From Dyella sp. ASV24 (GTDB lineage: Bacteria > Pseudomonadota > Gammaproteobacteria > Xanthomonadales > Rhodanobacteraceae), in assembly GCF_016428905.1 (NCBI RefSeq), contig NZ_JAELTQ010000011.1, positions 1 through 64,000 on the forward strand: a DNA stretch of 64,000 nt, read 5' to 3'. A program made the translations under genes and the position numbers. Of the stretch, positions 1 to 64,000 are shown one piece after another. The number at the start of each line of letters is the position of its first letter. Positions within the stretch are counted from its first letter, which is position 1. The notes beneath the pieces were generated by a model. It saw only the letters and a list, made by a program, of their open reading frames with translations, ran no database searches and was not told the DNA's origin.

Positions 1-125
<125 letters not shown>

Positions 126-175
126 GGCCAGGACGCGACTCTCCCGGGTCGCGTCCGCATGCGGCCGGTATGACC

Positions 176-212
176 ACCGGGCGGGTTGCCTCTCGCAGCC
201 CGCCCGGTGTTT
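176..212 (+). terminator. Probable terminator of the gene upstream of fliD (expected fliC)
   Basis: A 14-bp stem (176-189 with 195-208, one G-T pair) closes a five-base loop and is followed by a short T run (TGTTTC). A smaller hairpin precedes it (131-139 with 148-156). The position, just upstream of fliD where flagellin genes usually end, suggests the fliC terminator, but fliC itself lies outside the contig. Confidence 0.5.
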
Positions 213-223
213 CGGGAGCTTCC

Positions 224-253
224 GGCAAAGCCTTCGCAAGCGAAGGTTTTGCC
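224..253 (+). other. Stem-loop in the fliD leader
   Basis: Bases 224-236 pair with 241-253 (13 bp including one G-T) around a four-base loop, about 60 bases before the fliD start. No poly-T follows, so it is not an obvious terminator. It may be an mRNA structure or a repeat-derived hairpin. I see no sigma-54 or sigma-28 promoter in 126-312. Confidence 0.4.
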
Positions 254-312
254 GGGGGCTCGAATCCTCCCGCCATGGCGGGACAACTTCGGGAAACTGA
301 TAAGGCAGCGCG

Positions 313-1830
313 ATGACGACCACCAGCAGCACCAGCGGCAGCAGCCTGAGCTCTTTGCTCAACCAGTTGGGCACGAGCACGAATTCCGGCGGGACGACGT
401 CCGGCACGTCCACCGGAAGCACTACCAGCGGCACGTCCAGCGGCAGCACGAGTACCAGCTCCGGCAGCTCCACCATCAGCTCGGCGGGTCTCGCTTCGGG
501 CCTGGACGTCAACGCGATCGTCACGGCGCTGGTGAATGCACGCAAAGCCGCCTCGCAGCAGCAGATCACCACGCGCACCACGCAGACCAATAGCCTCCTC
601 ACCGGCCTGTCTTCGCTGAATTCGGCGCTGGGCGGCATCCAGACGGCGTTGGCGACGCTGACCTCGGTCAACACCTTCAGCAGCTACAACGCCACGCTGA
701 CGGCGCAAGGTTCCAGCAGCAGCATTGGCACCGCGAGCACCATGTCGAGTGCGCACGCGGGCTCCTACACCATTGCGGTGAGCCAGCTCGCCACAGCGCA
801 GAAGCGCGCCAGCAGCGCGGTGGCTTCGGGCACGGCGGTGGGACAGGGCACGCTGAGCATCACGGTGGGTTCCAACACGATGAACGTGGCGGTATCCGCC
901 ACCAACACGCTGTCGGATATCGCCACCGCGATCAACGGCTCGTCCACCAACCCGGGCGTGACCGCGACCATCGTCAATGGCGTGAACGGCCAGCAGCTGA
1001 TGCTGAGCTCGAGCAAGACGGGCGTGGCCAATGGGTTCACCGTCTCCGCCGATGCCACCAGCAGCGCTGGTCTTACTAGCCTCGCGACCACGCTGAACAC
1101 CGCGGGCAGCAACGAGGCGCAGGACGCCAAGCTCACGGTGGACGGCATTGCCGTCACCAGTGCGACCAACACCGTTACCGGCATGATGGACGGTGTCACG
1201 CTCAACCTCACCGGTACCGGCACCAACACGCTGACGGTGGCGCAGGACAACACGGCGGCGACTAACGCCATTCAAGGCCTGGTCGACGCGTACAACAGCT
1301 ACGCCAGCACGGTGTCCTCGCTGTCCAGCTACGACACCAGTAGCGGCACGGCGGGTGCGTTGCTGGGCGATACCACGCTTACCTCCGTGCAGCGCGGCAT
1401 TGCTTCGGTGCTGAGTGGCGCGGTGAAGGGCAACAGCATCGGTACGCTGGCCAACCTGGGCATCACGCGTAACCCCGACGGCACGCTGAACTTCGACACC
1501 GGCAAGCTTGCTACGGCGTTCCAGAACAACCCTTCGGCGGTGAAGAACCTCTTCGTCGGCGCCAACGGCTACGCAACCAATCTCAGCACCACGATCAGCG
1601 CGTACACCGCCACGGGCGGCATCATCAGTACGCGGATGAACAGCCTCAACAACACGCTGACGCAGCTGAGCACGCAGCAGACCGCGTTGAACAATCGCAT
1701 GGCGACCTACCAGACGCAGCTGCAGCAGCAGTACACGGCGTTGGACACGCTGATGTCCTCGCTCAACAACACCAGCTCGTACCTCACCACGGCGTTGGCA
1801 CAGCTGAATAATTCCAGCTCGAAGAACTGA
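313..1830 (+). CDS. fliD: Flagellar filament cap protein FliD
   Basis: FliD forms the cap at the growing filament tip and guides flagellin folding; it is exported through the flagellar type III system. The 505-residue product has the FliD N-terminal signature ISSAGLASGLDVNAIVTALV at about residues 54-73, a Ser/Thr/Ala-rich middle, and a C-terminal coiled region (QLSTQQTALNNRMATYQTQL) that in the family forms the lower leg domain. Most FliD proteins begin almost at the ISSAG motif. Here it is preceded by about 53 residues made nearly only of Ser, Thr and Gly. No later Met lies near the motif, and AAGG sits upstream of the ATG at 313, so the extension appears real. fliS follows after 16 bases. 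Confidence 0.93.
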   Translation: MTTTSSTSGSSLSSLLNQLGTSTNSGGTTSGTSTGSTTSGTSSGSTSTSSGSSTISSAGLASGLDVNAIVTALVNARKAASQQQITTRTTQTNSLLTGLSSLNSALGGIQTALATLTSVNTFSSYNATLTAQGSSSSIGTASTMSSAHAGSYTIAVSQLATAQKRASSAVASGTAVGQGTLSITVGSNTMNVAVSATNTLSDIATAINGSSTNPGVTATIVNGVNGQQLMLSSSKTGVANGFTVSADATSSAGLTSLATTLNTAGSNEAQDAKLTVDGIAVTSATNTVTGMMDGVTLNLTGTGTNTLTVAQDNTAATNAIQGLVDAYNSYASTVSSLSSYDTSSGTAGALLGDTTLTSVQRGIASVLSGAVKGNSIGTLANLGITRNPDGTLNFDTGKLATAFQNNPSAVKNLFVGANGYATNLSTTISAYTATGGIISTRMNSLNNTLTQLSTQQTALNNRMATYQTQLQQQYTALDTLMSSLNNTSSYLTTALAQLNNSSSKN

Positions 1831-1846
1831 ACGCGGGGAAGCGATC

Positions 1847-2278
1847 ATGACCTACGGCTATATGCGCAACGCCAGTGCGCTCTATCAGGAAACCAGTGCG
1901 CGCGGCAGTGTGGAAGGCGCCGACCGTCACCAGTTGACCGGCATGTTGTTCGACGGCGTGATCGACCGCATCACCCAGGCCCGCGGCGCCATCCGGCGCG
2001 GCGATGTGCCAGCCAAGGGCACGCACTTCGGCCGCGCCCACGCGATCATCGGCGAACTGCGCGGCAGTCTGGATCACGAGCAGGGCGGCCCCTTGGCAGG
2101 GCGGCTCGATGCGCTTTACGACTATGTCAGCCGTCGCCTGCTGCATGCCCAGCTCAATAATGACGAGCGGGCCATCGACGAGGTAGTGGATTTGCTTACC
2201 CCGGTGCGCGATGCCTGGCGTCAGATCCGTGACGATTTTCTGGCGACGCAAAGCCGCACGCCCAGCGTGGCGGCCTGA
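1847..2278 (+). CDS. fliS: Flagellin export chaperone FliS
   Basis: FliS binds the C-terminus of flagellin in the cytosol, keeps it unfolded and delivers it to FlhA. The 143-residue helical product has the usual family layout: N-terminal YxxxSALYQETSA-like segment, then HQLTGMLFDGVIDRI and a long helix containing LRGSLDHEQGG. It sits 16 bases after fliD and 2 bases before the fliT-like gene, the standard fliDST order. No anomaly seen. Confidence 0.93.
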   Translation: MTYGYMRNASALYQETSARGSVEGADRHQLTGMLFDGVIDRITQARGAIRRGDVPAKGTHFGRAHAIIGELRGSLDHEQGGPLAGRLDALYDYVSRRLLHAQLNNDERAIDEVVDLLTPVRDAWRQIRDDFLATQSRTPSVAA

Positions 2279-2280
2279 TC

Positions 2281-2574
2281 ATGGTGGATGCCGTGCACGC
2301 TGCCCTGCTGGAGCTGAGCGAGCGCCTGCTGGCCGCAGCCCGTGATGGTGACTGGGAAACCGTGGCCTCTCTCGAGGACGAACGCGTTACACAGATCGCC
2401 TTGCTCCCCACCACGGAGTCCGAGGTGATGCCGCTGCTCAAGGTGTTGCTTGCGCATACCGAAGAAGTGCGCCGGCTGGCCCAAAGCCAGCGCGATCGCC
2501 TGGGCGCCGATCTTCAGGACCATCAGCACCGCCACCGCGCACTGAGCGCGTACCTTCACGCTGGCGCCGAGTAA
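2281..2574 (+). CDS. fliT: FliT-like flagellar chaperone
   Basis: A 97-residue, all-helical, charged protein beginning two bases after fliS. FliT proteins are short helical chaperones for FliD and, in enterics, regulators of FlhDC. Sequence conservation is low in this family, so the call depends mainly on size, helix content (LLELSERLLAAARDGDWETV) and the fliD-fliS-fliT order. In this organism, which appears to use FleQ rather than FlhDC, a role as FliD chaperone is the simpler inference. Confidence 0.72.
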   Translation: MVDAVHAALLELSERLLAAARDGDWETVASLEDERVTQIALLPTTESEVMPLLKVLLAHTEEVRRLAQSQRDRLGADLQDHQHRHRALSAYLHAGAE

Positions 2575-2645
2575 GCGCGCCGGAGCGGTAGACGCGCGCA
2601 TAATCCTGGGCGGCCGCGATTCGGACGGCCAGTGACGAGGGCATC

Positions 2646-3203
2646 ATGCAAGACGCTACCTGGCAGGCATTCTCAGAACGGGTCACCTACGACGACGGCC
2701 TTCACGTCAGCTGCACCGCGCTGGCGGAGCTTCCCGGCGACCTGCAGCGCGCTGCCATGCGCGACCGCAATCTCAGCGTATTGGGCACCTTGGCCGTCTT
2801 CAGTGAGCGTCGCAGCGAGCCGGCGGATGAAGAAAACCCCCTTGCGCAGGACATGCAGCGGCTGGACAGCAAACTGAACGTGCTGATGGCCATGCTGGAT
2901 CAACTTCTGCAGCAGAAGGCCGAATTGCCCCCCCGTGCGCGTGTCAGCTTCAACGCGATCGGTGCGTTATTGCCCTTGTCGATCTGGCCTGCCGGGCAAG
3001 ACCGCACGATGGTGCGACTGCACTTCGATGGCTGCCTGGCACTGCCACTCGAACTGGTCGCCAAGCGCGTGCAAGAGTGTGATGAGCATCACATTTTTGC
3101 CGCGTTTGAGGCCTTGGACGAGGCCACATGTGACGCGATTGAGCGGCTGGTGTTCCGCCATCACCGACGTAAAGTGGCAGAGCGCCGACTGACGGCTTCG
3201 TAG
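2646..3203 (+). CDS. Atypical PilZ-like protein with a coiled-coil insert
   Basis: A 185-residue protein lying between fliT and fleQ. Residues about 60-97 form a heptad-like helix (LDSKLNVLMAMLDQLLQQK), and the second half (RARVSFNAIGALLPL... RLHFDGCLALPLEL) reads like a beta-rich PilZ barrel. The canonical c-di-GMP signatures RxxxR and (D/N)xSxxG are not visible. This matches my recollection of the tetrameric non-canonical PilZ protein XC6012 of Xanthomonas campestris, encoded at a similar place. Binding of c-di-GMP cannot be assumed; a structural or adaptor role in motility is likely. The ATG at 2646 has GAGGGC upstream. Confidence 0.62.
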   Translation: MQDATWQAFSERVTYDDGLHVSCTALAELPGDLQRAAMRDRNLSVLGTLAVFSERRSEPADEENPLAQDMQRLDSKLNVLMAMLDQLLQQKAELPPRARVSFNAIGALLPLSIWPAGQDRTMVRLHFDGCLALPLELVAKRVQECDEHHIFAAFEALDEATCDAIERLVFRHHRRKVAERRLTAS

Positions 3204-3455
3204 ACGCTCGATCAGGTTCACAGACCAAGTGTGATCGCTATCACGCTACGGAAACCCGACACGAAAGTTCTTTGACGCAGATCTCGAACAGGTGTCGCAC
3301 AGGGTCACCTTCTTGCGCATTGCGTGTCGGCATTTTTCCCTTGTGGATTCAGTGATCTGTGGACCATCGCTGAAAACCTTTCCGGTGATGTTCAGCCAAG
3401 GTGACGCTCACCGGCAGTCGTGCGTGCCAAGCACATGTCGAAAATTCGTGCTGGC

Positions 3456-3471
3456 TGGCCCTCTTCTTGCT
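3456..3471 (+). promoter_or_regulatory. Sigma-54 promoter of fleQ
   Basis: TGGCCCTCTTCTTGCT matches the -24/-12 consensus TGGCACG-N4-TTGCW, with GG (3457-3458) and GC (3469-3470) separated by exactly 10 bases. Transcription would begin near 3482, about 55 bases before the chosen fleQ start. It lies in a 333-base intergenic stretch (3204-3536). A weaker GG-N10-GC site at 3302-3315 is also there but fits the -24 box poorly. Confidence 0.78.
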
Positions 3472-3536
3472 CCTTTCTCCGCGCGGACGCCGACGGAATG
3501 TCGTCACGCACGAAGGTGCAATCCAGGGGGTCACCA

Positions 3537-4982
3537 ATGAAGCACGCACGAGAGCATCACATGGGCAAGTTCGACGTACTGGTGATCGAGTCCGATCACC
3601 GCAGGGCGGAGTCGGTTGTTTCGGCGCTGGAATTCCTCGGTTATCGCCCGCAACGTGGCGAAGACTGCGAAATGGTGGACGAGACGACGCACGCATGGCG
3701 TGCCGTGTATGTGGGCAATGTGCGGGATGAAGTGGAAGCCGAACGCCAGTTCGCGCGATTGGGTGAGGCTTCCCAGCGGGCGATGGTGTTGATGGCCGCC
3801 GATTCGGAATGGCTGTCCCGCCTCGGTGCGGACAAGGCGGCCAATGCGAGCCGCATCGGCATCATCGAATTTCCGCTGCGCTACGAGCAGCTCTCCGAAG
3901 CCATGCGCGGGTCACAGACCGCGTCGCCGCGTCGCTCCGAACTGCGCTTGGTCGGTAGTTCGGGCCCGATGGCCCGCGTCAACGCGCTGGTGCGCCAGGT
4001 GGCGCCGTTCGATTCCAGCGTGCTAGTGCTGGGCGATTCGGGCACCGGCAAAGAAATGGTGGCGCGCAGCATTCACGAATGTTCGTCGCGTCGCGATAAG
4101 CCGTTCGTCGCCATCAATTGCGGCGCCATCCCGGCCGAACTGCTGGAAAGCGAACTGTTCGGTCATGAGAAGGGCGCCTTCACCGGCGCGATCAGCACCC
4201 GCAAGGGTCGTTTTGAGCTGGCCGAGGGCGGCACGCTGTTCCTCGACGAAATCGGCGACATGAGTTTGCCGATGCAGGTGAAGTTGCTGCGCGTGCTGCA
4301 GGAGCGCGTGTTCGAGCGCGTCGGCAGCAATCGCACCCAGCGTTGCGACGTGCGCATCATCGCCGCCACGCACCGCAATCTTGAAGATGCGATCGCCAAC
4401 GGTCAGTTCCGTGAAGACCTGTTCTACCGCCTCAGCGTGTTCCCGCTGGAGATGCCCGCACTGCGCGAGCACCTCGACGATCTGGCCGAGCTGGTGGGCG
4501 AGTTCAACCAGCGCCTGTCGCGTCGCGGCCTGGCCAATGTGCGCTTCAGCGCCGGTGCCATGAACGCGCTACACAACTATGCGTGGCCGGGTAACGTGCG
4601 CGAGCTGTACAACCTCGTCGAGCGCCTGGCCATTCTTTATCCGCACAGCGAAGTGCGTGTGAGCGATCTGCCGGAAAAATATCGCGGCCAGCAGCCGATC
4701 GAGGAAGTCCGTGGCGCGGCGCTGCTGTCGCTGATGACGGGCCAGTCTTCGGTCTTGCCGGAGGCCATGACCGTAGTGTCGAGCGAATCGCTGGCCATGC
4801 TGCCCGAAGGTGGGTTGGATCTGAAGGACCATCTGGCCGACATCGAAGTGGGCTTGATCCGTCAAGCGCTTGACGTCACCGGTGGTGTGGTCGCCCACGC
4901 GGCAAAGCTGTTGCGCATGCAGCGCACCACCTTGGTGGAAAAGCTCCGCAAGTACGGGTTGCAGCCGAGCCTGCAGGCGTAA
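3537..4982 (+). CDS. fleQ: Sigma-54-dependent flagellar master regulator FleQ
   Basis: FleQ is a bacterial enhancer-binding protein that activates sigma-54 flagellar promoters and, in Pseudomonas and Xanthomonas, responds to c-di-GMP and FlhG(FleN). The product has an N-terminal FleQ receiver-like domain starting [14 protein letters not shown], a central AAA+ domain with Walker A GDSGTGKE, the sigma-54 contact loop GAFTGA and Walker [13 protein letters not shown], and a C-terminal Fis-type helix-turn-helix ([20 protein letters not shown]). Walker A reads GDSGTGKE where most relatives have GESGTGKE. The frame is open further upstream, but the ATG at 3537 is preceded by AGGGGG and lies downstream of the sigma-54 promoter; an alternative start is 3561. 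Length 481 residues. No fleSR two-component genes follow, unlike in Pseudomonas. Confidence 0.93.
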
Positions 4983-5179
4983 ACGTGCCGTCGGCTCTCC
5001 GTCACGGAGGGCCGCACGCCGTTGTTCAGTGGCGTCGTTTCGTTCTCTACGCACACGCGCCTATCCAGCGTCACGCGATGCGTTTGACGCGCATCGCGTT
5101 GTCTTCGTTGAGCAAGATGCTGGGTCTGCGCCTTCGTAGCAGGGAGTGTTATCGCGCCGGAAGACGGCTTTCACCAAGC

Positions 5180-5195
5180 TGGCACGGGTTGTGCA
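5180..5195 (+). promoter_or_regulatory. Sigma-54 promoter of the fliE operon
   Basis: TGGCACGGGTTGTGCA has the complete -24 box TGGCACG and GC at the right 10-base spacing (GG 5181-5182, GC 5193-5194); the -12 box is TGCA after a G rather than TTGCA. Predicted start of transcription is about 5206, 30 bases before the fliE ATG. It would drive fliE through fliK under FleQ control. Confidence 0.85.
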
Positions 5196-5235
5196 GTTAC
5201 ACCCTCGGACACTCTTTACGCGTTGGAATTCCGTC

Positions 5236-5559
5236 ATGAGTCAGATCGACGTCAACAACCTGCTGTCGCAGATGCGCCAGCTCACTTTGCAGACCAAGCC
5301 GACCGAGCAGGCATTTACTGCCGCGGCGCCAGGACAAACGGATTTCGCCAGCCTGCTGAAGAAGTCGATCTCGTCGGTAGCCGATGCGCAGATGGACGCC
5401 GGAAATCAGGCGGCGAGTTTCGAGCGTGGCGACGATGGCGCTGATCTCGCCAAGACCATGGTGGCCATCAACAAGGCCGATCTTTCGTTGAACACGTTGA
5501 CCCAGGTACGCAACAAAGTGGTCGATGCGTACAACAACATCATGAACATGCCGGTTTGA
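5236..5559 (+). CDS. fliE: Flagellar hook-basal body adaptor FliE
   Basis: FliE links the MS ring to the rod and is among the first substrates exported. The 107-residue product has the conserved C-terminal half (DLAKTMVAINKADLSLNTLTQVRNKVVDAYNNIMNMPV), where the last residues form the hydrophobic helix shared with rod proteins. The start at 5236 (MSQIDVNN) was chosen over an upstream in-frame codon because the sigma-54 promoter ends just before it. First gene of the fliEFGHIJK unit. Confidence 0.95.
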   Translation: MSQIDVNNLLSQMRQLTLQTKPTEQAFTAAAPGQTDFASLLKKSISSVADAQMDAGNQAASFERGDDGADLAKTMVAINKADLSLNTLTQVRNKVVDAYNNIMNMPV

Positions 5560-5607
5560 CCGGTCCTATGACGACGTTACTGCGTCCCTTGAGCAAGAGC
5601 AGTCTTC

Positions 5608-7314
5608 ATGGCCGATAACGCCCTAGCGACCACCGACGAGCAGCCCGGTTCTCGCCTGGATCTCAAGCAGCTTGTGCGCACGCCGGCATCGCGACAGTTG
5701 TTGCTGCTGGTGGGCGTCGCCGCCGCTGTGGCCCTCGGCGTCGCCGTGGTGCTGTGGTCTCGCGGGCCTAACTATGGCTTGCTGTACGCAGGCCTGGAGC
5801 AGAAGGATGCTGCCGCCGTTACACAGGCGCTGCAGGCATCGAACACGCCGTACACGTTGGGCGCGGATGGCACGTCCATCATGGTGCCCGCGTCCGATCT
5901 GGCGGCGATCCGACTCAAGCTCGCCTCGCAGGGCCTGCCGCAAGGCAGTTCAGCGACGACCACCGTACCGGGCGGCGATTCGCCGTTCGGCATGAGTGAT
6001 CTGGCCGAACGCACGCGTTACCAGCAGATGCTGGAAACCGATCTGGGCAACACCATCGCCGGTCTGCAGTCGGTGCGCGCCGCTCGCGTGCATCTGGCGC
6101 TGCCCAAGCCCTCGGCTTTTATTCGCGACAACAAGGAAGCGAGTGCCTCGGTACTGGTGACGCTGTATCCCGGTCGTCAGCTCGATGCGAGTCAGGTGGC
6201 GGCGATCGTGCATCTTGTGGCATCCAGCGTGCCCAATCTCGATCCCAAGCAGGTGTCGGTGGTCGATCAGCAAGGTCAGTTGCTCACCACTACGGATGCC
6301 GGTAGCGCCAGCGCCATCGGCGATACGCGCCTGCGGCTGGCGACTCGCATCGAGAACACTTATGCGCAGCGCATTGAAGAACTCCTGACACCCTTGGTCG
6401 GCCCAGGCAAGGTGCGCGCTCAGGTGTATGCGGATCTGGATTTCAGCGAGACCGAGAAGGCGACGGAAACGTTTGATCACGAACACCCCGCGCTGCGCAG
6501 CGAACAGACCAACAGCGAAAGCCATGTCGGTCAGGCAAACGATGCGTCGGTGCCGGGCGCGCTGAGCAACCAGCCGCCGAACACCGTCGCCCAGCCGACC
6601 GCAGCCAAGCCCGCGGCGGGCAAGGGCGCGAACGGCAAGGCAGCGGCAAACACCGCACAGAGCAATGCCCCGGGTGATACCTCGAGCAGTGCCACGCGCA
6701 ATTACGAGTTGGACCGCACCATCAGCCACGTCAGCGATCCGGCAGGCCGCCTTGCGCGCCTTACGGTGGCAGTGGTGCTGGACAACAAGACCGTGGCCGG
6801 AGACAAGGGCGCGCCCAAGAGCGTGCCGTTCACCCCGCAGGAACTGGAACACCTCACCACGCTTACGCGTAATGCTGTCGGTTACAACGAAGCGCGCGGC
6901 GACAACGTCAGCGTGATCAACCAGCCGTTCCACCAGGACCCCAACGCCGATGTAGCCGCGCCCACGCAACCGTTCTGGGAGCGCCCCGGCATGCTCGATC
7001 TGATCAAGCAGGCCGCCGGCATTCTGGTGGCGTTGCTGGTGGCCTTTGGTCTGCTGCGTCCGTTGTTGCGCGGCTTGTCGCGTGCGCCGGCACCGGGGCG
7101 AGAACTGGCCCTGGCAGGCGCGGGTCCGGGTACGCCGACCATTTCGGTGCGCGTGGACGACGAGGACGAAGGCGAAGACTTGGTCAAGCTCGGTGGCGTG
7201 CCGCCGCAGCTCGCCTATGAACAGCGCATTGGTCTGGCACGCCGCATGGTGAGCGAGAACCCCAAGCAGGTCGCGCAGGTGGTCAAGAGTTGGGTGGGCG
7301 AAGATGGCGGCTGA
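5608..7314 (+). CDS. fliF: MS-ring protein FliF
   Basis: FliF builds the inner-membrane MS ring on which the export gate and C ring assemble. The 568-residue product has an N-terminal membrane segment (about residues 31-50, LLLLVGVAAAVALGVAVVL), ring-building motifs with YAGLEQKDAAAVTQAL, a low-complexity Ala/Pro/Lys loop around residues 315-355, a second membrane segment near residues 470-490 (AAGILVALLVAFGLLRPLL), and a C-terminal tail (QVAQVVKSWV) that in the family binds FliG. Length and layout are normal. A 129-base gap without recognisable signals separates it from fliG. Confidence 0.96.
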   Translation: MADNALATTDEQPGSRLDLKQLVRTPASRQLLLLVGVAAAVALGVAVVLWSRGPNYGLLYAGLEQKDAAAVTQALQASNTPYTLGADGTSIMVPASDLAAIRLKLASQGLPQGSSATTTVPGGDSPFGMSDLAERTRYQQMLETDLGNTIAGLQSVRAARVHLALPKPSAFIRDNKEASASVLVTLYPGRQLDASQVAAIVHLVASSVPNLDPKQVSVVDQQGQLLTTTDAGSASAIGDTRLRLATRIENTYAQRIEELLTPLVGPGKVRAQVYADLDFSETEKATETFDHEHPALRSEQTNSESHVGQANDASVPGALSNQPPNTVAQPTAAKPAAGKGANGKAAANTAQSNAPGDTSSSATRNYELDRTISHVSDPAGRLARLTVAVVLDNKTVAGDKGAPKSVPFTPQELEHLTTLTRNAVGYNEARGDNVSVINQPFHQDPNADVAAPTQPFWERPGMLDLIKQAAGILVALLVAFGLLRPLLRGLSRAPAPGRELALAGAGPGTPTISVRVDDEDEGEDLVKLGGVPPQLAYEQRIGLARRMVSENPKQVAQVVKSWVGEDGG

Positions 7315-7443
7315 TCGCAACCTCACGCCATGTCATTGCCATAGCCGCTGCTCGGTGGCCGCTATGGCCCCTCGCTATGACGCATCACAGAACGTCGTAC
7401 TTCGGCCAGCCATGGCAACGCAGATCAGCGGGCAGAACGAATC

Positions 7444-8457
7444 ATGAAGACAGATATGCCAATCGGCGGCGCGCAGCGCGCGGCCATCCTCCTGCTCACC
7501 CTGGGCGAGCAGGACGCAGCCGAAGTGCTCAAACATCTCAGTGCGCGCGACGTGCAAGCAGTGGGCACGGCCATGGCCGGCATGTCCAACGTGACGCGCG
7601 AACAGGTGGAGCAGGTGCTCGCACGCCTCAACGAAGACATGGGGCGTCACACCTCGCTGGGCGTGGGCACCGAGGAATACATCCGCAAGATCCTGGTCAA
7701 CGCGCTGGGCGAGAACAAGGCGGGTGGCTTGATCGACCGCATCCTGCTTGGCCGTAGCAGCAAGGGCCTGGAATCGCTCAAGTGGATGGAGAGCCGCGCC
7801 ATTGCCGAAATGATCGGCCAGGAACATCCACAGATCATCGCGCTGGTGCTGGCACATCTCGAGCCGGATCAGGCAGCCGAGGTCATCGGCTACCTGCCGC
7901 CGCGCACGCGCAGCGACGCGGTGATGCGCATCGCCACGCTCGACGGCGTGCAGCCGCACGCGCTCAACGAGCTCGACGAAATCATGGAGCGCCAGTTCGC
8001 TGGCGGAAACACCAAGAAGCTCAAGTCCGCCAGCGTCGGTGGATTGAAGGCGGCGGCCAACATCCTCAACGCGATGGAAACCACGCGCGAAAACGAACTG
8101 ATGGCGGCCATCCGTACCCACGACGTGGGCCTCAGTGGTCGCATCGAGGAACTGATGTTCGTGTTCGAAGATCTGGCCGAGCTCGACGACCGCAGCATGC
8201 AGACGCTGCTGCGCGAAGTGCCGACGGCCCGCCTGGTCACTGCGCTCAAGGGCGCCGAGCCCGGCGTGCGCGAAAAGATTTTCGGCAACATGTCCAAGCG
8301 CGCCGCCGATATGCTGCGCGACGACCTGGAAGTGTCCGGCCCCGTACGACTCAGCGAAGTCGACTCGGCGCAGAAGGAAGTGCTCGCCATTGCGCGCAAG
8401 CTGGCGGACTCGGGCGCGATCAATCTCTCCGGTACGGGTGACGAGCTGGTGGCATGA
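7444..8457 (+). CDS. fliG: Flagellar motor switch protein FliG
   Basis: FliG is the C-ring protein that interacts with the stator and sets rotation. The 337-residue product has the FliF-binding N-domain (GGAQRAAILLLTLGEQDAAEVL), the middle domain with EHPQIIALVLAHLEPDQAAEV, and the C-terminal torque domain with charged helix DRSMQTLLREV and EPGVREKIFGNMSKRAADML. Normal length. Its TGA overlaps the fliH ATG (ATGA), indicating translational coupling. Confidence 0.96.
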   Translation: MKTDMPIGGAQRAAILLLTLGEQDAAEVLKHLSARDVQAVGTAMAGMSNVTREQVEQVLARLNEDMGRHTSLGVGTEEYIRKILVNALGENKAGGLIDRILLGRSSKGLESLKWMESRAIAEMIGQEHPQIIALVLAHLEPDQAAEVIGYLPPRTRSDAVMRIATLDGVQPHALNELDEIMERQFAGGNTKKLKSASVGGLKAAANILNAMETTRENELMAAIRTHDVGLSGRIEELMFVFEDLAELDDRSMQTLLREVPTARLVTALKGAEPGVREKIFGNMSKRAADMLRDDLEVSGPVRLSEVDSAQKEVLAIARKLADSGAINLSGTGDELVA

Positions 8458-9104
8458 GCGCCGTGATGAACAGGGACGACTGGAAAGCGTTCGAACGCTG
8501 GCTTCCACCGGAGGTCGGTGAGCCGGCTGCGCCGGAGCCGGTGCCCGTGGAGGCCGTCCAGCAACCGACCGTGCGCGATCTGGAAGCGCTGGAAGAACAA
8601 GCGCGCGAGGAAGGCTACGCCGCCGGCCATGCCCAAGGCATGGCGGAGGCGAGCGACGTGCTGCAGGAACGCATGCAGCGTCTCGACGCCTTGCTGGAGT
8701 CGGCGGCGCGACCGCTGCGCAGCATGGATGAATTGGTGGAACTGGAATTGGCGCGTCTGGCCATGACCGTTGCGCGCCAGGTAGTGGCGCACGAATTGCG
8801 CACCGCGCCCGACCTGGTCGTGGAAGCCGTGCGGCAGGCGGCGCTGGCGTTGCCGTCTGCGTCGGGCAACCTGCGTGTGCGCCTGCATCCTGACGATCTC
8901 GCGCTGCTGCGCTCACTGGACATGGTGGAGTCGCATTGGCAGTTGCTGCCGGACAACAGCCTCCAGCCCGGCGACTGCCTGCTGGAGAGCGAACGCTCGC
9001 GCCTGGATGCACGCGTCGAAACGCGGCTCGCCGCCGTGGTCGATGCCGTGCTCGGCGCGGAAGCCGAAGAAACTGATGAAGATGCCGACGAGGTACGCGG
9101 ATGA
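8454..9104 (+). CDS. fliH: Flagellar assembly protein FliH
   Basis: FliH is the negative regulator and stator-like partner of the FliI ATPase. The 216-residue product has a variable N-terminus, a central Ala/Glu-rich coiled region ([20 protein letters not shown]) with the Gly-repeat character of FliH, and a C-terminal domain ([33 protein letters not shown]) typical of FliH/YscL. It overlaps fliG and fliI by ATGA junctions. An alternative start at 8466 (MNRDDW) cannot be excluded. Confidence 0.92.
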
Positions 9105-10465
9105 ACGCGCCGCCGGGCTCGCCGCGTAGCGCGCTGTGGCAGGAGCGGCTGGCTCGTCGCCGACAGCGCGCAGTGGGTGCCCGTACGCTGACCGTGGAAG
9201 GCCGATTGCGTCGCGTGGTCGGCCTGGCACTGGAGGCGGAGGGTTGCGAAGCGCCGCTCGGCGCCCGCTGCATGGTCACCACGGCCGACGGCAGCGAACT
9301 GGATACCGAAGTCGTCGGTTTCGCTGACGAACGCCTGTTGTTGATGCCCGTGACCGAGATGCACGGCGTGCTGCCCAACGCCCGCGTGCGCCCGTGTACG
9401 CATACCGGCGGGTTGCCCGTGGGTCATGCGTTGCTGGGGCGAGTGATCGGCGCAGATGGCATACCACTCGATGGCCTGGGCCCGCTCGACGTTGACGAGC
9501 ATGCCCTGCTGAAGAAAGAACCCATCAACCCGATGGCCCGCAAGCCTATCGATACACCGCTGGATACCGGCGTGCGCGCGATCAACTCCCTGTTGACCGT
9601 GGGGCGTGGCCAGCGCCTGGGCTTGTTTGCAGGCTCGGGCGTGGGCAAGTCCACCTTGCTCGGCATGATGACGCGCTATACCGATGCCGACGTCGTCGTG
9701 GTCGGCCTGATCGGCGAACGCGGCCGCGAAGTGAAGGAATTCGTCGAACACACGCTGGGCCCGGAAGGCCGTGCTCGCTCGGTGATCGTCGCCGCGCCGG
9801 CCGATGCGCCGCCGCTCAAGCGGCTACGCGGCGCGCAGTACGCCACCGCCATCGCCGAATGGTTCCGCGATCGCGGCCAGCGCGTACTGCTGTTGATGGA
9901 CTCGATCACACGTTACGCGCAGGCGCAGCGCGAGATCGCACTGGCCATCGGCGAGCCACCAGCCACCAAAGGCTATCCGCCCTCCGTGTTCGCCATGCTG
10001 CCTGCGTTGGTGGAACGTGCCGGCAACGACGCCGAAGGGCGGGGTTCCATCACGGCCTTCTATACCGTGCTCACCGAGGGCGACGATTACCGCCACGATC
10101 CCATCGCGGATGCGTCGCGCGCGATTCTGGACGGCCATATCGTGCTCTCGCGCGATCTCGCGGAGGCCGGGCACTATCCGGCCATCGACATTGAAGCCTC
10201 GATCAGCCGCGTGATGCCCGCGGTGGTACAGCGCGAACACCTGCGCGCCGCGCAACGTTTCCGTCAGGTCTATTCAGCGTATCGCCAGCAGCGCGACCTG
10301 ATTGCCGTAGGCGCGTATCAGAAGGGTTCCGACCCACAAGTGGACCATGCCATCACCATGTGGCCGAAGCTGCGCGACTTTCTGCAGCAGGAAGTGGACG
10401 CGCCGACCACGCTGGCCGATGCCATTGGCGGCCTTGAAAGCCTGACGGCCGGAGGCGCACCGTGA
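9101..10465 (+). CDS. fliI: Flagellum-specific ATPase FliI
   Basis: FliI is the hexameric ATPase that unloads chaperones and substrates at the export gate. The 454-residue product resembles F1-beta: Walker [13 protein letters not shown], a Glu-containing [13 protein letters not shown] segment, Walker [21 protein letters not shown], and [16 protein letters not shown] near the catalytic core entry. Length is typical. It starts at an ATGA overlap with fliH and ends overlapping the GTG of fliJ. Confidence 0.96.
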
Positions 10466-10899
10466 AATCCCGAGCGAACCGCCTGCAGCCCGCCGCCGAC
10501 CTGGCGCACGAACGCCAGGAGGCAGCGATGCAACGCCTGGCCGAGCAACAGCAAAAACTGGCCAAGGCCGAACAACAGCTCGAAGAGTTGGAGAAGTATC
10601 GAGCCGAATACGCCGAGACGCAGGGTGGCGTGAGCGTGAGCGCCTTGCTCAATCGTCGCCAGTTCGTCGAGCGCATCAATCAGGTTATCGCCCAGCAGAT
10701 CAACGAAGTGGCGCGCCAACGCCGATACCTCGACGGTGTGCGCAATCAATGGCGCGAAGCCCATGCGCGCGAGCAAGCGCTTGGTACGGTGATCGATCGC
10801 TACCGCGAGCAGGAACGAAAGAGCGAGGAACGTCGCGAACAGGCCGAGGTGGACGAGCGCATGCAGCATCGTCGACCGACCCGGGGCCTGTCGCGATGA
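10462..10899 (+). CDS. fliJ: Flagellar export chaperone FliJ
   Basis: FliJ is the gamma-subunit-like coiled-coil stalk of the export ATPase and a chaperone escort. The 145-residue product is almost entirely a charged antiparallel coiled coil ([20 protein letters not shown] ... [17 protein letters not shown]). It starts at a GTG whose last bases overlap the fliI stop (GTGA), so initiation is probably coupled. No anomaly. Confidence 0.9.
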
Positions 10900-10930
10900 A
10901 AACCCTTAACGTATGCCAAGAGGCCACCGT

Positions 10931-12127
10931 ATGACGCCCCCCGTTGCCCTGACGGCGAATACTCCGCTGCCAACCAACTCGCCTGCCAGTACGACAGCGC
11001 AGGGAGTCGCCAGCTCGTCCAGCGATAGCAGCCAGAATTTCAGCCAGCCGCTGCAGCAGGCGCAACGGCAATGGGCGCGACAGAACGATCCGTCGCCGTC
11101 GACGCCAGCGAAGCCGTCTTCACCGAAGACTGCATCGTCTCAGGCTCAGCCGCAGGCAAAGACGAAGGACAAGGCAGGCGCCAAGGACGACGACAAAACA
11201 CCGTCGCCCTCACCCGATGCCGCCGCTGCCATGCTCGCCCTGTTGGGTCAGAGCGTGCCGGCATCAGCAGCACCTACGGCGGTTTCCACGGATGCAGATG
11301 ATGCGGTCGATGCGACGACCGGTGGCGCCAGCGGCGTGACGCTTGGCGCACTGCCCACGTCACCCGCCGGCCTGTCGCTGCTTGGCGCAATGCAGGCCAA
11401 CACCCAGCCAGCGACGGCTGGCACGAATACTTTCACCAAGGCCATGGATGGCATCCAAGACAAGAGCCTGTCCATGCTCGCGCAGGGCGCCGATGAAGGC
11501 GACGACAGTGCGGATGCGTCGACCACCACGGCCACACAGGGCGCCAAGGGCGATGCGTTCACCGCTGCGTTGCAGACGTTGACGACGTCGTCGAAGCAGG
11601 ATGATGGCAGTGATCCGCTCGACGCCCTGAAGAACCTCGCCGCCATGGCCGCGCCGCAGCAGCCTGCCGCGCAAGCTAGTGCGACCACACCTGCAGCGCA
11701 CGTGTTGACCATGCAGTCCAGCGTGGGCACGCCTGCGTTCGGCCAGGAATTGAGCCAGCAGGTCACGTGGCTGGGCGGTCAGGATGTGAAGGAGGCGCGC
11801 ATTCGTCTGCATCCTGAAGACCTGGGCGAGCTGGATGTAAAGGTGAGCGTGAAGCAAGACCACGTGGATGTGGCTTTCATCGCGCAGCATCCGCAGGCGG
11901 TGCATGCGGTGCAGCAGACGCTGGGTCAGCTGGATTCGATGCTGGCGCATCATGGTTTGTCGTTGGGGCAGGCGCAGGTGGGGCAGGGGAATTCAGGGCA
12001 GGGGTCTGGGAGTTCCGGTGGGTCGGCGTCGGGCGGGGAGAGTGGGTTGGCTGACGCGGCGGGTGATGTGGCTTCGGTGGTTGCGCCGGTGGTGAAGGCG
12101 GTTGGGTTGGTGGATATGTTTGCCTGA
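10931..12127 (+). CDS. fliK: Hook-length control protein FliK
   Basis: FliK measures hook length and switches export specificity through the C-terminal domain of FlhB. The 398-residue product has a long low-complexity Ala/Ser/Thr/Asp region up to about residue 260, then a globular hook-length control domain (RLHPEDLGELDVKVSVKQDHV ... HPQAVHAVQQTLGQLDSML) and a Gly/Ser-rich tail. The start at 10931 (MTPPVAL) has AGAGG 10 bases upstream; 10913 is the alternative. A second FliK-like gene is at 44931-46070. This is the last gene before the 1.4-kb non-coding block. Confidence 0.9.
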   Translation: MTPPVALTANTPLPTNSPASTTAQGVASSSSDSSQNFSQPLQQAQRQWARQNDPSPSTPAKPSSPKTASSQAQPQAKTKDKAGAKDDDKTPSPSPDAAAAMLALLGQSVPASAAPTAVSTDADDAVDATTGGASGVTLGALPTSPAGLSLLGAMQANTQPATAGTNTFTKAMDGIQDKSLSMLAQGADEGDDSADASTTTATQGAKGDAFTAALQTLTTSSKQDDGSDPLDALKNLAAMAAPQQPAAQASATTPAAHVLTMQSSVGTPAFGQELSQQVTWLGGQDVKEARIRLHPEDLGELDVKVSVKQDHVDVAFIAQHPQAVHAVQQTLGQLDSMLAHHGLSLGQAQVGQGNSGQGSGSSGGSASGGESGLADAAGDVASVVAPVVKAVGLVDMFA

Positions 12128-13437
12128 CGCTTCTGCTCCCTCTCCCCTTTGGGCGACCCGAAGGTAGTCCCTTTTTTGGGAGAGAGGGTTGGGGTGAGGG
12201 GAGGGTGCTCGCCTTATCGTTTCAACTTTAGCCGTCACCTCGGCGAACCCCACAAAAGGGGGCAAGGGCCGGGGTCCAGAGCCTCGGTGTTTGATCGTCG
12301 CGTGGCGGTGATCTGGCCGCCTACGCGGCGGGCGTTCCGACCTCCTGCCGGAGGCCGGGTCACTTTTCTTTGCTTGCCCAAAGAAAAGTAACCCAAAGAA
12401 AGGGCACCCCGGAATCGGCGCCTTCCGGGCCTACGGCCCTCCAGGTACGCGTGCGGGTTCCGGGCTTTTCGACGGGGCTCCTGCCCCGACGAAAAGGAAT
12501 CGGCATCCCTGCCGATTCCCCTGCGGGCCTTATCTCCACCCGCCCGCCGCCTCATACGGGGCCCAGGAGATCAAAAGCGAAAGCGGACGGCTCGTGCAGC
12601 TGCGCTGCACATCGCGTCGTGGAGCCGGGCGAAGCGGCGCAATGTGTTGTGGGTGGCTGTGCGCGTGGGTTCCCTGCCGTTGTGATCTCTCGCTCGGCCG
12701 CCTCGGATTCTCGCTGCGCTTCATCCGGGCTGTGCGTTGCGTGTTTACGACAGACGCTCTCGCTTTAAGCCCTCTTCGCTTCGGCGCGTTGCGAAGCGCT
12801 TCGGCGTACCCGCTGTGTAGAGGCGAAGGTTGCCAAACCCCACGATTCCTCAGCCGTTCGGGCTTATCCCCACGCCATGCAGAGCGCCTCAGCGCATCGG
12901 TGCCTTGCGGTGTAGCTGTGTTCCCCAATAAGGAAGTTGCATGTTGCCGAATACCTCGAACTCCAAGGCTCGTATTCAACACTATGCTGCCGGGGCTCTG
13001 GAGGCCATTTTCTTTGGGTTACTTTCGACGCGAAGCTAGTCCCCGTGGGATCTTTTGGGCCAGCAAAAGAAAAGTGACTCGGCCTCCGGCAGGAGGTCGA
13101 AACGCCCGCTGCGTAAGCGGCCAGGTCGCGATAACGTGCGAGGCGGCAGTCAACCAGTAACGGCACTGGTTCCTGGCTCTTGGCCCCTTTTGTGGGGTGC
13201 GCCGGAATGACGGTTTCATAGAAACCCTGAGGCGAGCACCCACCCCTCACCCCAACCCTCTCCCCGTAGGGGAGAGGGTGCAACAGCGCGGGCGACAAAC
13301 GCCCATCGCAAACCCCGCGACAACCTTCCGTCAACCGCCATCCCCCCGTCACGCCCAATCTCCGACAGGCGTCAAGAAAGCGCCGCAACACCCGCGTCAC
13401 CCCTCGCAAACCCAGTCACACCAACGCCTCCCATCGA
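12128..13437. repeat. Non-coding block with long imperfect inverted arms between fliK and fliL
   Basis: No convincing gene is present. The left arm (about 12178-12402) and right arm (about 13008-13280) are imperfect inverted copies. Both run in order: GGGTTGGGGTGAGGGG, a CCCCACAAAAGGGG segment, GACCTCCTGCCGGAGGCCG, then CACTTTTCTTT and AACCCAAAGAAA. About 600 bases lie between. Local hairpins include 12362-12372 with 12379-12389 (11 bp) and 13256-13265 with 13269-13278 (10 bp, CCCTCTCCCC). The design resembles dispersed non-coding repeats I recall from Xanthomonadales genomes; I know of no transposase tied to it. It may act as a transcription barrier, since fliL has its own promoter immediately downstream. 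Confidence 0.75.
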
Positions 13438-13453
13438 TGGCACGCCGCTTGCT
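13438..13453 (+). promoter_or_regulatory. Sigma-54 promoter of the fliL operon
   Basis: TGGCACGCCGCTTGCT is a full match to TGGCACG-N4-TTGCW (GG 13439-13440, GC 13451-13452). Predicted transcription start is near 13464, giving a leader of about 60 bases before fliL. It would drive fliL through flhA. Confidence 0.92.
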
Positions 13454-13522
13454 ATCAACAGGCCATAGGGCGCCCGCGAGCGGGTAGCCGACGTCTGGAC
13501 ACTGATAGGGATCGACATTCGC

Positions 13523-14023
13523 ATGGCTCAGAACGAGCAAGCAGAAAGCACGGCAGCGGCGCCGAAGAAAGGAACCAACAAAGCCATCATCTTCATGGGT
13601 GTGGCGATGCTCGCCATGGCCGGTGTCTCTGGCTACCTGGTGATGAATGCGCGCAACAGCGCCCACGCCAACGAGCCGGAAGAGCCCAAAGTTGTGCTGT
13701 CCAAGCAGGAGCAGTACCTCACGCTGGACCCGCCGTTTGTCGTCAACTTCAAGGACGACCAGTCCATGCGCTTCCTGCAGGTGGGCGTGAGCTTGATGTC
13801 GCACGACGCCGCTGCGCTGGCGGCCGCGAAGGATGCCGATCCGGTGATCCGCAATGCGCTGGTCATGCTGTTCAGCAGCCAGGACTACACCATCCTCAGC
13901 GACGCCGCCGGCAAGCAGAAGCTACAGGCGCAGGCCTTGGATGCCGTGCGCAAGATTCTTGAGAAGCGCCTGGGTCGCCCGGGCGTGGAAGCGTTGTACT
14001 TCACCAGCTTTGTGATGCAGTGA
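13523..14023 (+). CDS. fliL: Flagellar basal body-associated protein FliL
   Basis: FliL is an inner-membrane protein that surrounds and stabilises the stator. The 166-residue product has a short Lys/Ala-rich cytoplasmic N-terminus, one membrane segment at about residues 22-40 (AIIFMGVAMLAMAGVSGYLV), and a periplasmic domain with YLTLDPPFVVNFKDDQSMRFLQVGVSLM, characteristic of the family. First gene of the fliLMNOPQR-flhBA unit. Confidence 0.94.
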   Translation: MAQNEQAESTAAAPKKGTNKAIIFMGVAMLAMAGVSGYLVMNARNSAHANEPEEPKVVLSKQEQYLTLDPPFVVNFKDDQSMRFLQVGVSLMSHDAAALAAAKDADPVIRNALVMLFSSQDYTILSDAAGKQKLQAQALDAVRKILEKRLGRPGVEALYFTSFVMQ

Positions 14024-14036
14024 CGGAATCACGCCG

Positions 14037-15053
14037 ATGAGCGACCTGCTTTCACAGGAAGAAATCGATGCCCTGCTCGACGGCGTGGAAGGTGGCGCCG
14101 TCGAAACGGGCAACGATGAGCCGTTGCCTCCCGATGCGGTCATTACGTACGACTTCACGCAGCAGGATCGCATCGTCCGCGGTCGCCTGCCGACGCTGGA
14201 GATGGTCAACGACCGTTTCGCGCGTTTCTTCCGCAGCGCGCTGTTCGGCGTGCTGCGCAAGACCTGCGAGGTATCGGTACTTGGCGTGAAGATGGTCAAG
14301 TTCGCGGAGTACGTGCACGCGCTCACCGTGCCGAGCAACCTCAACCTGGTGCGCATCAAGCCGCTGCGCGGCACCGCGCTGGTGGTGATGGAGCCGCGTC
14401 TGGTCTTTACCGTTATCGACAATTTCTTCGGCGGTGACGGCCGTTTCCACGCACGCATCGAAGGCCGCGATTTCACGCCGACCGAGAATCGCGTGATCCA
14501 GATCGTGTTGACCGAGCTGTTCGCTTCCATGGTGGAAGCCTGGGCGCCGGTGTTGCCGCTGAACTTCGAGTACCTCAATTCGGAGATCAATCCGCAGTTC
14601 GCCAACATTGTCAGCCCCACCGAAACGGTGGTGGTGTCGAAGTTCCATATCGAGCTGGATGGCGGTGGCGGCGAAATACACCTGACGCTGCCGTACGCCA
14701 TGGTCGAGCCGATTCGCACGCTGCTCGATGCCGGCGTGCAGAGTGATCGCGTCGATCGCGATCACCGCTGGGCCGAAACGCTGCAGGACGAAGTGATCGA
14801 TGCCGAAGTGGAATTGAGTTCACTCCTGCTTGAAACGCGCCTGAGCATCGGCGAGTTCCTTCGCCTTCGTCCGGGCGATGTGATTCCCATCCAACTGCCG
14901 GAGTTCAGCACAGTCTTCGCCGAAGACGTGCCGATCTTCCGTGGCATCTATGGCCAGAACAACGGCCGTACCGCTGTTCGCTTCCATGCACCGACCGGCC
15001 GCCGCGAAGTGCGCCTGTCGACTGAAACCACCCTGGAGATTGACCCCGCATGA
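14037..15053 (+). CDS. fliM: Flagellar motor switch protein FliM
   Basis: FliM forms the C ring and binds phosphorylated CheY. The 338-residue product begins with the CheY-docking peptide LLSQEEIDALLDGVEGG (residues 4-20). The CheC-like middle domain follows (LPTLEMVNDRFARFFRSALF, FFGGDGRFHARIEGRDFTPTE at about 121-141), then a C-terminal SpoA domain. Normal length. The stop overlaps the fliN ATG. Confidence 0.96.
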   Translation: MSDLLSQEEIDALLDGVEGGAVETGNDEPLPPDAVITYDFTQQDRIVRGRLPTLEMVNDRFARFFRSALFGVLRKTCEVSVLGVKMVKFAEYVHALTVPSNLNLVRIKPLRGTALVVMEPRLVFTVIDNFFGGDGRFHARIEGRDFTPTENRVIQIVLTELFASMVEAWAPVLPLNFEYLNSEINPQFANIVSPTETVVVSKFHIELDGGGGEIHLTLPYAMVEPIRTLLDAGVQSDRVDRDHRWAETLQDEVIDAEVELSSLLLETRLSIGEFLRLRPGDVIPIQLPEFSTVFAEDVPIFRGIYGQNNGRTAVRFHAPTGRREVRLSTETTLEIDPA

Positions 15054-15391
15054 TCCCGTCCAATGACGCCGCCACGGCCACCCAGCGCGTCGAATTCGAC
15101 CAGCTCAACGCCCCTGTAGGCGATGGCGCCGAAGTCAATCTCGACATGATTCTCGATGTACCGGTCACGCTTGCCATGGAAGTGGGCCGTACGCGCATCA
15201 GCATCCGCAACCTGCTGCAGCTCAACCAGGGCTCGGTGGTGGAACTGGACCGTTCCGCTGGCGAACCGCTGGACGTGTTCGTCAACGGCACGCTGGTGGC
15301 GCATGGTGAAGTGGTGGTGATCAATGAACGTTTCGGTATCCGCCTTACCGACGTGATCAGTCCGGCCGAACGCGTTCGCAAGCTGCGGTGA
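15050..15391 (+). CDS. fliN: Flagellar motor switch protein FliN
   Basis: FliN lies at the base of the C ring and recruits FliH-FliI. The 113-residue product has a short variable N-terminus and a C-terminal SpoA domain (LDVPVTLAMEVGRTRISIRN, LLQLNQGSVVELDRSAGEPL, VFVNGTLVAHGEVVVI). It overlaps fliM by ATGA and fliO by GTGA. Confidence 0.95.
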   Translation: MIPSNDAATATQRVEFDQLNAPVGDGAEVNLDMILDVPVTLAMEVGRTRISIRNLLQLNQGSVVELDRSAGEPLDVFVNGTLVAHGEVVVINERFGIRLTDVISPAERVRKLR

Positions 15392-15765
15392 GCATGATGT
15401 TTCTTGCCCTGGCCGTCCCGGTCGCCGCGCCGGATATCAATGTCGGTGGTGAACTGGTGCGTGTGCTGGTGAGCCTGGTCGGCATTATCGCGCTCATCTT
15501 TGTGGCCGGCTGGTTCAGCCGTCGGCTGCAGGCGCGCGCGACGCCAGGTGGCCGCCGCATGCGCTGCGTGGAGACCATGGCAGTGGGTGCGCGTGATCGC
15601 CTGATGCTGGTGGAAGCGGACGGCAAGCGCTTGTTGATCGGCGTGGGCCAGGGCGGCATGCGTACGTTGCACGTGTATGAGGGAGCGGCGCCCGCGCCGG
15701 AAGCCAATCCGCAACCGCCGATCACGCCGTTCGGCGATGTGCTGGCCCGTTGGAAGCGCAAGTGA
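15388..15765 (+). CDS. fliO: Flagellar biosynthesis protein FliO
   Basis: FliO is a small membrane scaffold for assembly of the FliP ring. The 125-residue product has one membrane segment near residues 25-45 (LVRVLVSLVGIIALIFVAGWF) and a basic cytoplasmic domain (RMRCVETMAVGARDRLMLVE) typical of FliO/FliZ. The GTG at 15388 overlaps the fliN stop; the ATG at 15394 is an alternative. Its stop overlaps the fliP ATG. Confidence 0.88.
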   Translation: MSMMFLALAVPVAAPDINVGGELVRVLVSLVGIIALIFVAGWFSRRLQARATPGGRRMRCVETMAVGARDRLMLVEADGKRLLIGVGQGGMRTLHVYEGAAPAPEANPQPPITPFGDVLARWKRK

Positions 15766-16539
15766 TGAAGTCGTTCCGCTGGATTCTCGTGGCCATCCTG
15801 CTGATGAGCCCGCTGCTGGCCTGGGCTGCCCCGGCCATGCCGACCATGCCTTCCATGCCGCAGATGCCCGCATCGGGCGCCGGTATCCCCGTGTTGACCG
15901 TGCAGAACGCACCGGGTGGCGCGCAGAACTGGACGCTGTCGCTGCAGCTGCTGGCGCTGATGACGGTGCTTACGTTTCTGCCGGCCGTGCTGCTGATGAT
16001 GACGTCGTTCACGCGCATCATGATTGTGCTCAGCTTTCTGCGCCAGGCGCTGGGCACGCAGTCCACGCCGTCGAACCAGATCCTGCTTGGCTTGTCGCTG
16101 TTCCTGACGTTGTTCGTGATGTCGCCGGTGCTCAACCATGCCTATGCCGATGGATGGCCAGATGTCCGCCGAGCAGGCCGTGCCTGCCGCGGCCGCGCCG
16201 TTCAAGCGCTTCATGCTGGACCAGACCCGCGAGGCGGATCTGCAGTTGTTCACGCACCTGGCCAACGAACAGCCCTATGCCAGCAAGGACGACGTGCCGT
16301 TCCGCGTGGCGATGCCTGCGTTCGTCACCAGTGAGCTGAAAACGGCGTTCCAGATGGGCTTTTTGCTGTTTATTCCATTCCTGATCATCGACATGGTGGT
16401 GGCCAGCGTGCTGATGTCGATGGGCATGATGATGGTGTCGCCCACCATTATCTCGCTGCCCTTCAAGATCATGTTGTTTGTGCTGGTCGACGGTTGGACG
16501 TTGCTGTTGGGTACGCTGGCGGGGAGCTTCTACACATGA
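15765..16539 (+). pseudogene. fliP: Export gate protein FliP, disrupted by a frameshift
   Basis: FliP forms the pentameric core of the export gate and is required for motility in known systems. The first part (from 15765: signal-like segment, then TSFTRIMIVLSFLRQALGTQ and [18 protein letters not shown]) is in one frame to about 16151. The rest ([12 protein letters not shown]... [17 protein letters not shown] ... [20 protein letters not shown]) continues in the +1 frame from 16150. Compared with E. coli FliP as I remember it, about five residues (AYQPF position) are missing at the junction. This fits a 17-base deletion better than a one-base read error. The ATGA junction with fliQ is intact, so the lesion looks recent. 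It could be a true null mutation or an assembly fault. Confidence 0.88.
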
Positions 16540-16805
16540 CGCCCGAATCCGTCATCGAGTTCGGCCAGCACGCGCTCTATGTCGCCATGATGGTGGCGGC
16601 GCCGCTGCTGCTCACCGCCTTGGCCGTGGGCTTGATCATCGGTGTGGTGCAAGCCGCCACACAGATCAACGAAATGACGCTGAGCTTCATTCCCAAGGTG
16701 ATCGCCATGGCGGCGGTCGCGCTGATCGCGGGCCCGTGGATGCTGCGCACGCTGGTGCAGTTCACCCATCAGTTGATCGAGAGCCTGCCCGGGGCCGTGA
16801 AATGA
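16536..16805 (+). CDS. fliQ: Export gate protein FliQ
   Basis: FliQ is a small two-helix membrane subunit of the FliPQR export gate. The 89-residue product has two hydrophobic hairpin helices (about residues 15-37 and 55-77) and the family segment [20 protein letters not shown]. The ATG at 16536 overlaps the fliP stop (ATGA), which fixes the start. Confidence 0.95.
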
Positions 16806-17572
16806 CCACGGTGCAGCTAGCCGAAATACAGGGGCTGATCGGTTCGCTGCTGTGGGCGATGGCCCGTGTCAGCGGCCTGTGCATGATCGCTCCTGTGTTT
16901 GGCGATGCGGTGCTGCCGCAGCGTTTTCGGCTCGCCATCATGGTGATGCTTACGTTTGTGCTGGCGCCGCTGGCGCCTACCAGCATCAATCCGATGACGG
17001 CGGATGGGATTGCCACCATGGTCAGCCAGTTGCTGATGGGTGCTGCGATTGGCTTCGTGCTGAAACTCGCATTTGAGGCGATCTCGCTGGGCGGTCAGCT
17101 GGTGGGGCAGAGCATGAGCCTGGGTTTCGCTGAAACGGTGGATCCGCGCGGTGGTGGCAGCTCGCCGGTGCTCAGCCAGTTTTACCTGTTGATGGTCACG
17201 CTGCTGTTCCTGGCTATGAACGGCCACCTGCAATTGATCTCGCTGCTGGCGGATAGCTTCCACACCTTGCCGCCGGGGCACGCGGTGATCGGCACCAATG
17301 GCCTCTATGCGGTGGTGGCGTTCGCCACGCATCTGTTTGGTGGTGCGGTGCGTGTGGCCTTGCCGGCCATGACGTCGTTGCTGATGGTGAATATTGGCTT
17401 CGCGGCGATCAGCCGCGCCGCGCCGTCCATGAATCTGTTCGCGGTGGGGTTCCCCATCACGGTGACCCTGGGGTTCGTCGCGTTGTGGTTGTCCATGCAC
17501 AGCGTGCCGGGTGCGTTCGAGTCGTTGCAGAACAGCGCGTGGACGCTGATGCACGAGCTGGCCGGCGGCTGA
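16802..17572 (+). CDS. fliR: Export gate protein FliR
   Basis: FliR completes the FliP5-FliR1 gate complex in the inner membrane. The 256-residue product has several membrane segments and family motifs (MARVSGLCMIAPVFGD, GAAIGFVLKLAFEAISLGGQ, LGFAETVDPRGGGSSPVLSQ). Start 16802 overlaps the fliQ stop. Normal length. Confidence 0.95.
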   Translation: MTTVQLAEIQGLIGSLLWAMARVSGLCMIAPVFGDAVLPQRFRLAIMVMLTFVLAPLAPTSINPMTADGIATMVSQLLMGAAIGFVLKLAFEAISLGGQLVGQSMSLGFAETVDPRGGGSSPVLSQFYLLMVTLLFLAMNGHLQLISLLADSFHTLPPGHAVIGTNGLYAVVAFATHLFGGAVRVALPAMTSLLMVNIGFAAISRAAPSMNLFAVGFPITVTLGFVALWLSMHSVPGAFESLQNSAWTLMHELAGG

Positions 17573-17582
17573 GGACGACGCC

Positions 17583-18722
17583 ATGGCCGAGAAGGACGAC
17601 GATCAGGAACGCACCGAACAACCTTCCGAAAAACGCCTGCGCGAATCGCGGGAGAAGGGCGACGTACCACGCTCGCGCGATCTGTCCGGCGCGGTGGTGG
17701 TGTTGGCAGGCGTGGCCGCGTTGATGAGCGGTGGCGAGACGTCGATGCTGCATGTGCGCCGCATCTATAGCCTGGGCCTCAGTTATGGGCGTGATGCGCT
17801 GTTCAGCGATCAGTTGCCCGGCCGCATTCTGTCGATGGCCATGCACGAAGCGCTCTCGCTTTTCGCGCCGGTGGCGACGGCAACGATGCTGGCCGCGCTG
17901 GCTGCGCCGCTGCTGCTGGGCGGCCTGAACTTCAGCGGCGAGGCGCTGCAGCCCAAGTTCGAGCGGCTCGACCCTATCGCCGGGCTTGGTCGCATTTTCG
18001 CCATGCGCGGCCTGGTGGAATTGGCGAAGTCACTGCTGAAGCTGCTGTTGATCGGCGCGGTGCTGCTGATGGTGCTCAAGGGGTGGCAGACGGATTTGAT
18101 GTCCACCGGTCGCGGCGAAGTCGGCGCGGGTACGCTGAAGGCCATGAGCCTGCTCGGCCATGGCGCGCTGCTGTTTGGTTCGATCCTGGCGCTGATCGGC
18201 GGCGCGGATGCGCTGTACCAGAAGTTCGACCACACCAAGCGCTTGCGCATGACGCGCCAGGAGCTGAAGGACGAATCGAAGGAAAGCGAGGGTAATCCCG
18301 AGCTCAAGGCGCGTGTGCGCCAGATGCAGTTCCAGATGGCGCGCAAGCGCATGATGCAGGAACTACCCAAGGCGGACGTGCTGGTGACCAACCCCAGTCA
18401 CTTCGCCGTGGCGTTGCGTTACGACGACAGCCGCATGGGCGCGCCGCGCGTGATCGCCAAGGGCATGGACGAACTGGCGCTGCAGATTCGCCTTGTCGCC
18501 GCCAGTCATCGCATTCCCGTGGTGGAGGCGCCGCCGTTGGCACGCGCTTTGTATGCCACCACTCAGCTCGAGCGCGAGATTCCTTCCGCGCTCTATGTCG
18601 CCGTGGCGCAGGTGCTCGCGTATGTGTTCCAGCTCAAGCAGGCGATGTCGCGCGGTGAACAGCCGCCGAAGGCGCCGCAACCCGATGTCGATCCGGACCT
18701 GATGGGTCCCTACAAGCTCTGA
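17583..18722 (+). CDS. flhB: Export switch protein FlhB
   Basis: FlhB switches substrate specificity from rod/hook to filament after self-cleavage of its cytoplasmic domain. The 379-residue product has the charged N-terminus EDDDQERTEQPSEKRLRESR-like, four membrane segments, the linker TRQELKDESKESEGNPELKA, and the cleavage region VLVTNPSHFAVALRYD. The usual autocleavage motif is NPTH; here it is NPSH, a conservative change whose effect on cleavage rate is unknown. A separate FlhB C-terminal paralogue is at 44662-44934. Confidence 0.95.
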   Translation: MAEKDDDQERTEQPSEKRLRESREKGDVPRSRDLSGAVVVLAGVAALMSGGETSMLHVRRIYSLGLSYGRDALFSDQLPGRILSMAMHEALSLFAPVATATMLAALAAPLLLGGLNFSGEALQPKFERLDPIAGLGRIFAMRGLVELAKSLLKLLLIGAVLLMVLKGWQTDLMSTGRGEVGAGTLKAMSLLGHGALLFGSILALIGGADALYQKFDHTKRLRMTRQELKDESKESEGNPELKARVRQMQFQMARKRMMQELPKADVLVTNPSHFAVALRYDDSRMGAPRVIAKGMDELALQIRLVAASHRIPVVEAPPLARALYATTQLEREIPSALYVAVAQVLAYVFQLKQAMSRGEQPPKAPQPDVDPDLMGPYKL

Positions 18723-18732
18723 TGGATTAGTG

Positions 18733-20826
18733 ATGGCAAACGCTACCGCCCTTGGCAATCTCAAGACGCTCGGACGCCGCGGTCTCGGCGCGCCGGTGAT
18801 CATGCTCGCCGCGCTGGCGATGATGATGCTGCCGTTGCCGCCCTTCATCCTCGACATGCTCTTCAGCTTCAACATCGCGTTGTCGCTGGTGATTCTGCTG
18901 GCGGTGATCTACGTGATGCGCCCGCTGGAGTTTGCCGCGTTCCCGACTGTGGTGCTGATGGCGACGCTGTTGCGCCTGGCGCTCAATATCGCTTCCACCC
19001 GCGTGGTGCTGCTGCATGGCCACGATGGCCCCGGCGCAGCGGGCAAGGTGATCGAGGCGTTTGGTGAGTTCGTGATTGGCGGCAATTTCGCCGTGGGCTT
19101 GGTGGTGTTCGCCATCCTTACCATCATCAACTTTGTGGTGGTGACCAAGGGCGCGACGCGTGTGTCCGAAGTGACCGCGCGCTTCACGCTGGATGCGATG
19201 CCCGGCAAGCAGATGGCCATCGACGCCGACCTCAATGCCGGCTTGCTCAACCAGGAGCAGGCGCGCGAGCGTCGTCAGGAAGTGCGCGAGGAAGCGGATT
19301 TCTACGGCTCCATGGATGGTGCGTCAAAGTTCGTGCGCGGCGATGCCACCGCCGGCATCCTGATCCTGATCATCAATATCGTGGGCGGCTTTTTCGTCGG
19401 TGTGCTGCAGCACGGGTTGTCGGCGGGTGAAGCCGCCAAGACCTACACGCTGCTCACCATCGGTGACGGTCTGGTGGCGCAGGTGCCATCGCTGATGCTG
19501 TCGATCGCGACCGCCGTGATCGTGACGCGTGTGTCCAAGTCCACCGACATGGGCAAGCAGCTTGTCGGCCAGTTGTTCGGCCAGCCGCGTGCGCTCGCCG
19601 TGGCTGGCGTGGTGCTGGGCGTGATGGGTTTGATCCCGGGCATGCCGAATATTGCGTTCCTGTTGCTCGGCGGCACCTGCGGTGGTGCGGCCTGGTTGAT
19701 GGTGAAGCGTGACCGCGAGGCGCAGGAGCGTGTCGCCAAGGCCGCCACCGAGGTAGCGGTGCCGGCCGCCACGCCGACCGAACGCCTTGAGCTGGGTTGG
19801 GAAGATGTGGCCAGCGTTGATCCGCTGGGCCTGGAAGTTGGCTATCGCCTGATTCCGCTGGTGGACACGCATCAAGGTGGCGAGCTGATGGGGCGCATCA
19901 AGTCGGTGCGCCGCAAGCTGTCGCAGGAGCTCGGCTTTCTGGTGCCGGCAGTGCATATCCGCGACAACCTGGACCTGGGCCCCAACACCTATCGCATCAC
20001 CCTGATGGGCGTGCCGATGGGCGAGTCGGAAGTGCACAACGATCGCTTGTTGGCGATCAACCCGGGCCGCGTGCAGGAAGGCCTGCAAGGTATTGCCACG
20101 CGCGACCCGGCGTTTGGCCTGGAGGCCTTGTGGATCGAGTCCGGTCAGCGCGAGCTGGCGCAGAGCCTGGGTTACACCGTGGTCGATCCGGCGACGGTGA
20201 TCGCCACGCATCTGTCGCACATCCTGCAGAGCCACGCGCACGAACTGCTCAGCCACCAGGACGTGCAGCAGCTGTTGGATCGTCTCGCGCAGACTGCGCC
20301 GAAGCTGGTCGAAGACCTGGTGCCCAAGCGCCTGTCGCTGGGCGTGGTGGTCAAGGTCATGCAGAACCTGCTGGCCGAGCGGGTGCCGATCCGCAACATG
20401 CGCTCCATCGTCGAATCCTTGGCGGAGCACGCGGGCCAGAGTCAGGATCCCGGCGCGCTCAGTGCCGCCGTGCGCGTCGCGCTTGGCCGGCAGATCGTGC
20501 AGGAGATCTCGGGCCTGGGCACGGAGATCCCGGTCATCACCTTGGCGCCGGAACTGGAGCAGATCCTGCTGGGATCGCTCGCAAATGGCGGCGTGGCGGG
20601 CGCTGCGGTGGAACCGGGCCTCGCCGACCGCCTGCAGCAGGGCGTCGCCGACGCTGCGCGCAAGCAGGAAATGAGCGGCGAACCCGCTGTTTTGCTGGTC
20701 GCGCCGCAGCTTCGTCCGTGGCTCGCGCGCTTCACTCGCCATGTGGCACAGAACCTGCACGTACTGGCCTACAACGAGGTGCCCGACAACCGCCGCGTGC
20801 GTTTGGTGCAGGCACTGGGCCGCTGA
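18733..20826 (+). CDS. flhA: Export apparatus protein FlhA
   Basis: FlhA forms the nonameric export channel ring and chaperone docking platform. The 697-residue product has eight predicted membrane segments in the first half, the FHIPEP signature region (RLALNIASTRVVLL; FVVVTKGATRVSEVTARFTLDAMPGKQMAIDADLNAGL) and a large cytoplasmic domain from about residue 330. ATG at 18733 preferred over the GTG at 18730 directly before it. Last gene of the fliL unit. Confidence 0.96.
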   Translation: MANATALGNLKTLGRRGLGAPVIMLAALAMMMLPLPPFILDMLFSFNIALSLVILLAVIYVMRPLEFAAFPTVVLMATLLRLALNIASTRVVLLHGHDGPGAAGKVIEAFGEFVIGGNFAVGLVVFAILTIINFVVVTKGATRVSEVTARFTLDAMPGKQMAIDADLNAGLLNQEQARERRQEVREEADFYGSMDGASKFVRGDATAGILILIINIVGGFFVGVLQHGLSAGEAAKTYTLLTIGDGLVAQVPSLMLSIATAVIVTRVSKSTDMGKQLVGQLFGQPRALAVAGVVLGVMGLIPGMPNIAFLLLGGTCGGAAWLMVKRDREAQERVAKAATEVAVPAATPTERLELGWEDVASVDPLGLEVGYRLIPLVDTHQGGELMGRIKSVRRKLSQELGFLVPAVHIRDNLDLGPNTYRITLMGVPMGESEVHNDRLLAINPGRVQEGLQGIATRDPAFGLEALWIESGQRELAQSLGYTVVDPATVIATHLSHILQSHAHELLSHQDVQQLLDRLAQTAPKLVEDLVPKRLSLGVVVKVMQNLLAERVPIRNMRSIVESLAEHAGQSQDPGALSAAVRVALGRQIVQEISGLGTEIPVITLAPELEQILLGSLANGGVAGAAVEPGLADRLQQGVADAARKQEMSGEPAVLLVAPQLRPWLARFTRHVAQNLHVLAYNEVPDNRRVRLVQALGR

Positions 20827-20842
20827 GACGGCCTTGGGTACA

Positions 20843-21033
20843 GGGAGTCGGGAATGGGGAATAGGAAGAGCAGGGTGCGGAACGTTTCAACGATGCGCGC
20901 TGTTGCCTATTCATCCCACCGGACGCAACGAACAGATCGAGAAAGGTTGGATATGAGCCACGAGCAAAACACTCAACGCAAGGCTGCAGCGATGCGCGCT
21001 GTTCCTATTCCCTATTCCCCATTCTCTATTCCC
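20843..21033. repeat. GGAAT-type inverted repeat pair between flhA and flhF
   Basis: A GGGAATGGGGAATAGG segment within 20843-20866 is matched in inverse orientation by CCTATTCC-CTATTCCCCATTC at 21004-21033. A second, direct repeat (CGATGCGCGCTGTT(G)CCTATTC) occurs at 20891-20912 and 20990-21010. These low-GC units in a GC-rich genome look like dispersed repeats typical of Xanthomonadales intergenic DNA. The remaining 224-base gap contains no convincing promoter. Confidence 0.65.
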
Positions 21034-21050
21034 GCGAGTGCAACGAGCCC

Positions 21051-22475
21051 ATGAAGATCAAGCGTTTCGTGGCCCCGGATATGCGTCAGGCCATGCGCGA
21101 AGTGCGCGAAGACCAGGGCCCGGATGCGGTGATCCTTTCCACGCGTCGGATGGACGAGGGCATCGAGATCATCGCTGCCGTCGATTTCGACGAGGCCCTG
21201 GTGCGCGAGGCTGCGCGCCACGGCGCACCGCTGGAAGTGGAGAACCGTGCACCCGCCGCTGCGCCGGCACCGGAAGCCCGGCCCGTAGCGCGACGTTCCG
21301 ACGTCACGCCGCCACCGCTGCCGACGGCGAACCGTCGCGACGACGAAGGCGTGACGGTATCGCTCTCTCGCCGTGCTGCCGCTGCGCAGGCGGAGCCGGT
21401 GAGGGCGAGCCCCGTTGCTCGCACCATCGACGTTTCCGACTTGCCGGTGATCAAGGCCATCGCGGAGATGGCCGCACCCGCGGAAGCTGCTGCACCCGCA
21501 GCGGCTAATGATGTCCCGGCCGCGCTACATCCGATGCTCGAACGCGCCATGCAGGACACCGCACGCGTCCGCGCTGAACTGGGCAGCCTGCGCGACCTGC
21601 TGGAGACGCAGTTGTCCAGCCTGATCTGGAACGATATGGAGCGCCGCCAGCCGATGCGTGCCCGCGTGCTGCGCGAAATGACCCGTCTCGGCATCGAGCC
21701 GGATGTGGCGCGCCAGCTGGTCGACGAACTGCCGGCGGACATCAATGCCGAGCAGGCACGTTACCTGCCACTGGGCGTGTTGAGCCGCAGCTTGTCCATT
21801 GGTCCGCGCGACCATGCCGAGCGTCGCGGCGTCACCGCGCTGGTCGGTTCAACCGGCGTGGGCAAGACCACCACCATCGCCAAGCTGGCCGCACGCGCGG
21901 TGATGCGTCACGGCGCATCACAAGTCGCGCTGGTCAGCACGGATCACTACCGCATTGGTGCGGCCGCTCAGCTGGAGCATTACGGGCGCCTGCTCGGCGT
22001 GCGTGTGTATCCCGCCTACGACGCGGACAGCCTGCGCCACGTGCTGGAACTGTTGCGGGGTCATCACACCGTATTGGTGGATACCGCCGGCCTGGCCGGT
22101 GGCGATCCGCGACTGGCCGAACAACTGGACGTGCTGCGCAACGGCGGCGACCTGCGCGCCTGCCTGGTGCTGGCGGCGAACGCGCATGCATCGTCGCTGG
22201 ACGAGGCGGTGCGCGCCTACCTGCCGGTGCAGCCCAACGCCTGCATCCTCACCAAGCTGGACGAGGCGCCCAGCCTCGGTGGCGCGCTGTCGGTGCTGAT
22301 CCGGCATCGGCTGGCGCTGGACTACGTAACGGATGGCCAGCGCGTGCCGGAAGACATCGCCACGGCCGACGCGCGCGTGCTGGTGTGCCGTGCCGCGCAA
22401 GCACTCAAGGGCAACGCGCCGGCAGACGACGCGGTGATGGCGGATCGGTTCGGACTGGCGGTGGCGAGCGCATGA
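21051..22475 (+). CDS. flhF: Flagellar SRP-type GTPase FlhF
   Basis: FlhF is an SRP-family GTPase that sets polar placement of the flagellum. The 474-residue product has the basic N-terminal segment MKIKRFVAPDMRQAMREVRE, a Pro/Ala-rich linker, and an NG domain with G1 GSTGVGKTTTIAKLAA, G3-like VDTAGLAGGDPRLAEQ and G4 TKLD. It overlaps flhG by ATGA, the usual pairing. Confidence 0.95.
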   Translation: MKIKRFVAPDMRQAMREVREDQGPDAVILSTRRMDEGIEIIAAVDFDEALVREAARHGAPLEVENRAPAAAPAPEARPVARRSDVTPPPLPTANRRDDEGVTVSLSRRAAAAQAEPVRASPVARTIDVSDLPVIKAIAEMAAPAEAAAPAAANDVPAALHPMLERAMQDTARVRAELGSLRDLLETQLSSLIWNDMERRQPMRARVLREMTRLGIEPDVARQLVDELPADINAEQARYLPLGVLSRSLSIGPRDHAERRGVTALVGSTGVGKTTTIAKLAARAVMRHGASQVALVSTDHYRIGAAAQLEHYGRLLGVRVYPAYDADSLRHVLELLRGHHTVLVDTAGLAGGDPRLAEQLDVLRNGGDLRACLVLAANAHASSLDEAVRAYLPVQPNACILTKLDEAPSLGGALSVLIRHRLALDYVTDGQRVPEDIATADARVLVCRAAQALKGNAPADDAVMADRFGLAVASA

Positions 22476-23413
22476 ACGGTGTTTTCGCAATGAATCAGGC
22501 GATGGGGTTGGAGAGCATGCTGCGTGCGCTGACCGAACGACAGGGGCGACAGACGCCGGTACACGACCAGGCGTACGGGCTCAGTGGCGCCGCACCACGC
22601 AAGCGCTGCCGCGCTATCGCGGTCGCTGGCGGCAAGGGCGGCGTTGGCAAGACCACCGTGTCGGTGAACATGGGTATGGCGCTGGCCAAGGAGGGTCACA
22701 AGGTGATCCTGCTCGACGCGGACATGAGTCTGGCCAACATCGATGTGTTGCTGGGCCTTACGCCCACGCGCCACATTGGCCACTTGCTCGACGGAAGCTG
22801 CAGCATCGAAGACCTGCTGATGAACGCGCCGCACGGTTTGAAAGTAGTGCCGGCCGGTTCGGGCACGCGCCGCCTGGCGCAGCTGGGCTCGGGCGAGCAC
22901 GCCGCGGTGATCCGCGCCTTTGACGACCTGGTGTCGCCGCCGGATTACCTGGTGGTGGATACGGCCGCGGGGCTTTCCGACAACGTGGCGATGTTCGCTG
23001 CCGCGGCGGATGACGTGGTGGTCGTGGTATGCGACGAGCCTGCCTCGCTGACCGATGCGTACGCCTTGCTCAAGGTGCTGAGCCGGGACTTTGGCGTACG
23101 TCGCTTCCGCATGGTGGCGAACATGGTCCGCAACGTTGGCGAAGCCAAGCAGCTGCATCAGAAACTCGCAAGGGTTTGCGATCGCTTCCTCGACGTGGCG
23201 TTGGAATTCATGGGCCATGTCCCGCACGACGAACGGCTCAAGCAGGCCATCAAGCGCCAGAGCGCCGTGGTGGATCTGTGGCCGTCGAGCCGCTCGGGGC
23301 TGGCATTCAAGCAATTGGCGGGTGCGGTCGATACATGGGGTGAACCCGAGCGACTGGGCCTGGATCGCATCGCCTTTTTCAGCAGGCAGGCCGCAGTAGC
23401 GACGGGGTGGTGA
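22472..23413 (+). CDS. flhG: MinD-like ATPase FlhG (FleN), flagellar number regulator
   Basis: FlhG limits flagellar number, stimulates FlhF GTPase activity and antagonises FleQ. The 313-residue product has a DQA-type N-terminus (HDQAYGLSG, which in the family activates FlhF), the deviant Walker A AVAGGKGGVGKTT, and the MinD-like DADMSLANIDVLLGL segment. Start at 22472 overlaps the flhF stop; upstream in-frame extension lies inside flhF. fliA follows one base after the stop. Confidence 0.94.
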   Translation: MNGVFAMNQAMGLESMLRALTERQGRQTPVHDQAYGLSGAAPRKRCRAIAVAGGKGGVGKTTVSVNMGMALAKEGHKVILLDADMSLANIDVLLGLTPTRHIGHLLDGSCSIEDLLMNAPHGLKVVPAGSGTRRLAQLGSGEHAAVIRAFDDLVSPPDYLVVDTAAGLSDNVAMFAAAADDVVVVVCDEPASLTDAYALLKVLSRDFGVRRFRMVANMVRNVGEAKQLHQKLARVCDRFLDVALEFMGHVPHDERLKQAIKRQSAVVDLWPSSRSGLAFKQLAGAVDTWGEPERLGLDRIAFFSRQAAVATGW

Positions 23414-23414
23414 C

Positions 23415-24194
23415 ATGAGTGTGGCTTCCGAATATCTGCAACTGCAAAAGCAGAGTGCCGACGAACTGGTTCGCCAGCACGCTCCCCTGGTGCGAAGGAT
23501 CGCCTATCACTTGATGGGCCGCCTGCCGCCCAGCGTGGACGTCAGCGACCTGATCCAGGCCGGCATGATCGGTTTGCTGGAGGCCGCGCGCAATTTCACC
23601 ACCGGCAAAAATGCGAGCTTCGAAACGTTTGCGGGTATCCGCATCCGTGGCGCGATGCTCGATGAGTTGCGGCGCACCGACTGGACCCCACGGTCGGTGC
23701 ATCGAAAAGTGCGCGAAATGGCGGAGGTCGTTCGTCAGATTGAAATCGAAACCGGTGCGGATGCCGAGGACGCCGAAGTGATGCGGCGACTGGGCATGGG
23801 CGCCGAGGAATATCACCAGGTGTTGGCGGACGCGGCGAGTGCGCGCTTGCTCAGTCTTTCCGCACCGGACGATGCCGATGGTGGCGCGGCGTTCGACGTG
23901 GCCGATGGCGACAGCCTGAGTCCCGCCGATAGCGTCGAGCATGAAGGCATGCGCGAGGCGTTGGTGGAGGCCATTGGCGGCCTGCCCGAACGCGAACAGC
24001 TGGTGATGTCCCTGTATTACGAGGAAGAGCTGAACCTCAAGGAGATTGGTGCGGTGCTCGGGGTAACTGAGTCACGCGTCTGCCAGATCCACGGTCAGGC
24101 CATTGTGCGTCTACGGGCGCGCATGACGGGATGGACTGAAGGAAAGGGAATCGAGAGTAGGGAAAAGGGAATAGTGAAAAGCAAAAGCCGCTGA
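23415..24194 (+). CDS. fliA: Flagellar sigma factor FliA (sigma-28)
   Basis: FliA directs transcription of late flagellar and chemotaxis genes. The 259-residue product has sigma-70 region 2 (ADELVRQHAPLVRRIAYHLM, DVSDLIQAGMIGLLEAARNF), region 3 and region 4 (LPEREQLVMSLYYEEELNLK, LGVTESRVCQIHGQAIVRLR). The conserved protein ends near residue 238; the last 18 or so residues (from EGKGIESREKG) are encoded by a GGAAT-type repeat that runs into the reading frame. Likely targets are the sigma-28 sites at 46196, 46148, 51024 and 58974. Confidence 0.95.
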   Translation: MSVASEYLQLQKQSADELVRQHAPLVRRIAYHLMGRLPPSVDVSDLIQAGMIGLLEAARNFTTGKNASFETFAGIRIRGAMLDELRRTDWTPRSVHRKVREMAEVVRQIEIETGADAEDAEVMRRLGMGAEEYHQVLADAASARLLSLSAPDDADGGAAFDVADGDSLSPADSVEHEGMREALVEAIGGLPEREQLVMSLYYEEELNLKEIGAVLGVTESRVCQIHGQAIVRLRARMTGWTEGKGIESREKGIVKSKSR

Positions 24195-24247
24195 CGTCGC
24201 CCGTTCGCGCGCACTCCGATTCTCTACTCCCCGTTCCCTATTCCCTA
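24141..24247. repeat. GGAAT-type repeat pair overlapping the fliA 3' end
   Basis: AGGGAATCGAGAGTAGGG-like sequence at 24145-24174, inside the end of fliA, is mirrored by CCGATTCTCTACTCCCC and CCCTATTCCCTA at 24216-24247, just before cheY. It is the same family as the repeat at 20843-21033. It lies in the fliA-cheY gap and could form a stem there. Confidence 0.6.
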
Positions 24248-24266
24248 ACAAAATCGGAGAAAGCGT

Positions 24267-24674
24267 TTGGACAAGAATATGAAGATCCTCGTGGTGGACG
24301 ACTTCTCCACCATGCGGCGTATCGTTCGCAACCTGCTGGTCGAGCTGGGTTTCAGCAACGGCCTGATCCAGGAAGCCGACGACGGCGAGAACGCGCTGAC
24401 CATGTTGCGCAACAACAGCTTCGACATGGTCGTGACCGACTGGAACATGCCCAACATGACGGGCATCGACCTGCTGCGCGCCATCCGCGCCGAGCCCGCG
24501 TTGAAGGGCTTGCCGGTGCTGATGGTGACCGCCGAGAACAACCGCGATCAGATCATCGCCGCCGCGCAGGCTGGTGTGAACGGCTACATCGTCAAGCCGT
24601 TCACCGCCGTCACCCTGCAGGAAAAACTCAGCAAGATCTTCGAACGACTGGCCGCCAGCGGAGCGAGCGCATGA
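24267..24674 (+). CDS. cheY: Chemotaxis response regulator CheY (first copy)
   Basis: CheY carries phosphoryl groups from CheA to FliM. The 135-residue single receiver domain has the acidic pair [16 protein letters not shown], phospho-acceptor Asp in [12 protein letters not shown], and the conserved Thr/Lys in LMVTAENNR and YIVKPFTA. The start is a TTG at 24267 with GGAGA 8 bases upstream; an internal ATG at 24279 (MKILVVDD) is possible. It closely resembles enteric and Pseudomonas motor CheY, so it is the probable motor-binding one of the two CheYs here. It overlaps cheZ by ATGA. Confidence 0.93.
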
Positions 24675-25312
24675 ACGCACAAGTTGCCCTGCTAGCCGGC
24701 GAAGCGATGCCGAAAGAACTTCACGACCTGCTCAATAGCCCCAATGGCGCCGCCTTCGAGCAGGCGCTCGATGTGCTGGTGCGCGAGCGCGAACAGCGCG
24801 TGTTCCGTGCGCTGGGTTTGCTTGCGCGTGACCTGCACGATGCCGTGCGTCGCCTGGGTGGCGACCTGGCGCAGGAAGGCGTGCCAGGCAGCGTTGCGGA
24901 TGCGCGCAAGCATCTGGAAGATGTGCTGGAAATGAGCTCGCAGGCTGCGCACCGTTCGCTGGACTTCGTCGAGCGCATGCGTCCGCAGGCGGAGTCGCTG
25001 GCCGAAAATGCCGGCGCAGTGATCGATGGTACGTCCGAAGGCGATGTCGCACACGTGCTGGCGAAACAATCCCAGTCGTTCGCGAATGCATGCCGTGATG
25101 GCCTGGCCGACTTCGTTGTTGCGCAGTCGTGGCAGGACTTGTCCGGCCAGCGCATCAAGAAGGTCGTGAACTTTATCGGCAGCGTCGAGAACTCGCTGCT
25201 GGAACTGGTGAGCCTGACTGGCGCACTGGCTTCCGGCGAAGCGGCGGCGGGACCGGTCAAGGTCACCAGCCAGGACGAGGCGGATCGCCTGCTGAGCGAG
25301 TTTGGGTTCTGA
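24671..25312 (+). CDS. cheZ: CheY-P phosphatase CheZ
   Basis: CheZ dephosphorylates CheY-P. The 213-residue helical protein has the active segment [17 protein letters not shown], where the Asp and Gln of DxxxQ are catalytic in the family. It ends with the CheY-docking peptide [12 protein letters not shown]. It sits between cheY and cheA, coupled to cheY. Confidence 0.93.
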
Positions 25313-25315
25313 TCG

Positions 25316-27274
25316 ATGGATCCCTCGTTTGACAGCGAGTTGCGCAACGATTTCCTGGTGGAAGCTGGGGAACTGGTGCAGCGTCTGGGTGAGCAGTTGA
25401 TCGGGCTGGAGGCCGCGCCGCGCGATGCCGACCTGTTGAACGCCGTGTTCCGCGCGTTCCACACGGTAAAGGGCGGTGCGGGCTTTCTTGCCATCGAGCC
25501 GATGGTGCAGTTGTGCCATCACGCTGAAGACCTGCTCAATGTGGCGCGCAACGGGCAGTTGCTGCTCGACGCCAATCGCATGGACGCGCTGCTGGAAGCG
25601 TTGGACCTGCTCAACGACATGATGGCGGCACTGGCCGGTGGCAGCGCGATGGCGATGCCACCGCGGGAGCTGCTGCAACGCTTGACGCCCGGTGCAGCCG
25701 CTGCACCGCCGGCACCGCCGCCGAAGCCCGTCGCGCCGCCGCCGGCCGATGGCAGCATCGATGATTCCGAATTTGAAGCACTGCTCGACAGCCTCTACGG
25801 CACGGGCGGTGCGCCAGGTGCGCCTGCGTCGTCGCCGACGGCGTCCGGCAGCATCAGTGACGACGAGTTCGAAGCCCTGCTGGACAACCTGCATGGATCG
25901 GGAGCCGCGCCGGGTGCAACGACGGTTGCGTTGCCGGCGTCCACGTCCGGCGCGATCTCCGACGATGAGTTCGAGTCTTTGCTCGACAATCTGCATGGCA
26001 AGGGCGGTATTCCCGGGACGAACGTTTCCGTGCCTGTGGCTGCTCCTGCACCGGCTCCTGCGCCAGCGGCCCCGGCTGCGAAGCACGCGGCCCCCGCACC
26101 CGAAAACACGGTGCGCGTGGACACCCCGCGCCTCGACGCGTTGGTGCACCGTGCTGGTGAGCTGGTGCTGGTGCGTAACCGACTGTTGAGTTTGGCGGCA
26201 AAGAACGGCGACGAGACGCTGGAGCTGGCCGCCAGTGAACTCGATCGCGTCGCCGATGCCCTGCAGAACGCCGTGCTCGGCATGCGCATGCAGCCGGTGA
26301 GCCGTTTGTTCCAGCGCTTTCCCCGCATCGTGCGCGATCTGTCGCGTCAGTTGGGTAAGGAAGTGGAACTGGTGCAGGAAGGCGAGGGCACCGACCTCGA
26401 CCGCAGCCTGGTCGAAGCGTTGGCCGATCCCATGGTGCATCTGATCCGCAACGCGCTTGATCACGGCCTGGAAATGCCGGACGAGCGCGAGCGCGCCGGC
26501 AAGTCGCGCAAGGGTACGGTGACGCTGGGTGCGAGCCAGCGCGGCGAGCGCATCATCATCACCGTGTCGGATGACGGACGGGGCATGAACCCCGAGATCC
26601 TGCGCCGCAAGGCGGTGGAGAAGGGCGTGATCGACGAGGCGCAGGCATCGCGACTCTCCGAGAACGAATGCTACGAATTGATCTTCCGTCCCGGCTTCAG
26701 CACGGCGGCCACCGTCTCCGATATCTCCGGTCGCGGCGTGGGCATGGACGTGGTGAAGACGCGTGTGGTCGAGCTGGGCGGCACGCTGTCGGTGCGCTCG
26801 CAGCTCGGCAAGGGCAGCACGCTGGAACTGGCCGTGCCGCTGACGTTGGCGATCCAACGCGTGCTGATGGTGCGCGTGGGCGCGCGCCTATTGGCGCTGC
26901 CGCTAAGCAATGTGGACGAGGTGTTCGAACTCGCCGCTGGCCAGCAGCAACAACTCGATGGTCGCGCCGTCGCTTCGCACCGTGGCCGCGCACTGGTGTT
27001 GGCCGATCTCGGCGGCTGGATCGGCGTGGAAGGGCCGGCGGGACGCCACGTGGTGGTACTGCATATCGGCCATATGCGTCTTGGCTGCCTGGTGCATGAA
27101 GTACTGGGCCGCGAGGACGTGATGGTGAAACCGCTCGGTCCCTTGTTCGAAGGCGTGCCTGCCGTGGCAGGCGCGACCGTTACTGGCGATGGCCGTCTGG
27201 CGCTGGTGATGGATCTTGCCGGGTTGTCCGGCAGCGACGGCCAACTCCTCCCCAATCTTCGTGTAGCGACCTGA
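25316..27274 (+). CDS. cheA: Chemotaxis histidine kinase CheA (first copy) with three linker repeats
   Basis: CheA phosphorylates CheY and CheB. The 652-residue product has an Hpt (P1) domain with phospho-acceptor His49 in FRAFHTVKGGAGF, a dimerisation/P3 region (PRLDALVHRAGELVLVRNRL), an ATPase P4 domain (HLIRNALDHGLE; VSDDGRGMN; DISGRGVGMDVV) and a C-terminal CheW-like P5. A canonical P2 domain is absent. In its place are three copies, spaced 34 residues, of a (S/D)(D)xEFExLLDxLxG motif at about residues 145-162, 179-196 and 213-230. The motif resembles the EIDALL CheY-docking peptide of FliM and, as I recall, the LID element of polar Vibrio CheA. Next to cheYZ and motCD, this is probably the kinase for swimming. 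Confidence 0.94.
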   Translation: MDPSFDSELRNDFLVEAGELVQRLGEQLIGLEAAPRDADLLNAVFRAFHTVKGGAGFLAIEPMVQLCHHAEDLLNVARNGQLLLDANRMDALLEALDLLNDMMAALAGGSAMAMPPRELLQRLTPGAAAAPPAPPPKPVAPPPADGSIDDSEFEALLDSLYGTGGAPGAPASSPTASGSISDDEFEALLDNLHGSGAAPGATTVALPASTSGAISDDEFESLLDNLHGKGGIPGTNVSVPVAAPAPAPAPAAPAAKHAAPAPENTVRVDTPRLDALVHRAGELVLVRNRLLSLAAKNGDETLELAASELDRVADALQNAVLGMRMQPVSRLFQRFPRIVRDLSRQLGKEVELVQEGEGTDLDRSLVEALADPMVHLIRNALDHGLEMPDERERAGKSRKGTVTLGASQRGERIIITVSDDGRGMNPEILRRKAVEKGVIDEAQASRLSENECYELIFRPGFSTAATVSDISGRGVGMDVVKTRVVELGGTLSVRSQLGKGSTLELAVPLTLAIQRVLMVRVGARLLALPLSNVDEVFELAAGQQQQLDGRAVASHRGRALVLADLGGWIGVEGPAGRHVVVLHIGHMRLGCLVHEVLGREDVMVKPLGPLFEGVPAVAGATVTGDGRLALVMDLAGLSGSDGQLLPNLRVAT

Positions 27275-27275
27275 C

Positions 27276-28016
27276 ATGGACCTGGTAAGTCTCATCGGTA
27301 CGATCCTGGCCTTTGTGGTCGTGATCGTCGGCACCATCCTCAAGGGTTCCAGCGTGGAAGCGCTGTGGAATCCCGCCGCGTTCGTCATCGTGTTTCTTGG
27401 CACCATCGCCGCGTTGCTGGTGCAGAACTCCGGCAAGGTGCTCAAGCACGCCATGGCGATGTTTCCGCTGGTGTACAAGCCGCCGCAGCACCAGCCATCG
27501 GATCTGATCAGCCGCATTGTCGGCTGGAGCGAAATTTCCCGTCGTCAGGGCTTGCTGGGTCTGGAGCCGCAGATCGATTCGGAGAACGACACCTTTACCC
27601 GCAAGGGCCTGCAACTGCTGGTCGACGGCAGCGAGCCGGACGCCATTCGTGGCGTGCTGGAAGTGGAAGTGGGTGCACGTGAGCACCATGACCTTGTCGC
27701 CGCCAAGGTGTTCGAGAGCGCAGGCATCTTCTCGCCCACCATGGGCATCATCGGTGCGGTGATGGGCCTGATGGCGGTGATGCAGAACCTTGCCGACCCG
27801 AGCAAGCTCGGTCATGGCATTGCCGCCGCGTTCGTCGCCACTATTTACGGCGTGGCCCTGGCCAACCTGTGGATGTTGCCGATGGCTGCCCGTTTGAAGG
27901 GGCTGATCCACAAGCAGACGCAGATGCGCGAAATCCTGATCGAAGGCCTGGTGGCGATCGCTGAGGGCGCCAATCCGCGCCAGATCGAAGCCAAGCTTCA
28001 GGGTTACCTGGCATAA
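27276..28016 (+). CDS. motC: Flagellar motor stator protein MotC (MotA family)
   Basis: A stator subunit forming the ion channel with MotD. The 246-residue product has four membrane segments (first at residues 3-22, last pair around 150-200) and the conserved MFPLVYKPPQ and FESAGIFSPTMGIIGAVMGL regions. Order cheA-motC-motD matches Pseudomonas, hence MotC rather than MotA. It starts one base after the cheA stop. Confidence 0.92.
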   Translation: MDLVSLIGTILAFVVVIVGTILKGSSVEALWNPAAFVIVFLGTIAALLVQNSGKVLKHAMAMFPLVYKPPQHQPSDLISRIVGWSEISRRQGLLGLEPQIDSENDTFTRKGLQLLVDGSEPDAIRGVLEVEVGAREHHDLVAAKVFESAGIFSPTMGIIGAVMGLMAVMQNLADPSKLGHGIAAAFVATIYGVALANLWMLPMAARLKGLIHKQTQMREILIEGLVAIAEGANPRQIEAKLQGYLA

Positions 28017-28031
28017 CCGGAACGAAGCATC

Positions 28032-29198
28032 GTGGCCAGGAAGAAAAAACATCACGAAGACCACGTCAATCACGAGGCATGGGCTATCCCCTATGCCGAC
28101 CTGATGACGTTGCTGCTCGCCTTTTTCGTGGTGATGTACGCGGTGTCGGTGGTGAACGAAGGCAAGTACCGCGTGATGTCCAACTCCATCATCGAGGCAT
28201 TCAACGGCTCCAGCCACGTAATTGCTCCGATGCCACAGACTCGCGTGCAGCCGCACAACGTCGACCCCGCCATCGCTTCGCCGCAAACGCAGCCCGGCGC
28301 AGCGACAACGCCGGTGAACGTGCCGATTCCCGCTCGCCCGCAGCTGGTTCGGGCGAGCGATATGCGTTCGGCATCGCAAGCCGATGAACGGCACAACCTG
28401 GAAGTGATCCGCGATCAGGTACAGCGTGCGTTGCAGCCGCTGATCGATAAGCAGATGGTCATCGTGCGCAAGACCACGTCGTGGTTGGAGATCGAGCTGC
28501 GCACCGACATCCTGTTCCAGAGCGGCGCCGCCAAGCTTTCACCGGAAGCGACGGATGCGCTCGACAACATGGCGTCTATCCTTAAGCCGTTTCCCAATCC
28601 CGTGCGCGTCGAGGGCTACACGGACGATCGACCGATCAACACCTCGCTGTATCCATCGAACTGGGAGCTGTCCGCTGCACGCGCTGCGAGCGTGGCGCGC
28701 CTGTTCTCGGAGCAGGGCGTGGAACCTTCGCGCCTGGGCATCATGGGCTGGGGCGAATACCGCCCTGCTGCCGACAATGGAACGGAAGACGGTCGCAATC
28801 ACAATCGACGCGTGCTCATCGTGGTGCTGAGCGAAGACAACGCGCCGAAGCGCTTCTACAACGATGTGCAGAACGCTGGCCAGTTGACGGTCGACAACGC
28901 CGCCGCGCCGGCTCCTGCTGCATCGTCAGCTGCTGTGGTGGTGGCGCCGGTGCTGACGAGCGCGACGCCTGCAGCTAACGAGGCCAGTGGGGCCGTGCCC
29001 ACGGTTGAGGTCGTCGCGCCCCGACCGTTGGATGCCGTGCCGGTGAACAAGGTGATCCTCGCCCGTCCGACGCATACCGCCCAACAGGACGGCAACGCCA
29101 AGCCGGACCTTGCGCCGCAGGCCCCCATGCCTGATGTGGCCGCGGGCGCTATCACCGTCGGCGCCGCTCGCGTGACCTCGCCGGAGCATGGTCCATGA
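28032..29198 (+). CDS. motD: Flagellar motor stator protein MotD (MotB family)
   Basis: MotD anchors the stator to peptidoglycan and supplies the ion-binding Asp. The 388-residue product has a basic N-terminus (ARKKKHHEDHVNHEAW), one membrane segment with the functional Asp in IPYADLMTLLLAFFVVMYAV, and an OmpA-like domain (VRVEGYTDDRPINTSLYPSN, WELSAARAASVARLF). A long Ala/Pro/Val-rich tail follows residue 285. Start codon is GTG. It ends with an ATGA that opens only a 19-codon frame. Confidence 0.93.
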   Translation: MARKKKHHEDHVNHEAWAIPYADLMTLLLAFFVVMYAVSVVNEGKYRVMSNSIIEAFNGSSHVIAPMPQTRVQPHNVDPAIASPQTQPGAATTPVNVPIPARPQLVRASDMRSASQADERHNLEVIRDQVQRALQPLIDKQMVIVRKTTSWLEIELRTDILFQSGAAKLSPEATDALDNMASILKPFPNPVRVEGYTDDRPINTSLYPSNWELSAARAASVARLFSEQGVEPSRLGIMGWGEYRPAADNGTEDGRNHNRRVLIVVLSEDNAPKRFYNDVQNAGQLTVDNAAAPAPAASSAAVVVAPVLTSATPAANEASGAVPTVEVVAPRPLDAVPVNKVILARPTHTAQQDGNAKPDLAPQAPMPDVAAGAITVGAARVTSPEHGP

Positions 29199-29250
29199 AT
29201 TGCATGTCTGAAGTACCGACCGACAAGGTCACCACAGGGGAGTCGCTGCC

Positions 29251-29706
29251 ATGACCCGGAATACTGAAGACTGGCTGTCTTTCCGCATCGGTGGACAGAT
29301 GTACGCCGCGCCGCTGACGCAGGTGAGTGAAGTGCTGCGCGACGGCGAGCTGACGCCCGTGCCGGGCTCGGCTTCCGACCTGCTGGGTATCCGACACCTG
29401 CGTGGCCGCATCGTGCCCGTGCTGGATGGCCGCCGCCGCCTTGGTTTGCCTGAGGAAGGGCGTGCCGATCCGTTCCAGGTGCGCCAGGTAATGCTTTCGT
29501 ATGGCGCGCATCTGGTGGGCATCCGCGTGGATGCCATCGGCGACCTGTTGTCGGCCAGCGCCAATGACATCGCGCCGCCGCTGCCTGGCGGCGCCACGCG
29601 GGATGATGATCCCGTGAACGGCGTATTGCCTACGCAGGGCAGTTTCGTGGCACTTCTTGACGTACGCCGTCTGTGCCGCCTGCCGCTGGAGCACGAAGCG
29701 GCCTGA
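29251..29706 (+). CDS. cheW: CheW-domain coupling protein
   Basis: CheW proteins couple receptors to CheA. The 151-residue product is a single CheW domain (WLSFRIGGQMYAAPLTQVSE, GIRHLRGRIVPVLDGRRRLG). The position after motCD is where Pseudomonas and Vibrio relatives have parC-parP-cheW. No ParC ATPase is present, and the protein is rather divergent, so it could descend from the CheW-like half of ParP. A GGGGAG ribosome site precedes the ATG. Last gene of the first chemotaxis unit. Confidence 0.82.
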   Translation: MTRNTEDWLSFRIGGQMYAAPLTQVSEVLRDGELTPVPGSASDLLGIRHLRGRIVPVLDGRRRLGLPEEGRADPFQVRQVMLSYGAHLVGIRVDAIGDLLSASANDIAPPLPGGATRDDDPVNGVLPTQGSFVALLDVRRLCRLPLEHEAA

Positions 29707-29740
29707 CCTATCCGGCATCGGTCGCGGCTATCCTTGCGAC

Positions 29741-29765
29741 ACCGGGGCAGCTTCGTTGCCCCGGT
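29741..29765 (+). terminator. Stem-loop after the first chemotaxis operon
   Basis: A 9-bp perfect stem (29741-29749 with 29757-29765, ACCGGGGCA/TGCCCCGGT) with a seven-base loop lies between cheW and the next gene. The following bases are TCCGTCCG, not a T run, so Rho-independent termination is uncertain. Confidence 0.45.
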
Positions 29766-29794
29766 TCCGTCCGTGGTGGAGAGGAGGCCTGCCC

Positions 29795-31732
29795 ATGTCG
29801 TCGCAAGACCCTGCATCGTCCGTTGCGTCGGCAAGCCAGCGCGCAGTCGTCATCGTCGCCGCGGCCTGTGTGCTGGCGCTGCTCTATTTCGGGCGGGAGG
29901 TGCTGGTCCCGATTGTCCTCGCGCTGTTCCTCAGCCTGCTGATGGCGCCATGGGTGCGCTTGTATCGACGCGTCGGTTTTGGACACACCACGTCCGTGCT
30001 GATTGCCGTGGTGGCGCTGGTCGTGGTGGTCAGCGGCCTGGCCACGATGATGGGCACGCAGGTAGTGCACGTGGCGCGCAGCCTGCCGCAGTATGAGGTG
30101 ACGATTCGCACCAAAGTGCAGTCGCTGCGTGAGGAAACGCTCGGGCGGCTGGATTTTCTGCAGGGCGAGTTGGGCAAGGTGATCGATGGTTCCGGGCAGG
30201 GCACCGCGCCTGCGCAGGCGAGTAGCGCGGCATCGCCTTTCGTTGCGCCGCCTTACCTCACCAATGCCCCGGCCGAATCCAAGGTTGCGCAGCCGTCTGC
30301 CAAGACGCCGTCCACGCCGCTGGGGCTTGTCACTCGCTTGTTGTCCACGGCATGGGTGCCGCTGGAAACCGCAGGCATCGTGCTGGTGGTGCTGATCTTT
30401 GTGTTGCTGGAGCAAGAATCCCTGCGCGACCGCTTCATTCGCATGGCGGGTGGCGCAGACCTGCGCGCAACGACGGCCGCCATCAATGACGCGGGCGAAC
30501 GGCTATCGCGCTTCTTCCTTTCCACGTTCTCGGTCAATTGCAGCGTAGGCGTGGCGATCTGGCTCGGGTTGACCGTGATCGGCGTCCCCAATGCGCCCCT
30601 ATGGGGTGCACTGACGGCGGTGCTGCGCTTCGTGCCTTACATCGGCGTGTGGATGGTGGCGGCGCTGGTCTGCCTGTTTGCGGCGGCTGTGTCGACCGGC
30701 TGGTCCTTGCTGGCGATGACGGTCGTGCTCTATCTCGTCGTGGAGATTCTCGTATCCCAGCTCATCGAGCCGTTTCTCTACGGACATACGACGGGCCTCT
30801 CACCACTGGCGGTGGTGGTAGCGGCCATTTTCTGGAGCTGGCTGTGGGGGCCGGTGGGCCTGCTGATGTCCACGCCGCTTACGCTGTGCCTGGTGGTGGC
30901 GGGTCGTCACGTGAAGGCGCTGGACCTGCTCAACATCCTGTTGGGCGATACGCCGGCACTCACCATGCCGCAGCGCGTGTATCAGCGCGCCTTGTCTGGC
31001 GACGCTGGCGAGATCATCAGCGAGGCCCGCGAGTTCCTGAAGCGCAAGAGCTTCGCGGCTTACTGCGATGCTGTGTTGTTGCCGGCGCTGCAATTGGCCC
31101 GCGTCGACCTTACGGCTGGCGCCATCAATGTCGTGCAGCAATCATCGGTGAAGCGCACCATCGTGACCGTGGTGGAAGCACTCGACAGCCACGAGAGCAA
31201 ATGGACACGCTGGCGTCGGCGCGCATCCGTGCTTGAAGACACCAGCATCGGCCGCAGCTTGCGACAGCATCGCGAAGACGCCTTTGGTCGCTGGCAAGGA
31301 CCGTTGACCGTTCCGGCAGGCTCGGTGGTGCTGTGCATTGGCCTGGGCTCCGTCGCTGATGATCTCGCCACCGAGCTGCTCACGCGCATCTTGCGTGATC
31401 TGCATATCGACGCGCGCCATCTGTCCATCGAGGATTTCACGGCGTTCGATGACGAGCCGCATCCTGACGCCACACCTGACGCCGTTTCGATGGTCTACCT
31501 GGTGAGCACTCTTCCCGTGGTTGAGAAGGGTGTCTTCGGCGACGCCGTCCGCACGGTGCGTGGCGGCATCCCCGAGGCCTGCATCATTGGTGTGCTGTTC
31601 TCCGAGCCCTTGGTGACGACCGAGGCGGACCTGCCCGTCTACGCTGACGTGAATGAAGTGGTGAGGTCACTGGAGCAGGCCGCGCAGCAGGCCATTGCGC
31701 ACTTTCCATCGGGAAGCGCCGCTGCTGCGTGA
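29795..31732 (+). CDS. AI-2E family (TqsA/YdiK-like) membrane permease with long cytosolic tail
   Basis: A 645-residue inner-membrane protein of the AI-2E transporter superfamily: hydrophobic pairs at about residues 17-60, 65-90, then 200-220, 255-370, with the family segment RFVPYIGVWMVAALVCLFAA and LSPLAVVVAAIFWSWLWGPVGLLMSTPLTL. The roughly 270 residues after the last membrane segment form a soluble domain with no motif I recognise. Substrate unknown; the family includes exporters of AI-2 and Na+/H+ antiporters. The ATG at 29795 has GAGAGGAGG upstream. Not obviously linked to motility. Confidence 0.85.
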   Translation: MSSQDPASSVASASQRAVVIVAAACVLALLYFGREVLVPIVLALFLSLLMAPWVRLYRRVGFGHTTSVLIAVVALVVVVSGLATMMGTQVVHVARSLPQYEVTIRTKVQSLREETLGRLDFLQGELGKVIDGSGQGTAPAQASSAASPFVAPPYLTNAPAESKVAQPSAKTPSTPLGLVTRLLSTAWVPLETAGIVLVVLIFVLLEQESLRDRFIRMAGGADLRATTAAINDAGERLSRFFLSTFSVNCSVGVAIWLGLTVIGVPNAPLWGALTAVLRFVPYIGVWMVAALVCLFAAAVSTGWSLLAMTVVLYLVVEILVSQLIEPFLYGHTTGLSPLAVVVAAIFWSWLWGPVGLLMSTPLTLCLVVAGRHVKALDLLNILLGDTPALTMPQRVYQRALSGDAGEIISEAREFLKRKSFAAYCDAVLLPALQLARVDLTAGAINVVQQSSVKRTIVTVVEALDSHESKWTRWRRRASVLEDTSIGRSLRQHREDAFGRWQGPLTVPAGSVVLCIGLGSVADDLATELLTRILRDLHIDARHLSIEDFTAFDDEPHPDATPDAVSMVYLVSTLPVVEKGVFGDAVRTVRGGIPEACIIGVLFSEPLVTTEADLPVYADVNEVVRSLEQAAQQAIAHFPSGSAAAA

Positions 31733-31744
31733 GCCCGGAGCCTG

Positions 31745-32190
31745 TCAACGCTTGATCGGGAACCGCATATTCAGGCCGAAGAGGACCTGGAAGTGCGGCA
31801 CCGCGACACCTTCGCGCGCTACCGTGAATTGCGATTCGGCAAAGAAGTTGTACGTGGTGCCGGCACTGTCGCGCCACACCTTGCCGGTACCGATGCCGAT
31901 GGGAAAGTAGCGGGTGCCCGCATGCGGGTCCCAGTTCCACGTTGCCGTGCTGGGCAGATACCGGCCCCGCGACAGGTTGTAGATCAAGAGCGGCTGGGCT
32001 TTCAGGTTGTTCTGTGTGGGCGGGTTGCTTGAACCGGCGAACGAGTGTTGCCGGGTGACGAGTCCGCCCCCAATCCCCATCGCTGCGGGGACAAGGCGAG
32101 CGCCGCCAATCCTCCCTGCCACTTGCCCGGGCCGGTGAGGTCGGAGCCCGCAGTGGGCGCGGTCGATGCGGTGCTATAGCTACATCTCTA
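31745..32190 (-). pseudogene. Remnant of an outer-membrane MetA-pathway/transporter-like protein
   Basis: Reading on the minus strand, a C-terminal beta-barrel segment is clear in one frame (NLKAQPLLIYNLSRGRYLPS, FAESQFTVAREGVAVPHFQV, ending GLNMRFPIKR). The piece upstream of it continues in a different frame (LTGPGKWQGGLAALALSP). That order (GPGKW..., HSFAG..., QPLLIYNL...) matches the C-terminal third of MetA-type barrel proteins, so at least one frameshift occurred. The first two thirds and signal peptide are missing. The stretch 32191-32449 beyond it has no recognisable gene. Confidence 0.68.
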
Positions 32191-32449
32191 CGCCTGATTG
32201 GGCGGGGTTCTCCGCAGCATCCCCGCCGCCAGAATGGCACCCGTTCTACTTGATCTGCACACCGTCTTGATCCTCGGTTTTCCCCACCACAAGGGGGGAG
32301 TCGGAGAAGACGTGTCATGCGTATTTCTACTTGGTTCCGCTGCGTAGATCTTCGCTTGTCCGTACTGGTACGGCCAGCCACGCTTTATCCCGCCAAAGCG
32401 CCGGTGTGACCGGCTTTTGCCTCCTTCCCTCCGTCTTAGCAGCGATCTT

Positions 32450-33394
32450 ATGAAACGACTTCTATCCACATTGCTTTTGCTGGCTGCCACCGCAGCGACG
32501 CCTGTTCTCGCCACCGAGGGCGGTGTGGGTAAAGCGATTACCGGGCTTCAGGCAACCTCCTATGCGGGCCTGGTGCCACCCACGCCTGGATGGAACTGGG
32601 AAGTTGCCTACGCCTACTACAGCGGTAGCATCGGCGCTTCGAAGGAAGTCCCGATTGCAGGCGGCGGTTCGGCGCTAGGCCTCAAGGCCGAATTCCAGCT
32701 GGCGTCGTTCGTTGGCATGTACATCTGGAATACCAAACCGTCATCGTGGAACTTCGCCTCGATGGTGGACGTGCCCTTCGCCTATGTGAACGTCAACGCC
32801 AACGCGCGCCTCGGGCCGTTCTCGGCCAGCAGGACCGACAGCGCGACGGGACTCTACGACGTGAGCTTCGCACCGGTGATCGCCAGCCACCATTTCAGCC
32901 AGACGCAGCACATGTCGCTGGCGCTGTACGTCGAAGCGCCCACGGGTAGCTACACCAAGGGCACGCTCGCCAATGACAGCCTCAACGTCTGGGTCTTCTC
33001 TCCCACCGTTGGCTATACGCAGCTGTTCAATCAGGGATCGTTGGAGTGGAGCACGACCAGCGCGGTGGACTTCTATACGAAGGACAACGCCACCAACTAT
33101 CAGAATGGCTCCGTCTTCCGCATCGACTCGCTGTTGGTGAAGCGTTTTCCGACGGGGTGGGGTATCGGCGCCGTGGGTGGATGGATCTACCAGCTGGAAA
33201 AGGATTCGGGTCCGCTGGCCGACCGATTGAATGGCTTCAAGGGGCATGCTCTTTCCATTGGCCCCATGGTGAACTACCTGAAGAAGTGGCAGGGCGGCCA
33301 GGTCGAGTTTTCTCTACGCTGGATGCATGAGTTCGACGTCCAGAATCGTACTAAGGGCAATCCAGCGATGCTCTCGGCAACGATCTCGCTCTGA
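32450..33394 (+). CDS. Outer-membrane protein of the phenol-degradation MetA (SphA-like) family
   Basis: A 314-residue secreted beta-barrel protein: signal peptide at residues 1-22 (MKRLLSTLLLLAATAATPVLA), then alternating aromatic strands, family segments around VNVNANARLGPFSA and LALYVEAPTGSYTKG, and a terminal strand ending in MLSATISL. These proteins are thought to help hydrophobic compounds cross the outer membrane; the actual substrate is unknown. It lies next to a broken relative on the other strand. The ATG at 32450 is chosen for the signal peptide. Confidence 0.82.
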   Translation: MKRLLSTLLLLAATAATPVLATEGGVGKAITGLQATSYAGLVPPTPGWNWEVAYAYYSGSIGASKEVPIAGGGSALGLKAEFQLASFVGMYIWNTKPSSWNFASMVDVPFAYVNVNANARLGPFSASRTDSATGLYDVSFAPVIASHHFSQTQHMSLALYVEAPTGSYTKGTLANDSLNVWVFSPTVGYTQLFNQGSLEWSTTSAVDFYTKDNATNYQNGSVFRIDSLLVKRFPTGWGIGAVGGWIYQLEKDSGPLADRLNGFKGHALSIGPMVNYLKKWQGGQVEFSLRWMHEFDVQNRTKGNPAMLSATISL

Positions 33395-33417
33395 CGCATC
33401 GGCGATCACGGTTTCGA

Positions 33418-33443
33418 GAAAGGCCGCCTTATGGCGGCCTTTC
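33418..33443. terminator. Bidirectional terminator
   Basis: A perfect 11-bp stem (33418-33428 with 33433-33443, GAAAGGCCGCC/GGCGGCCTTTC) around TTAT separates two convergent genes. T-rich sequence on the plus side and the complement of GGTTTCGA on the minus side fit termination in both directions. Confidence 0.85.
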
Positions 33444-33454
33444 CCGTTTCTGGC

Positions 33455-34798
33455 TCAGGCGCTCCCACCGACGTAGCGTCGACAATGATCCAGATAGTCG
33501 CGCTCGTGCATCGAAAGCAGGCCGGTGACGGCCTGCCACAACCACGAAGGGGCATCGAGCGTACGTGTATGGTTCCGCCTAAGCTCCTGGCACCAGGATC
33601 TGCGCGTGGCGGCGTCCATTTGCCGTGAATGCGCGCGACCGACCACATGCGCGAGAAAGGCAGCTACACGCCTTGCCTGCTTTCGGCGCAGGCGCGCGAT
33701 GTCGATCTTCAGATCCTGCGGTAGCAGCTCGCGGACGAAGACGGGCTTGTCCAGAAGGCGTGCTGATTGCATGCGATCGCCCAGTGCGGGAGAGAGGTGC
33801 CGGGCGGCAAGTACGACGCGCTCAGCAGGGTCGCGTGGCATGCGCACGTGCTTCGCGCGCGGCGCGATCGATGCTGCCGCCTCCTTGATATCGATCAGGC
33901 AGAGGTCGTCGCCATCCACTACGTTGCCATCCACATCCAATAGCACGGCATAGCGAAGTTTTCCGAGCGAGCTGCAGCCCTTGCGCCAGTACGCGGCATC
34001 GAGCACGTTCACCTTGCCCTGCGGTTCGCGATGACGCAATTGAGTGGCGAGTTCATCGAGCTGTTGTTCGCGGAAGATCGACTGAATCGCCTTCCGTTCC
34101 TTGGGGGTGAGGGGCCAGAACTCCTTGCCCAACGGAAGCTCGAGTTGCATGCCGGCCAGGCGCTCACGGGCCAGCGATTTCCAGTTGCGCTGCACGGCCT
34201 GCCTCATGACCAGTTTGATCACACCGGGCATCGACGGTTCGTCATCATCCGTTTCGGGAAAGGCTGCCTCATAGCCGTCGAGCATGGCTTCCATCATGTT
34301 GGCAGTGATGATGCCGGGCAGATCCGATCCGCGCGCTGACATAGCTAGTGAAAGCGCGAGACGTACGAGGTCATACGCGGGATTGCTGATCACACTCTGA
34401 TCGAAGTCGCGGATCTGGATCTTTACCTTGCCGCGATCGTCGGCGACGGGGCCGATGTTGCCGATATGGCAGTCGCCGCAGATCCAGACGGCGGGCCCTT
34501 CGGGGAGATGGGGTGCCACGCGTGAATCAAGCCATTCGTAGAACTGCGCCGTGTTGCCACGCACATAAGCGTGAGCCGAGCGCGCCATCTTGGTGTTACG
34601 GCGCTCGATCAACGCGCTTTGTCGTAGCGATGGCGATACGGTGACGTTCTTCGAATGGGCCATGGCGGATTCCATGCTTGTCGATTCACTCTGGCCGGTT
34701 CCAGATGAAGGGCGCGTCATCTTCTTCAAGATGAATGCGACCCAGCGCGTGCCCTTTGGCGAAGGTTCGGCCCTGAGGTACACCACCCGATAGTGCAT
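33455..34798 (-). CDS. DUF2252 family protein
   Basis: A 447-residue soluble protein of the DUF2252 family, a kinase-fold-like group of unknown function. Visible hallmarks are RGNTAQFYEWL, the ICGDCHIGNIGPV motif (GDxHxxN, resembling the catalytic loop of aminoglycoside phosphotransferase folds), and QIRDFDQSVISNPAYDLVRL (DFD, metal-binding-like). The start at 34798 gives about 40 extra residues before the conserved part; 34675 or 34663 are alternatives. Transcribed alone, convergent with the preceding gene. Confidence 0.85.
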   Translation of the reverse strand: MHYRVVYLRAEPSPKGTRWVAFILKKMTRPSSGTGQSESTSMESAMAHSKNVTVSPSLRQSALIERRNTKMARSAHAYVRGNTAQFYEWLDSRVAPHLPEGPAVWICGDCHIGNIGPVADDRGKVKIQIRDFDQSVISNPAYDLVRLALSLAMSARGSDLPGIITANMMEAMLDGYEAAFPETDDDEPSMPGVIKLVMRQAVQRNWKSLARERLAGMQLELPLGKEFWPLTPKERKAIQSIFREQQLDELATQLRHREPQGKVNVLDAAYWRKGCSSLGKLRYAVLLDVDGNVVDGDDLCLIDIKEAAASIAPRAKHVRMPRDPAERVVLAARHLSPALGDRMQSARLLDKPVFVRELLPQDLKIDIARLRRKQARRVAAFLAHVVGRAHSRQMDAATRRSWCQELRRNHTRTLDAPSWLWQAVTGLLSMHERDYLDHCRRYVGGSA

Positions 34799-34898
34799 CA
34801 GTCACCCGCGCCAATTCGCCGCATATCGTGTGTGGTTGTTACGGCTCGTAGCGCCTGAGATGGGAATCCTGTTGCTGTGAAGCATCAAAAAGTCTGTG

Positions 34899-34925
34899 GC
34901 ACAGCGCTAAATCATTTCGCTGTGC
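34899..34925. promoter_or_regulatory. Candidate operator of the ureide operon (inverted repeat)
   Basis: GCACAGCG (34899-34906) and CGCTGTGC (34918-34925) are perfect inverted 8-mers separated by 11 bases. The centre is AT-rich (CTAAATCATTT). It lies about 145 bases upstream of the first gene of the 35070 operon in an intergenic stretch without other genes (34799-35069). A LysR-type regulator is encoded in the same locus, and its targets usually have such dyads. TACACT at 34942 might serve as a -10 element, but no -35 is clear. Confidence 0.5.
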
Positions 34926-34967
34926 GCCCGAATGGTCTGCCTACACTGAATTTGCAGAGGGTGTGAT

Positions 34968-34987
34968 CCCGATCCATTGCGATCGGG
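34968..34987 (+). other. Small stem-loop in the leader of the ureide operon
   Basis: CCCGATC (34968-34974) pairs with GATCGGG (34981-34987) around a six-base loop. It sits between the candidate operator and the first start codon. No further meaning can be assigned. Confidence 0.35.
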
Positions 34988-35069
34988 TCATGGCACGGCC
35001 GGGCGATACGCCCCGTTTGCCAGCTGCTGCAGCGGTTTCAACGGTTCAACGATTCAACGGAGCATTCAT

Positions 35070-35738
35070 ATGGTCAAGAAGGAATTTCGGGCGGAGCCCT
35101 TTCCGCTGGCATACGAGGCAAAGTCAACGGCACTGGTGATGATCGACATGCAGCGCGATTTCGTCGAGCCAGGTGGTTTTGGCGAAGCGCTCGGCAACGA
35201 CGTATCGCTCGTGCGCAGTGCGATCAAACCGTGCGAGAAAGTGTTGGCTGAAGCGCGCAAGGCCGGCCTGCTGGTGATCCATACGCGCGAAGGTCATCGC
35301 GCCGACCTGGCCGACTGTCCGCCTGCCAAGCTCACTCGCGGTGGCAAGACGTTTATCGGCACGAATGGTCCTATGGGTCGCATCCTGGTGCGTGGCTCAA
35401 AAGGGCACGATCTGATCCCCGAACTGTATCCGATCGCTGGCGAGCCGGTCGTCGATAAGCCAGGCAAGGGTGCGTTCTATCAAACCGACTTGCATCTTCT
35501 GTTGCAGAACGCCGGTATCAAGACGCTGATCGTGTGCGGTGTCACCACGGAAGTGTGCGTTACCACCACGGTGCGGGAAGCCAACGATCGCGGCTATGAG
35601 TGCATCGTGCCTTCCGACTGTGTCGGCTCTTACTTTCCTGAGTTCCAGCAGGCCGCATTGGCCATGATCAAGGCTCAGGGCGCGATCTTTGGCTGGGTAA
35701 GCGATTCGAACGCCATTGTCGAAGGCTTGAAAGGCTGA
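35070..35738 (+). CDS. Isochorismatase-fold cysteine amidohydrolase, biuret-hydrolase-like
   Basis: A 222-residue isochorismatase-superfamily hydrolase. The catalytic triad is visible: Asp26 in VMIDMQRDF, Lys130 in VVDKPGKGAF and Cys163 in GVTTEVCV. The segments HTREGHRADLAD, GRILVRGSKGHDLIPELYPI and REANDRGYECIVPSDC are, as I recall them, close to biuret hydrolase (BiuH) and triuret hydrolase rather than to isochorismatase or nicotinamidase. Expected reaction: removal of ammonia from a terminal ureide amide. Biuret, triuret or another carbamoyl amide are candidates; the sequence cannot decide. First gene of the operon, 12 bases before the DUF2877 gene. Confidence 0.8.
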   Translation: MVKKEFRAEPFPLAYEAKSTALVMIDMQRDFVEPGGFGEALGNDVSLVRSAIKPCEKVLAEARKAGLLVIHTREGHRADLADCPPAKLTRGGKTFIGTNGPMGRILVRGSKGHDLIPELYPIAGEPVVDKPGKGAFYQTDLHLLLQNAGIKTLIVCGVTTEVCVTTTVREANDRGYECIVPSDCVGSYFPEFQQAALAMIKAQGAIFGWVSDSNAIVEGLKG

Positions 35739-35750
35739 GTGGAGCAGCCC

Positions 35751-36668
35751 ATGGAGAAGCACAACTTACCGGCGCTCTCCGTGGGCTATCTGGCGAGCGC
35801 GATGCTGCAACAGGCATCCCTGTTCGAAGTGCATAGCCAGTTTGAGAACGCACTTAATCTCGTCACGGCGGATGGCGAGATGATGACCCTGACGGGAATG
35901 CGCGCGCCGGGCTTTCCAACAACCATCCGTGTGTGCACGCCGACGTGGTGGGACTGGCGCCTTGGTGGTTCAGTCCGACAAGTGGGCCACGTATCGAGTG
36001 TTCTTCATCACGCTGCGTGGTCAGTCGATCTTAGCCGCGCTGAATGCTGGGTGCCTGATGGTCGGGATATCGAACCGTCCTGGGCGGCGTTGTCGACGGA
36101 GAGGTTGAGTGTATTGGAGACGGCGCTCCGCGATCATCTTGATCAAACGGGCGCGCGAAGTGCGCTATGCCTCTACGAGAACCACTCATCGGTGGCACTT
36201 ACACCGACGATCACGTGGCATGACGACGTTACCCAAATAGAAGCGCAGGTTGTGCGGCTGATCGGGTTCGGGTTCGGATTGACGCCCGATGGAGATGACT
36301 TCCTCCTGGGTTATATGGCAGCGCTCTCGCCATGGCGTCGGTATCTCGACATATCGGCTCACTTGCGCGAGGTGGGCGCCATCGTAAGACGGCACCTTCA
36401 TCGGACGACAGACATCAGTCGGCACTACTTGAAGCTCGCCACGGACGGCCACTTTTCTGAGCCAGTGTTGCAGCTCGCAGCAGCGATAGCAGGAGGAGAC
36501 AGCCATACCTCATTACAGCGACTGGCGGAGAACGTGCTGCGCTTTGGGGCTTCGTCGGGCGCGGACTGTATGGCCGGCATGGTGCATGGCTTGAAGAACG
36601 TGCGGAAGGCATTGGATGCGTATCCCTCGACGCCACGGATTACACGGACCAACGAACAGGCCGCTTAG
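35751..36668 (+). CDS. allH: DUF2877 protein, AllH/YlbF-like transcarbamylase subunit
   Basis: A 305-residue DUF2877 protein. E. coli AllH (formerly YlbF) of this family is, as I recall, one of three subunits of the oxamate transcarbamylase AllFGH. The family segment with the LIGFGFGLTPDGDDFLLGYM motif (Gly/Asp-rich, about residues 165-185) is present. ATG 35751 is preferred to GTG 35739 because GGAG lies 7 bases upstream. It stands in an operon with the other two subunits and a carbamate kinase, which supports this role. Confidence 0.78.
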   Translation: MEKHNLPALSVGYLASAMLQQASLFEVHSQFENALNLVTADGEMMTLTGMRAPGFPTTIRVCTPTWWDWRLGGSVRQVGHVSSVLHHAAWSVDLSRAECWVPDGRDIEPSWAALSTERLSVLETALRDHLDQTGARSALCLYENHSSVALTPTITWHDDVTQIEAQVVRLIGFGFGLTPDGDDFLLGYMAALSPWRRYLDISAHLREVGAIVRRHLHRTTDISRHYLKLATDGHFSEPVLQLAAAIAGGDSHTSLQRLAENVLRFGASSGADCMAGMVHGLKNVRKALDAYPSTPRITRTNEQAA

Positions 36669-36703
36669 GCGCGCATCCAGATCATCATGGAACGAACATT
36701 GAG

Positions 36704-38260
36704 ATGAACAGCAGTTTCAAAATCTTCAAAAACCTTTACCGGGATTCGGTGTCGCTTATGCAGATAAGCGCGCGCATCTGCAAGCTCGATGGTATCGATC
36801 GCGCGGCCGTGCTTATGGGTACCGAAACCAATCGCGAGCAATTGGCTGACGCGGGTTTTGGCAGCGACATCGATGCCGGACCCAATGATCTGATTGTGGC
36901 TGTGCGCGGAAACGATGATATCTGTGCCCGAGCGCTGGAAGAGGCCACCGAGCAGCTGAGCGCGCCTGTAGATAGTTCGGCGGACGGTGTTGTCAGAAAG
37001 CAAGTGCTGACTAGCCTGCAGATGGCCACCGAGCAATCGAGCGAAGCGAACATGGCATTGATCTCGGTGCCTGGCGATTACGCCGCGGCCGAAGCGATGA
37101 AGGCGCTCCGCTTGGGCATGCATGTGATGTTGTTCAGCGACAACGTCAGCCTTGCACAGGAGCGGTCCATCAAAATGCTGGCCCGTGACAATGACTTGAT
37201 CGTCATGGGGCCGGATTGCGGTACCGCCATCGTCAACGGCCTGCCGCTGGGGTTTGCCAACGTGGTGCGGCGCGGAGCGGTCGGCCTCGTCGCCGCATCC
37301 GGCACCGGTCTACAGGAGGTGACCTGCCGGATCCATCAGTTGGGCGAGGGCGTGTCGCAAGCGCTGGGAACTGGTGGGCACGATCTGCACGAGGAGATTG
37401 GCGGCATCTCGATGCTGTACGGCCTCGATGCGTTGATCGCGGACAAAGATACGCGTGTGATTGTGCTGGTATCCAAGCCGCCCGCACCGTCTGTGGCGAA
37501 GCAAATCCTTGCCCGTGCCCGCGCGGCAGGAAAGCCGGTGGTGATCCATTTCCTCGGTGCGCAGCCCGCCGATATCGAAGGGCGGGGCGTGGTGGCGGCA
37601 CCTACGTTGGCGGATGCCGGCAATATCGCGGTAGCACTGCTGCGCGGAGACGCCGTGCCAGCCTCGGAAGCCGTGCTTGCTGTTGCTGAGCAAGACATGC
37701 TGGACGTGCATTGCGCGAAGCTCCCTGCGCGCCGCCGTTTCGTGCGAGGCGTGTTCGCTGGAGGCACGTTCTGCTACGAGAGCCAATTGCTTTGCCAAAA
37801 ACAGGGCTTCCGTGGCTCCTCCAATACGCCAGTGAAAGGCAACGAGTTGCTGACTGATGTGTGGACGAGTATCGGCCACGCCTTTGTGGACCTGGGCGAT
37901 GACGTTTTCACGCGCGGACGCCCACATCCCATGATCGATCCTACGCTGCGCAACGAACGCATCGTGACCGAGTTGCAACAACCCGAAACGGCAGTTGTGC
38001 TGTTCGACGTGGTTCTCGGCTATGGAGCTGCCGACGCGCCCGCTACGGAGCTGGCGACGTTACTGCGGGAAACCTTATCACCCGATGACAGTACGGGATC
38101 GCCGCTCTTGATCGCCCACGTGTGCGGCACTGACGCTGATCCGCAGGATCGCGAGGCACAGATATCCGCCTTGCGTGACGCGGGCGTGCTCATTGCCGGG
38201 TGCAATGCGCAGGCGGCGAGCTGGGCGGCCTACGTCGCCAGCCTTCAGATGAACAAGTAA
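36704..38260 (+). CDS. fdrA: FdrA/AllF-like transcarbamylase subunit
   Basis: A 518-residue protein of the FdrA family, with succinyl-CoA-synthetase-like folds. Diagnostic segments are NDLIVMGPDCGTAIVNGLPL, GAVGLVAASGTGLQEVTCRI and ALGTGGHDLHEEIGGISML. In E. coli FdrA (AllF) works with AllG and AllH to transfer the carbamoyl group between oxalurate and phosphate. Length is normal. The gene is 35 bases after the DUF2877 gene and 13 bases before the DUF1116 gene. Confidence 0.85.
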   Translation: MNSSFKIFKNLYRDSVSLMQISARICKLDGIDRAAVLMGTETNREQLADAGFGSDIDAGPNDLIVAVRGNDDICARALEEATEQLSAPVDSSADGVVRKQVLTSLQMATEQSSEANMALISVPGDYAAAEAMKALRLGMHVMLFSDNVSLAQERSIKMLARDNDLIVMGPDCGTAIVNGLPLGFANVVRRGAVGLVAASGTGLQEVTCRIHQLGEGVSQALGTGGHDLHEEIGGISMLYGLDALIADKDTRVIVLVSKPPAPSVAKQILARARAAGKPVVIHFLGAQPADIEGRGVVAAPTLADAGNIAVALLRGDAVPASEAVLAVAEQDMLDVHCAKLPARRRFVRGVFAGGTFCYESQLLCQKQGFRGSSNTPVKGNELLTDVWTSIGHAFVDLGDDVFTRGRPHPMIDPTLRNERIVTELQQPETAVVLFDVVLGYGAADAPATELATLLRETLSPDDSTGSPLLIAHVCGTDADPQDREAQISALRDAGVLIAGCNAQAASWAAYVASLQMNK

Positions 38261-38273
38261 CGGAGCGTCACAG

Positions 38274-39701
38274 ATGAGCCATTTGTTTACTCAGCCGCTC
38301 AAGGTGATCAACTGCGGCCTGGAAAGTTTTGCGCGAAACCTCGCGCAAGCGGGCGGCGAGGTCGAAACACTGAGCTGGCAGCCGCCCGCGATGGGCGATA
38401 TACAGGCCGGCCTTGACCTCGCCTACTTGATGCAGCACCCGTTGGTCGAGCAGGCCAACAAGAACGCCTTTCAGCGGTATTTGGACGCACAGCCGACGTT
38501 GGTCGACGTGATGCCCGCCGCCGAAGCCATCCCGGAGATGGCCACTCGCAAACTCATCCTACACGCAGGGCCGCCTATTGCGTGGAACCGTATGTGTGGT
38601 CCGGTGCAGGGAGCCATCGTGGGCGCGATCCTGTTCGAGGGTTGGGCGGCCAGCCATGAAGAAGCCGAACGGCTGATCATGGACGGCGTCATCGATATGG
38701 AGCCTTGTCACCACTATCACGCCGTAGGTCCCATGGCTGGGATCATCAGTCCGTCAACGCCCCTGTTCGTGGTGGAGAACCGGGCAAGTGGCAGGCGTGC
38801 TTATACCAACATGAACGAAGGCCTCGGCAAGGTGCTGCGTTTTGGCGCCAACAGCGAGGAGGTCATCGAGCGCCTGCGTTGGATGCGTAACGAATTGGCG
38901 CCTACGCTGAGGGTTGCGCTGCGCTTCTCCGGTGACGTGGAGTTGAAGCCGCTCATGGCGCAGGCGCTGCACATGGGCGATGAGATTCACAACCGCAACG
39001 CAGCGGCTACCGGCTTGCTGATGAAGCGCCTGGTGCCCGCGCTACTGGGTAGCGGACAACCACTCGACGAACTGCGTCGTGTGATTGCCTTCATTCTTGG
39101 CAACGATCACTTCTTCCTCAATCTGTCCATGGCTGCTTGCAAGGTCATGATGGATGCCGCTGCGCATGAGCCTTTCAGTTCGTTGGTCACCGTGATGGCG
39201 CGCAATGGCGTGGAGTTCGGCGTGCGCCTGTCGGGTACGGGTAACCGTTGGTTCACGGCCAAGGCGAATCCGGTGGAAGGTTTGTTCTTCCCCGGCTATG
39301 GCGTAGACGACGCAGCCGCTGATCTCGGCGACAGCGCAATCACTGAAACTGCGGGTGTCGGCGGCTTCGCCATGGCCTCCTCGCCAGCCATTGTGAAGTT
39401 CGTGGGCGGCACACCGGACGACGCCATCGCCAATAGCCGGCGCATGCAGTTCATCACGCTCGGCGGCAATGGCGCGTTCACGCTGCCTTCCATGAATTTC
39501 GCGCCCACCGCGGCGGGTATCGACGCGCGCAAGGTGATCGATCGAAACATTCTTCCCGTCATCAATACGGGTATTGCCCATCGGCAAGCGGGTATCGGAC
39601 AGATCGGTGCGGGCATCACCACCGCACCCATGCCGTGCTTTGTCGAAGCCATTCGCGCGCTGGCCGAGGAGGTTCGCCGCCATACAGGAGAAACATCATG
39701 A
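38274..39701 (+). CDS. allG: DUF1116 protein, AllG/YlbE/YahG-like transcarbamylase subunit
   Basis: A 475-residue DUF1116 protein. Conserved blocks include ILHAGPPIAWNRMCGPVQGA, CHHYHAVGPMAGIISPSTPL, NEGLGKVLRFGANSEEVI and RLSGTGNRWFTAKANPVEGL. Homologues AllG (YlbE) and YahG occur in E. coli next to FdrA-type and carbamate kinase genes. Its stop overlaps the carbamate kinase ATG, so the two are probably made in a fixed ratio. Confidence 0.85.
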   Translation: MSHLFTQPLKVINCGLESFARNLAQAGGEVETLSWQPPAMGDIQAGLDLAYLMQHPLVEQANKNAFQRYLDAQPTLVDVMPAAEAIPEMATRKLILHAGPPIAWNRMCGPVQGAIVGAILFEGWAASHEEAERLIMDGVIDMEPCHHYHAVGPMAGIISPSTPLFVVENRASGRRAYTNMNEGLGKVLRFGANSEEVIERLRWMRNELAPTLRVALRFSGDVELKPLMAQALHMGDEIHNRNAAATGLLMKRLVPALLGSGQPLDELRRVIAFILGNDHFFLNLSMAACKVMMDAAAHEPFSSLVTVMARNGVEFGVRLSGTGNRWFTAKANPVEGLFFPGYGVDDAAADLGDSAITETAGVGGFAMASSPAIVKFVGGTPDDAIANSRRMQFITLGGNGAFTLPSMNFAPTAAGIDARKVIDRNILPVINTGIAHRQAGIGQIGAGITTAPMPCFVEAIRALAEEVRRHTGETS

Positions 39702-40660
39702 GGACCCGGCCGCTTGCCATCGTTGCCGTTGGCGGCAATGCACTGATTCGCGACAACGAACATCTGGCCATTCCAGACCAGTACGAGGCGGTGATCGAAA
39801 GCGCCGAGCATATCGCCGACATGGTCGAGGCGGGCTGGGATCTGGTGCTGACGCACGGCAATGGACCCCAGGTAGGTTTCATCCTGCGTCGTTCCGAGCT
39901 CGCCGCCGAAGAAGTGAGCCCAGTGCCGCTGGATTACGCTGTTGGCGATACGCAAGGCGCTATCGGCTACATGTTCCAGAAGGCGCTGGGCAATGAACTG
40001 CGCCGTCGTGGCATTCAAAAGCCGGTGGTGTCGATAGTCACACAGACCTGCGTCGACCCGGCGGATCCTGCATTTGCCCACCCGACCAAACCCATTGGCG
40101 CTTTTCTCGACGAGAGCACGGCGCGCGAGCGCCAGCAGAAACTCGGCTGGGCGTTGATGGAGGACGCGGGGCGCGGCTGGCGCCGCACGGTGGCGTCGCC
40201 CGAACCGCTCGAGGTAGTGGAGTCGCCGGTCATCGAAACCCTGCTATCTCAAGGCTGCATCGTGGTGGCCTGCGGTGGTGGTGGCATTCCGGTGGTGCGC
40301 AATGCGGCGGGCGAGCTACACGGTGTGGAAGCCGTGATCGACAAGGATCTTGCTTCCGCCCTGCTCGCACAACAGTTGCATGCGGATCTGTTGATGATTC
40401 CCACCGGCGTAGAGCAGGTGGCCGTGAACTTCGGCACGCCCGAACAGCGCTGGCTTGGTCACCTGTCTATCGCCGACGCCAATGAGCTGATCCGCCAGGG
40501 TCAGTTCGGCGCGGGCAGCATGCTGCCGAAGGTGGACGCCATTCTTCGCTTCGTGAAGCACAGCCAGAGTCAGGGCAAGAACGGCAAGGGCCTCATCACA
40601 AGCACGCCTGCCATCAAGCGCGCTTTGCTGCGCGAAACCGGAACGTGGATCTCCGCGTGA
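39698..40660 (+). CDS. arcC: Carbamate kinase (ArcC/AllK/YahI family)
   Basis: Carbamate kinase converts carbamoyl phosphate and ADP to ATP, CO2 and ammonia. The 320-residue product has the amino-acid kinase N-terminus VAVGGNALI, THGNGPQVGFILRRSELA, TQTCVDPADPAF, IVVACGGGGIPVV and VIDKDLASALLA. No ornithine carbamoyltransferase or arginine deiminase gene is nearby. The partner enzymes here are the AllFGH-like subunits, so it probably ends a ureide rather than an arginine pathway. The ATG at 39698 overlaps the previous stop. Confidence 0.9.
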   Translation: MRTRPLAIVAVGGNALIRDNEHLAIPDQYEAVIESAEHIADMVEAGWDLVLTHGNGPQVGFILRRSELAAEEVSPVPLDYAVGDTQGAIGYMFQKALGNELRRRGIQKPVVSIVTQTCVDPADPAFAHPTKPIGAFLDESTARERQQKLGWALMEDAGRGWRRTVASPEPLEVVESPVIETLLSQGCIVVACGGGGIPVVRNAAGELHGVEAVIDKDLASALLAQQLHADLLMIPTGVEQVAVNFGTPEQRWLGHLSIADANELIRQGQFGAGSMLPKVDAILRFVKHSQSQGKNGKGLITSTPAIKRALLRETGTWISA

Positions 40661-40670
40661 CGTAAATGTG

Positions 40671-40698
40671 CGTGGCGGCGTGGACCCACGCCGCCACG
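40671..40698 (+). other. Strong stem-loop between the carbamate kinase and AtzF-C genes
   Basis: Twelve base pairs (40671-40682 with 40687-40698, CGTGGCGGCGTG) around GACC lie in the 78-base gap. No T run follows. It may set differential expression or mRNA stability inside the operon, or act as a weak terminator. Confidence 0.45.
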
Positions 40699-40738
40699 TG
40701 CGCAAGAAAACCTCATACATCATAGGGAAGCGCTGGCA

Positions 40739-41128
40739 ATGACCACGACTCTACTCGCTGTGAACGGCACGCTCATGCGTGGACTGGAACTCAATCCGAA
40801 CATGCTTGCCGCGCGTGGCGTTTTTGTCCGCGAGGACAAGACCGATGCGCACTATCGCATTTGGACTATCAATGATCGCCATCCCGGCATGATCCGCGTG
40901 CTTGAGGGCGGCGTGCAGGTTGCCCTCGAGATATGGAGTCTCCCGATGGACTCGCTTGGTGCGCTGCTACTCAGCGAACCAGCAGGCCTGAGCATCGGCA
41001 AGGTCAAGCTGGCCAGTGGAGAGGAAGTACTCGGCGTGCTCGCCGAGCCCTGGTTGCTGGAAGGCCAGGACGAAATTTCCCAACACGGTGGCTGGCGCGG
41101 TTACACGGGTCACACATTCGCCGGCTGA
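40739..41128 (+). CDS. Stand-alone allophanate hydrolase C-terminal (AtzF-C) domain
   Basis: A 129-residue protein that corresponds to only the C-terminal domain of allophanate hydrolase (AtzF): LLAVNGTLMRGLELNPNML, YRIWTINDRHPGMIRV, GLSIGKVKLASGEEVLGVLA and GGWRGYTGHTF. The amidase domain with its Ser-Ser-Lys triad is absent, and the gene is complete with its own start. In fused enzymes this domain decarboxylates N-carboxycarbamate. A separate version implies a related decarboxylation or a binding role in this pathway. Confidence 0.82.
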   Translation: MTTTLLAVNGTLMRGLELNPNMLAARGVFVREDKTDAHYRIWTINDRHPGMIRVLEGGVQVALEIWSLPMDSLGALLLSEPAGLSIGKVKLASGEEVLGVLAEPWLLEGQDEISQHGGWRGYTGHTFAG

Positions 41129-41165
41129 TGCCGCGCCGAAGGATCGATTGCAAAGGAGTAACGGA

Positions 41166-42395
41166 ATGCGCAAGACCAACATCAACCTGGATACAGCGCC
41201 GTCGTATCGTATTGCGATGATTCTGCTGGGCATTGCCATCACGCCCGTGCTGCTCTCCTCGTCCAGCTTTGGCAGCAAGCTGAGCGGTTCGGCATTGTTG
41301 ACGGTGGTGACCATCGGTTGCCTCATTCTTTCAGTGCTGGCTGCGATCACCTTGTGTGTAGGCGAAAAGGCACGTCTGCCTACATCCGGCATCGTCAAAT
41401 ATCCCTTCGGTGAGAAGGGCGCCGTCGCCATCAACATATTGCTCGCCGTGAGCCTGTTCGGCTGGATCGCGGTGACCGCCAACATGTTCGGCCATACGAT
41501 GCATGATCTGCTCTCTCGCTATGGTGTCGGTGTGCCTGTGGGAGTGCTGGTGCCCATCGGTTGCGTGATCTTTGTGGCGTCCACGGCGTTCGGCTTTGCC
41601 GTGCTCGGTAAGATCGCGCAGGTGGCTGTGCCGGTCATCTCAGCCATGCTTTGCTATCTCGTGTACACGGCGTTCCATGGCGGTGCCTCGCCGCTGGGCG
41701 AGATGGAAGGCATGAGCACAGGCGTGGCGGTGTCCTCTGTGGTGGGCACCATTATCGTGCTGGTGACTACGCTGCCGGACTTTGGGTGTTTCGTGCATGA
41801 CCGCAAGCACGCGATCATGGCGGCGATCCTGACGTTCTCGGTGGCTTATCCGTTGCTGTTCTGGGCCGGCGCCATGCCGAGCGCCCTGACTGGCAAGGGC
41901 TCGCTGCTGGAAGCCATGGCGGTGTTCGGAGCGATTCTGCCCACGGCGCTATTGCTGGTCTTCGCCACGGTAACGGGCAATGGCGGCAATATGTTCCAGG
42001 GAACACTAGTGGTTTCCACCTTGCTGACGCGCTTCCCCAAGTGGCAGATCACGCTGGCTCTAGGCGTGCTGGCGGCGATCGTGGGCAGCATGGACATCAT
42101 GTCCTGGTTCATCCCCTTCTTGCTGTTCCTGGGGGTGGCCACGCCACCAGTCGCAGGTATCTATGTTGCCGACTACGTGATGTATCGCGGTCATGGCTAC
42201 GACCCCGCCGTACTCGTGAGCGGCCCGAAAGTGAGGGTGCTGACCTTCGTGGCATGGCTGATTGGCTCGTTGGTGGGTTTCGCAGCCATCAAGGGTGCGG
42301 TAACGATCACGTCCATCCCGTCGCTCGATTCGATCCTGGTGGCCAGCGTTTGCTACATCGTTCTCAGCCGGTTTGAGCGGAGACGTGGTCATTAA
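41166..42395 (+). CDS. CodB-like NCS1 permease
   Basis: A 409-residue inner-membrane transporter with about 12 hydrophobic segments, of the cytosine permease/NCS1 type (SSSSFGSKLSGSALLTVVTI, VTANMFGHTMHDLL, LVTTLPDFGCFVHDRKHAIM, SWFIPFLLFLGVATPPVAGI). AAAGGAG lies upstream of the ATG. No deaminase for cytosine is encoded beside it, so the cargo is more likely the pathway substrate, a small uncharged amide or ureide. Last operon gene before the regulator. Confidence 0.83.
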   Translation: MRKTNINLDTAPSYRIAMILLGIAITPVLLSSSSFGSKLSGSALLTVVTIGCLILSVLAAITLCVGEKARLPTSGIVKYPFGEKGAVAINILLAVSLFGWIAVTANMFGHTMHDLLSRYGVGVPVGVLVPIGCVIFVASTAFGFAVLGKIAQVAVPVISAMLCYLVYTAFHGGASPLGEMEGMSTGVAVSSVVGTIIVLVTTLPDFGCFVHDRKHAIMAAILTFSVAYPLLFWAGAMPSALTGKGSLLEAMAVFGAILPTALLLVFATVTGNGGNMFQGTLVVSTLLTRFPKWQITLALGVLAAIVGSMDIMSWFIPFLLFLGVATPPVAGIYVADYVMYRGHGYDPAVLVSGPKVRVLTFVAWLIGSLVGFAAIKGAVTITSIPSLDSILVASVCYIVLSRFERRRGH

Positions 42396-42503
42396 GCATC
42401 AGAGTTTTCTGAAACCCCCTTCAAACACCGTGTCACGCGGTCGCGGTCAATGCTTGGCTGTCGATGCGGTTGCTACGGTGAGGGGGAAGCAGGAGATCGA
42501 TCG

Positions 42504-43424
42504 ATGTTTACCTCAGATGAAAGCCTTCGTGTCGTTCGCATGGTGGCCAAATACCAGAGCATTACCCAGGCAGCGGAAAGGCTGCACAAGGTGCCCTCTG
42601 CCGTTAGCTATACCGTCAAGAAGCTGGAAGAGACATTTGGAGCGAAGCTCTTCATGCGTAAAGGCTGCTACATACAGCTCACGTCGGCTGGCGAGTATTT
42701 CATTCATCACAGCAAGGCGATTCTCGATGACCTGGAAGCGCTCAAGCGCAATGTCGCGATCGTCGATGCAGGTGTGGAGAACGAGGTGAGGGTCGCGGTG
42801 AACAACATCGTTCCTCAAGGGGCGCTGATCGATTTCGTTGAGGCCTTCGAGCAGACATTCCCTTCCTCGCAGCTGACCCTTAGTCAGGAGGTCTACAACG
42901 GTTGCTGGGATGCGCTGTATCAAGGTCGCGCGGATATGGTCATCGGCGCACCGCATGCGGTGCCTAGTGCCGATGGCGTGGTCAGCCATCCTTTGGGCCA
43001 CATGGAATGGGATTTCGTCGTGGGCGCTGCGCATCCCTTGGCGAACGCCGAACACGTATTGGAAAGCAGTGAATTGCGCCGTTATCCCGCTGTCTGCATT
43101 CGCGATACCTCAGTGAACTTGCAAGGTATGCAGGCGTGGTTGCTGGAAGGGCAGAAGCCGATCTTCGTTTCGGACTTTTCCACAGCAATCGCGCTGATTG
43201 CGCGCAACGTGGCGATCGGCTGCATTCCCCGGCACATGTACCTGGCGCACCGGGGCATTGCCCTGGTGAGGAAATCCATCGAGGAGCGTAAGCACGCCAC
43301 CCGCCTTTTCCTGGCGTATCGATCCGGTGGGATGGGCAAGGCACGGCGATGGAGTTTGGATTATCTCCGCGGCTCAGCGCGTAGTGAGTTGCTGTGCGGC
43401 ATCACTCCAGGTGTTTGCCACTAG
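42504..43424 (+). CDS. LysR-type transcriptional regulator
   Basis: A 306-residue LysR-family regulator with an N-terminal winged helix (SITQAAERLHKVPSAVSYTV, KKLEETFGAKLFMRKG) and a periplasmic-binding-like effector domain. YahB, a LysR protein, lies next to the comparable yahDEFGHI genes in E. coli. It is transcribed in the same direction as the operon, 108 bases after the permease, and could act at the dyad 34899-34925. Effector unknown. Confidence 0.88.
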   Translation: MFTSDESLRVVRMVAKYQSITQAAERLHKVPSAVSYTVKKLEETFGAKLFMRKGCYIQLTSAGEYFIHHSKAILDDLEALKRNVAIVDAGVENEVRVAVNNIVPQGALIDFVEAFEQTFPSSQLTLSQEVYNGCWDALYQGRADMVIGAPHAVPSADGVVSHPLGHMEWDFVVGAAHPLANAEHVLESSELRRYPAVCIRDTSVNLQGMQAWLLEGQKPIFVSDFSTAIALIARNVAIGCIPRHMYLAHRGIALVRKSIEERKHATRLFLAYRSGGMGKARRWSLDYLRGSARSELLCGITPGVCH

Positions 43425-43566
43425 CGCTCGATTTCGTATCGACAACTGAACTTTTACCCGGGCGGTGCACGCGGGAACCGTGATCACGACGATCGCGGAG
43501 GGCTTCGCTCGTCCATAAATCATGGTTTTCGGTGGACCCGCGCCGTTATCCAAAGGAGTGGATCTG

Positions 43567-44631
43567 ATGAAGCGGCATCCTTTTCTCGGTATGGCGAGCA
43601 GCGCGCTGCTGCTGGCGGCAGCCAGCATCAGCCCTGCGTGGGCGGCGCCCGAACTTCGGTTTTATGGCCTGGTCGACGTGTGGGCTGGCTCGCAGCGATT
43701 GCCTGGCGCGCGCAGCGAAGGACTGATCTCGGACGGTGGTATGTCCACCTCGTATCTTGGTGTCAGCGCCAGCGACGAATTTGCACCGGGCTACAAGGGC
43801 ATCGTGCAACTCGAGGGCTTTTTCCGCCCTACGGATGGCCAATGGGGGCGTTTCGATGGTGACCTTACGCTTGCGCGAAACGCCAATGCAGGTATCGAGT
43901 CGCCGTATGGAACGGTGCGCATCGGTCGAGTCACGTCGCCGCTGTTCGTGTCTACCATCCTGTTTAACCCGTTTGTCGATTCGTACGTGTTCTCGCCGAT
44001 CATCGCGCACACCTATCTGGGCATGGGCACTTACCCGCCGTATGACACGGATCAGGGTCTGATCGGTGATTCGGGTTGGAGTCGCGCCCTGCAGTACGAA
44101 TCGCCCGACATGCATGGCTTGACTGTTAACGTGACCTACGGAGCATCCGACTCGAGCGAGCACAACAGCGCCAAGAAGGTCGGTGGCCGGGTGATGTACG
44201 CCAGCGGCGCATTTGCCGCGACGGCGGGCTATCAGTACCTGAGTTACAACAGTTCGGCCGGCGACCTGGATCAACTCATGCCGGGCATGACGAGCCAGAG
44301 CACGGGGTTATTGGGCGCCTCCTATGACTTCAAGGTGGCAAAGCTGTTTGCGCAGTACCTGTTTACAGACAACCACCGCAACGGCGGCAACTGGAAGGTC
44401 AACACGTCACAGCTTGGTGTGTCGGTGCCGATCGGCAAAGGCTCTGCGCTGGCAGCGTACGCGTACTCGCGCGACTCCGGTGGCATGCACCAGACACGCA
44501 ATACATGGTCGCTTGGCTACGACTATCCGTTCAACAAGTACATCGATGCGTATGTTGCCTACATGCGTGATGAGATCAGCGATCTGTCAGGCGGTTATAC
44601 GGTGGGTGCCGGTCTGCGTTTGTCGTTCTGA
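43567..44631 (+). CDS. Gram-negative general porin
   Basis: A 354-residue outer-membrane porin: signal peptide at residues 1-26 (ends PAWA), first strand ELRFYGLVDVWAG, the porin segment GTVRIGRVTSPLFV, and a C-terminal strand ending in Phe (GAGLRLSF) as needed for BAM insertion. AAAGGAG precedes the ATG at 43567. Its place behind the ureide operon suggests it supplies substrate across the outer membrane, but it may have its own promoter in the 142-base gap. Confidence 0.85.
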   Translation: MKRHPFLGMASSALLLAAASISPAWAAPELRFYGLVDVWAGSQRLPGARSEGLISDGGMSTSYLGVSASDEFAPGYKGIVQLEGFFRPTDGQWGRFDGDLTLARNANAGIESPYGTVRIGRVTSPLFVSTILFNPFVDSYVFSPIIAHTYLGMGTYPPYDTDQGLIGDSGWSRALQYESPDMHGLTVNVTYGASDSSEHNSAKKVGGRVMYASGAFAATAGYQYLSYNSSAGDLDQLMPGMTSQSTGLLGASYDFKVAKLFAQYLFTDNHRNGGNWKVNTSQLGVSVPIGKGSALAAYAYSRDSGGMHQTRNTWSLGYDYPFNKYIDAYVAYMRDEISDLSGGYTVGAGLRLSF

Positions 44632-44661
44632 CCGCATATCGCCGTTACCTCACAGCTGGTA

Positions 44662-44934
44662 TCAGGGCACTTCGGCTGCGTCGTAGATGCAGGACAGTAC
44701 GGCGGCCGCGGCGGCGTAAAGCGTTGCTGGCACTTCCTGCCTTAGCCGCAGAGAGGCCAGCAATGCGGCCATCTGCGGATCCTGGTGCAGCGGAATGCCT
44801 AGCGCGCGTGCACGCGCGAGCAAGGTTTCCAGCGACTCCGGCGGAAGGGTGACCGGCGTGGCCGGTGCGTCGTTCGGACCGCCGGAAAGGCGGAGGGTGA
44901 CGCGCCGACGCGCGGGCGGCAGGGTGTTGCTCAT
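44662..44934 (-). CDS. FlhB C-terminal-domain paralogue (FlhB2/FlhX-like)
   Basis: A 90-residue protein resembling only the part of FlhB after the cleavage site (LPPESLETLLARARALGIPL, HQDPQMAALLASLRLRQEVP, LYAAAAAVLSCIY). There is no membrane part and no NPTH motif. Such truncated FlhB paralogues are known in several bacteria and can partly replace the released FlhB C-terminal fragment. ATG at 44934 overlaps the stop of the fliK-like gene (ATGA), so the two are one transcription unit. Confidence 0.8.
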   Translation of the reverse strand: MSNTLPPARRRVTLRLSGGPNDAPATPVTLPPESLETLLARARALGIPLHQDPQMAALLASLRLRQEVPATLYAAAAAVLSCIYDAAEVP

Positions 44935-46070
44935 GCCGTCGTCCTCAGCAGGATGGCACTGTGCTGGCCGCTCAATTGCGGCATGCCTTGCTGGCAGGTG
45001 AGTTGGTCGAGGGTCAAGCCGCTGGCCGAAAGTGTCTGGCGCAGCGTGCCGAACTGCTGCTCCAGTCGTTGCACCGTGTCGGCGCGTTCGGCCCACAAGC
45101 GCACCGAAAGGCGCAGCGCGCGCAGTTGCAGCTCGCCCTGGATCGGGCCCAACGACGGCAGGTCGATGGCGAAGCCGAGGGTCCACGACGACCCGCTATC
45201 GGTATCGCCCTGTTGTTGCAGGTGAATTTGCAGGATGTCGTGCCCATCCTCGCCCTGCAGCGGAATCTCGATCATCCAGGCCGATGTCGTGGTCGCTTCC
45301 AACTGCGCCACTTCCACGCGCGCGAGCGCCGCGTGCACTTCACCGTGCAGGCGGCCGAGCAAAGCGTCAACGTCGTCGTCCAGCAACGACAGCGGCAGTG
45401 GCGCGCGCGGCTGCGCCTGCACTCCGCGTTGTTGCAGGGGCGGTGGCGTCTCGTTGGACGTGGCGGCGGGGCGGCGTGCGGGCAGGTAGTCGTCGAGCAG
45501 GCTGGCCAGGCGAAGCAGCGCGCCCTTCCAGTCTTCCTGGCTCAGTCCCGCCATATCGAGATGCGGTTCGGCCAGTTGGGATTCCAGAAACAGGCCGCTC
45601 CGCTTGATGGCCTCTTCCAGGCCCTCGCCGCGGGTGATCTCGGCCGGCGTGCGCACGCCGTGTTCCAGCATGGCCAGCGCCGGCCGCAGATAGGCAGGCA
45701 ACTGGCGCAGCGCGGGCCGCTGGGACAGGGCGTCGAGCGTGGCCAGCAGGGGGGCATAGCCGTTCTGCTGAGGCAAGCGCTCGCGCATGGCCTGTTGCAT
45801 GGCGGGTTCGGGTGTCTGTGCGCTGATCACCTCCAGCATGGGCTGCGCGCCCAGCGTGAGCACACGCACCTGGAACTGTGAGGGCAGCTGACCTTTGGGC
45901 GCCTCGGTCTCAACGGCCAGGGCGCCGATCTGCAGCACCATCATCCCGTCGGGATTGATCCCCAGCGGGCGCGCGGAAAGCACGGTACCGATGCGCCAGC
46001 TCTCGGCAGCGCTGCCCGAGGCGGCGCCGGCCCAGGCAAGGGCTGCGAGGCTGGTGGGTTGAATGATCAA
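44931..46070 (-). CDS. Second FliK-like hook-length control protein
   Basis: A 379-residue protein with a Pro/Gln-rich middle and a FliK-type C-terminal domain (MIEIPLQGEDGHDILQIHLQ; GPIQGELQLRALRLSVRLWA; VQRLEQQFGTLRQTLSASGL). It is distinct in sequence from FliK at 10931. The start is a TTG at 46070 (MIIQPTSL) with a perfect AAGGAG 8 bases upstream; longer open frames upstream run through the promoter. Paired with the FlhB C-terminal paralogue, which suggests the two proteins interact as FliK and FlhB do. A sigma-28 site lies upstream. Confidence 0.82.
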   Translation of the reverse strand: MIIQPTSLAALAWAGAASGSAAESWRIGTVLSARPLGINPDGMMVLQIGALAVETEAPKGQLPSQFQVRVLTLGAQPMLEVISAQTPEPAMQQAMRERLPQQNGYAPLLATLDALSQRPALRQLPAYLRPALAMLEHGVRTPAEITRGEGLEEAIKRSGLFLESQLAEPHLDMAGLSQEDWKGALLRLASLLDDYLPARRPAATSNETPPPLQQRGVQAQPRAPLPLSLLDDDVDALLGRLHGEVHAALARVEVAQLEATTTSAWMIEIPLQGEDGHDILQIHLQQQGDTDSGSSWTLGFAIDLPSLGPIQGELQLRALRLSVRLWAERADTVQRLEQQFGTLRQTLSASGLTLDQLTCQQGMPQLSGQHSAILLRTTA

Positions 46071-46121
46071 TCGTGGCTCCTTACGCGCATGGCGTCGTGC
46101 GCGCGCCCTTCCGTGCCCTGA

Positions 46122-46148
46122 AGATCGGCCGGTCTCGGAAAAACTTGA
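46122..46148 (-). promoter_or_regulatory. Sigma-28 (FliA) promoter of the second fliK gene
   Basis: On the minus strand, TCAAGTTT (46148-46141), 11 bases, then GCCGATCT (46129-46122). The FliA consensus of E. coli is TAAAGTTT-N11-GCCGATAA, so 7 of 8 and 6 of 8 positions match with exact spacing. Transcription would start near 46115, 45 bases before the TTG start. Confidence 0.7.
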
Positions 46149-46195
46149 GGGCCATTTTGCCCGGTCCGATGGATGCCAGATGGGGCCGGGATCGC

Positions 46196-46222
46196 TAAAG
46201 CGGATAGGGGCATGGCCGATAA
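46196..46222 (+). promoter_or_regulatory. Sigma-28 (FliA) promoter of the STAS-cheY-cheA unit
   Basis: TAAA (46196-46199), 15 bases, GCCGATAA (46215-46222): both core boxes match the FliA consensus fully and the spacing is exact. Predicted start near 46230, about 36 bases before the ATG of the STAS gene. The region also excludes the longer upstream starts of that gene. Confidence 0.88.
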
Positions 46223-46265
46223 ACCACCCGTAGACGCCCGCAGGGTGGGCGAAAGGACCAGCACG

Positions 46266-46583
46266 ATGGGCAGCAAGACGACGGGTGGGGGCAAGGGCGG
46301 GGTGCGTGTGATCGCGTTGCCTGCCGACTTCCGGCTCGGCAGCGTGGCCGACGTCAAGGCGGAGTTGATCGAGGCGTTCGACGCCCCCGGCTCGCAGTTG
46401 GATGGTGCCGGCGTGGAACGCGTGGATACCGCCGCGCTGCAGTTGCTGGTGGCGTTCCGTCGCGAAGCGGCGGCACGCGGCCAGTCGCCCGTGTGGCTGG
46501 GAGTGAGCGATGTCATGCGCGAGGCGGCCGGTGTGCTTGGCCTGGCGCAGGTTCTGGAATTGCCGGCGGCGATGCCGGCCTGA
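46266..46583 (+). CDS. STAS-domain protein (first)
   Basis: A 105-residue STAS domain protein (RVIALPADFRLGSVADVKAE, ERVDTAALQLLVAFRREAAA). STAS proteins act as anti-sigma-factor antagonists or as small adaptor domains. The Ser expected after Asp in phosphorylatable SpoIIAA types is replaced here (VDTAALQLL), with Thr at that place. ATG 46266 with AAGGA upstream, right after the sigma-28 promoter. Located directly before cheY, it is probably part of the chemotaxis system, as in Xanthomonas and Pseudomonas pathways. Confidence 0.8.
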   Translation: MGSKTTGGGKGGVRVIALPADFRLGSVADVKAELIEAFDAPGSQLDGAGVERVDTAALQLLVAFRREAAARGQSPVWLGVSDVMREAAGVLGLAQVLELPAAMPA

Positions 46584-46597
46584 TACTGAGGTGGAAG

Positions 46598-46960
46598 ATG
46601 GCAAAGATTCTTGCGGTGGACGATTCGGCTTCGATGCGCGGCATGGTGGCCTTCACCTTGCGCAATGCCGGTCACGATGTGAGCGAAGCTGAGAACGGTC
46701 AGCTGGCGCTCGACGCGGCCAAGGGCGGCAGCTTCGATCTGGTGTTGGCGGACGTGAATATGCCGGTGATGGACGGCATCAGCATGGTGCGCGAGCTGCG
46801 CACACTGCCCGCCTACAAGGGCGTGCCCATCCTGATGCTGACCACCGAGTCGCATACGGATAAGAAGATGGAAGGCAAGGCTGCTGGTGCTACCGGCTGG
46901 CTGGTAAAGCCGTTCGACCCTGAGCAGTTGCTGGCAACCGTCAAGCGCGTGCTGGGCTAA
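46598..46960 (+). CDS. cheY: Chemotaxis response regulator CheY (second copy)
   Basis: A 120-residue single receiver domain: AVDDSASMRGMVAFTLR, phospho-acceptor Asp in LVLADVNMPVMDG, LMLTTESHTDKK and WLVKPFDPEQL. It differs from the first CheY in the alpha4-beta5 face, so it may be a phosphate sink or serve another output. Encoded 14 bases after the STAS gene and before the second cheA. Confidence 0.92.
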   Translation: MAKILAVDDSASMRGMVAFTLRNAGHDVSEAENGQLALDAAKGGSFDLVLADVNMPVMDGISMVRELRTLPAYKGVPILMLTTESHTDKKMEGKAAGATGWLVKPFDPEQLLATVKRVLG

Positions 46961-47050
46961 TTAAGTCGACGCGCGGGTTCGTTGTCCCCGTCTTCGCGGG
47001 GATGGCGGCCCGGTGCGCCGCAGCAAAGTTCTCCGAGAGTAGAGATCATC

Positions 47051-49039
47051 ATGAGCAATGCCGGTCTGGCGCAGTTCCAACAGGTGTTCATCGAAGAGAG
47101 TCTGGAAGGGCTCGATACGATGGAGTCGTCGCTGCTCGCGCTTGATGAGGGTGGCGATGGGGAGCTGGTGCACACCATTTTCCGTGCGGCGCACTCGATC
47201 AAGGGTGGCGCGGCCACCTTCGGTTTCCCGGAGATGTCCTCGTTCACTCACGAGGCCGAGTCGCTGCTTGATGAGGTGCGTAGCGGCAAACGCGCCATTG
47301 ACGGCGCCATCATTGAACTGTTGTTGCGCACGGTGGATTGCCTGCGTGGCATGTTCGCCCGCGCTCAGGCCGGTGAACCGCTCAACGACGCCGTGGCCGA
47401 AGGGTTGCGCAGCGAGCTGGCGGCTGCCATGGGGCGCGGCGTTCCCGCTGCCTCCGTGCAGGCGCGCCGCACGGCGGATCAGGCCGACGCCTGGATCATC
47501 CGCTTCCGTCCGCACGCCAGCATGCTGGCGGGCGGCAATGAGCCGTTGCGCCTGATCCGTGAGCTGGCGGGGCTGGGCGAGTTGGAGGTGACAGCCTCGC
47601 TTGATCAGCTGCCATCGTTTGGCGTGTTGGAGCCCACTGAGTGCCATCTCGGTTGGACCATCGAATTGAAGGGCCCGGTCAAGCGCGCCGACATCACGGC
47701 TGTGTTCGACTGGGTAGAGGGCGAGTGCGATCTGGAGATCGAGGCGAAGCATGTCGTCGCGGAAGTTGCACCGACGCCCGTCGCTGCTCCGGCTGCCGTG
47801 CCCGCGCCAAACGTCGCCGATGCCGGCGCAGCGCGCGCCCAACGCGAAGCAAGCACCGAGTCCAGCTCGGTGCGTGTGTCGATCGACAAGATCGACGGAC
47901 TGATCAATCTGGTGGGCGAGCTGGTGATTACCCAGTCCATGCTCGACACCTTCCGCGAGGGCGATATCGATGCCTCGCGGCTGGCCATCCTGGAACAAGG
48001 CTTGGCCCAGCTGGCGCGGCATACGCGCGAGCTGCAGGAAAGCGTCATGGGTATCCGCATGTTGCCCATTGCTTCCGTATTCAACCGTTTCCCGCGCATG
48101 GTGCGCGACATCAGCCAGAAGCTCGGCAAGCAGGTAAAGCTGGAGCTGATCGGCGAACAGACCGAGCTGGACAAGACCGTACTCGAGAAGATCGGCGACC
48201 CGATGGTGCACCTGGTGCGCAACGCCATCGATCACGGTCTGGAAACGCCAGACAAGCGTCGCGCCTCGGGCAAGGGGGATACCGGCACGCTCACGCTGCA
48301 GGCGTCGCATCGCGGCGGCAGCATCGTGGTGGAAGTATCGGATGACGGCGCGGGCCTGAATCGCGACGCGATTGTCGCCAAGGCGGTTCAGCGCGGCCTG
48401 ATCGCCAGCGGTGAGGGTATGAGCGATGAGGCCGTGGCAGACCTGATCTTCCAGCCGGGCTTCTCCACTGCGGCTGTCACCACCGATCTATCGGGTCGTG
48501 GTGTGGGCATGGACGTGGTTCGCCGGAATGTGGGCGATCTCGGCGGCACCGTCACCATCCGCAGTACACAAGGCAAGGGCAGTGTATTCACCATCACGTT
48601 GCCGCTGACGCTGGCAATCATCGATGGCCTTACCGCCGCCGTGGGCGACGAGCGCTACATCGTGCCGCTGGTCTCCATTGTGGAATCCGTGCAATTGAAG
48701 GCCGAAGCGGTACGCAGCGTGGCGGGAGGCGGTGAGTTGTTCCGCTTCCGAGGGGAATACCTGCCAGTGGTCCGTCTGCATGAAGCCTTCCATTGCGAGA
48801 ACGCTATCCATGCCATCGACGAAGGTTTGATGGTGGTGGTGGAGGGTGATGGCGCGCGCGTGGGCCTGTTCGTCGACGGCCTGATCGGACAGCAGCAGGC
48901 CGTGGTGAAGTCGTTGGAAGCCAATTACCGGCGGGTGCAAGGCGTATCCGGCGCAACCATCCTTGCGGATGGCTCTGTCGCGCTGATCGTCGACATTGCT
49001 GGGCTGGTGCGTATGCAGGGGCGTCGCAAGGCGGCGTGA
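47051..49039 (+). CDS. cheA: Chemotaxis histidine kinase CheA (second copy)
   Basis: A 662-residue CheA with all five domains: P1 with His48 in FRAAHSIKGGAATF, a P2 domain at about residues 145-245 (DAWIIRFRPHASMLAGGNEP, ECHLGWTIELKG), P3 (IDGLINLVGELVITQSML), P4 (HLVRNAIDHGLETPD; VSDDGAGLN; DLSGRGVGMDVV) and P5. Unlike the first CheA it keeps P2 and lacks the EFExLLD repeats. Start ATG 47051. It belongs to the STAS-cheY-cheA unit. Confidence 0.95.
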   Translation: MSNAGLAQFQQVFIEESLEGLDTMESSLLALDEGGDGELVHTIFRAAHSIKGGAATFGFPEMSSFTHEAESLLDEVRSGKRAIDGAIIELLLRTVDCLRGMFARAQAGEPLNDAVAEGLRSELAAAMGRGVPAASVQARRTADQADAWIIRFRPHASMLAGGNEPLRLIRELAGLGELEVTASLDQLPSFGVLEPTECHLGWTIELKGPVKRADITAVFDWVEGECDLEIEAKHVVAEVAPTPVAAPAAVPAPNVADAGAARAQREASTESSSVRVSIDKIDGLINLVGELVITQSMLDTFREGDIDASRLAILEQGLAQLARHTRELQESVMGIRMLPIASVFNRFPRMVRDISQKLGKQVKLELIGEQTELDKTVLEKIGDPMVHLVRNAIDHGLETPDKRRASGKGDTGTLTLQASHRGGSIVVEVSDDGAGLNRDAIVAKAVQRGLIASGEGMSDEAVADLIFQPGFSTAAVTTDLSGRGVGMDVVRRNVGDLGGTVTIRSTQGKGSVFTITLPLTLAIIDGLTAAVGDERYIVPLVSIVESVQLKAEAVRSVAGGGELFRFRGEYLPVVRLHEAFHCENAIHAIDEGLMVVVEGDGARVGLFVDGLIGQQQAVVKSLEANYRRVQGVSGATILADGSVALIVDIAGLVRMQGRRKAA

Positions 49040-49302
49040 GGTCGCGGCAACGGTGCCGCGGAGTAAATAAACAACGGTCAGACGATGTGCGGGAAGGCGC
49101 ATCGCTGTCCGAATCATCGCCGGTTCCCGGCACAACGACTCGGTAGCCCTGTTCTCGGGCGGTCGGCGTCGTCCCTCTGAATGTTGTCGAACAACCGCGA
49201 CAGGAAGCCGCGGTGCGCTGGCCTGCGGCCCGCGTAAGAGCAGTGCAGGGAATGAATCACGGCTATCGCAACCCGCCTATTTTCATTCTGAAGGTCCCTT
49301 TT

Positions 49303-50973
49303 ATGAAGTCTCCCCTGACCACCATCGACCGCCTGAGCCTTTCGGCCAAGGTATGGCTTGTCATTGCTTTCGTCGTGGCCGGTCTATTTGCGCTCACCAT
49401 CATCTCTGCCGTGGACAGTCGGCGCTTGCAGATGCAGGCCCGCGTGCATGCGTTGTCAGATGAAGTGAATACCGCCATCTCCATCCTCGATGCGTTCCAC
49501 GCCCGCGCTGCCGCGGGTGAGCTCAGCGATGAGGAGGCCCGCAAGCAGGCGCTGGCGGTGCTGACCGCGTTACGTTGGAGTGATGGAAAGGGCTATGTGT
49601 TCGGCTTCGACTCGAACTATGTGTTGCACCTGCACGGGGTGATGCATAACCGCGTGGGTTCTAACATCAAAGAGGACAAGGACGCCAACGGTAAGCGCTT
49701 CTATCAGGACATGATGGCCGCCGACCAGCGCGATGGGCACGGCGAAACTGAGTACACCTGGCCCATGCCGGGCTCGAAAGAGCTCAAGCCCAAGATCAGC
49801 TACACGGCCTGGTACAAACCATGGGATCTGCATATCGGTGCCGGCGCCTACTTCGTCGACATCGACGCCCAGTTTCGCGAGATGTTGGAAGGCAGCCTGC
49901 TGCGCGCCTTCCTGGTCGGCTTGCTGGTGATCGTGGTGGTGTGGCGTTCCATGCGCAGCATTCGGCAGAGCATCGGCGGTGAGCCGTCCTATGCCTTGGC
50001 GATGGCGGGGCGCATTGCCGACGGTGATCTTTCCGGTGGCGATGCCAAGCAGGCGTTTAGACCCGGCAGCATGCTCGATGCGCTGCAGCGCATGCGCGCC
50101 AAGCTGGTGGAGATCGTGCGCGAAGTGCAGCAGGGCTCGCAGGTGGTTTCCACCGCATCCCAGCAGATCTCGCGCGGCAACGACGACCTTTCGCATCGCA
50201 CGCAGGAACAGGCATCCAGTCTGGAAGAAACCGCTGCATCGATGGAGGAAATGACCTCCATCGTGCGCCAGAGCGCCGACAACGCCAGTCACGCCGACCA
50301 GCTTGCGCGTACGGCGCGCACCCAGGCCGAGCGTGGCGGCGAGGTGGCCGTGCGCACCAGTGGCGCCATGCGTGAGATCGAGGCGGCCAGCCGCCAGATC
50401 ACCGACATTGTGCAGCTGATCGATGAGATCGCCTTCCAGACCAACCTGCTGGCGCTCAACGCTGCTGTCGAAGCTGCGCGTGCCGGTGAGCAGGGCCGAG
50501 GATTCGCCGTGGTGGCTGGCGAGGTACGCAATCTCGCCCAGCGGAGCGCAAGCGCCGCCAAGGAGATCAAGGCCCTGATCGGCGACACGGTGGACAAGGT
50601 GCAGGCCGGTTCCGCCCTGGTGGAGGAATCTGGCGCGGTCCTGGCTGGCATCGTCGATAGCGTCAAGCGCGTCACCGACATCGTGGCCGAGATGTCGGCG
50701 GCGGCGCAGGAGCAGTCGTCCGGTATCGATCAGGTCAACCGCGCCGTGATGCAGATGGACGAAGTGACCCAGCAGAACGCCGCCCTGGTGGAAGAGGCGG
50801 CCGCTGCCGCCCGCGCCATGCAGGAGCAGGCGGACGAACTGGCCGTGCAAGTGCGGTTCTTCCGGCTGGATCAGGTGGCCGCGAAGCCTGTGCCGAAAGC
50901 CGCCCCTGCTGTCAGGCCCCCGGTCGCCAAGCGGCCCGAGCCCGCCGTGGCGGGCGGGTGGAGCGAGTTCTGA
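49303..50973 (+). CDS. Methyl-accepting chemotaxis protein with single Cache domain
   Basis: A 556-residue transmembrane receptor. Membrane segments at about residues 15-38 and 205-225 enclose a periplasmic sCache_2 domain ([38 protein letters not shown]), a family that often binds small carboxylates. After a HAMP-like linker comes the cytoplasmic coiled coil with the conserved tip [20 protein letters not shown]. The C-terminus ends GGWSEF, matching the aromatic-xx-aromatic tether for CheR or CheB. The upstream gap (49040-49302) contains only small hairpins, and no FliA site was found in it. Confidence 0.93.
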
Positions 50974-51023
50974 CCCGTCTCGGGGCCGCCCCGCGCGGGT
51001 GGCACCGAAAACCCGCGTTTCCC

Positions 51024-51050
51024 TCAAGTTTCCCGGCCTTCCGCCGATCC
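51024..51050 (+). promoter_or_regulatory. Sigma-28 (FliA) promoter of the cheW-mcp-cheRDB unit
   Basis: TCAAGTTT (51024-51031), 11 bases, GCCGATCC (51043-51050). The -35 box is identical to those at 46148 and 58974, the spacing is exact, and the core GCCGAT is complete. Predicted start near 51057, about 40 bases before the cheW ATG. Confidence 0.75.
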
Positions 51051-51097
51051 AGAACCCGATAGGGAGCCTTGCATGCGGCTCCGACCACGAGGCGAAC

Positions 51098-51604
51098 ATG
51101 TCCGATAACACCCGGAGCGAGGCGCTCCAGTCGCAGTACCTCACCGTCAACCTTGCCCACGAGGAATACGGCATCGACATTCTGGCGGTCCGCGAGATCC
51201 GCGGCTGGACGCCAGTGACGCGCATTCCCCAGGCGCCGCACTACGTACTTGGCGTGCTCAATCTGCGCGGCGCGATTGTGCCGGTGATCGACATGCGCTT
51301 GCGCTTCGGCCTGGAGCGCGAGGCCCACGGTGTTACCACCGTCACCGTGATCATCACGGTGGCTGGTCGCAACTTCGGCGTGGTGGTTGATGCGGTGTCC
51401 GACGTGCTCGACGTGACGGCGGATGCGATCCGCCCGGTGCCGGACATGGGCACCACCGTGGATACCGAATACCTCAAGGGGCTGACGTCCGCTGGCGAGC
51501 GCATGGTGCTGCTGCTGGATGTGGACAAGCTGCTGCAGCCCCAGGACGCACAAATGCTTGAGGCGGCGCTGCCAGCCGTCTCCGATGTGAAAGCCGTGGC
51601 CTGA
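51098..51604 (+). CDS. cheW: Chemotaxis coupling protein CheW
   Basis: A 168-residue CheW with the canonical segments LTVNLAHEEYGIDILAVREI, GVLNLRGAIVPVIDMRLRFG and DAVSDVLDVTADAIRPVPDM. It links the adjacent receptors to CheA. ATG 51098 chosen because it lies after the sigma-28 promoter and has GAGGCG upstream. It heads the unit cheW-mcp-cheR-cheD-cheB-mcp-STAS. Confidence 0.94.
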   Translation: MSDNTRSEALQSQYLTVNLAHEEYGIDILAVREIRGWTPVTRIPQAPHYVLGVLNLRGAIVPVIDMRLRFGLEREAHGVTTVTVIITVAGRNFGVVVDAVSDVLDVTADAIRPVPDMGTTVDTEYLKGLTSAGERMVLLLDVDKLLQPQDAQMLEAALPAVSDVKAVA

Positions 51605-51631
51605 ACGACATACGCAGGAAGTGTAATCATC

Positions 51632-53341
51632 ATGAAGAAGTTCGCACTGAAAGCCCCGGAACTGAACGTCCGCAACCGTATGCGTGTGGTGTTGGGCCTG
51701 CTCGGCCTGATGCTGATCGCCGGTGCGGTGATCGGTATCGGTGGCATGCAACAGCAGAACGATGGCATGGGCAAGATCTATGAAGAGGAGATCGTCCCCA
51801 CGCAGCTCGCCTCGCAGATCACCGCGCATCAGCTGATGTCCTTCATCCTGCTGGGTGAGTCGGGCTCGCTGGTCGGTAAGCCCGACCAGGTCAAAGCCAA
51901 GCTGACGGAGTACGCCAAGCTGCAGGCCGAGATGGAAGAGCTCAAGAAGCAGCTTGCCGCCATCCCGATGGGCCCCTCCGTCAAGAAGTACTACGACGAA
52001 TGGCGTTCGACGGACGCTGACTACACCGACGCCAAGGCATCGATGGTCGACGCCCTCAATCAGGGCGATAACGGCGCGTCCGATCTGCTGGAAATGCAGG
52101 TGCGTCCGCTGCTGATGCAGCGCCAGGATGCCCTGGGCAAGATGGTCGACGCGCAGCGTGCCGACGCCAAGGTGATCTACGACGCGCAGGTGGCTCGTTA
52201 TCACTTCGTGCGGACCATCAGCATCATCTCGCTGCTGGTGGGTCTGGTGATCGCCGCCATCATGGCCATGCTGTTGATGCGTTCGATCCTCAGCACGCTC
52301 GGCGTTGCGGTGAAGGTTGCCAACGCCATCGCTGACGGCAAGCTCGGCCACAAGATCGAAACTCGTCGCAAGGACGAACTTGGCGAACTGCTTGAAGCGC
52401 TGCGCACGATGGATGAGCGCCTTGGCGCCATCGTCGGCGAAGTGCGCCACGGTGCGGGCTCGGTCAGTTCGGCCGCACAGCAGATTGCGCGCGGCAACGA
52501 CGACTTGAGCCAGCGCACACAGGAGCAGGCGTCCAGTCTGGAAGAAACGGCTTCCTCGATGGAGGAAATGACCTCCACCGTGAAGCAGAACGCTGAGAAC
52601 GCCAGCCACGCCAACCAGCTCGCCAGTGCGACGCGTCGCCAGGCCGAGCACGGTGGCGAAGTGGCCGCACAGGCCAGTTCTGCGATGCGTGAGATCAACG
52701 ATTCCAGCCGCAAGATCTCCGATATCGTCAGCCTCATCGACGAAATCGCCTTCCAGACCAACCTGCTGGCGCTCAATGCCGCGGTGGAAGCTGCCCGCGC
52801 CGGTGAACAGGGCCGTGGCTTTGCCGTGGTGGCAACTGAAGTGCGTAACTTGGCGCAGCGCAGCGCGGGTGCCGCCAAGGAGATCAAGGGCCTCATCAAC
52901 GACAGCGCGGAGAAAGTGCGCGTGGGTTCGTCGCTGGTGGACCAGTCCGGCAAGGCGCTGGCAGATATTGTCGAGAGCGTGAAAAAGGTCACCGATATCG
53001 TGGCCGAGATCGCCGCGGCGTCGCAGGAACAGTCGGCGGGTATCGACCAGGTCAACCATGCCGTGTTGCAGATGGATGAGATGACCCAGCAGAACGCGGC
53101 GCTGGTGGAAGAGGCCGCTGCTGCCGCTCGCGCCATGCAAGAGCAGGCCGGCGAGCTGGCGCGTCAGGTCGGCTTCTTCCAGATGATGGAAGGTGGTGAA
53201 GTGGCGACCGAGAAGGCTCGTTCGCAGTCGGTGATGGCCGAGGCGGAAGCCGTGTTCGCCGCCGTGCGCAGCTCCAACGCGCCGGCCCAGCGTGCGCCAC
53301 GCACTGAAGCTGCGGACGCCGGTTCCTGGAAGGAGTTCTGA
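51632..53341 (+). CDS. Methyl-accepting chemotaxis protein with four-helix-bundle sensor
   Basis: A 569-residue receptor with membrane segments at about residues 18-40 and 190-213, a helical periplasmic sensor of the Tar/4HB type ([20 protein letters not shown] ... [12 protein letters not shown]), HAMP, and a signalling coiled coil with [20 protein letters not shown]. The signalling half is nearly the same as in the 49303 receptor, suggesting gene duplication with a changed sensor. It ends GSWKEF, again an aromatic-xx-aromatic tether. Ligand unknown. Confidence 0.93.
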
Positions 53342-53343
53342 GC

Positions 53344-54225
53344 ATGACCCTGGCTGCCACGATGGACAACAGTGCTGGCGTGGCGGCCATGGGCGGCCCG
53401 GCCCTGGGCAATGCCGAGTTTGAGTTTCTGCGCACCTTCGTTTACGAGCAATGCGGTATATCGCTGGGCGAGCACAAACGGCAGCTGGTGCAGGGGCGTC
53501 TGGTGCGCCGCCTGCGCGCGTTGAAACTGCCGGACTTTCAGGCGTACTGCGATCTGTTGCGGCGCGATCCGCAACAGGAGCTCGGCGAACTGGCGAGTGC
53601 CATCAGCACCAACGTCACCGCGTTCTTCCGCGAGTCGCATCACTTTGATCTGCTCGCCGACGAACTGTTCCCGCGCTGGATCAACGAAAAGAAAAACGGC
53701 GGTCGCCTGCGCATCTGGTCAGCCGGCTGCGCCACGGGCGAAGAGCCTTACACCCTGGCGATGGTGCTGGCGGAAGCGCTGGAGAAGCATGGCGCGACCC
53801 AGCTCGACGCGAAGATCCTGGCCACGGATCTTTCACCGCAGGCCCTGGAAACCGCGCGCAAAGGTGTTTACGCGCTCGAACGCCTCGAAGGTGTGAGTGC
53901 GGAACGTCGCCGCCGCTGGTTCCTGCGCGGCGAAGGCGAGTACGCGGACTACGCCTGCGTCAATCCGCGCTTGCGCGAGCTGGTGAGTATCTTGCCGCTC
54001 AACCTGCTGCACGACTGGCCCATGCAAGGGCCGTTCGACGCCATCTTCTGCCGCAACGTGGTCATCTATTTCGACAAGCCCACCAAGCAGCGATTGTTCC
54101 AGCGCTACGCCGGCCTGTTGCCGGACGGCGGCTATCTGTTCCTTGGCCATTCTGAGTCCATGTACGGACTCAACGACAGCTTTGACCTGATCGGACGGAC
54201 GGTCTACCGGAAACGCAGTGCATGA
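53344..54225 (+). CDS. cheR: Chemoreceptor methyltransferase CheR
   Basis: CheR methylates glutamates of chemoreceptors with S-adenosylmethionine. The 293-residue product has the helical N-domain (EFLRTFVYEQCGISLGEHKR) and a Rossmann methyltransferase domain with motif I LRIWSAGCATGEEPYTLAM and the FDAIFCRNVVIYFD segment. It starts 2 bases after the receptor gene and overlaps cheD. Confidence 0.95.
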   Translation: MTLAATMDNSAGVAAMGGPALGNAEFEFLRTFVYEQCGISLGEHKRQLVQGRLVRRLRALKLPDFQAYCDLLRRDPQQELGELASAISTNVTAFFRESHHFDLLADELFPRWINEKKNGGRLRIWSAGCATGEEPYTLAMVLAEALEKHGATQLDAKILATDLSPQALETARKGVYALERLEGVSAERRRRWFLRGEGEYADYACVNPRLRELVSILPLNLLHDWPMQGPFDAIFCRNVVIYFDKPTKQRLFQRYAGLLPDGGYLFLGHSESMYGLNDSFDLIGRTVYRKRSA

Positions 54226-54881
54226 ACGTCGCAGCAGTCAACGTCCCCGCGGGTGCGAGCTACGACCCAGCACGCATCGTGCCGGGCTTCGAGCACCTGC
54301 GCCGGTTCTGGGATCCTGCACACGCCTGCATGACGGTAAAGGTGTTGCCTGGCGAGTACTACGTGAGTACGCAGCAGGAAATGATCTCGACCGTACTCGG
54401 CTCCTGCGTGTCGGCCTGCGTCTTCGACCGTGTGCGCGCTATTGGCGGCATGAATCACTTCATGTTGCCCGAGCCACTGGGTGGTGAGCGCGGCAGCTGG
54501 GCCGATACCGTGGGCCGCGCGGCGCGCTACGGCAACGATGCGATGGAGCAGCTGATCAACGCCATCCTCAAGGCAGGCGGACAGCGCTCCAACCTGATGG
54601 TGAAGGTGTTCGGCGGCGGGCGTGTGCTGGCCACCATGACCGACATCGGGCAACGCAATATCGCGTTCGTACGGCGCTACCTGGAGGCCGAACGGCTGGA
54701 GGTGGCCGCGGAAGACCTGGGCGACGTGCATCCGCGTCACGTGCAATTTTTCCCGGCTACCGGCAAGGCGCGCGTGCGCCAGCTGCGTGGCCGCACCGAC
54801 ACCGTGCTGGTGGACGGCGAGCGCCAATATCTCAAGCGTTTGGCAAACGATCCGATAAAGGGAGAGGTGGAACTGTTCTGA
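54222..54881 (+). CDS. cheD: Chemoreceptor glutamine deamidase CheD
   Basis: CheD deamidates receptor glutamines. The 219-residue product contains the catalytic Cys in [12 protein letters not shown] and His in [10 protein letters not shown], plus [14 protein letters not shown]. It ends GEVELF; the unusual receptor-like protein at 56101 ends GEIELF. It overlaps cheR (ATGA). Confidence 0.94.
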
Positions 54882-54987
54882 CGCTGCACGCGTCGCGACG
54901 GTTTCCTCAAGGCATCTGGCGCCGACACGGGCCGGCGGACGTAGACGCAAGTACTACGCCGCACCACGAAGGCGAGACGAATTCACG

Positions 54988-56085
54988 ATGGAAAGAGTAC
55001 GTGTCCTGGTGGTCGATGATTCCGCACTCGTGCGGAAGCTGCTGTCGACCATGCTTTCGTGCGATCCGGGCATCGAGGTGGTGGGAACCGCCGCCGATCC
55101 GTTGATCGCGCGTGAAAAGATCAAGCAGCTCAATCCCGACGTGCTCACCCTCGACGTGGAAATGCCGCGCATGGACGGCATCACGTTCCTCGAGAACCTG
55201 ATGCGCCTGCGGCCGATGCCCGTAGTGATGGTGTCTTCGCTGACTCAGGAAGGCGCCGAAGTCACCTTGCGCGCGCTGGAACTGGGCGCGGTCGACTTCT
55301 TTACCAAGCCGAGCAACGACCTGGCCAGTACGTTTGCCGAAGGCGCGCAGGAGATTTGCGCCAAGGTGAAGCTGGCTGCGCTGGCTCGGCCGCGTCAGCG
55401 CACGGCTGTGCGCAAGCTCGACGTGCCGCCGCGTCTTACGGCCGATGCTGTGCTGCCGCGTGCGCAGAGCGCCGGCACCCGCGGCGGTATGCCTATCATC
55501 GCCATTGGCGCGTCGACGGGCGGTACCGAAGCGATCCGCGTCGTGCTGGAGGCGATGCCGCCCGATGCGCCGCCGATCGTCATCACCCAACATATTCCTG
55601 CGGCTTTCAGCGGTCCGTTCGCGGCACGCATGGATACCTGCTCCGCCATGCGCGTGTGTGAAGCACGCGACGGTCAGCCGATCCAGCCGGGCCACGCCTA
55701 TATCGCGCCGGGTGGTGAACATTTGCTGGTGATGTGGGACGGCGCCAAGTACGTGTGTCGCCTGCATAACGGTCCACCGGTGAACCGTCACAAGCCGAGC
55801 GTGGATGTGCTGTTTCGCTCCATGGCGGCCAGTGTCGGCAAGTCCGCGATCGCCGCGCTGCTCACCGGCATGGGTGACGACGGTGCGCGCGGGCTGTTGG
55901 AGTTGCAGCAGACGGGTGCGCACACGCTGGTGCAGGACGAAGAATCCTCGGTCGTGTGGGGCATGCCCGGTGCGGCCTGGAAGCTCGGTGCCGCCGGCGA
56001 GAAGCTTCCGCTCGACCATATAGCAGCGCGTTTGCTCGCGCTGGCGCATCAACCCGTTTCCCGCGCCGTCGTATCGGCCTCCTGA
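54988..56085 (+). CDS. cheB: Chemotaxis methylesterase/response regulator CheB
   Basis: CheB demethylates and deamidates receptors when phosphorylated. The 365-residue product has an N-terminal receiver ([12 protein letters not shown], Asp in [12 protein letters not shown]), a linker near residue 130-165, and the esterase domain with catalytic Ser in [12 protein letters not shown], His in [16 protein letters not shown] and Asp in [12 protein letters not shown]. Start ATG 54988; the 106-base gap from cheD has no clear promoter. Confidence 0.95.
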
Positions 56086-56100
56086 TCTGCGGACATTTCT

Positions 56101-57285
56101 ATGAATGCTTTTCTCTCTTTCATGCGCGTACGCCCCGTGATCGGGCTGGCTACTAGTGCGGTGGCGCTGGTACTCACCATGGTGTGGCCGTCGGCCTGGC
56201 TGGGGCCGGTGCTGATCGTGCTGCTGACCGCAGCGTGGATCGTCGAAACACGCCGGCACGTGCTTGTCGCTGCGCCGGTCATCCAGGCATCACTGGAACA
56301 CCACGAGCCCGTGCGTGAAGCGCTGGAAGAAGTGCGCAGTTCGCTGGTTGATGAATTGGGCCACGCGACGCGAGAACTGCATCAGGCGATGGACCTGTTG
56401 CGTGACGCGGTGACGGAGCTCGGTGGCGGCTTCGACGGCCTGTCCCGTAAAACCGGTATGCAGCAGTCGCTGCTGCGCCAGATCATCGACGGGCAGGGTG
56501 AAGGCGTCTCCGTGCAGGATTTCGCCGCGCGTACGAGCGACCTGCTGGAGCACTTTGTCGATATGGTGGTGCAGATGTCGCGCGAAAGCCTGCGCATCGT
56601 CTACCGCATCGACGGCATGGCCAAGGAAATGGACGCGGTATTCGGCTTGTTGAAGAACGTCAACACCATCGCCGAGGAAACCAACCTGCTGGCGCTGAAT
56701 GCGGCCATTGAAGCCGCGCGCGCGGGGGAATCCGGTCGCGGCTTCGCAGTGGTGGCCGGAGAGATCCGCAACCTGGCCAGCCATTCCAACCAGTTCAACG
56801 AACAGATCGGAAGCCACGTCGAGCGCGCCCGCGCCGCCATGGGCGAACTGCGCGGCCTGGTCGGCACGATGGCGTCGCAGGACCTGAACGTGGCGCTGTC
56901 GGCCAAGGGCGGCATCGACGCCATGATGGCGCACGTGACCGAAAGCGACGCGCGCACCAGCCAGGTTGCCGACCAGGTGGTGGAGATCAACCGCGGCTTG
57001 GGTACCGACGTTGCGACCACCGTACGTTCGCTGCAGTTCGAGGACATCCTGAGTCAGCTGATCAATCAGACGCGTCAGCGCCTGGTGGAACTCCAGGAAG
57101 TCACCACCGAATGTACTCGCGATATCCAGGAGCTGGCGTGCAATCCGATCGACGTTGAGCTGCTGGCGCAGCGTGCCGAACGCGTACGCAGTCGCCTTGC
57201 CATCCAGCGCGAGAAGGCGCGCATCCGTTCGCGTGGCCCCGCGCTGCAGAACTCGATGGATGCCGGTGAGATCGAACTCTTTTAA
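56101..57285 (+). CDS. Receptor-like signalling protein with a CheZ-like DxxxQ helix
   Basis: A 394-residue membrane protein without a periplasmic domain: two hydrophobic segments at residues 12-50, then a cytoplasmic coiled coil with an MCP-type tip ([33 protein letters not shown]). Beyond the MCP part, residues about 309-335 read [19 protein letters not shown]. Asp315 and Gln319 align with the catalytic DxxxQ of CheZ (QDLSGQ in this window's CheZ). The C-terminus GEIELF matches the CheD tail. It may be a receptor-type scaffold, a CheY-P phosphatase, or both; function unproven. Confidence 0.78.
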
Positions 57286-57296
57286 GGAATGCAGCC

Positions 57297-57599
57297 ATGA
57301 GCCTGACCGTCCACCACGATCCCGACCTCGATTGCGTGACCCTGCAACTGGGCGAGCGCTTCGACTTCAGTGTGCACCGCGCGTTCCACGATGCCTGCCT
57401 CGGTGAGCGCGCTGCGCGCAGCTATGTCATCGACCTGGGTGAAGTGTCCAGCATGGACAGCTCCGCACTGGGCATGCTGCTCCTGCTGCGCGAGCACGCA
57501 GGTGCCGACCGCGCCGAGATTCGCATCGTCAACGCCGACTCCAGCCTGCGCGGCACGCTGCGTGTGGCGGGGTTCGACAAGCTGTTCGTGTTGCATTGA
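57297..57599 (+). CDS. STAS-domain protein, SpoIIAA-like (second)
   Basis: A 100-residue STAS protein with the phosphorylatable-Ser signature SMDSSALGMLLLLREHA, as in anti-sigma-factor antagonists. Starts 11 bases after the receptor-like gene and closes the unit. No cognate anti-sigma kinase or PP2C phosphatase is encoded in the window. A role as adaptor for the preceding protein is possible. Confidence 0.85.
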   Translation: MSLTVHHDPDLDCVTLQLGERFDFSVHRAFHDACLGERAARSYVIDLGEVSSMDSSALGMLLLLREHAGADRAEIRIVNADSSLRGTLRVAGFDKLFVLH

Positions 57600-57606
57600 G
57601 TGCCGG

Positions 57607-57629
57607 GAGCGAAGGCGTAACCTTCGCTC
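57607..57629. terminator. Stem-loop between convergent STAS and diguanylate cyclase genes
   Basis: GAGCGAAGG (57607-57615) pairs with CCTTCGCTC (57621-57629) around five bases, directly after the STAS stop. A second GC-rich dyad (CCGCC...GGCGG) lies at 57642-57666. T runs are short, so efficiency is uncertain. Confidence 0.5.
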
Positions 57630-57668
57630 AGTTGCCGCAATCCGCCGTCCGCGGAGGGGCGGCGGGTT

Positions 57669-58865
57669 TCAGCAGCGCGTATCGCCGGCTTCGGCTAGCC
57701 GCTCGTCATCCTCGTCGGCAAAGCTGACGCCGTTACGGCCGTCGAACTTGGTGCGATACATGGCCTGATCGGCCTGGCGGACCAAGTGTTCAAAACGCGT
57801 GCCTGGTCGCGCGATGGCGACGCCGATGCTGGCCGTGACGGGAATGCTCTGGCTGCCTGCCTTTGCATGGGAATGGGCGAGCGCGTGGCGTAGGCGCTCG
57901 GCGGCGGCCAAGCCTTGTTCCAGGGTCGCACCCGGTAGGGCGACCACGAATTCCTCGCCGCCATAGCGGCTCGCCAGATGGCCTTTCCACTGAATTGTTT
58001 CGAGCAGTCGTTGCGTGACATGGCGCAGTACCGTGTCGCCCGCGTCATGGCCCCAGCGGTCGTTGATCTGCTTGAAGTAGTCGAGATCGAAGATCAGCAG
58101 CGCGAAAGATTGCCCGCGTTCCAGGCAACGTTCCAGCGCGGCGCGCCCTTCGGCGACGATGGCGCTGCGGTTGAGCAGGCCGGTCAGGCCATCAGTACGC
58201 GCGGCGCGACGCAGGTCCACCACGAGCCGCTCGGTAATCAGCTGCAGCAGCGCGAAGTACGAAGCCAGCGTGGTGAGGATGCCGATGGTGTAAGTGGCGG
58301 CGACGGGCATGCCGCCTTTCATCAGGTTCTGGCCGGAACCCGGGGCGAGCGGCATGAAGGCGCGCACCATGTAGAACAAGCCGCAAGCGATCAATACCGT
58401 GGCAGCGATGCGGCAGCTCTTGCGAATGTCCGGTTCGCCATAGCGCAGCAACAGGTAGGCGTAGGCAAAGTTGAACGACATCGCCTGCAGGCTGCCGGCC
58501 AGCAGCCTTGCGTTGAGATTCGGCGCGACATAGGCGAACCACGCGATAGCACCGGTGTAGACCACCGCCAGGCTCAATGGCCAGCGCCAGCGCATGGTCA
58601 GGCCCAGATGCTGGGCAATGCCCTTAAGCGTGAGGATATTGCCGGTGACCAGCAGCCCGTTGCCGACGACGATGGAAAGGACGTCCGGGATGTAGTTGCG
58701 CAGCCCGATCAGGCAAATGCCCAGCGTGTTGATCCAGATGCTGGCGACCCAGATGCGCAGGACCTTCTGAGTGTTCAGAACCGCCATCAATGACGTGAAG
58801 CCAACCGACGCGCCGATACCCATCAGCAGACTGACGAGGGTCAGGGTGGGGATGTCTAGATGCAT
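57669..58865 (-). CDS. Membrane diguanylate cyclase (GGDEF)
   Basis: Makes c-di-GMP from two GTP. The 398-residue product has six or so membrane segments in residues 5-220 and a GGDEF domain with DGLTGLLNRSAIVAEGRAAL, LLIFDLDYFKQINDRWGHDA and the active site RYGGEEFVVAL. The upstream inhibitory I-site RxxD is replaced by WKGH, so product inhibition through this site is unlikely. No EAL domain. A sigma-28-like promoter lies upstream, linking it to the flagellar regulon. Convergent with the chemotaxis unit. Confidence 0.93.
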   Translation of the reverse strand: MHLDIPTLTLVSLLMGIGASVGFTSLMAVLNTQKVLRIWVASIWINTLGICLIGLRNYIPDVLSIVVGNGLLVTGNILTLKGIAQHLGLTMRWRWPLSLAVVYTGAIAWFAYVAPNLNARLLAGSLQAMSFNFAYAYLLLRYGEPDIRKSCRIAATVLIACGLFYMVRAFMPLAPGSGQNLMKGGMPVAATYTIGILTTLASYFALLQLITERLVVDLRRAARTDGLTGLLNRSAIVAEGRAALERCLERGQSFALLIFDLDYFKQINDRWGHDAGDTVLRHVTQRLLETIQWKGHLASRYGGEEFVVALPGATLEQGLAAAERLRHALAHSHAKAGSQSIPVTASIGVAIARPGTRFEHLVRQADQAMYRTKFDGRNGVSFADEDDERLAEAGDTRC

Positions 58866-58947
58866 GGCGCTCCCTGATGCCAGCGCACCCTCCTGGCCGG
58901 GAGGACGCTCTGGGCCTCCGATGAGGCAGTGGCTGGGTCACACAAGG

Positions 58948-58974
58948 ATATCGGACAAAGTCTCTGAAACTTGA
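58948..58974 (-). promoter_or_regulatory. Sigma-28-like promoter of the diguanylate cyclase gene
   Basis: On the minus strand TCAAGTTT (58974-58967), 11 bases, TCCGATAT (58955-58948). The -35 box is identical to two other FliA sites here; the -10 box keeps CCGATA. Predicted start is near 58941, about 75 bases before the ATG. The rest of 58866-59011 holds no other recognisable feature. Confidence 0.65.
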
Positions 58975-59011
58975 ACTGCGTCACACTTTGTTGTGGCAGC
59001 CATTTGTGGTC

Positions 59012-59038
59012 AAAAAAAAAGGCCCCGGGAGGGGCCTT
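59012..59038 (-). terminator. Rho-independent terminator of the small secreted protein gene
   Basis: On the minus strand, an 8-bp stem (AAGGCCCC/GGGGCCTT, 59038-59031 with 59026-59019) with a TCCC loop is followed by a run of nine T. It also has A/T bases on the other side, so some bidirectional activity is possible. Confidence 0.9.
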
Positions 59039-59065
59039 AAAAAACGCAAAGCAGAGATGTTTGGC

Positions 59066-59431
59066 TTACCAGGTGCGCACGTCGGCAACGCCGACGGTGT
59101 ACTGCTGCATTTCTGGATCGAAGCGGAACAGGCGGCCCAGATCGAATTCAACCGACTGGCCCGGGGCGATGTTGGTGGTACCTGCCGGCCAGCCCTTCTT
59201 GGCGGCCAGGACCTTGCCGGAACCGTCCTTCGCTTCGATGCTCACCTGGGCGGCAGCAGCTTCGGCGCAGTGGTTCACCAGCTGACCGCTGAGGCTCAGG
59301 CGAGCGGCGGCGCCAGCGCCGACGAGCTTCATCTTGAAGTCCTGCACGGCGAAATCGGTCGGGGCACAGGCGGCGTGGGCGGCCAGCGGAGCGGCCAGGA
59401 ACAGGGCAGCGGCGATCAGGGTCTTCTTCAT
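59066..59431 (-). CDS. Small secreted protein of unknown function
   Basis: A 121-residue protein with a clear signal peptide (MKKTLIAAALFLAAPLAAHA, residues 1-20). The mature part has two Cys (CAPTDFAVQDF and VNHCAEAAAA), which could form a disulfide, and a beta-sandwich-like pattern (KLVGAGAAARLSLSGQLVNH). I do not recognise a family. It has its own terminator and is not linked to neighbours by overlap. Start chosen at 59431 for the signal peptide. Confidence 0.8.
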   Translation of the reverse strand: MKKTLIAAALFLAAPLAAHAACAPTDFAVQDFKMKLVGAGAAARLSLSGQLVNHCAEAAAAQVSIEAKDGSGKVLAAKKGWPAGTTNIAPGQSVEFDLGRLFRFDPEMQQYTVGVADVRTW

Positions 59432-59525
59432 AAAGGGGGTCCGTGATGTGGTCAGGTCAGAAGGGTTCGACATGAGACACATCGGCGAGGCCACCGGATT
59501 CTTTAATTGGCGCAGGGGAAAGCGT

Positions 59526-60101
59526 TCAGCTTTTCGCCTTCAGCTCCGTGTGCTCGATGAACCACAGGCCCGCGAACAGCTTCGGGTCGACCGAGTAGCC
59601 TTCGGCAGCGCGGGCAAATAGCCATTGGCCGGCCTGTGCGCGGGGTACTTCGTGCACGATGATGTTCTCGGATTCGTCGCCGCCACCGGGCCCGACTTTT
59701 TCCAGATCCCACGCGCGCACGAAAGCAATCATCTCCGTGCTCATTCCGGAAGAGGACGGCCCTTCATGCACAAATTCCAGCCGGCCGCAGCGATAACCGG
59801 TTTCCTCTTCCAGCTCGCGACCAGCGGCGAGCAGGGCATCCTCGTCGCCGTGTTCGTGCAAATCACCCACCAGGCCAGCGGGCATTTCGATGGTGTTCTT
59901 GAGGATGGAGACGCGGTACTGCTCCACGAACAGCACTTTGTCCTCCGGCGTAACCGCCAGAATGATCACCGCGCCGCCCGGGTTGTTGCGCTCGGCGTAT
60001 TCCCAGCGCCCGCGCTTGCGCAGGCTCAGCCATTTGCCGACGTAAAGGGTTTCCACCGGCGCGTTGGCGTCGTGGGGAATGCGGCTATCTGGATGATTCA
60101 T
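59526..60101 (-). CDS. Nudix hydrolase (ADP-ribose pyrophosphatase-like)
   Basis: A 191-residue Nudix protein. The box core E-x7-RELEEETGY is intact (EDALLAAGRELEEETGY, about residues 88-104). The Gly-to-first-Glu spacing is two residues longer than in the classic motif (GDLHEHGDE). The preceding VEQYRVSILKNTIEMPAGLV and AVTPEDKVLFVEQYR resemble NudF-type ADP-sugar pyrophosphatases. Substrate not proven. Confidence 0.87.
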   Translation of the reverse strand: MNHPDSRIPHDANAPVETLYVGKWLSLRKRGRWEYAERNNPGGAVIILAVTPEDKVLFVEQYRVSILKNTIEMPAGLVGDLHEHGDEDALLAAGRELEEETGYRCGRLEFVHEGPSSSGMSTEMIAFVRAWDLEKVGPGGGDESENIIVHEVPRAQAGQWLFARAAEGYSVDPKLFAGLWFIEHTELKAKS

Positions 60102-60176
60102 CGGTGGGATCGCGTGGCAGAGTCGTAGCCCTGCATGTTGCCGTGCCGATATGTCAGCGACAACCTTGCCGCTTAC

Positions 60177-61139
60177 TCACTCCACTGCGAGCTCGATGGG
60201 GCGGGGCTTGATGCGTACGGCCCAGGCCACGCCAGCGACCAACAAAGCCACCCCCGTAAGCGTCAAGCCACCGGGTGCATGGCCTCGCAGGATGAATGCA
60301 TAGGTAAGCGCGGCCAGGGTTTCGAACACGATCAGTTGCCCCGCCAGTGCGGTCGGCAAGCGCTGGCTCGCTGTGTTCCAGCACAGAGCGCCGAGCCATG
60401 AGGCGAACAGCGCGATGGCTGCCATCAGACCCACGAAGCGCCAGGGCTGGGGCCCGAACGGCATTGAAAACGGTTGGGCGGTGGCTTTCATGAAGAACCA
60501 GAGCAGTGCATAGCCGATCAAGGCGAGCGGCAAGGTAGCGAGTCCTTGCGCGGTCGCCCACGCGCGGGGGCTGCGATCCGGATGACGACGCAACCAGTCC
60601 GCGTTGCGCAGTGGATACCAGGTCCAGCATGCCACTGCGCCGAAGGCGAGCAACGCGCCGCGTGCATAGCGCCAGAGGTCGGCAGTTGATGGGTGATCAA
60701 GCGCCGCGAGCTCCGCGCTGTTCACGCAGGCAAGGCCCGTGGTGATGAGTACCAGTGACGGCGCCAGTGACAGCCATGACAGCCGGCCGTCGCGATGCGC
60801 GTCGCGGATGTTGGCTGTGATGGCGATGACGACCGGCAGTGTGCCGATGATCACGGTGGGCAACGGAGCGCCCGCGAGCTGTATCGCGCTGGCGAGGCAC
60901 AAGTAGTAGAGCAGGCCGCCTACGGCGGCGAGCTTGAGTGCCTCAAGCCAGTCCTCGGGCGCTAGCATGCGCAGGGTGCGTCGGTCCATCCATGCGAGCG
61001 GCAGGGCGATCAGCCCAAAGGCGAGATAGCGCCCCACTGATTGCAGCGCAGCGGGATAACCCGGCAGCAATAGCGGGCTGATGAACACCAGGCCCCACAT
61101 AAGGCCGGCCGCGAGTGCGTAAAGAATGCCTGTCCACAT
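60177..61139 (-). CDS. DMT superfamily (EamA) transporter
   Basis: A 320-residue inner-membrane protein with ten hydrophobic segments in two repeats, typical for EamA/DMT exporters (GILYALAAGLMWGLVFISPL; GGLLYYLCLASAIQLAG; LLFMKATAQPF region; VALLVAGVAWAVRI). Substrate unknown; relatives export amino acids or metabolites. It is 56 bases downstream of an AraC regulator on the same strand, which probably controls it. Confidence 0.88.
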   Translation of the reverse strand: MWTGILYALAAGLMWGLVFISPLLLPGYPAALQSVGRYLAFGLIALPLAWMDRRTLRMLAPEDWLEALKLAAVGGLLYYLCLASAIQLAGAPLPTVIIGTLPVVIAITANIRDAHRDGRLSWLSLAPSLVLITTGLACVNSAELAALDHPSTADLWRYARGALLAFGAVACWTWYPLRNADWLRRHPDRSPRAWATAQGLATLPLALIGYALLWFFMKATAQPFSMPFGPQPWRFVGLMAAIALFASWLGALCWNTASQRLPTALAGQLIVFETLAALTYAFILRGHAPGGLTLTGVALLVAGVAWAVRIKPRPIELAVE

Positions 61140-61195
61140 GCTGGCAGCGTGGCAGGTCTGTGTGACGCGGTCTTGTACCAGATTGCGGAGTGGCG

Positions 61196-62020
61196 CTAAG
61201 AGCGCAACGCCCGCTGGTAGCGTGCCGGCGTCACGCCGTAGCGCCGCGCGAACGCTTTGGTGAGATGCGCTTGATCCGTCAGGCCTACCGAAGCCGCAAC
61301 CTGCGCGGGTGCTTCACCGCGTGAAAGCTGCCGCTTCGCTTCTGCAAGGCGGAATGCCATCAGCATCTGCTGCGGCGTGGCGTGATGCTGCGCTTGGAAC
61401 TGCCGCAGAAAATGGAACGGACTTAGGCCTGCGACGGCCGCCAGTTCATCGAGTGTCAGCCGTTGAGCGAGATGGGCGTGCAGGTAATCGACGACCGGCG
61501 CGAACCGTGCCGGTGCGCCGTCCACGGCTTTGCGCGGCACCTGCGCATGATGCCGAAAAAGGCCCAGCAAGCTGTGCAGCAGGCTGTCGAATGCCAGCGG
61601 TTCGCGCGCTTGCCACAGCGCATCGAGCAGCACGGTGATCTGTCGTGCGCTGGGGAGATCCTCGCGCACCACGTCGGTGAACCACCAGCCCGGCTCACCG
61701 GTGACGTCGGCGACAACGCAGGGCTCGATATACGCCATGCGGTAGTGCCAGCCGCCTTCCGTCTCAGCGCGGCCGGTATGCAATTCGTCGGGATTCATCA
61801 TCACCACCGAATCGGCGGGTGCGAGATGATCGGCACCGCGATAGCGGAAGCGCTCCACGCCAGACTCGATGGCCCCCAGGCCAAAGCCATCATGCGTATG
61901 AGGCTCGAAGGCGTGGCGCACGATGTGCGCGCGGTACAGCTCTACGCCTGGCCGGTGACTCGCCAGGCGGAATTCGGCGGCATCGCGTTGCGACGGGAAC
62001 GTGGAGGGGACGCCTTGCAT
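61196..62020 (-). CDS. AraC-family transcriptional regulator
   Basis: A 274-residue regulator with an N-terminal cupin sensor (HIVRHAFEPHTHDGFGLGAI, VVMMNPDELHTG) and C-terminal double helix-turn-helix (LTLDELAAVAGLSPFHFLRQ, VGLTDQAHLTKAFARRYGVT). Adjacent upstream of the DMT transporter, a common regulator-exporter pair. Effector unknown. Confidence 0.92.
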   Translation of the reverse strand: MQGVPSTFPSQRDAAEFRLASHRPGVELYRAHIVRHAFEPHTHDGFGLGAIESGVERFRYRGADHLAPADSVVMMNPDELHTGRAETEGGWHYRMAYIEPCVVADVTGEPGWWFTDVVREDLPSARQITVLLDALWQAREPLAFDSLLHSLLGLFRHHAQVPRKAVDGAPARFAPVVDYLHAHLAQRLTLDELAAVAGLSPFHFLRQFQAQHHATPQQMLMAFRLAEAKRQLSRGEAPAQVAASVGLTDQAHLTKAFARRYGVTPARYQRALRS

Positions 62021-62045
62021 GACCTCATGCTACCCCGTCGCGGCA

Positions 62046-62936
62046 TCAGCTCAGCAGTGCTTTCAGTCGTGTGCGCGTCAACGGCCCGAAACGCAGGCGT
62101 TCGCACAGCGCATCCATGGTGCCGGCCTCGCCGCGTACACGGCGTAGCGCGTCGGCATCCATTGGCACGGGGGCGTCCAGCGCAATCCGCGTGAGACGCC
62201 GGTAGAGTCGGGCGGCCTCCGCATGTTCGCGCAGTTTCACTGCGCAACTGGCCGCGCCGCGCAGACGCAGGAAGGGCACTTCGTCTACGCGTTCGAGCAG
62301 GGCATCGAGACTGCCGAAGTGGGCAAGCAGGGCAGAGGCCGTCTTCGCACCGACGCCGGGTACGCCAGGGATGTTGTCCACTGCATCGCCGCAGAGGGCG
62401 AGATAATCCGCCACTTGATGTGGGTGCACGCCCAACTTTTCGTGTACGCCTTCCGGGCCCCAGCGCAGGTTGCGTGCATAGTCCCATTGTTCGTCGTGTT
62501 CGCCCAGCAACTGACCGAAATCCTTGTCCGCCGAGACGATCACGCTACGAAAGCCGTGGCCCCGAAAGGTCCATAACGCGCTGCCGATAAGATCGTCGGC
62601 TTCGTACGTATGGTCGATCAGTACGGGGATGCCCAGTGCTTGCGTCACTTCGCGACAGAGCACGAACTGGCGTTCCAAGTCCGGCGGTGGCAGTTCGCGA
62701 TTGGCTTTGTAGGCAGGGTAGATGGCGTTGCGGAACGACGTGGTCAGTGATGCATCGAACGCTACGGCGAGATGCTCGGGTTTAACCCTCTCCAGCAGTT
62801 CGCACAGGAAGCGTGTGAAACCGTGCACCGCATTGACTGGGTGCCCATCCGCATCCTGAAATTCGTCCGGCATGGAGTGCCATGCGCGGAACACATAGAG
62901 ACTGCCATCAATCAGATGGACGGCTGGAAGGCTCAT
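62046..62936 (-). CDS. 5'-3' exonuclease (flap endonuclease/Xni family)
   Basis: A 296-residue nuclease of the PolA 5'-exonuclease family without a polymerase domain. Metal-binding acidic residues are visible in VHLIDGSLYVFRAWH, AVAFDASLTTSFRN, DHTYEADDLIGSAL and IVSADKDFGQLLG, and the helix-hairpin-helix in NIPGVPGVGAKTASALL. Start at ATG 62936 overlaps the stop of the nitroreductase gene (ATGA); a GTG at 62945 is possible. Likely role in RNA primer or flap removal. Confidence 0.9.
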   Translation of the reverse strand: MSLPAVHLIDGSLYVFRAWHSMPDEFQDADGHPVNAVHGFTRFLCELLERVKPEHLAVAFDASLTTSFRNAIYPAYKANRELPPPDLERQFVLCREVTQALGIPVLIDHTYEADDLIGSALWTFRGHGFRSVIVSADKDFGQLLGEHDEQWDYARNLRWGPEGVHEKLGVHPHQVADYLALCGDAVDNIPGVPGVGAKTASALLAHFGSLDALLERVDEVPFLRLRGAASCAVKLREHAEAARLYRRLTRIALDAPVPMDADALRRVRGEAGTMDALCERLRFGPLTRTRLKALLS

Positions 62937-63502
62937 GGCGTCCACGCGCTGACAACATCGGCGAGAACAGGCCGCTCTCGATCAGGAACATCGATTTGCG
63001 GCGTGCCGATATGCACGAAGCCGATGACCTGTTCGTTATCCTTCAGGCCGAGGATGGCCGCCGCTTCGCGGTTGTACGCCGCCCAGCCGGTGAGCCACTG
63101 CGCGCCCAAGCCCAGTGCTTCCGCACCCAGCAGCAGGTTGTAGGCCACGCAGCCGGCGCTCAGTTGCTGTTCGATCACCGGAACCGTGCTGCTGGCATCG
63201 ATGCGCGCGATCACCACGACCACCAGCGGTGCATAGTCATAGCGCGTGCGGTCTTTCTCGCGCTTGGCGTCGGCCATGTTCGGATTCACGCGCTGCGATA
63301 GCTCTGCGAGGCGTGCGCCGAAGGTGAGCTTGGCCTCGCCTTGCAGAAGCATCAGGCGAAAGGGTTCGAGCTTGCCGTGGTCGGGCACGCGGATAGCGGC
63401 TTCCAGCAGCGCCTTCAGCGTGGCCGAATCAGGCCCGGGTTCACCCAGCTGGCGTGATGGGACGGAGTGGCGCTGCTGCAGCAGAGAAAGAGGGTGCGAC
63501 AT
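62933..63502 (-). CDS. Nitroreductase family protein (YdjA-like)
   Basis: A 189-residue FMN-dependent nitroreductase-fold protein with the FMN-binding N-terminus LLQQRHSVPSRQLGEPGPD, the segment AAIRVPDHGKLEPFRLML and the GWAAYNREAAAILGLKDNEQ region typical of the YdjA group. Start at 63502 (MSHPLSLL); a longer frame lacks similarity. Couples to the exonuclease gene. Natural substrate unknown. Confidence 0.88.
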   Translation of the reverse strand: MSHPLSLLQQRHSVPSRQLGEPGPDSATLKALLEAAIRVPDHGKLEPFRLMLLQGEAKLTFGARLAELSQRVNPNMADAKREKDRTRYDYAPLVVVVIARIDASSTVPVIEQQLSAGCVAYNLLLGAEALGLGAQWLTGWAAYNREAAAILGLKDNEQVIGFVHIGTPQIDVPDRERPVLADVVSAWTP

Positions 63503-63613
63503 GGGGTAATCCGGGGAGGGCAAAGCCACGATGCTAAACCCGATAAAAGGGCGGGAGTAAAGAAAAGTGAGGCGCGAAAGGGCGGATTCCAACCGTCCGT
63601 TCGCTAGCCTGAC

Positions 63614-64000
63614 TTAGCTGGCCAGCCGGAACGATCCCGGCAGCAGGGCCTGCACGGTGGTTTCCTGCACGGCGCCCGTCAGGTTGCCAAGCCACACGGG
63701 CATGGCTTCATCGCACAGTTCCGACATGACCTGTCGGCAAGCGCCGCAAGGGCTAATAGGGCCGACGGTATCGCCGATCACGGCGATTGCCGCGATATCG
63801 CCCGGGCGACAACCGGCCGCAACCGCCGAAAACAGAGCAGTGCGCTCTGCGCAGTTGCACAGACCGTAAGAGGCGTTCTCCACGTTGCAGCCGGTGAAGT
63901 GGCGACCGTCGTGTGTGACGAGTGCGGCACCGACGAGGAAGCGGGAGTAGGGCGCATAAGCGCATTCGCGCGCCTGGCGCGCCAAGTTCAGCAGGACATC
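63614..64000 (-). CDS. cdd: Cytidine deaminase, partial at the window edge
   Basis: Cytidine deaminase converts cytidine and deoxycytidine to uridine. Zinc ligands and the catalytic Glu are visible in GLCNCAERTALF (CAE) and SPCGACRQVM (PCxxC); the substrate loop FTGCNVENASYG is intact. The open frame continues through the window end (LLNLARQARECAYAPYSRFL), so the first few residues lie beyond 64000. The TTG at 63985 is probably not the true start. The usual length is about 130 residues. Confidence 0.92.
   Translation of the reverse strand, partial: DVLLNLARQARECAYAPYSRFLVGAALVTHDGRHFTGCNVENASYGLCNCAERTALFSAVAAGCRPGDIAAIAVIGDTVGPISPCGACRQVMSELCDEAMPVWLGNLTGAVQETTVQALLPGSFRLAS

Follow-up and report, generated by a model that had tools for sequence, protein, structure and literature searches.

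A putative triuret operon with an AllFGH and carbamate kinase back end in Dyella sp. ASV24

The 64,000-nucleotide stretch of Dyella sp. ASV24 DNA analysed here (the window; contig NZ_JAELTQ010000011.1) carries a ureide operon with an AllFGH and carbamate kinase back end. Judging from the sequences, we give about an even chance to the reading that its eight genes, from a cysteine hydrolase (HYD) to a LysR regulator, would provide for self-contained use of triuret, with release of nitrogen and one bond saved as ATP through a phosphorolytic back end. The gene list and coordinates proposed in an earlier note on this DNA, nine genes from hydrolase to porin at 35070-44631 on the + strand, were borne out by Pfam and NCBIfam, and the Pfam matches of all nine genes were above the curated cut-off. 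The genes are as follows.

35070..35738, +: HYD, putative TrtA-type isochorismatase-like cysteine hydrolase, 222 aa; Pfam Isochorismatase 161.8 bits, TrtA 6XIX match, residues and tree; proposed triuret -> carboxybiuret + NH3
35751..36668, +: AllH (DUF2877), transcarbamylase subunit; Pfam AllH 86.5 bits (cut-off 25)
36704..38260, +: AllF (FdrA-like), transcarbamylase subunit; NCBIfam FdrA 482.5 bits (cut-off 433), Pfam Ligase_CoA 114.3 and CoA_binding 37.8 bits; HYD-linked AllF group, support 0.68
38274..39701, +: AllG (DUF1116), transcarbamylase subunit; Pfam AllG 316.5 bits; HYD-linked AllG group, support 0.96; solved homologue 3CLQ
39698..40660, +: carbamate kinase, carbamoyl phosphate + ADP -> ATP + carbamate; NCBIfam PRK12352 380.5 bits (cut-off 266), Pfam AA_kinase 73.2 bits; start ATG at 39698 confirmed
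40739..41128, +: free AH_C (AtzF C-terminal domain alone), 129 aa; Pfam AH_C 129.6 bits; proposed decarboxylase of carboxybiuret (or allophanate)
41166..42395, +: CodB-like NCS1 permease, proposed importer; Pfam Transp_cyt_pur 50.1 bits, NCBIfam CodB 147 bits (below the cut-off of 326); start ATG at 41166 confirmed
42504..43424, +: LysR regulator; Pfam LysR_substrate and HTH_1, nearest NCBIfam models PunR 258.5 (cut-off 345) and AllS 211.2 bits (cut-off 372); start ATG at 42504 confirmed
43522..44631, +: Gram-negative porin; Pfam Porin_4 143.8 bits

Gaps of 12, 35 and 13 bp separate HYD from AllH, AllH from AllF and AllF from AllG, the AllG and kinase genes overlap by 4 bp, and 78 bp lie between kinase and AH_C. 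All three AllFGH subunits are thus adjacent, each above its cut-off (Pfam for AllH and AllG, NCBIfam for FdrA), and the kinase reached 354.2 bits against the NCBIfam arcC equivalog, just below the cut-off of 358.25. Scans found 0 promoters, compared with 3.3 in shuffles, and 7 terminators, compared with 7.7. Of 80 named loci, just 2 had a porin like that of the window, and the porin probably serves as outer-membrane entry outside the conserved core.

HYD is probably a TrtA-type triuret hydrolase, converting triuret to carboxybiuret and NH3, as residues, phylogeny and context suggest. Its best solved structure was TrtA 6XIX (256.7 bits, 57% identity), compared with 235.8 and 229.6 bits for the best BiuH chains. 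At six positions published as separating the two enzymes (PMC7948467), TrtA has F35, N41, A134, E160, Y187 and I205, and BiuH has Y35, Y41, S134, D160, T187 and V205; HYD of the window carries six of six TrtA letters and none of the six BiuH letters. The complete TrtA set was found in 96 of 100 members of the HYD clade and in 12 of 15 TrtA themselves, and the complete BiuH set in 23 of 26 BiuH. Catalytic D24, K129 and C162 are kept in the window together with substrate contacts E72, K132 and Q202, and each of the triuret-contacting residues D24, F29, E72, K132, Q202 and E160 was kept in 99 or 100 of the 100 clade members. In the hydrolase tree, with two distant sequences as outgroup, HYD and TrtA were joined at 91.8/84, with BiuH apart at 99.5/100; HYD formed its own clade with moderate support (92/79), as sister group of TrtA and not inside the TrtA clade.

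The hydrolase had previously been taken for a BiuH-like enzyme making allophanate, in which case HYD would be a biuret hydrolase, and AllFGH would split allophanate with Pi into carbamoyl phosphate and carbamate. The top NCBIfam model was BiuH, yet with 269.5 bits it remained below the cut-off of 370, and HYD was 49-50% identical to three BiuH, both of which are in line with this reading. We consider it very unlikely nonetheless, because the discriminating residues and the tree speak against the BiuH assignment, 11 of the 23 HYD genomes in the sample had a BiuH as well, and the free AH_C would be left without an obvious job. Another possibility is that triuret is a side substrate and that the same chemistry acts on a different linear ureide of three units, such as a substituted biuret. 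The position of HYD in a separate clade beside TrtA would fit this, as would transporters that vary by lineage (of 99 loci, 53 have a CodB-like one and 36 a different probable permease), but the near-invariant triuret contacts and the high specificity of characterised TrtA (PMC7948467) make it unlikely. The second neighbour permease, of about 515 aa, showed 11-12 hydrophobic stretches; three copies had no Pfam match and one had no NCBIfam match, so the name NCS2 was dropped in favour of probable permease.

For triuret, the reading that we prefer, the following route can be proposed. Triuret would be imported by the NCS1 permease, and HYD would strip one terminal amide to give carboxybiuret and NH3. 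The AH_C domain has a role in allophanate hydrolase, and this role, together with the position of the gene, suggests that the free AH_C would decarboxylate the unstable N-carboxy product to biuret. Carboxybiuret decays by itself with a half-life of about 20 min (PMC7948467). AllFGH would then transfer a carbamoyl group from biuret to Pi, giving carbamoyl phosphate and urea, and carbamate kinase, by its family function, would yield ATP and carbamate, which decays to NH3 and CO2. The net reaction would be triuret to 2 NH3, 2 CO2, urea and 1 ATP, with AllFGH and carbamate kinase replacing BiuH and AtzF downstream of a triuret hydrolase. In a variant with the same net result, the substrate of AllFGH may be carboxybiuret, which is structurally close to oxalurate; the products would then be carbamoyl phosphate and allophanate, the latter being taken by AH_C, or by AtzF in some relatives. 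Since the equilibrium of carbamoyltransferases strongly favours carbamoylation (PMC4016543), phosphorolysis would need product removal.

The AllG of the window falls into a HYD-linked group of 67 sequences (support 0.96), separate from the allantoin-type AllG of 34 sequences (support 1.0), and grouping of its AllF and AllG with the allantoin-linked ones was not seen in either tree; support for the HYD-linked AllF group was only 0.68. Groups in both trees had been labelled beforehand by best probe and locus. With the divergent L171, as well as L163 and L169, set aside, four near-fixed letters distinguished HYD-linked from allantoin-type AllG, namely N for T at 277, H for Q at 279, S for A at 285 and A for Y at 288; N277, H279, S285 and A288 were also present in L082. 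The AllG of L082 groups with the Yah type though it lies near HYD and AH_C. In AllF, Arg 104 and 265 of the allantoin type appeared lost in a comparison with 4 sequences, and with 34 sequences only 265 remained listed.

These groups bear on the reading of the locus as an oxalurate operon, in which AllFGH would be an oxalurate transcarbamylase, HYD an oxamate amidohydrolase (oxamate to oxalate and NH3), and oxalurate would arrive preformed. Characterised AllFGH acts on oxalurate and oxamate, the K-12 enzyme carrying out this very reaction (PMC11326118), and oxaluric acid is formed from uric acid via parabanic acid, according to the available part of PMC5703782. We regard an oxalurate operon as improbable, since the HYD-linked AllG is separate and has other letters at the four positions, HYD keeps the triuret-contacting residues, and the AH_C found beside 59 of 68 loci with HYD and AllG would go unexplained. 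Neither AH_C nor AtzF was present in 6 of the 68, a point against the triuret route. Two further points against it, on the partners of HYD and on the genome, are given below.

Judged by its alignment, the AH_C of the window has the conserved core common to the AtzF C-domain, with 17 positions whose letter is shared by 95% or more of 66 AH_C rows and by 85% or more of 20 AtzF C-domain rows; 4 conserved positions differ. The amidase plus AH_C architecture of AtzF was not found in the gene, which encodes AH_C only in its 129 aa. Its nearest solved chain was 5C5Z (209 bits), which equals the AH_C of the E. coli operon except for one residue, and which we take to be the product of c4763. This gene, called an AtzF homologue in PMC7558591, is said in the available part of that paper to have been shown to act in urea breakdown.

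In a sample of 398 genomes, with HYD, TrtA and BiuH lists compiled by hand, HYD occurred in 23 and TrtA in 12, and both in 0 (raw counts, uncorrected for ancestry). BiuH was present in 25, and 23 of these had exactly one of HYD and TrtA. AllG and AH_C were either together beside HYD or absent in this sample, window included, with both in 5 of 23 genomes and neither in 18 of 23; the figures of 5/23 for AllG beside HYD and 0/12 for TrtA genomes are too few to prove a link alone. AllG was common beside HYD (65/77) only where loci had been selected by similarity to the window, and 56 of these 77 had both AllG and AH_C. All 14 TrtA loci had BiuH, and none had AllG or a lone AH_C. Elsewhere HYD adjoins BiuH, AtzF and a BMP transporter (L095, L184) or AtzE-family genes (L182, L184, L186, L187), partners that argue against an oxalurate route, although AtzE/HpxZ relatives serve oxalurate routes too. 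L089 holds BiuH, AtzF and AllFGH together, so that phosphorolysis looks redundant there, and AtzF without BiuH in L085 and L091 is a better fit to the carboxybiuret variant. Outside Pseudomonadota, occurrence is documented by a few MAG contigs.

The Dyella genome contained one hydrolase of the HYD kind at E 1e-40, and BiuH was found neither in the operon nor in the genome. A genome search found no second AH_C, and therefore no AtzF. As urease alpha was not found in the genome, urea seems to be a dead end here; a single PF02682 match was not accepted as urea carboxylase, because this domain is also found in other proteins. The statement that no allantoin gene accompanies the operon held true, none being located beside it. 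AllD belongs to the Ldh_2 family, and the absence of any Ldh_2 protein from the genome agrees with this and further weakens the oxalurate reading.

E. coli NGF1 shares the order hydrolase-DUF2877-FdrA-DUF1116-carbamate kinase-AH_C-permease-LysR, and M-17, like NGF1 a commensal E. coli strain, also has the operon. Among complete E. coli genomes, 1543 of 5426 (~28%) carry the block with a query coverage of 80% or more, and it is found in 81 plasmid records. The block moves as a unit, and the gene set is more than chance because its order recurs in NGF1 and in so many genomes. The operon of the E. coli GR 29 / tkt1 island, whose gene set is tabulated in the available part of PMC12928451, has these eight genes in the same order and differs from the window in lacking a porin after LysR; the set is read there as Rut-like plus FdrA. 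That proposal of a pyrimidine-type ureide route derives from RutB-like and CodB-like annotation of the E. coli copy. We find it highly improbable, as HYD scored 112.3 bits against the RutB model (cut-off 377.95) and RutB chains gave about 100 bits or less, compared with 257 for TrtA, and none of the remaining operon genes carries a rut name. The earlier note knew of no described pathway with just these genes; this stands for the pathway, in the literature searched, but not for the gene set.

Triuret use in the window can be compared with several known systems. The TrtA-BiuH-AtzF triuret pathway of Herbaspirillum and Rhizobium (PMC7948467) has likewise a TrtA-type hydrolase, alike in its active-site residues, and carboxybiuret as the likely first product, whereas the window has AllFGH, carbamate kinase and a free AH_C in place of BiuH and AtzF. 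The allFGHK genes of E. coli K-12, for oxalurate phosphorolysis (PMC11326118), share the three subunits and carbamate kinase, but the window has a separate AllG group, a triuret-type hydrolase and AH_C as front end, and no adjoining allantoin genes. Of the earlier proposal of a phosphorolysing ureide operon, the back end, phosphorolytic in K-12, was retained and the BiuH/allophanate front end was given up. The yahEFG-yahI-yahJ locus of K-12 is also alike in its AllFGH and carbamate kinase back end and differs by another AllG group and the adjoining amidohydrolase YahJ. In comammox and AOA contigs (PMC12625717), compared by their published description, ureide hydrolase genes including biuH likewise adjoin allFGHK, but BiuH is present, with AtzF and a putative TrtA in comammox, and the authors treat biuret and oxalurate as separate pathways in nitrifiers.

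We found no paper proposing triuret or biuret phosphorolysis by AllFGH in the literature searched. It is nearly an even bet, in our view, that an AllFGH belonging to the separate group uses Pi to cleave biuret or carboxybiuret, making polyureides a source of both ATP and nitrogen and replacing the hydrolytic BiuH-AtzF branch, as one cassette that travels on E. coli plasmids too. Triuret has been linked to uric acid oxidation. According to the available part of PMC7948467, it is found in human urine and urea fertiliser, so soil and urinary habitats could both supply it. If true, such phosphorolysis would conserve energy in the breakdown of biuret or triuret. An operon that ~28% of complete E. 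coli genomes carry, on an island that the available part of PMC12928451 links to extra-intestinal strains, would thereby gain a function. AllFGH and carbamate kinase would then be a back end common to several ureide routes, those of allantoin, Yah and the window.

The nine genes named in the earlier note were all found on the + strand, in the families claimed for them:

35070-35738, + strand: isochorismatase-like hydrolase
35070-44631, + strand: the whole set, i.e. this hydrolase, DUF2877, FdrA and DUF1116 proteins (the transcarbamylase subunits AllH, AllF and AllG, together AllFGH), carbamate kinase, a free AtzF C-terminal domain (AH_C), a CodB-like NCS1 permease, LysR and a porin

Intergenic spacing in the operon is 12, 35 and 13 bp, followed by a 4-bp overlap of AllG with carbamate kinase, and the AH_C gene is preceded by a 78-bp gap. 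The distribution of the operon is patchy; of the 20 listed genomes of the same genus, 2 carry AllG, as do 2 of the 148 relatives that were searched. AllG is present in G011, a genome of the same genus, and the hydrolase of Dyella silvae is 90% identical to that of the window.

The same note had taken the hydrolase to be of the biuret hydrolase (BiuH) type. This was not borne out, and discriminating residues, best structure and tree all indicate the triuret hydrolase (TrtA) type. Its top NCBIfam model is BiuH, but at 269.5 bits it falls under the cut-off of 370, and the closest solved structure is TrtA 6XIX (256.7 bits), with BiuH chains ranking behind it (235.8 and 229.6 bits). The TrtA and BiuH consensus sequences differ at six positions, where TrtA has F35, N41, A134, E160, Y187 and I205 (PMC7948467). 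The window hydrolase carries the TrtA letter at all six, and retains the catalytic triad plus the contacts E72, K132 and Q202. Within its clade, termed HYD, N41, E160 and Y187 are present in 100 of 100 members, F35 and I205 in 99 and A134 in 97; all six TrtA letters occur together in 96 of these 100 and in 12 of 15 TrtA, and all six BiuH letters in 23 of 26 BiuH. An IQ-TREE analysis of 146 sequences (100 HYD, 15 TrtA, 26 BiuH, 3 BiuH-like and 2 outgroup) separated BiuH with support of 99.5/100 and united HYD (92/79) with TrtA (99.8/100) at 91.8/84, so that support is moderate for HYD and for its grouping with TrtA. One hydrolase, in Caballeronia sp. SEWSISQ10-4 2 (L073:10001-11598), has Ser replacing the catalytic Cys, deviates at 2 of the 6 positions (35 and 205) and adjoins AllH as sole operon gene; it resembles a copy that has decayed or been repurposed.

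An evenly drawn sample of 398 genomes of the phylum was queried with the window hydrolase, and 42 had hits at E 1e-40; each genome contributed at most 7 scored candidates, surrounding genes were classed by best probe, calling BiuH required an identity of at least 60% with the probe, and the HYD, TrtA and BiuH genome lists were compiled by hand. HYD occurred in 23 genomes, TrtA in 12, and both together in none. Among 25 BiuH genomes, 12 had TrtA, 11 had HYD and 2 had neither, and this zero overlap has p = 1.7e-5 under independence, uncorrected for phylogeny. In L095 and L184, HYD adjoins BiuH, AtzF and a BMP transporter, the same setting in which TrtA is found elsewhere. AtzE-family genes lie near HYD in L182, L184, L186 and L187, above cut-off in all four, as do HpxZ/AtzH-like genes, with the model checked in L182 only. 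Since relatives of both families serve oxalurate pathways too, this clue from neighbours is not exclusive. The substrate of AtzE in Pseudomonas ADP is given as carboxybiuret (PMC6219798). AllG adjoins HYD in 5 of the 23 genomes (the window, G391, G397, G400 and G461), each time accompanied by AH_C, the remaining 18 having neither. It was next to TrtA in none of the 12 sampled genomes, one of which (G336) holds a divergent AllG elsewhere.

We pooled 99 distinct HYD loci and counted neighbours within 9 kb; 77 came from the named loci plus E. coli NGF1, and 22 from the sample after removal of duplicates. The named loci were the best 80 out of 298 relatives and are thus biased towards close copies of the operon: AllG was present in 65 of the 77, with AH_C in 56, and in 3 of the 22, all with AH_C. 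Overall, AllG and AllF were each counted in 68 loci, carbamate kinase in 62, the CodB-like permease in 53, AH_C without an AtzF amidase match in 60, full AtzF in 8 and BiuH in 4. The 68 loci with AllG comprised 59 with AH_C, 3 with full AtzF (L085, L089, L091) and 6 with neither, and BiuH was found in one, L089. All 14 TrtA loci had BiuH and 10 had full AtzF; none had AllG, and none had AH_C alone. L089:2628-14536, on a MAG contig titled Ferrithrix thermotolerans, brings together a BMP transporter, BiuH, AtzF, a TrtA-type hydrolase and AllFGH. A probable permease of about 515 aa, of no named family and lacking a Pfam match in the three copies examined, occurred in 22 of the 31 HYD loci lacking AllG. 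It adjoins the TrtA-type hydrolase in L092, L099, L102, L137, L139, L181, L189, L193 and others, where AllG, AtzF and BiuH are all absent within 9 kb. Operon matches in the record named Chryseobacterium sp. 18061 have the same identities and locus positions as those in a Citrobacter sp. 18056 record (L028/L029), and one of these assemblies is probably mislabelled or contaminated.

AllG sequences were labelled before tree building, by best probe and by HYD presence in the locus, as HYD-linked (67), allantoin-type (34) or Yah-type (9). Each group was monophyletic by FastTree (0.96, 1.0 and 0.90, respectively), and AllF gave the same three groups, with the HYD group weakly supported (0.68). At window positions 277, 279, 285 and 288, HYD-linked AllG has N, H, S, A (66 or 67 of 67), allantoin-type T, Q, A, Y (34 of 34) and Yah-type S, Y, W, M/C (8 of 9). 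The probes assign three AllG from HYD loci to the Yah type. Two are second copies (L033, L035) with Yah letters; the third, in L082 with HYD and AH_C, carries N, H, S, A, so its letters track the neighbours and not the tree. E. coli K-12 yahE-yahF-yahG-yahI-yahJ (L199:2281-9508) is another module of AllFGH and carbamate kinase, with the amidohydrolase YahJ, and 4 of its 5 relatives L164-L168 have a relative (38%) of the 515-aa permease.

In E. coli, where presence was defined as at least 80% of an eight-gene block, 1543 of the 5426 complete genomes carry the block; plasmids account for 129 of its 1618 places, and about 81-82 of 72,556 PLSDB plasmid records match it. This mobility suggests that the block encodes a pathway complete in itself. 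The gene table of one E. coli plasmid, IncFIC-typed and conjugative, shows the whole cassette (L244:9501-17679) near replication and integrase genes.

We propose that the hydrolase would convert triuret to carboxybiuret and NH3, AH_C would convert carboxybiuret to biuret and CO2, AllFGH would split biuret with phosphate into carbamoyl phosphate and urea, and carbamate kinase would yield ATP and carbamate. In a variant, AllFGH would act on carboxybiuret directly, giving carbamoyl phosphate and allophanate, and AH_C or AtzF would then take the allophanate. The net is identical. The variant suits L085 and L091 better, although these closely similar loci count as about one case; the job of AH_C is simpler under the main model. 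The AtzF C-domain is a decarboxylase, a role on which a search of the literature gave nothing. AH_C of the E. coli operon differs by one residue from the solved chain 5C5Z, which we take to be c4763. Against the proposal, c4763 is said to have been shown to act in urea breakdown (PMC7558591), and the equilibrium of another transcarbamylase strongly favours carbamoylation (PMC4016543), so that the proposed phosphorolysis would need removal of carbamoyl phosphate.

In E. coli BEN2908 the operon was tabulated within GR 29 and a Rut-like nitrogen role suggested, with no mention of biuret, triuret or allophanate in the main text (PMC12928451). Nitrifier contigs were reported with biuH beside allFGHK, plus a putative trtA in comammox, the biuret and oxalurate pathways being handled as separate (PMC12625717). 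Oxalurate/oxamate activity was shown for K-12 AllFGH (PMC11326118), and allantoate phosphorolysis for a transcarbamylase of another family (PMC4016543). We found no proposal of phosphorolysis of biuret, carboxybiuret or triuret in the literature searched, a scope mostly outside subscription papers. The window genome, a 635-contig draft with a completeness rating of 100%, has one AH_C, one AllG and one hydrolase of the HYD kind (E 1e-40), and neither urease alpha nor an Ldh_2 protein was found in it. With a single AH_C, a single such hydrolase and no urease alpha, biuret or allophanate has no hydrolytic exit found in this genome, and AllFGH with carbamate kinase is the visible continuation for either compound.
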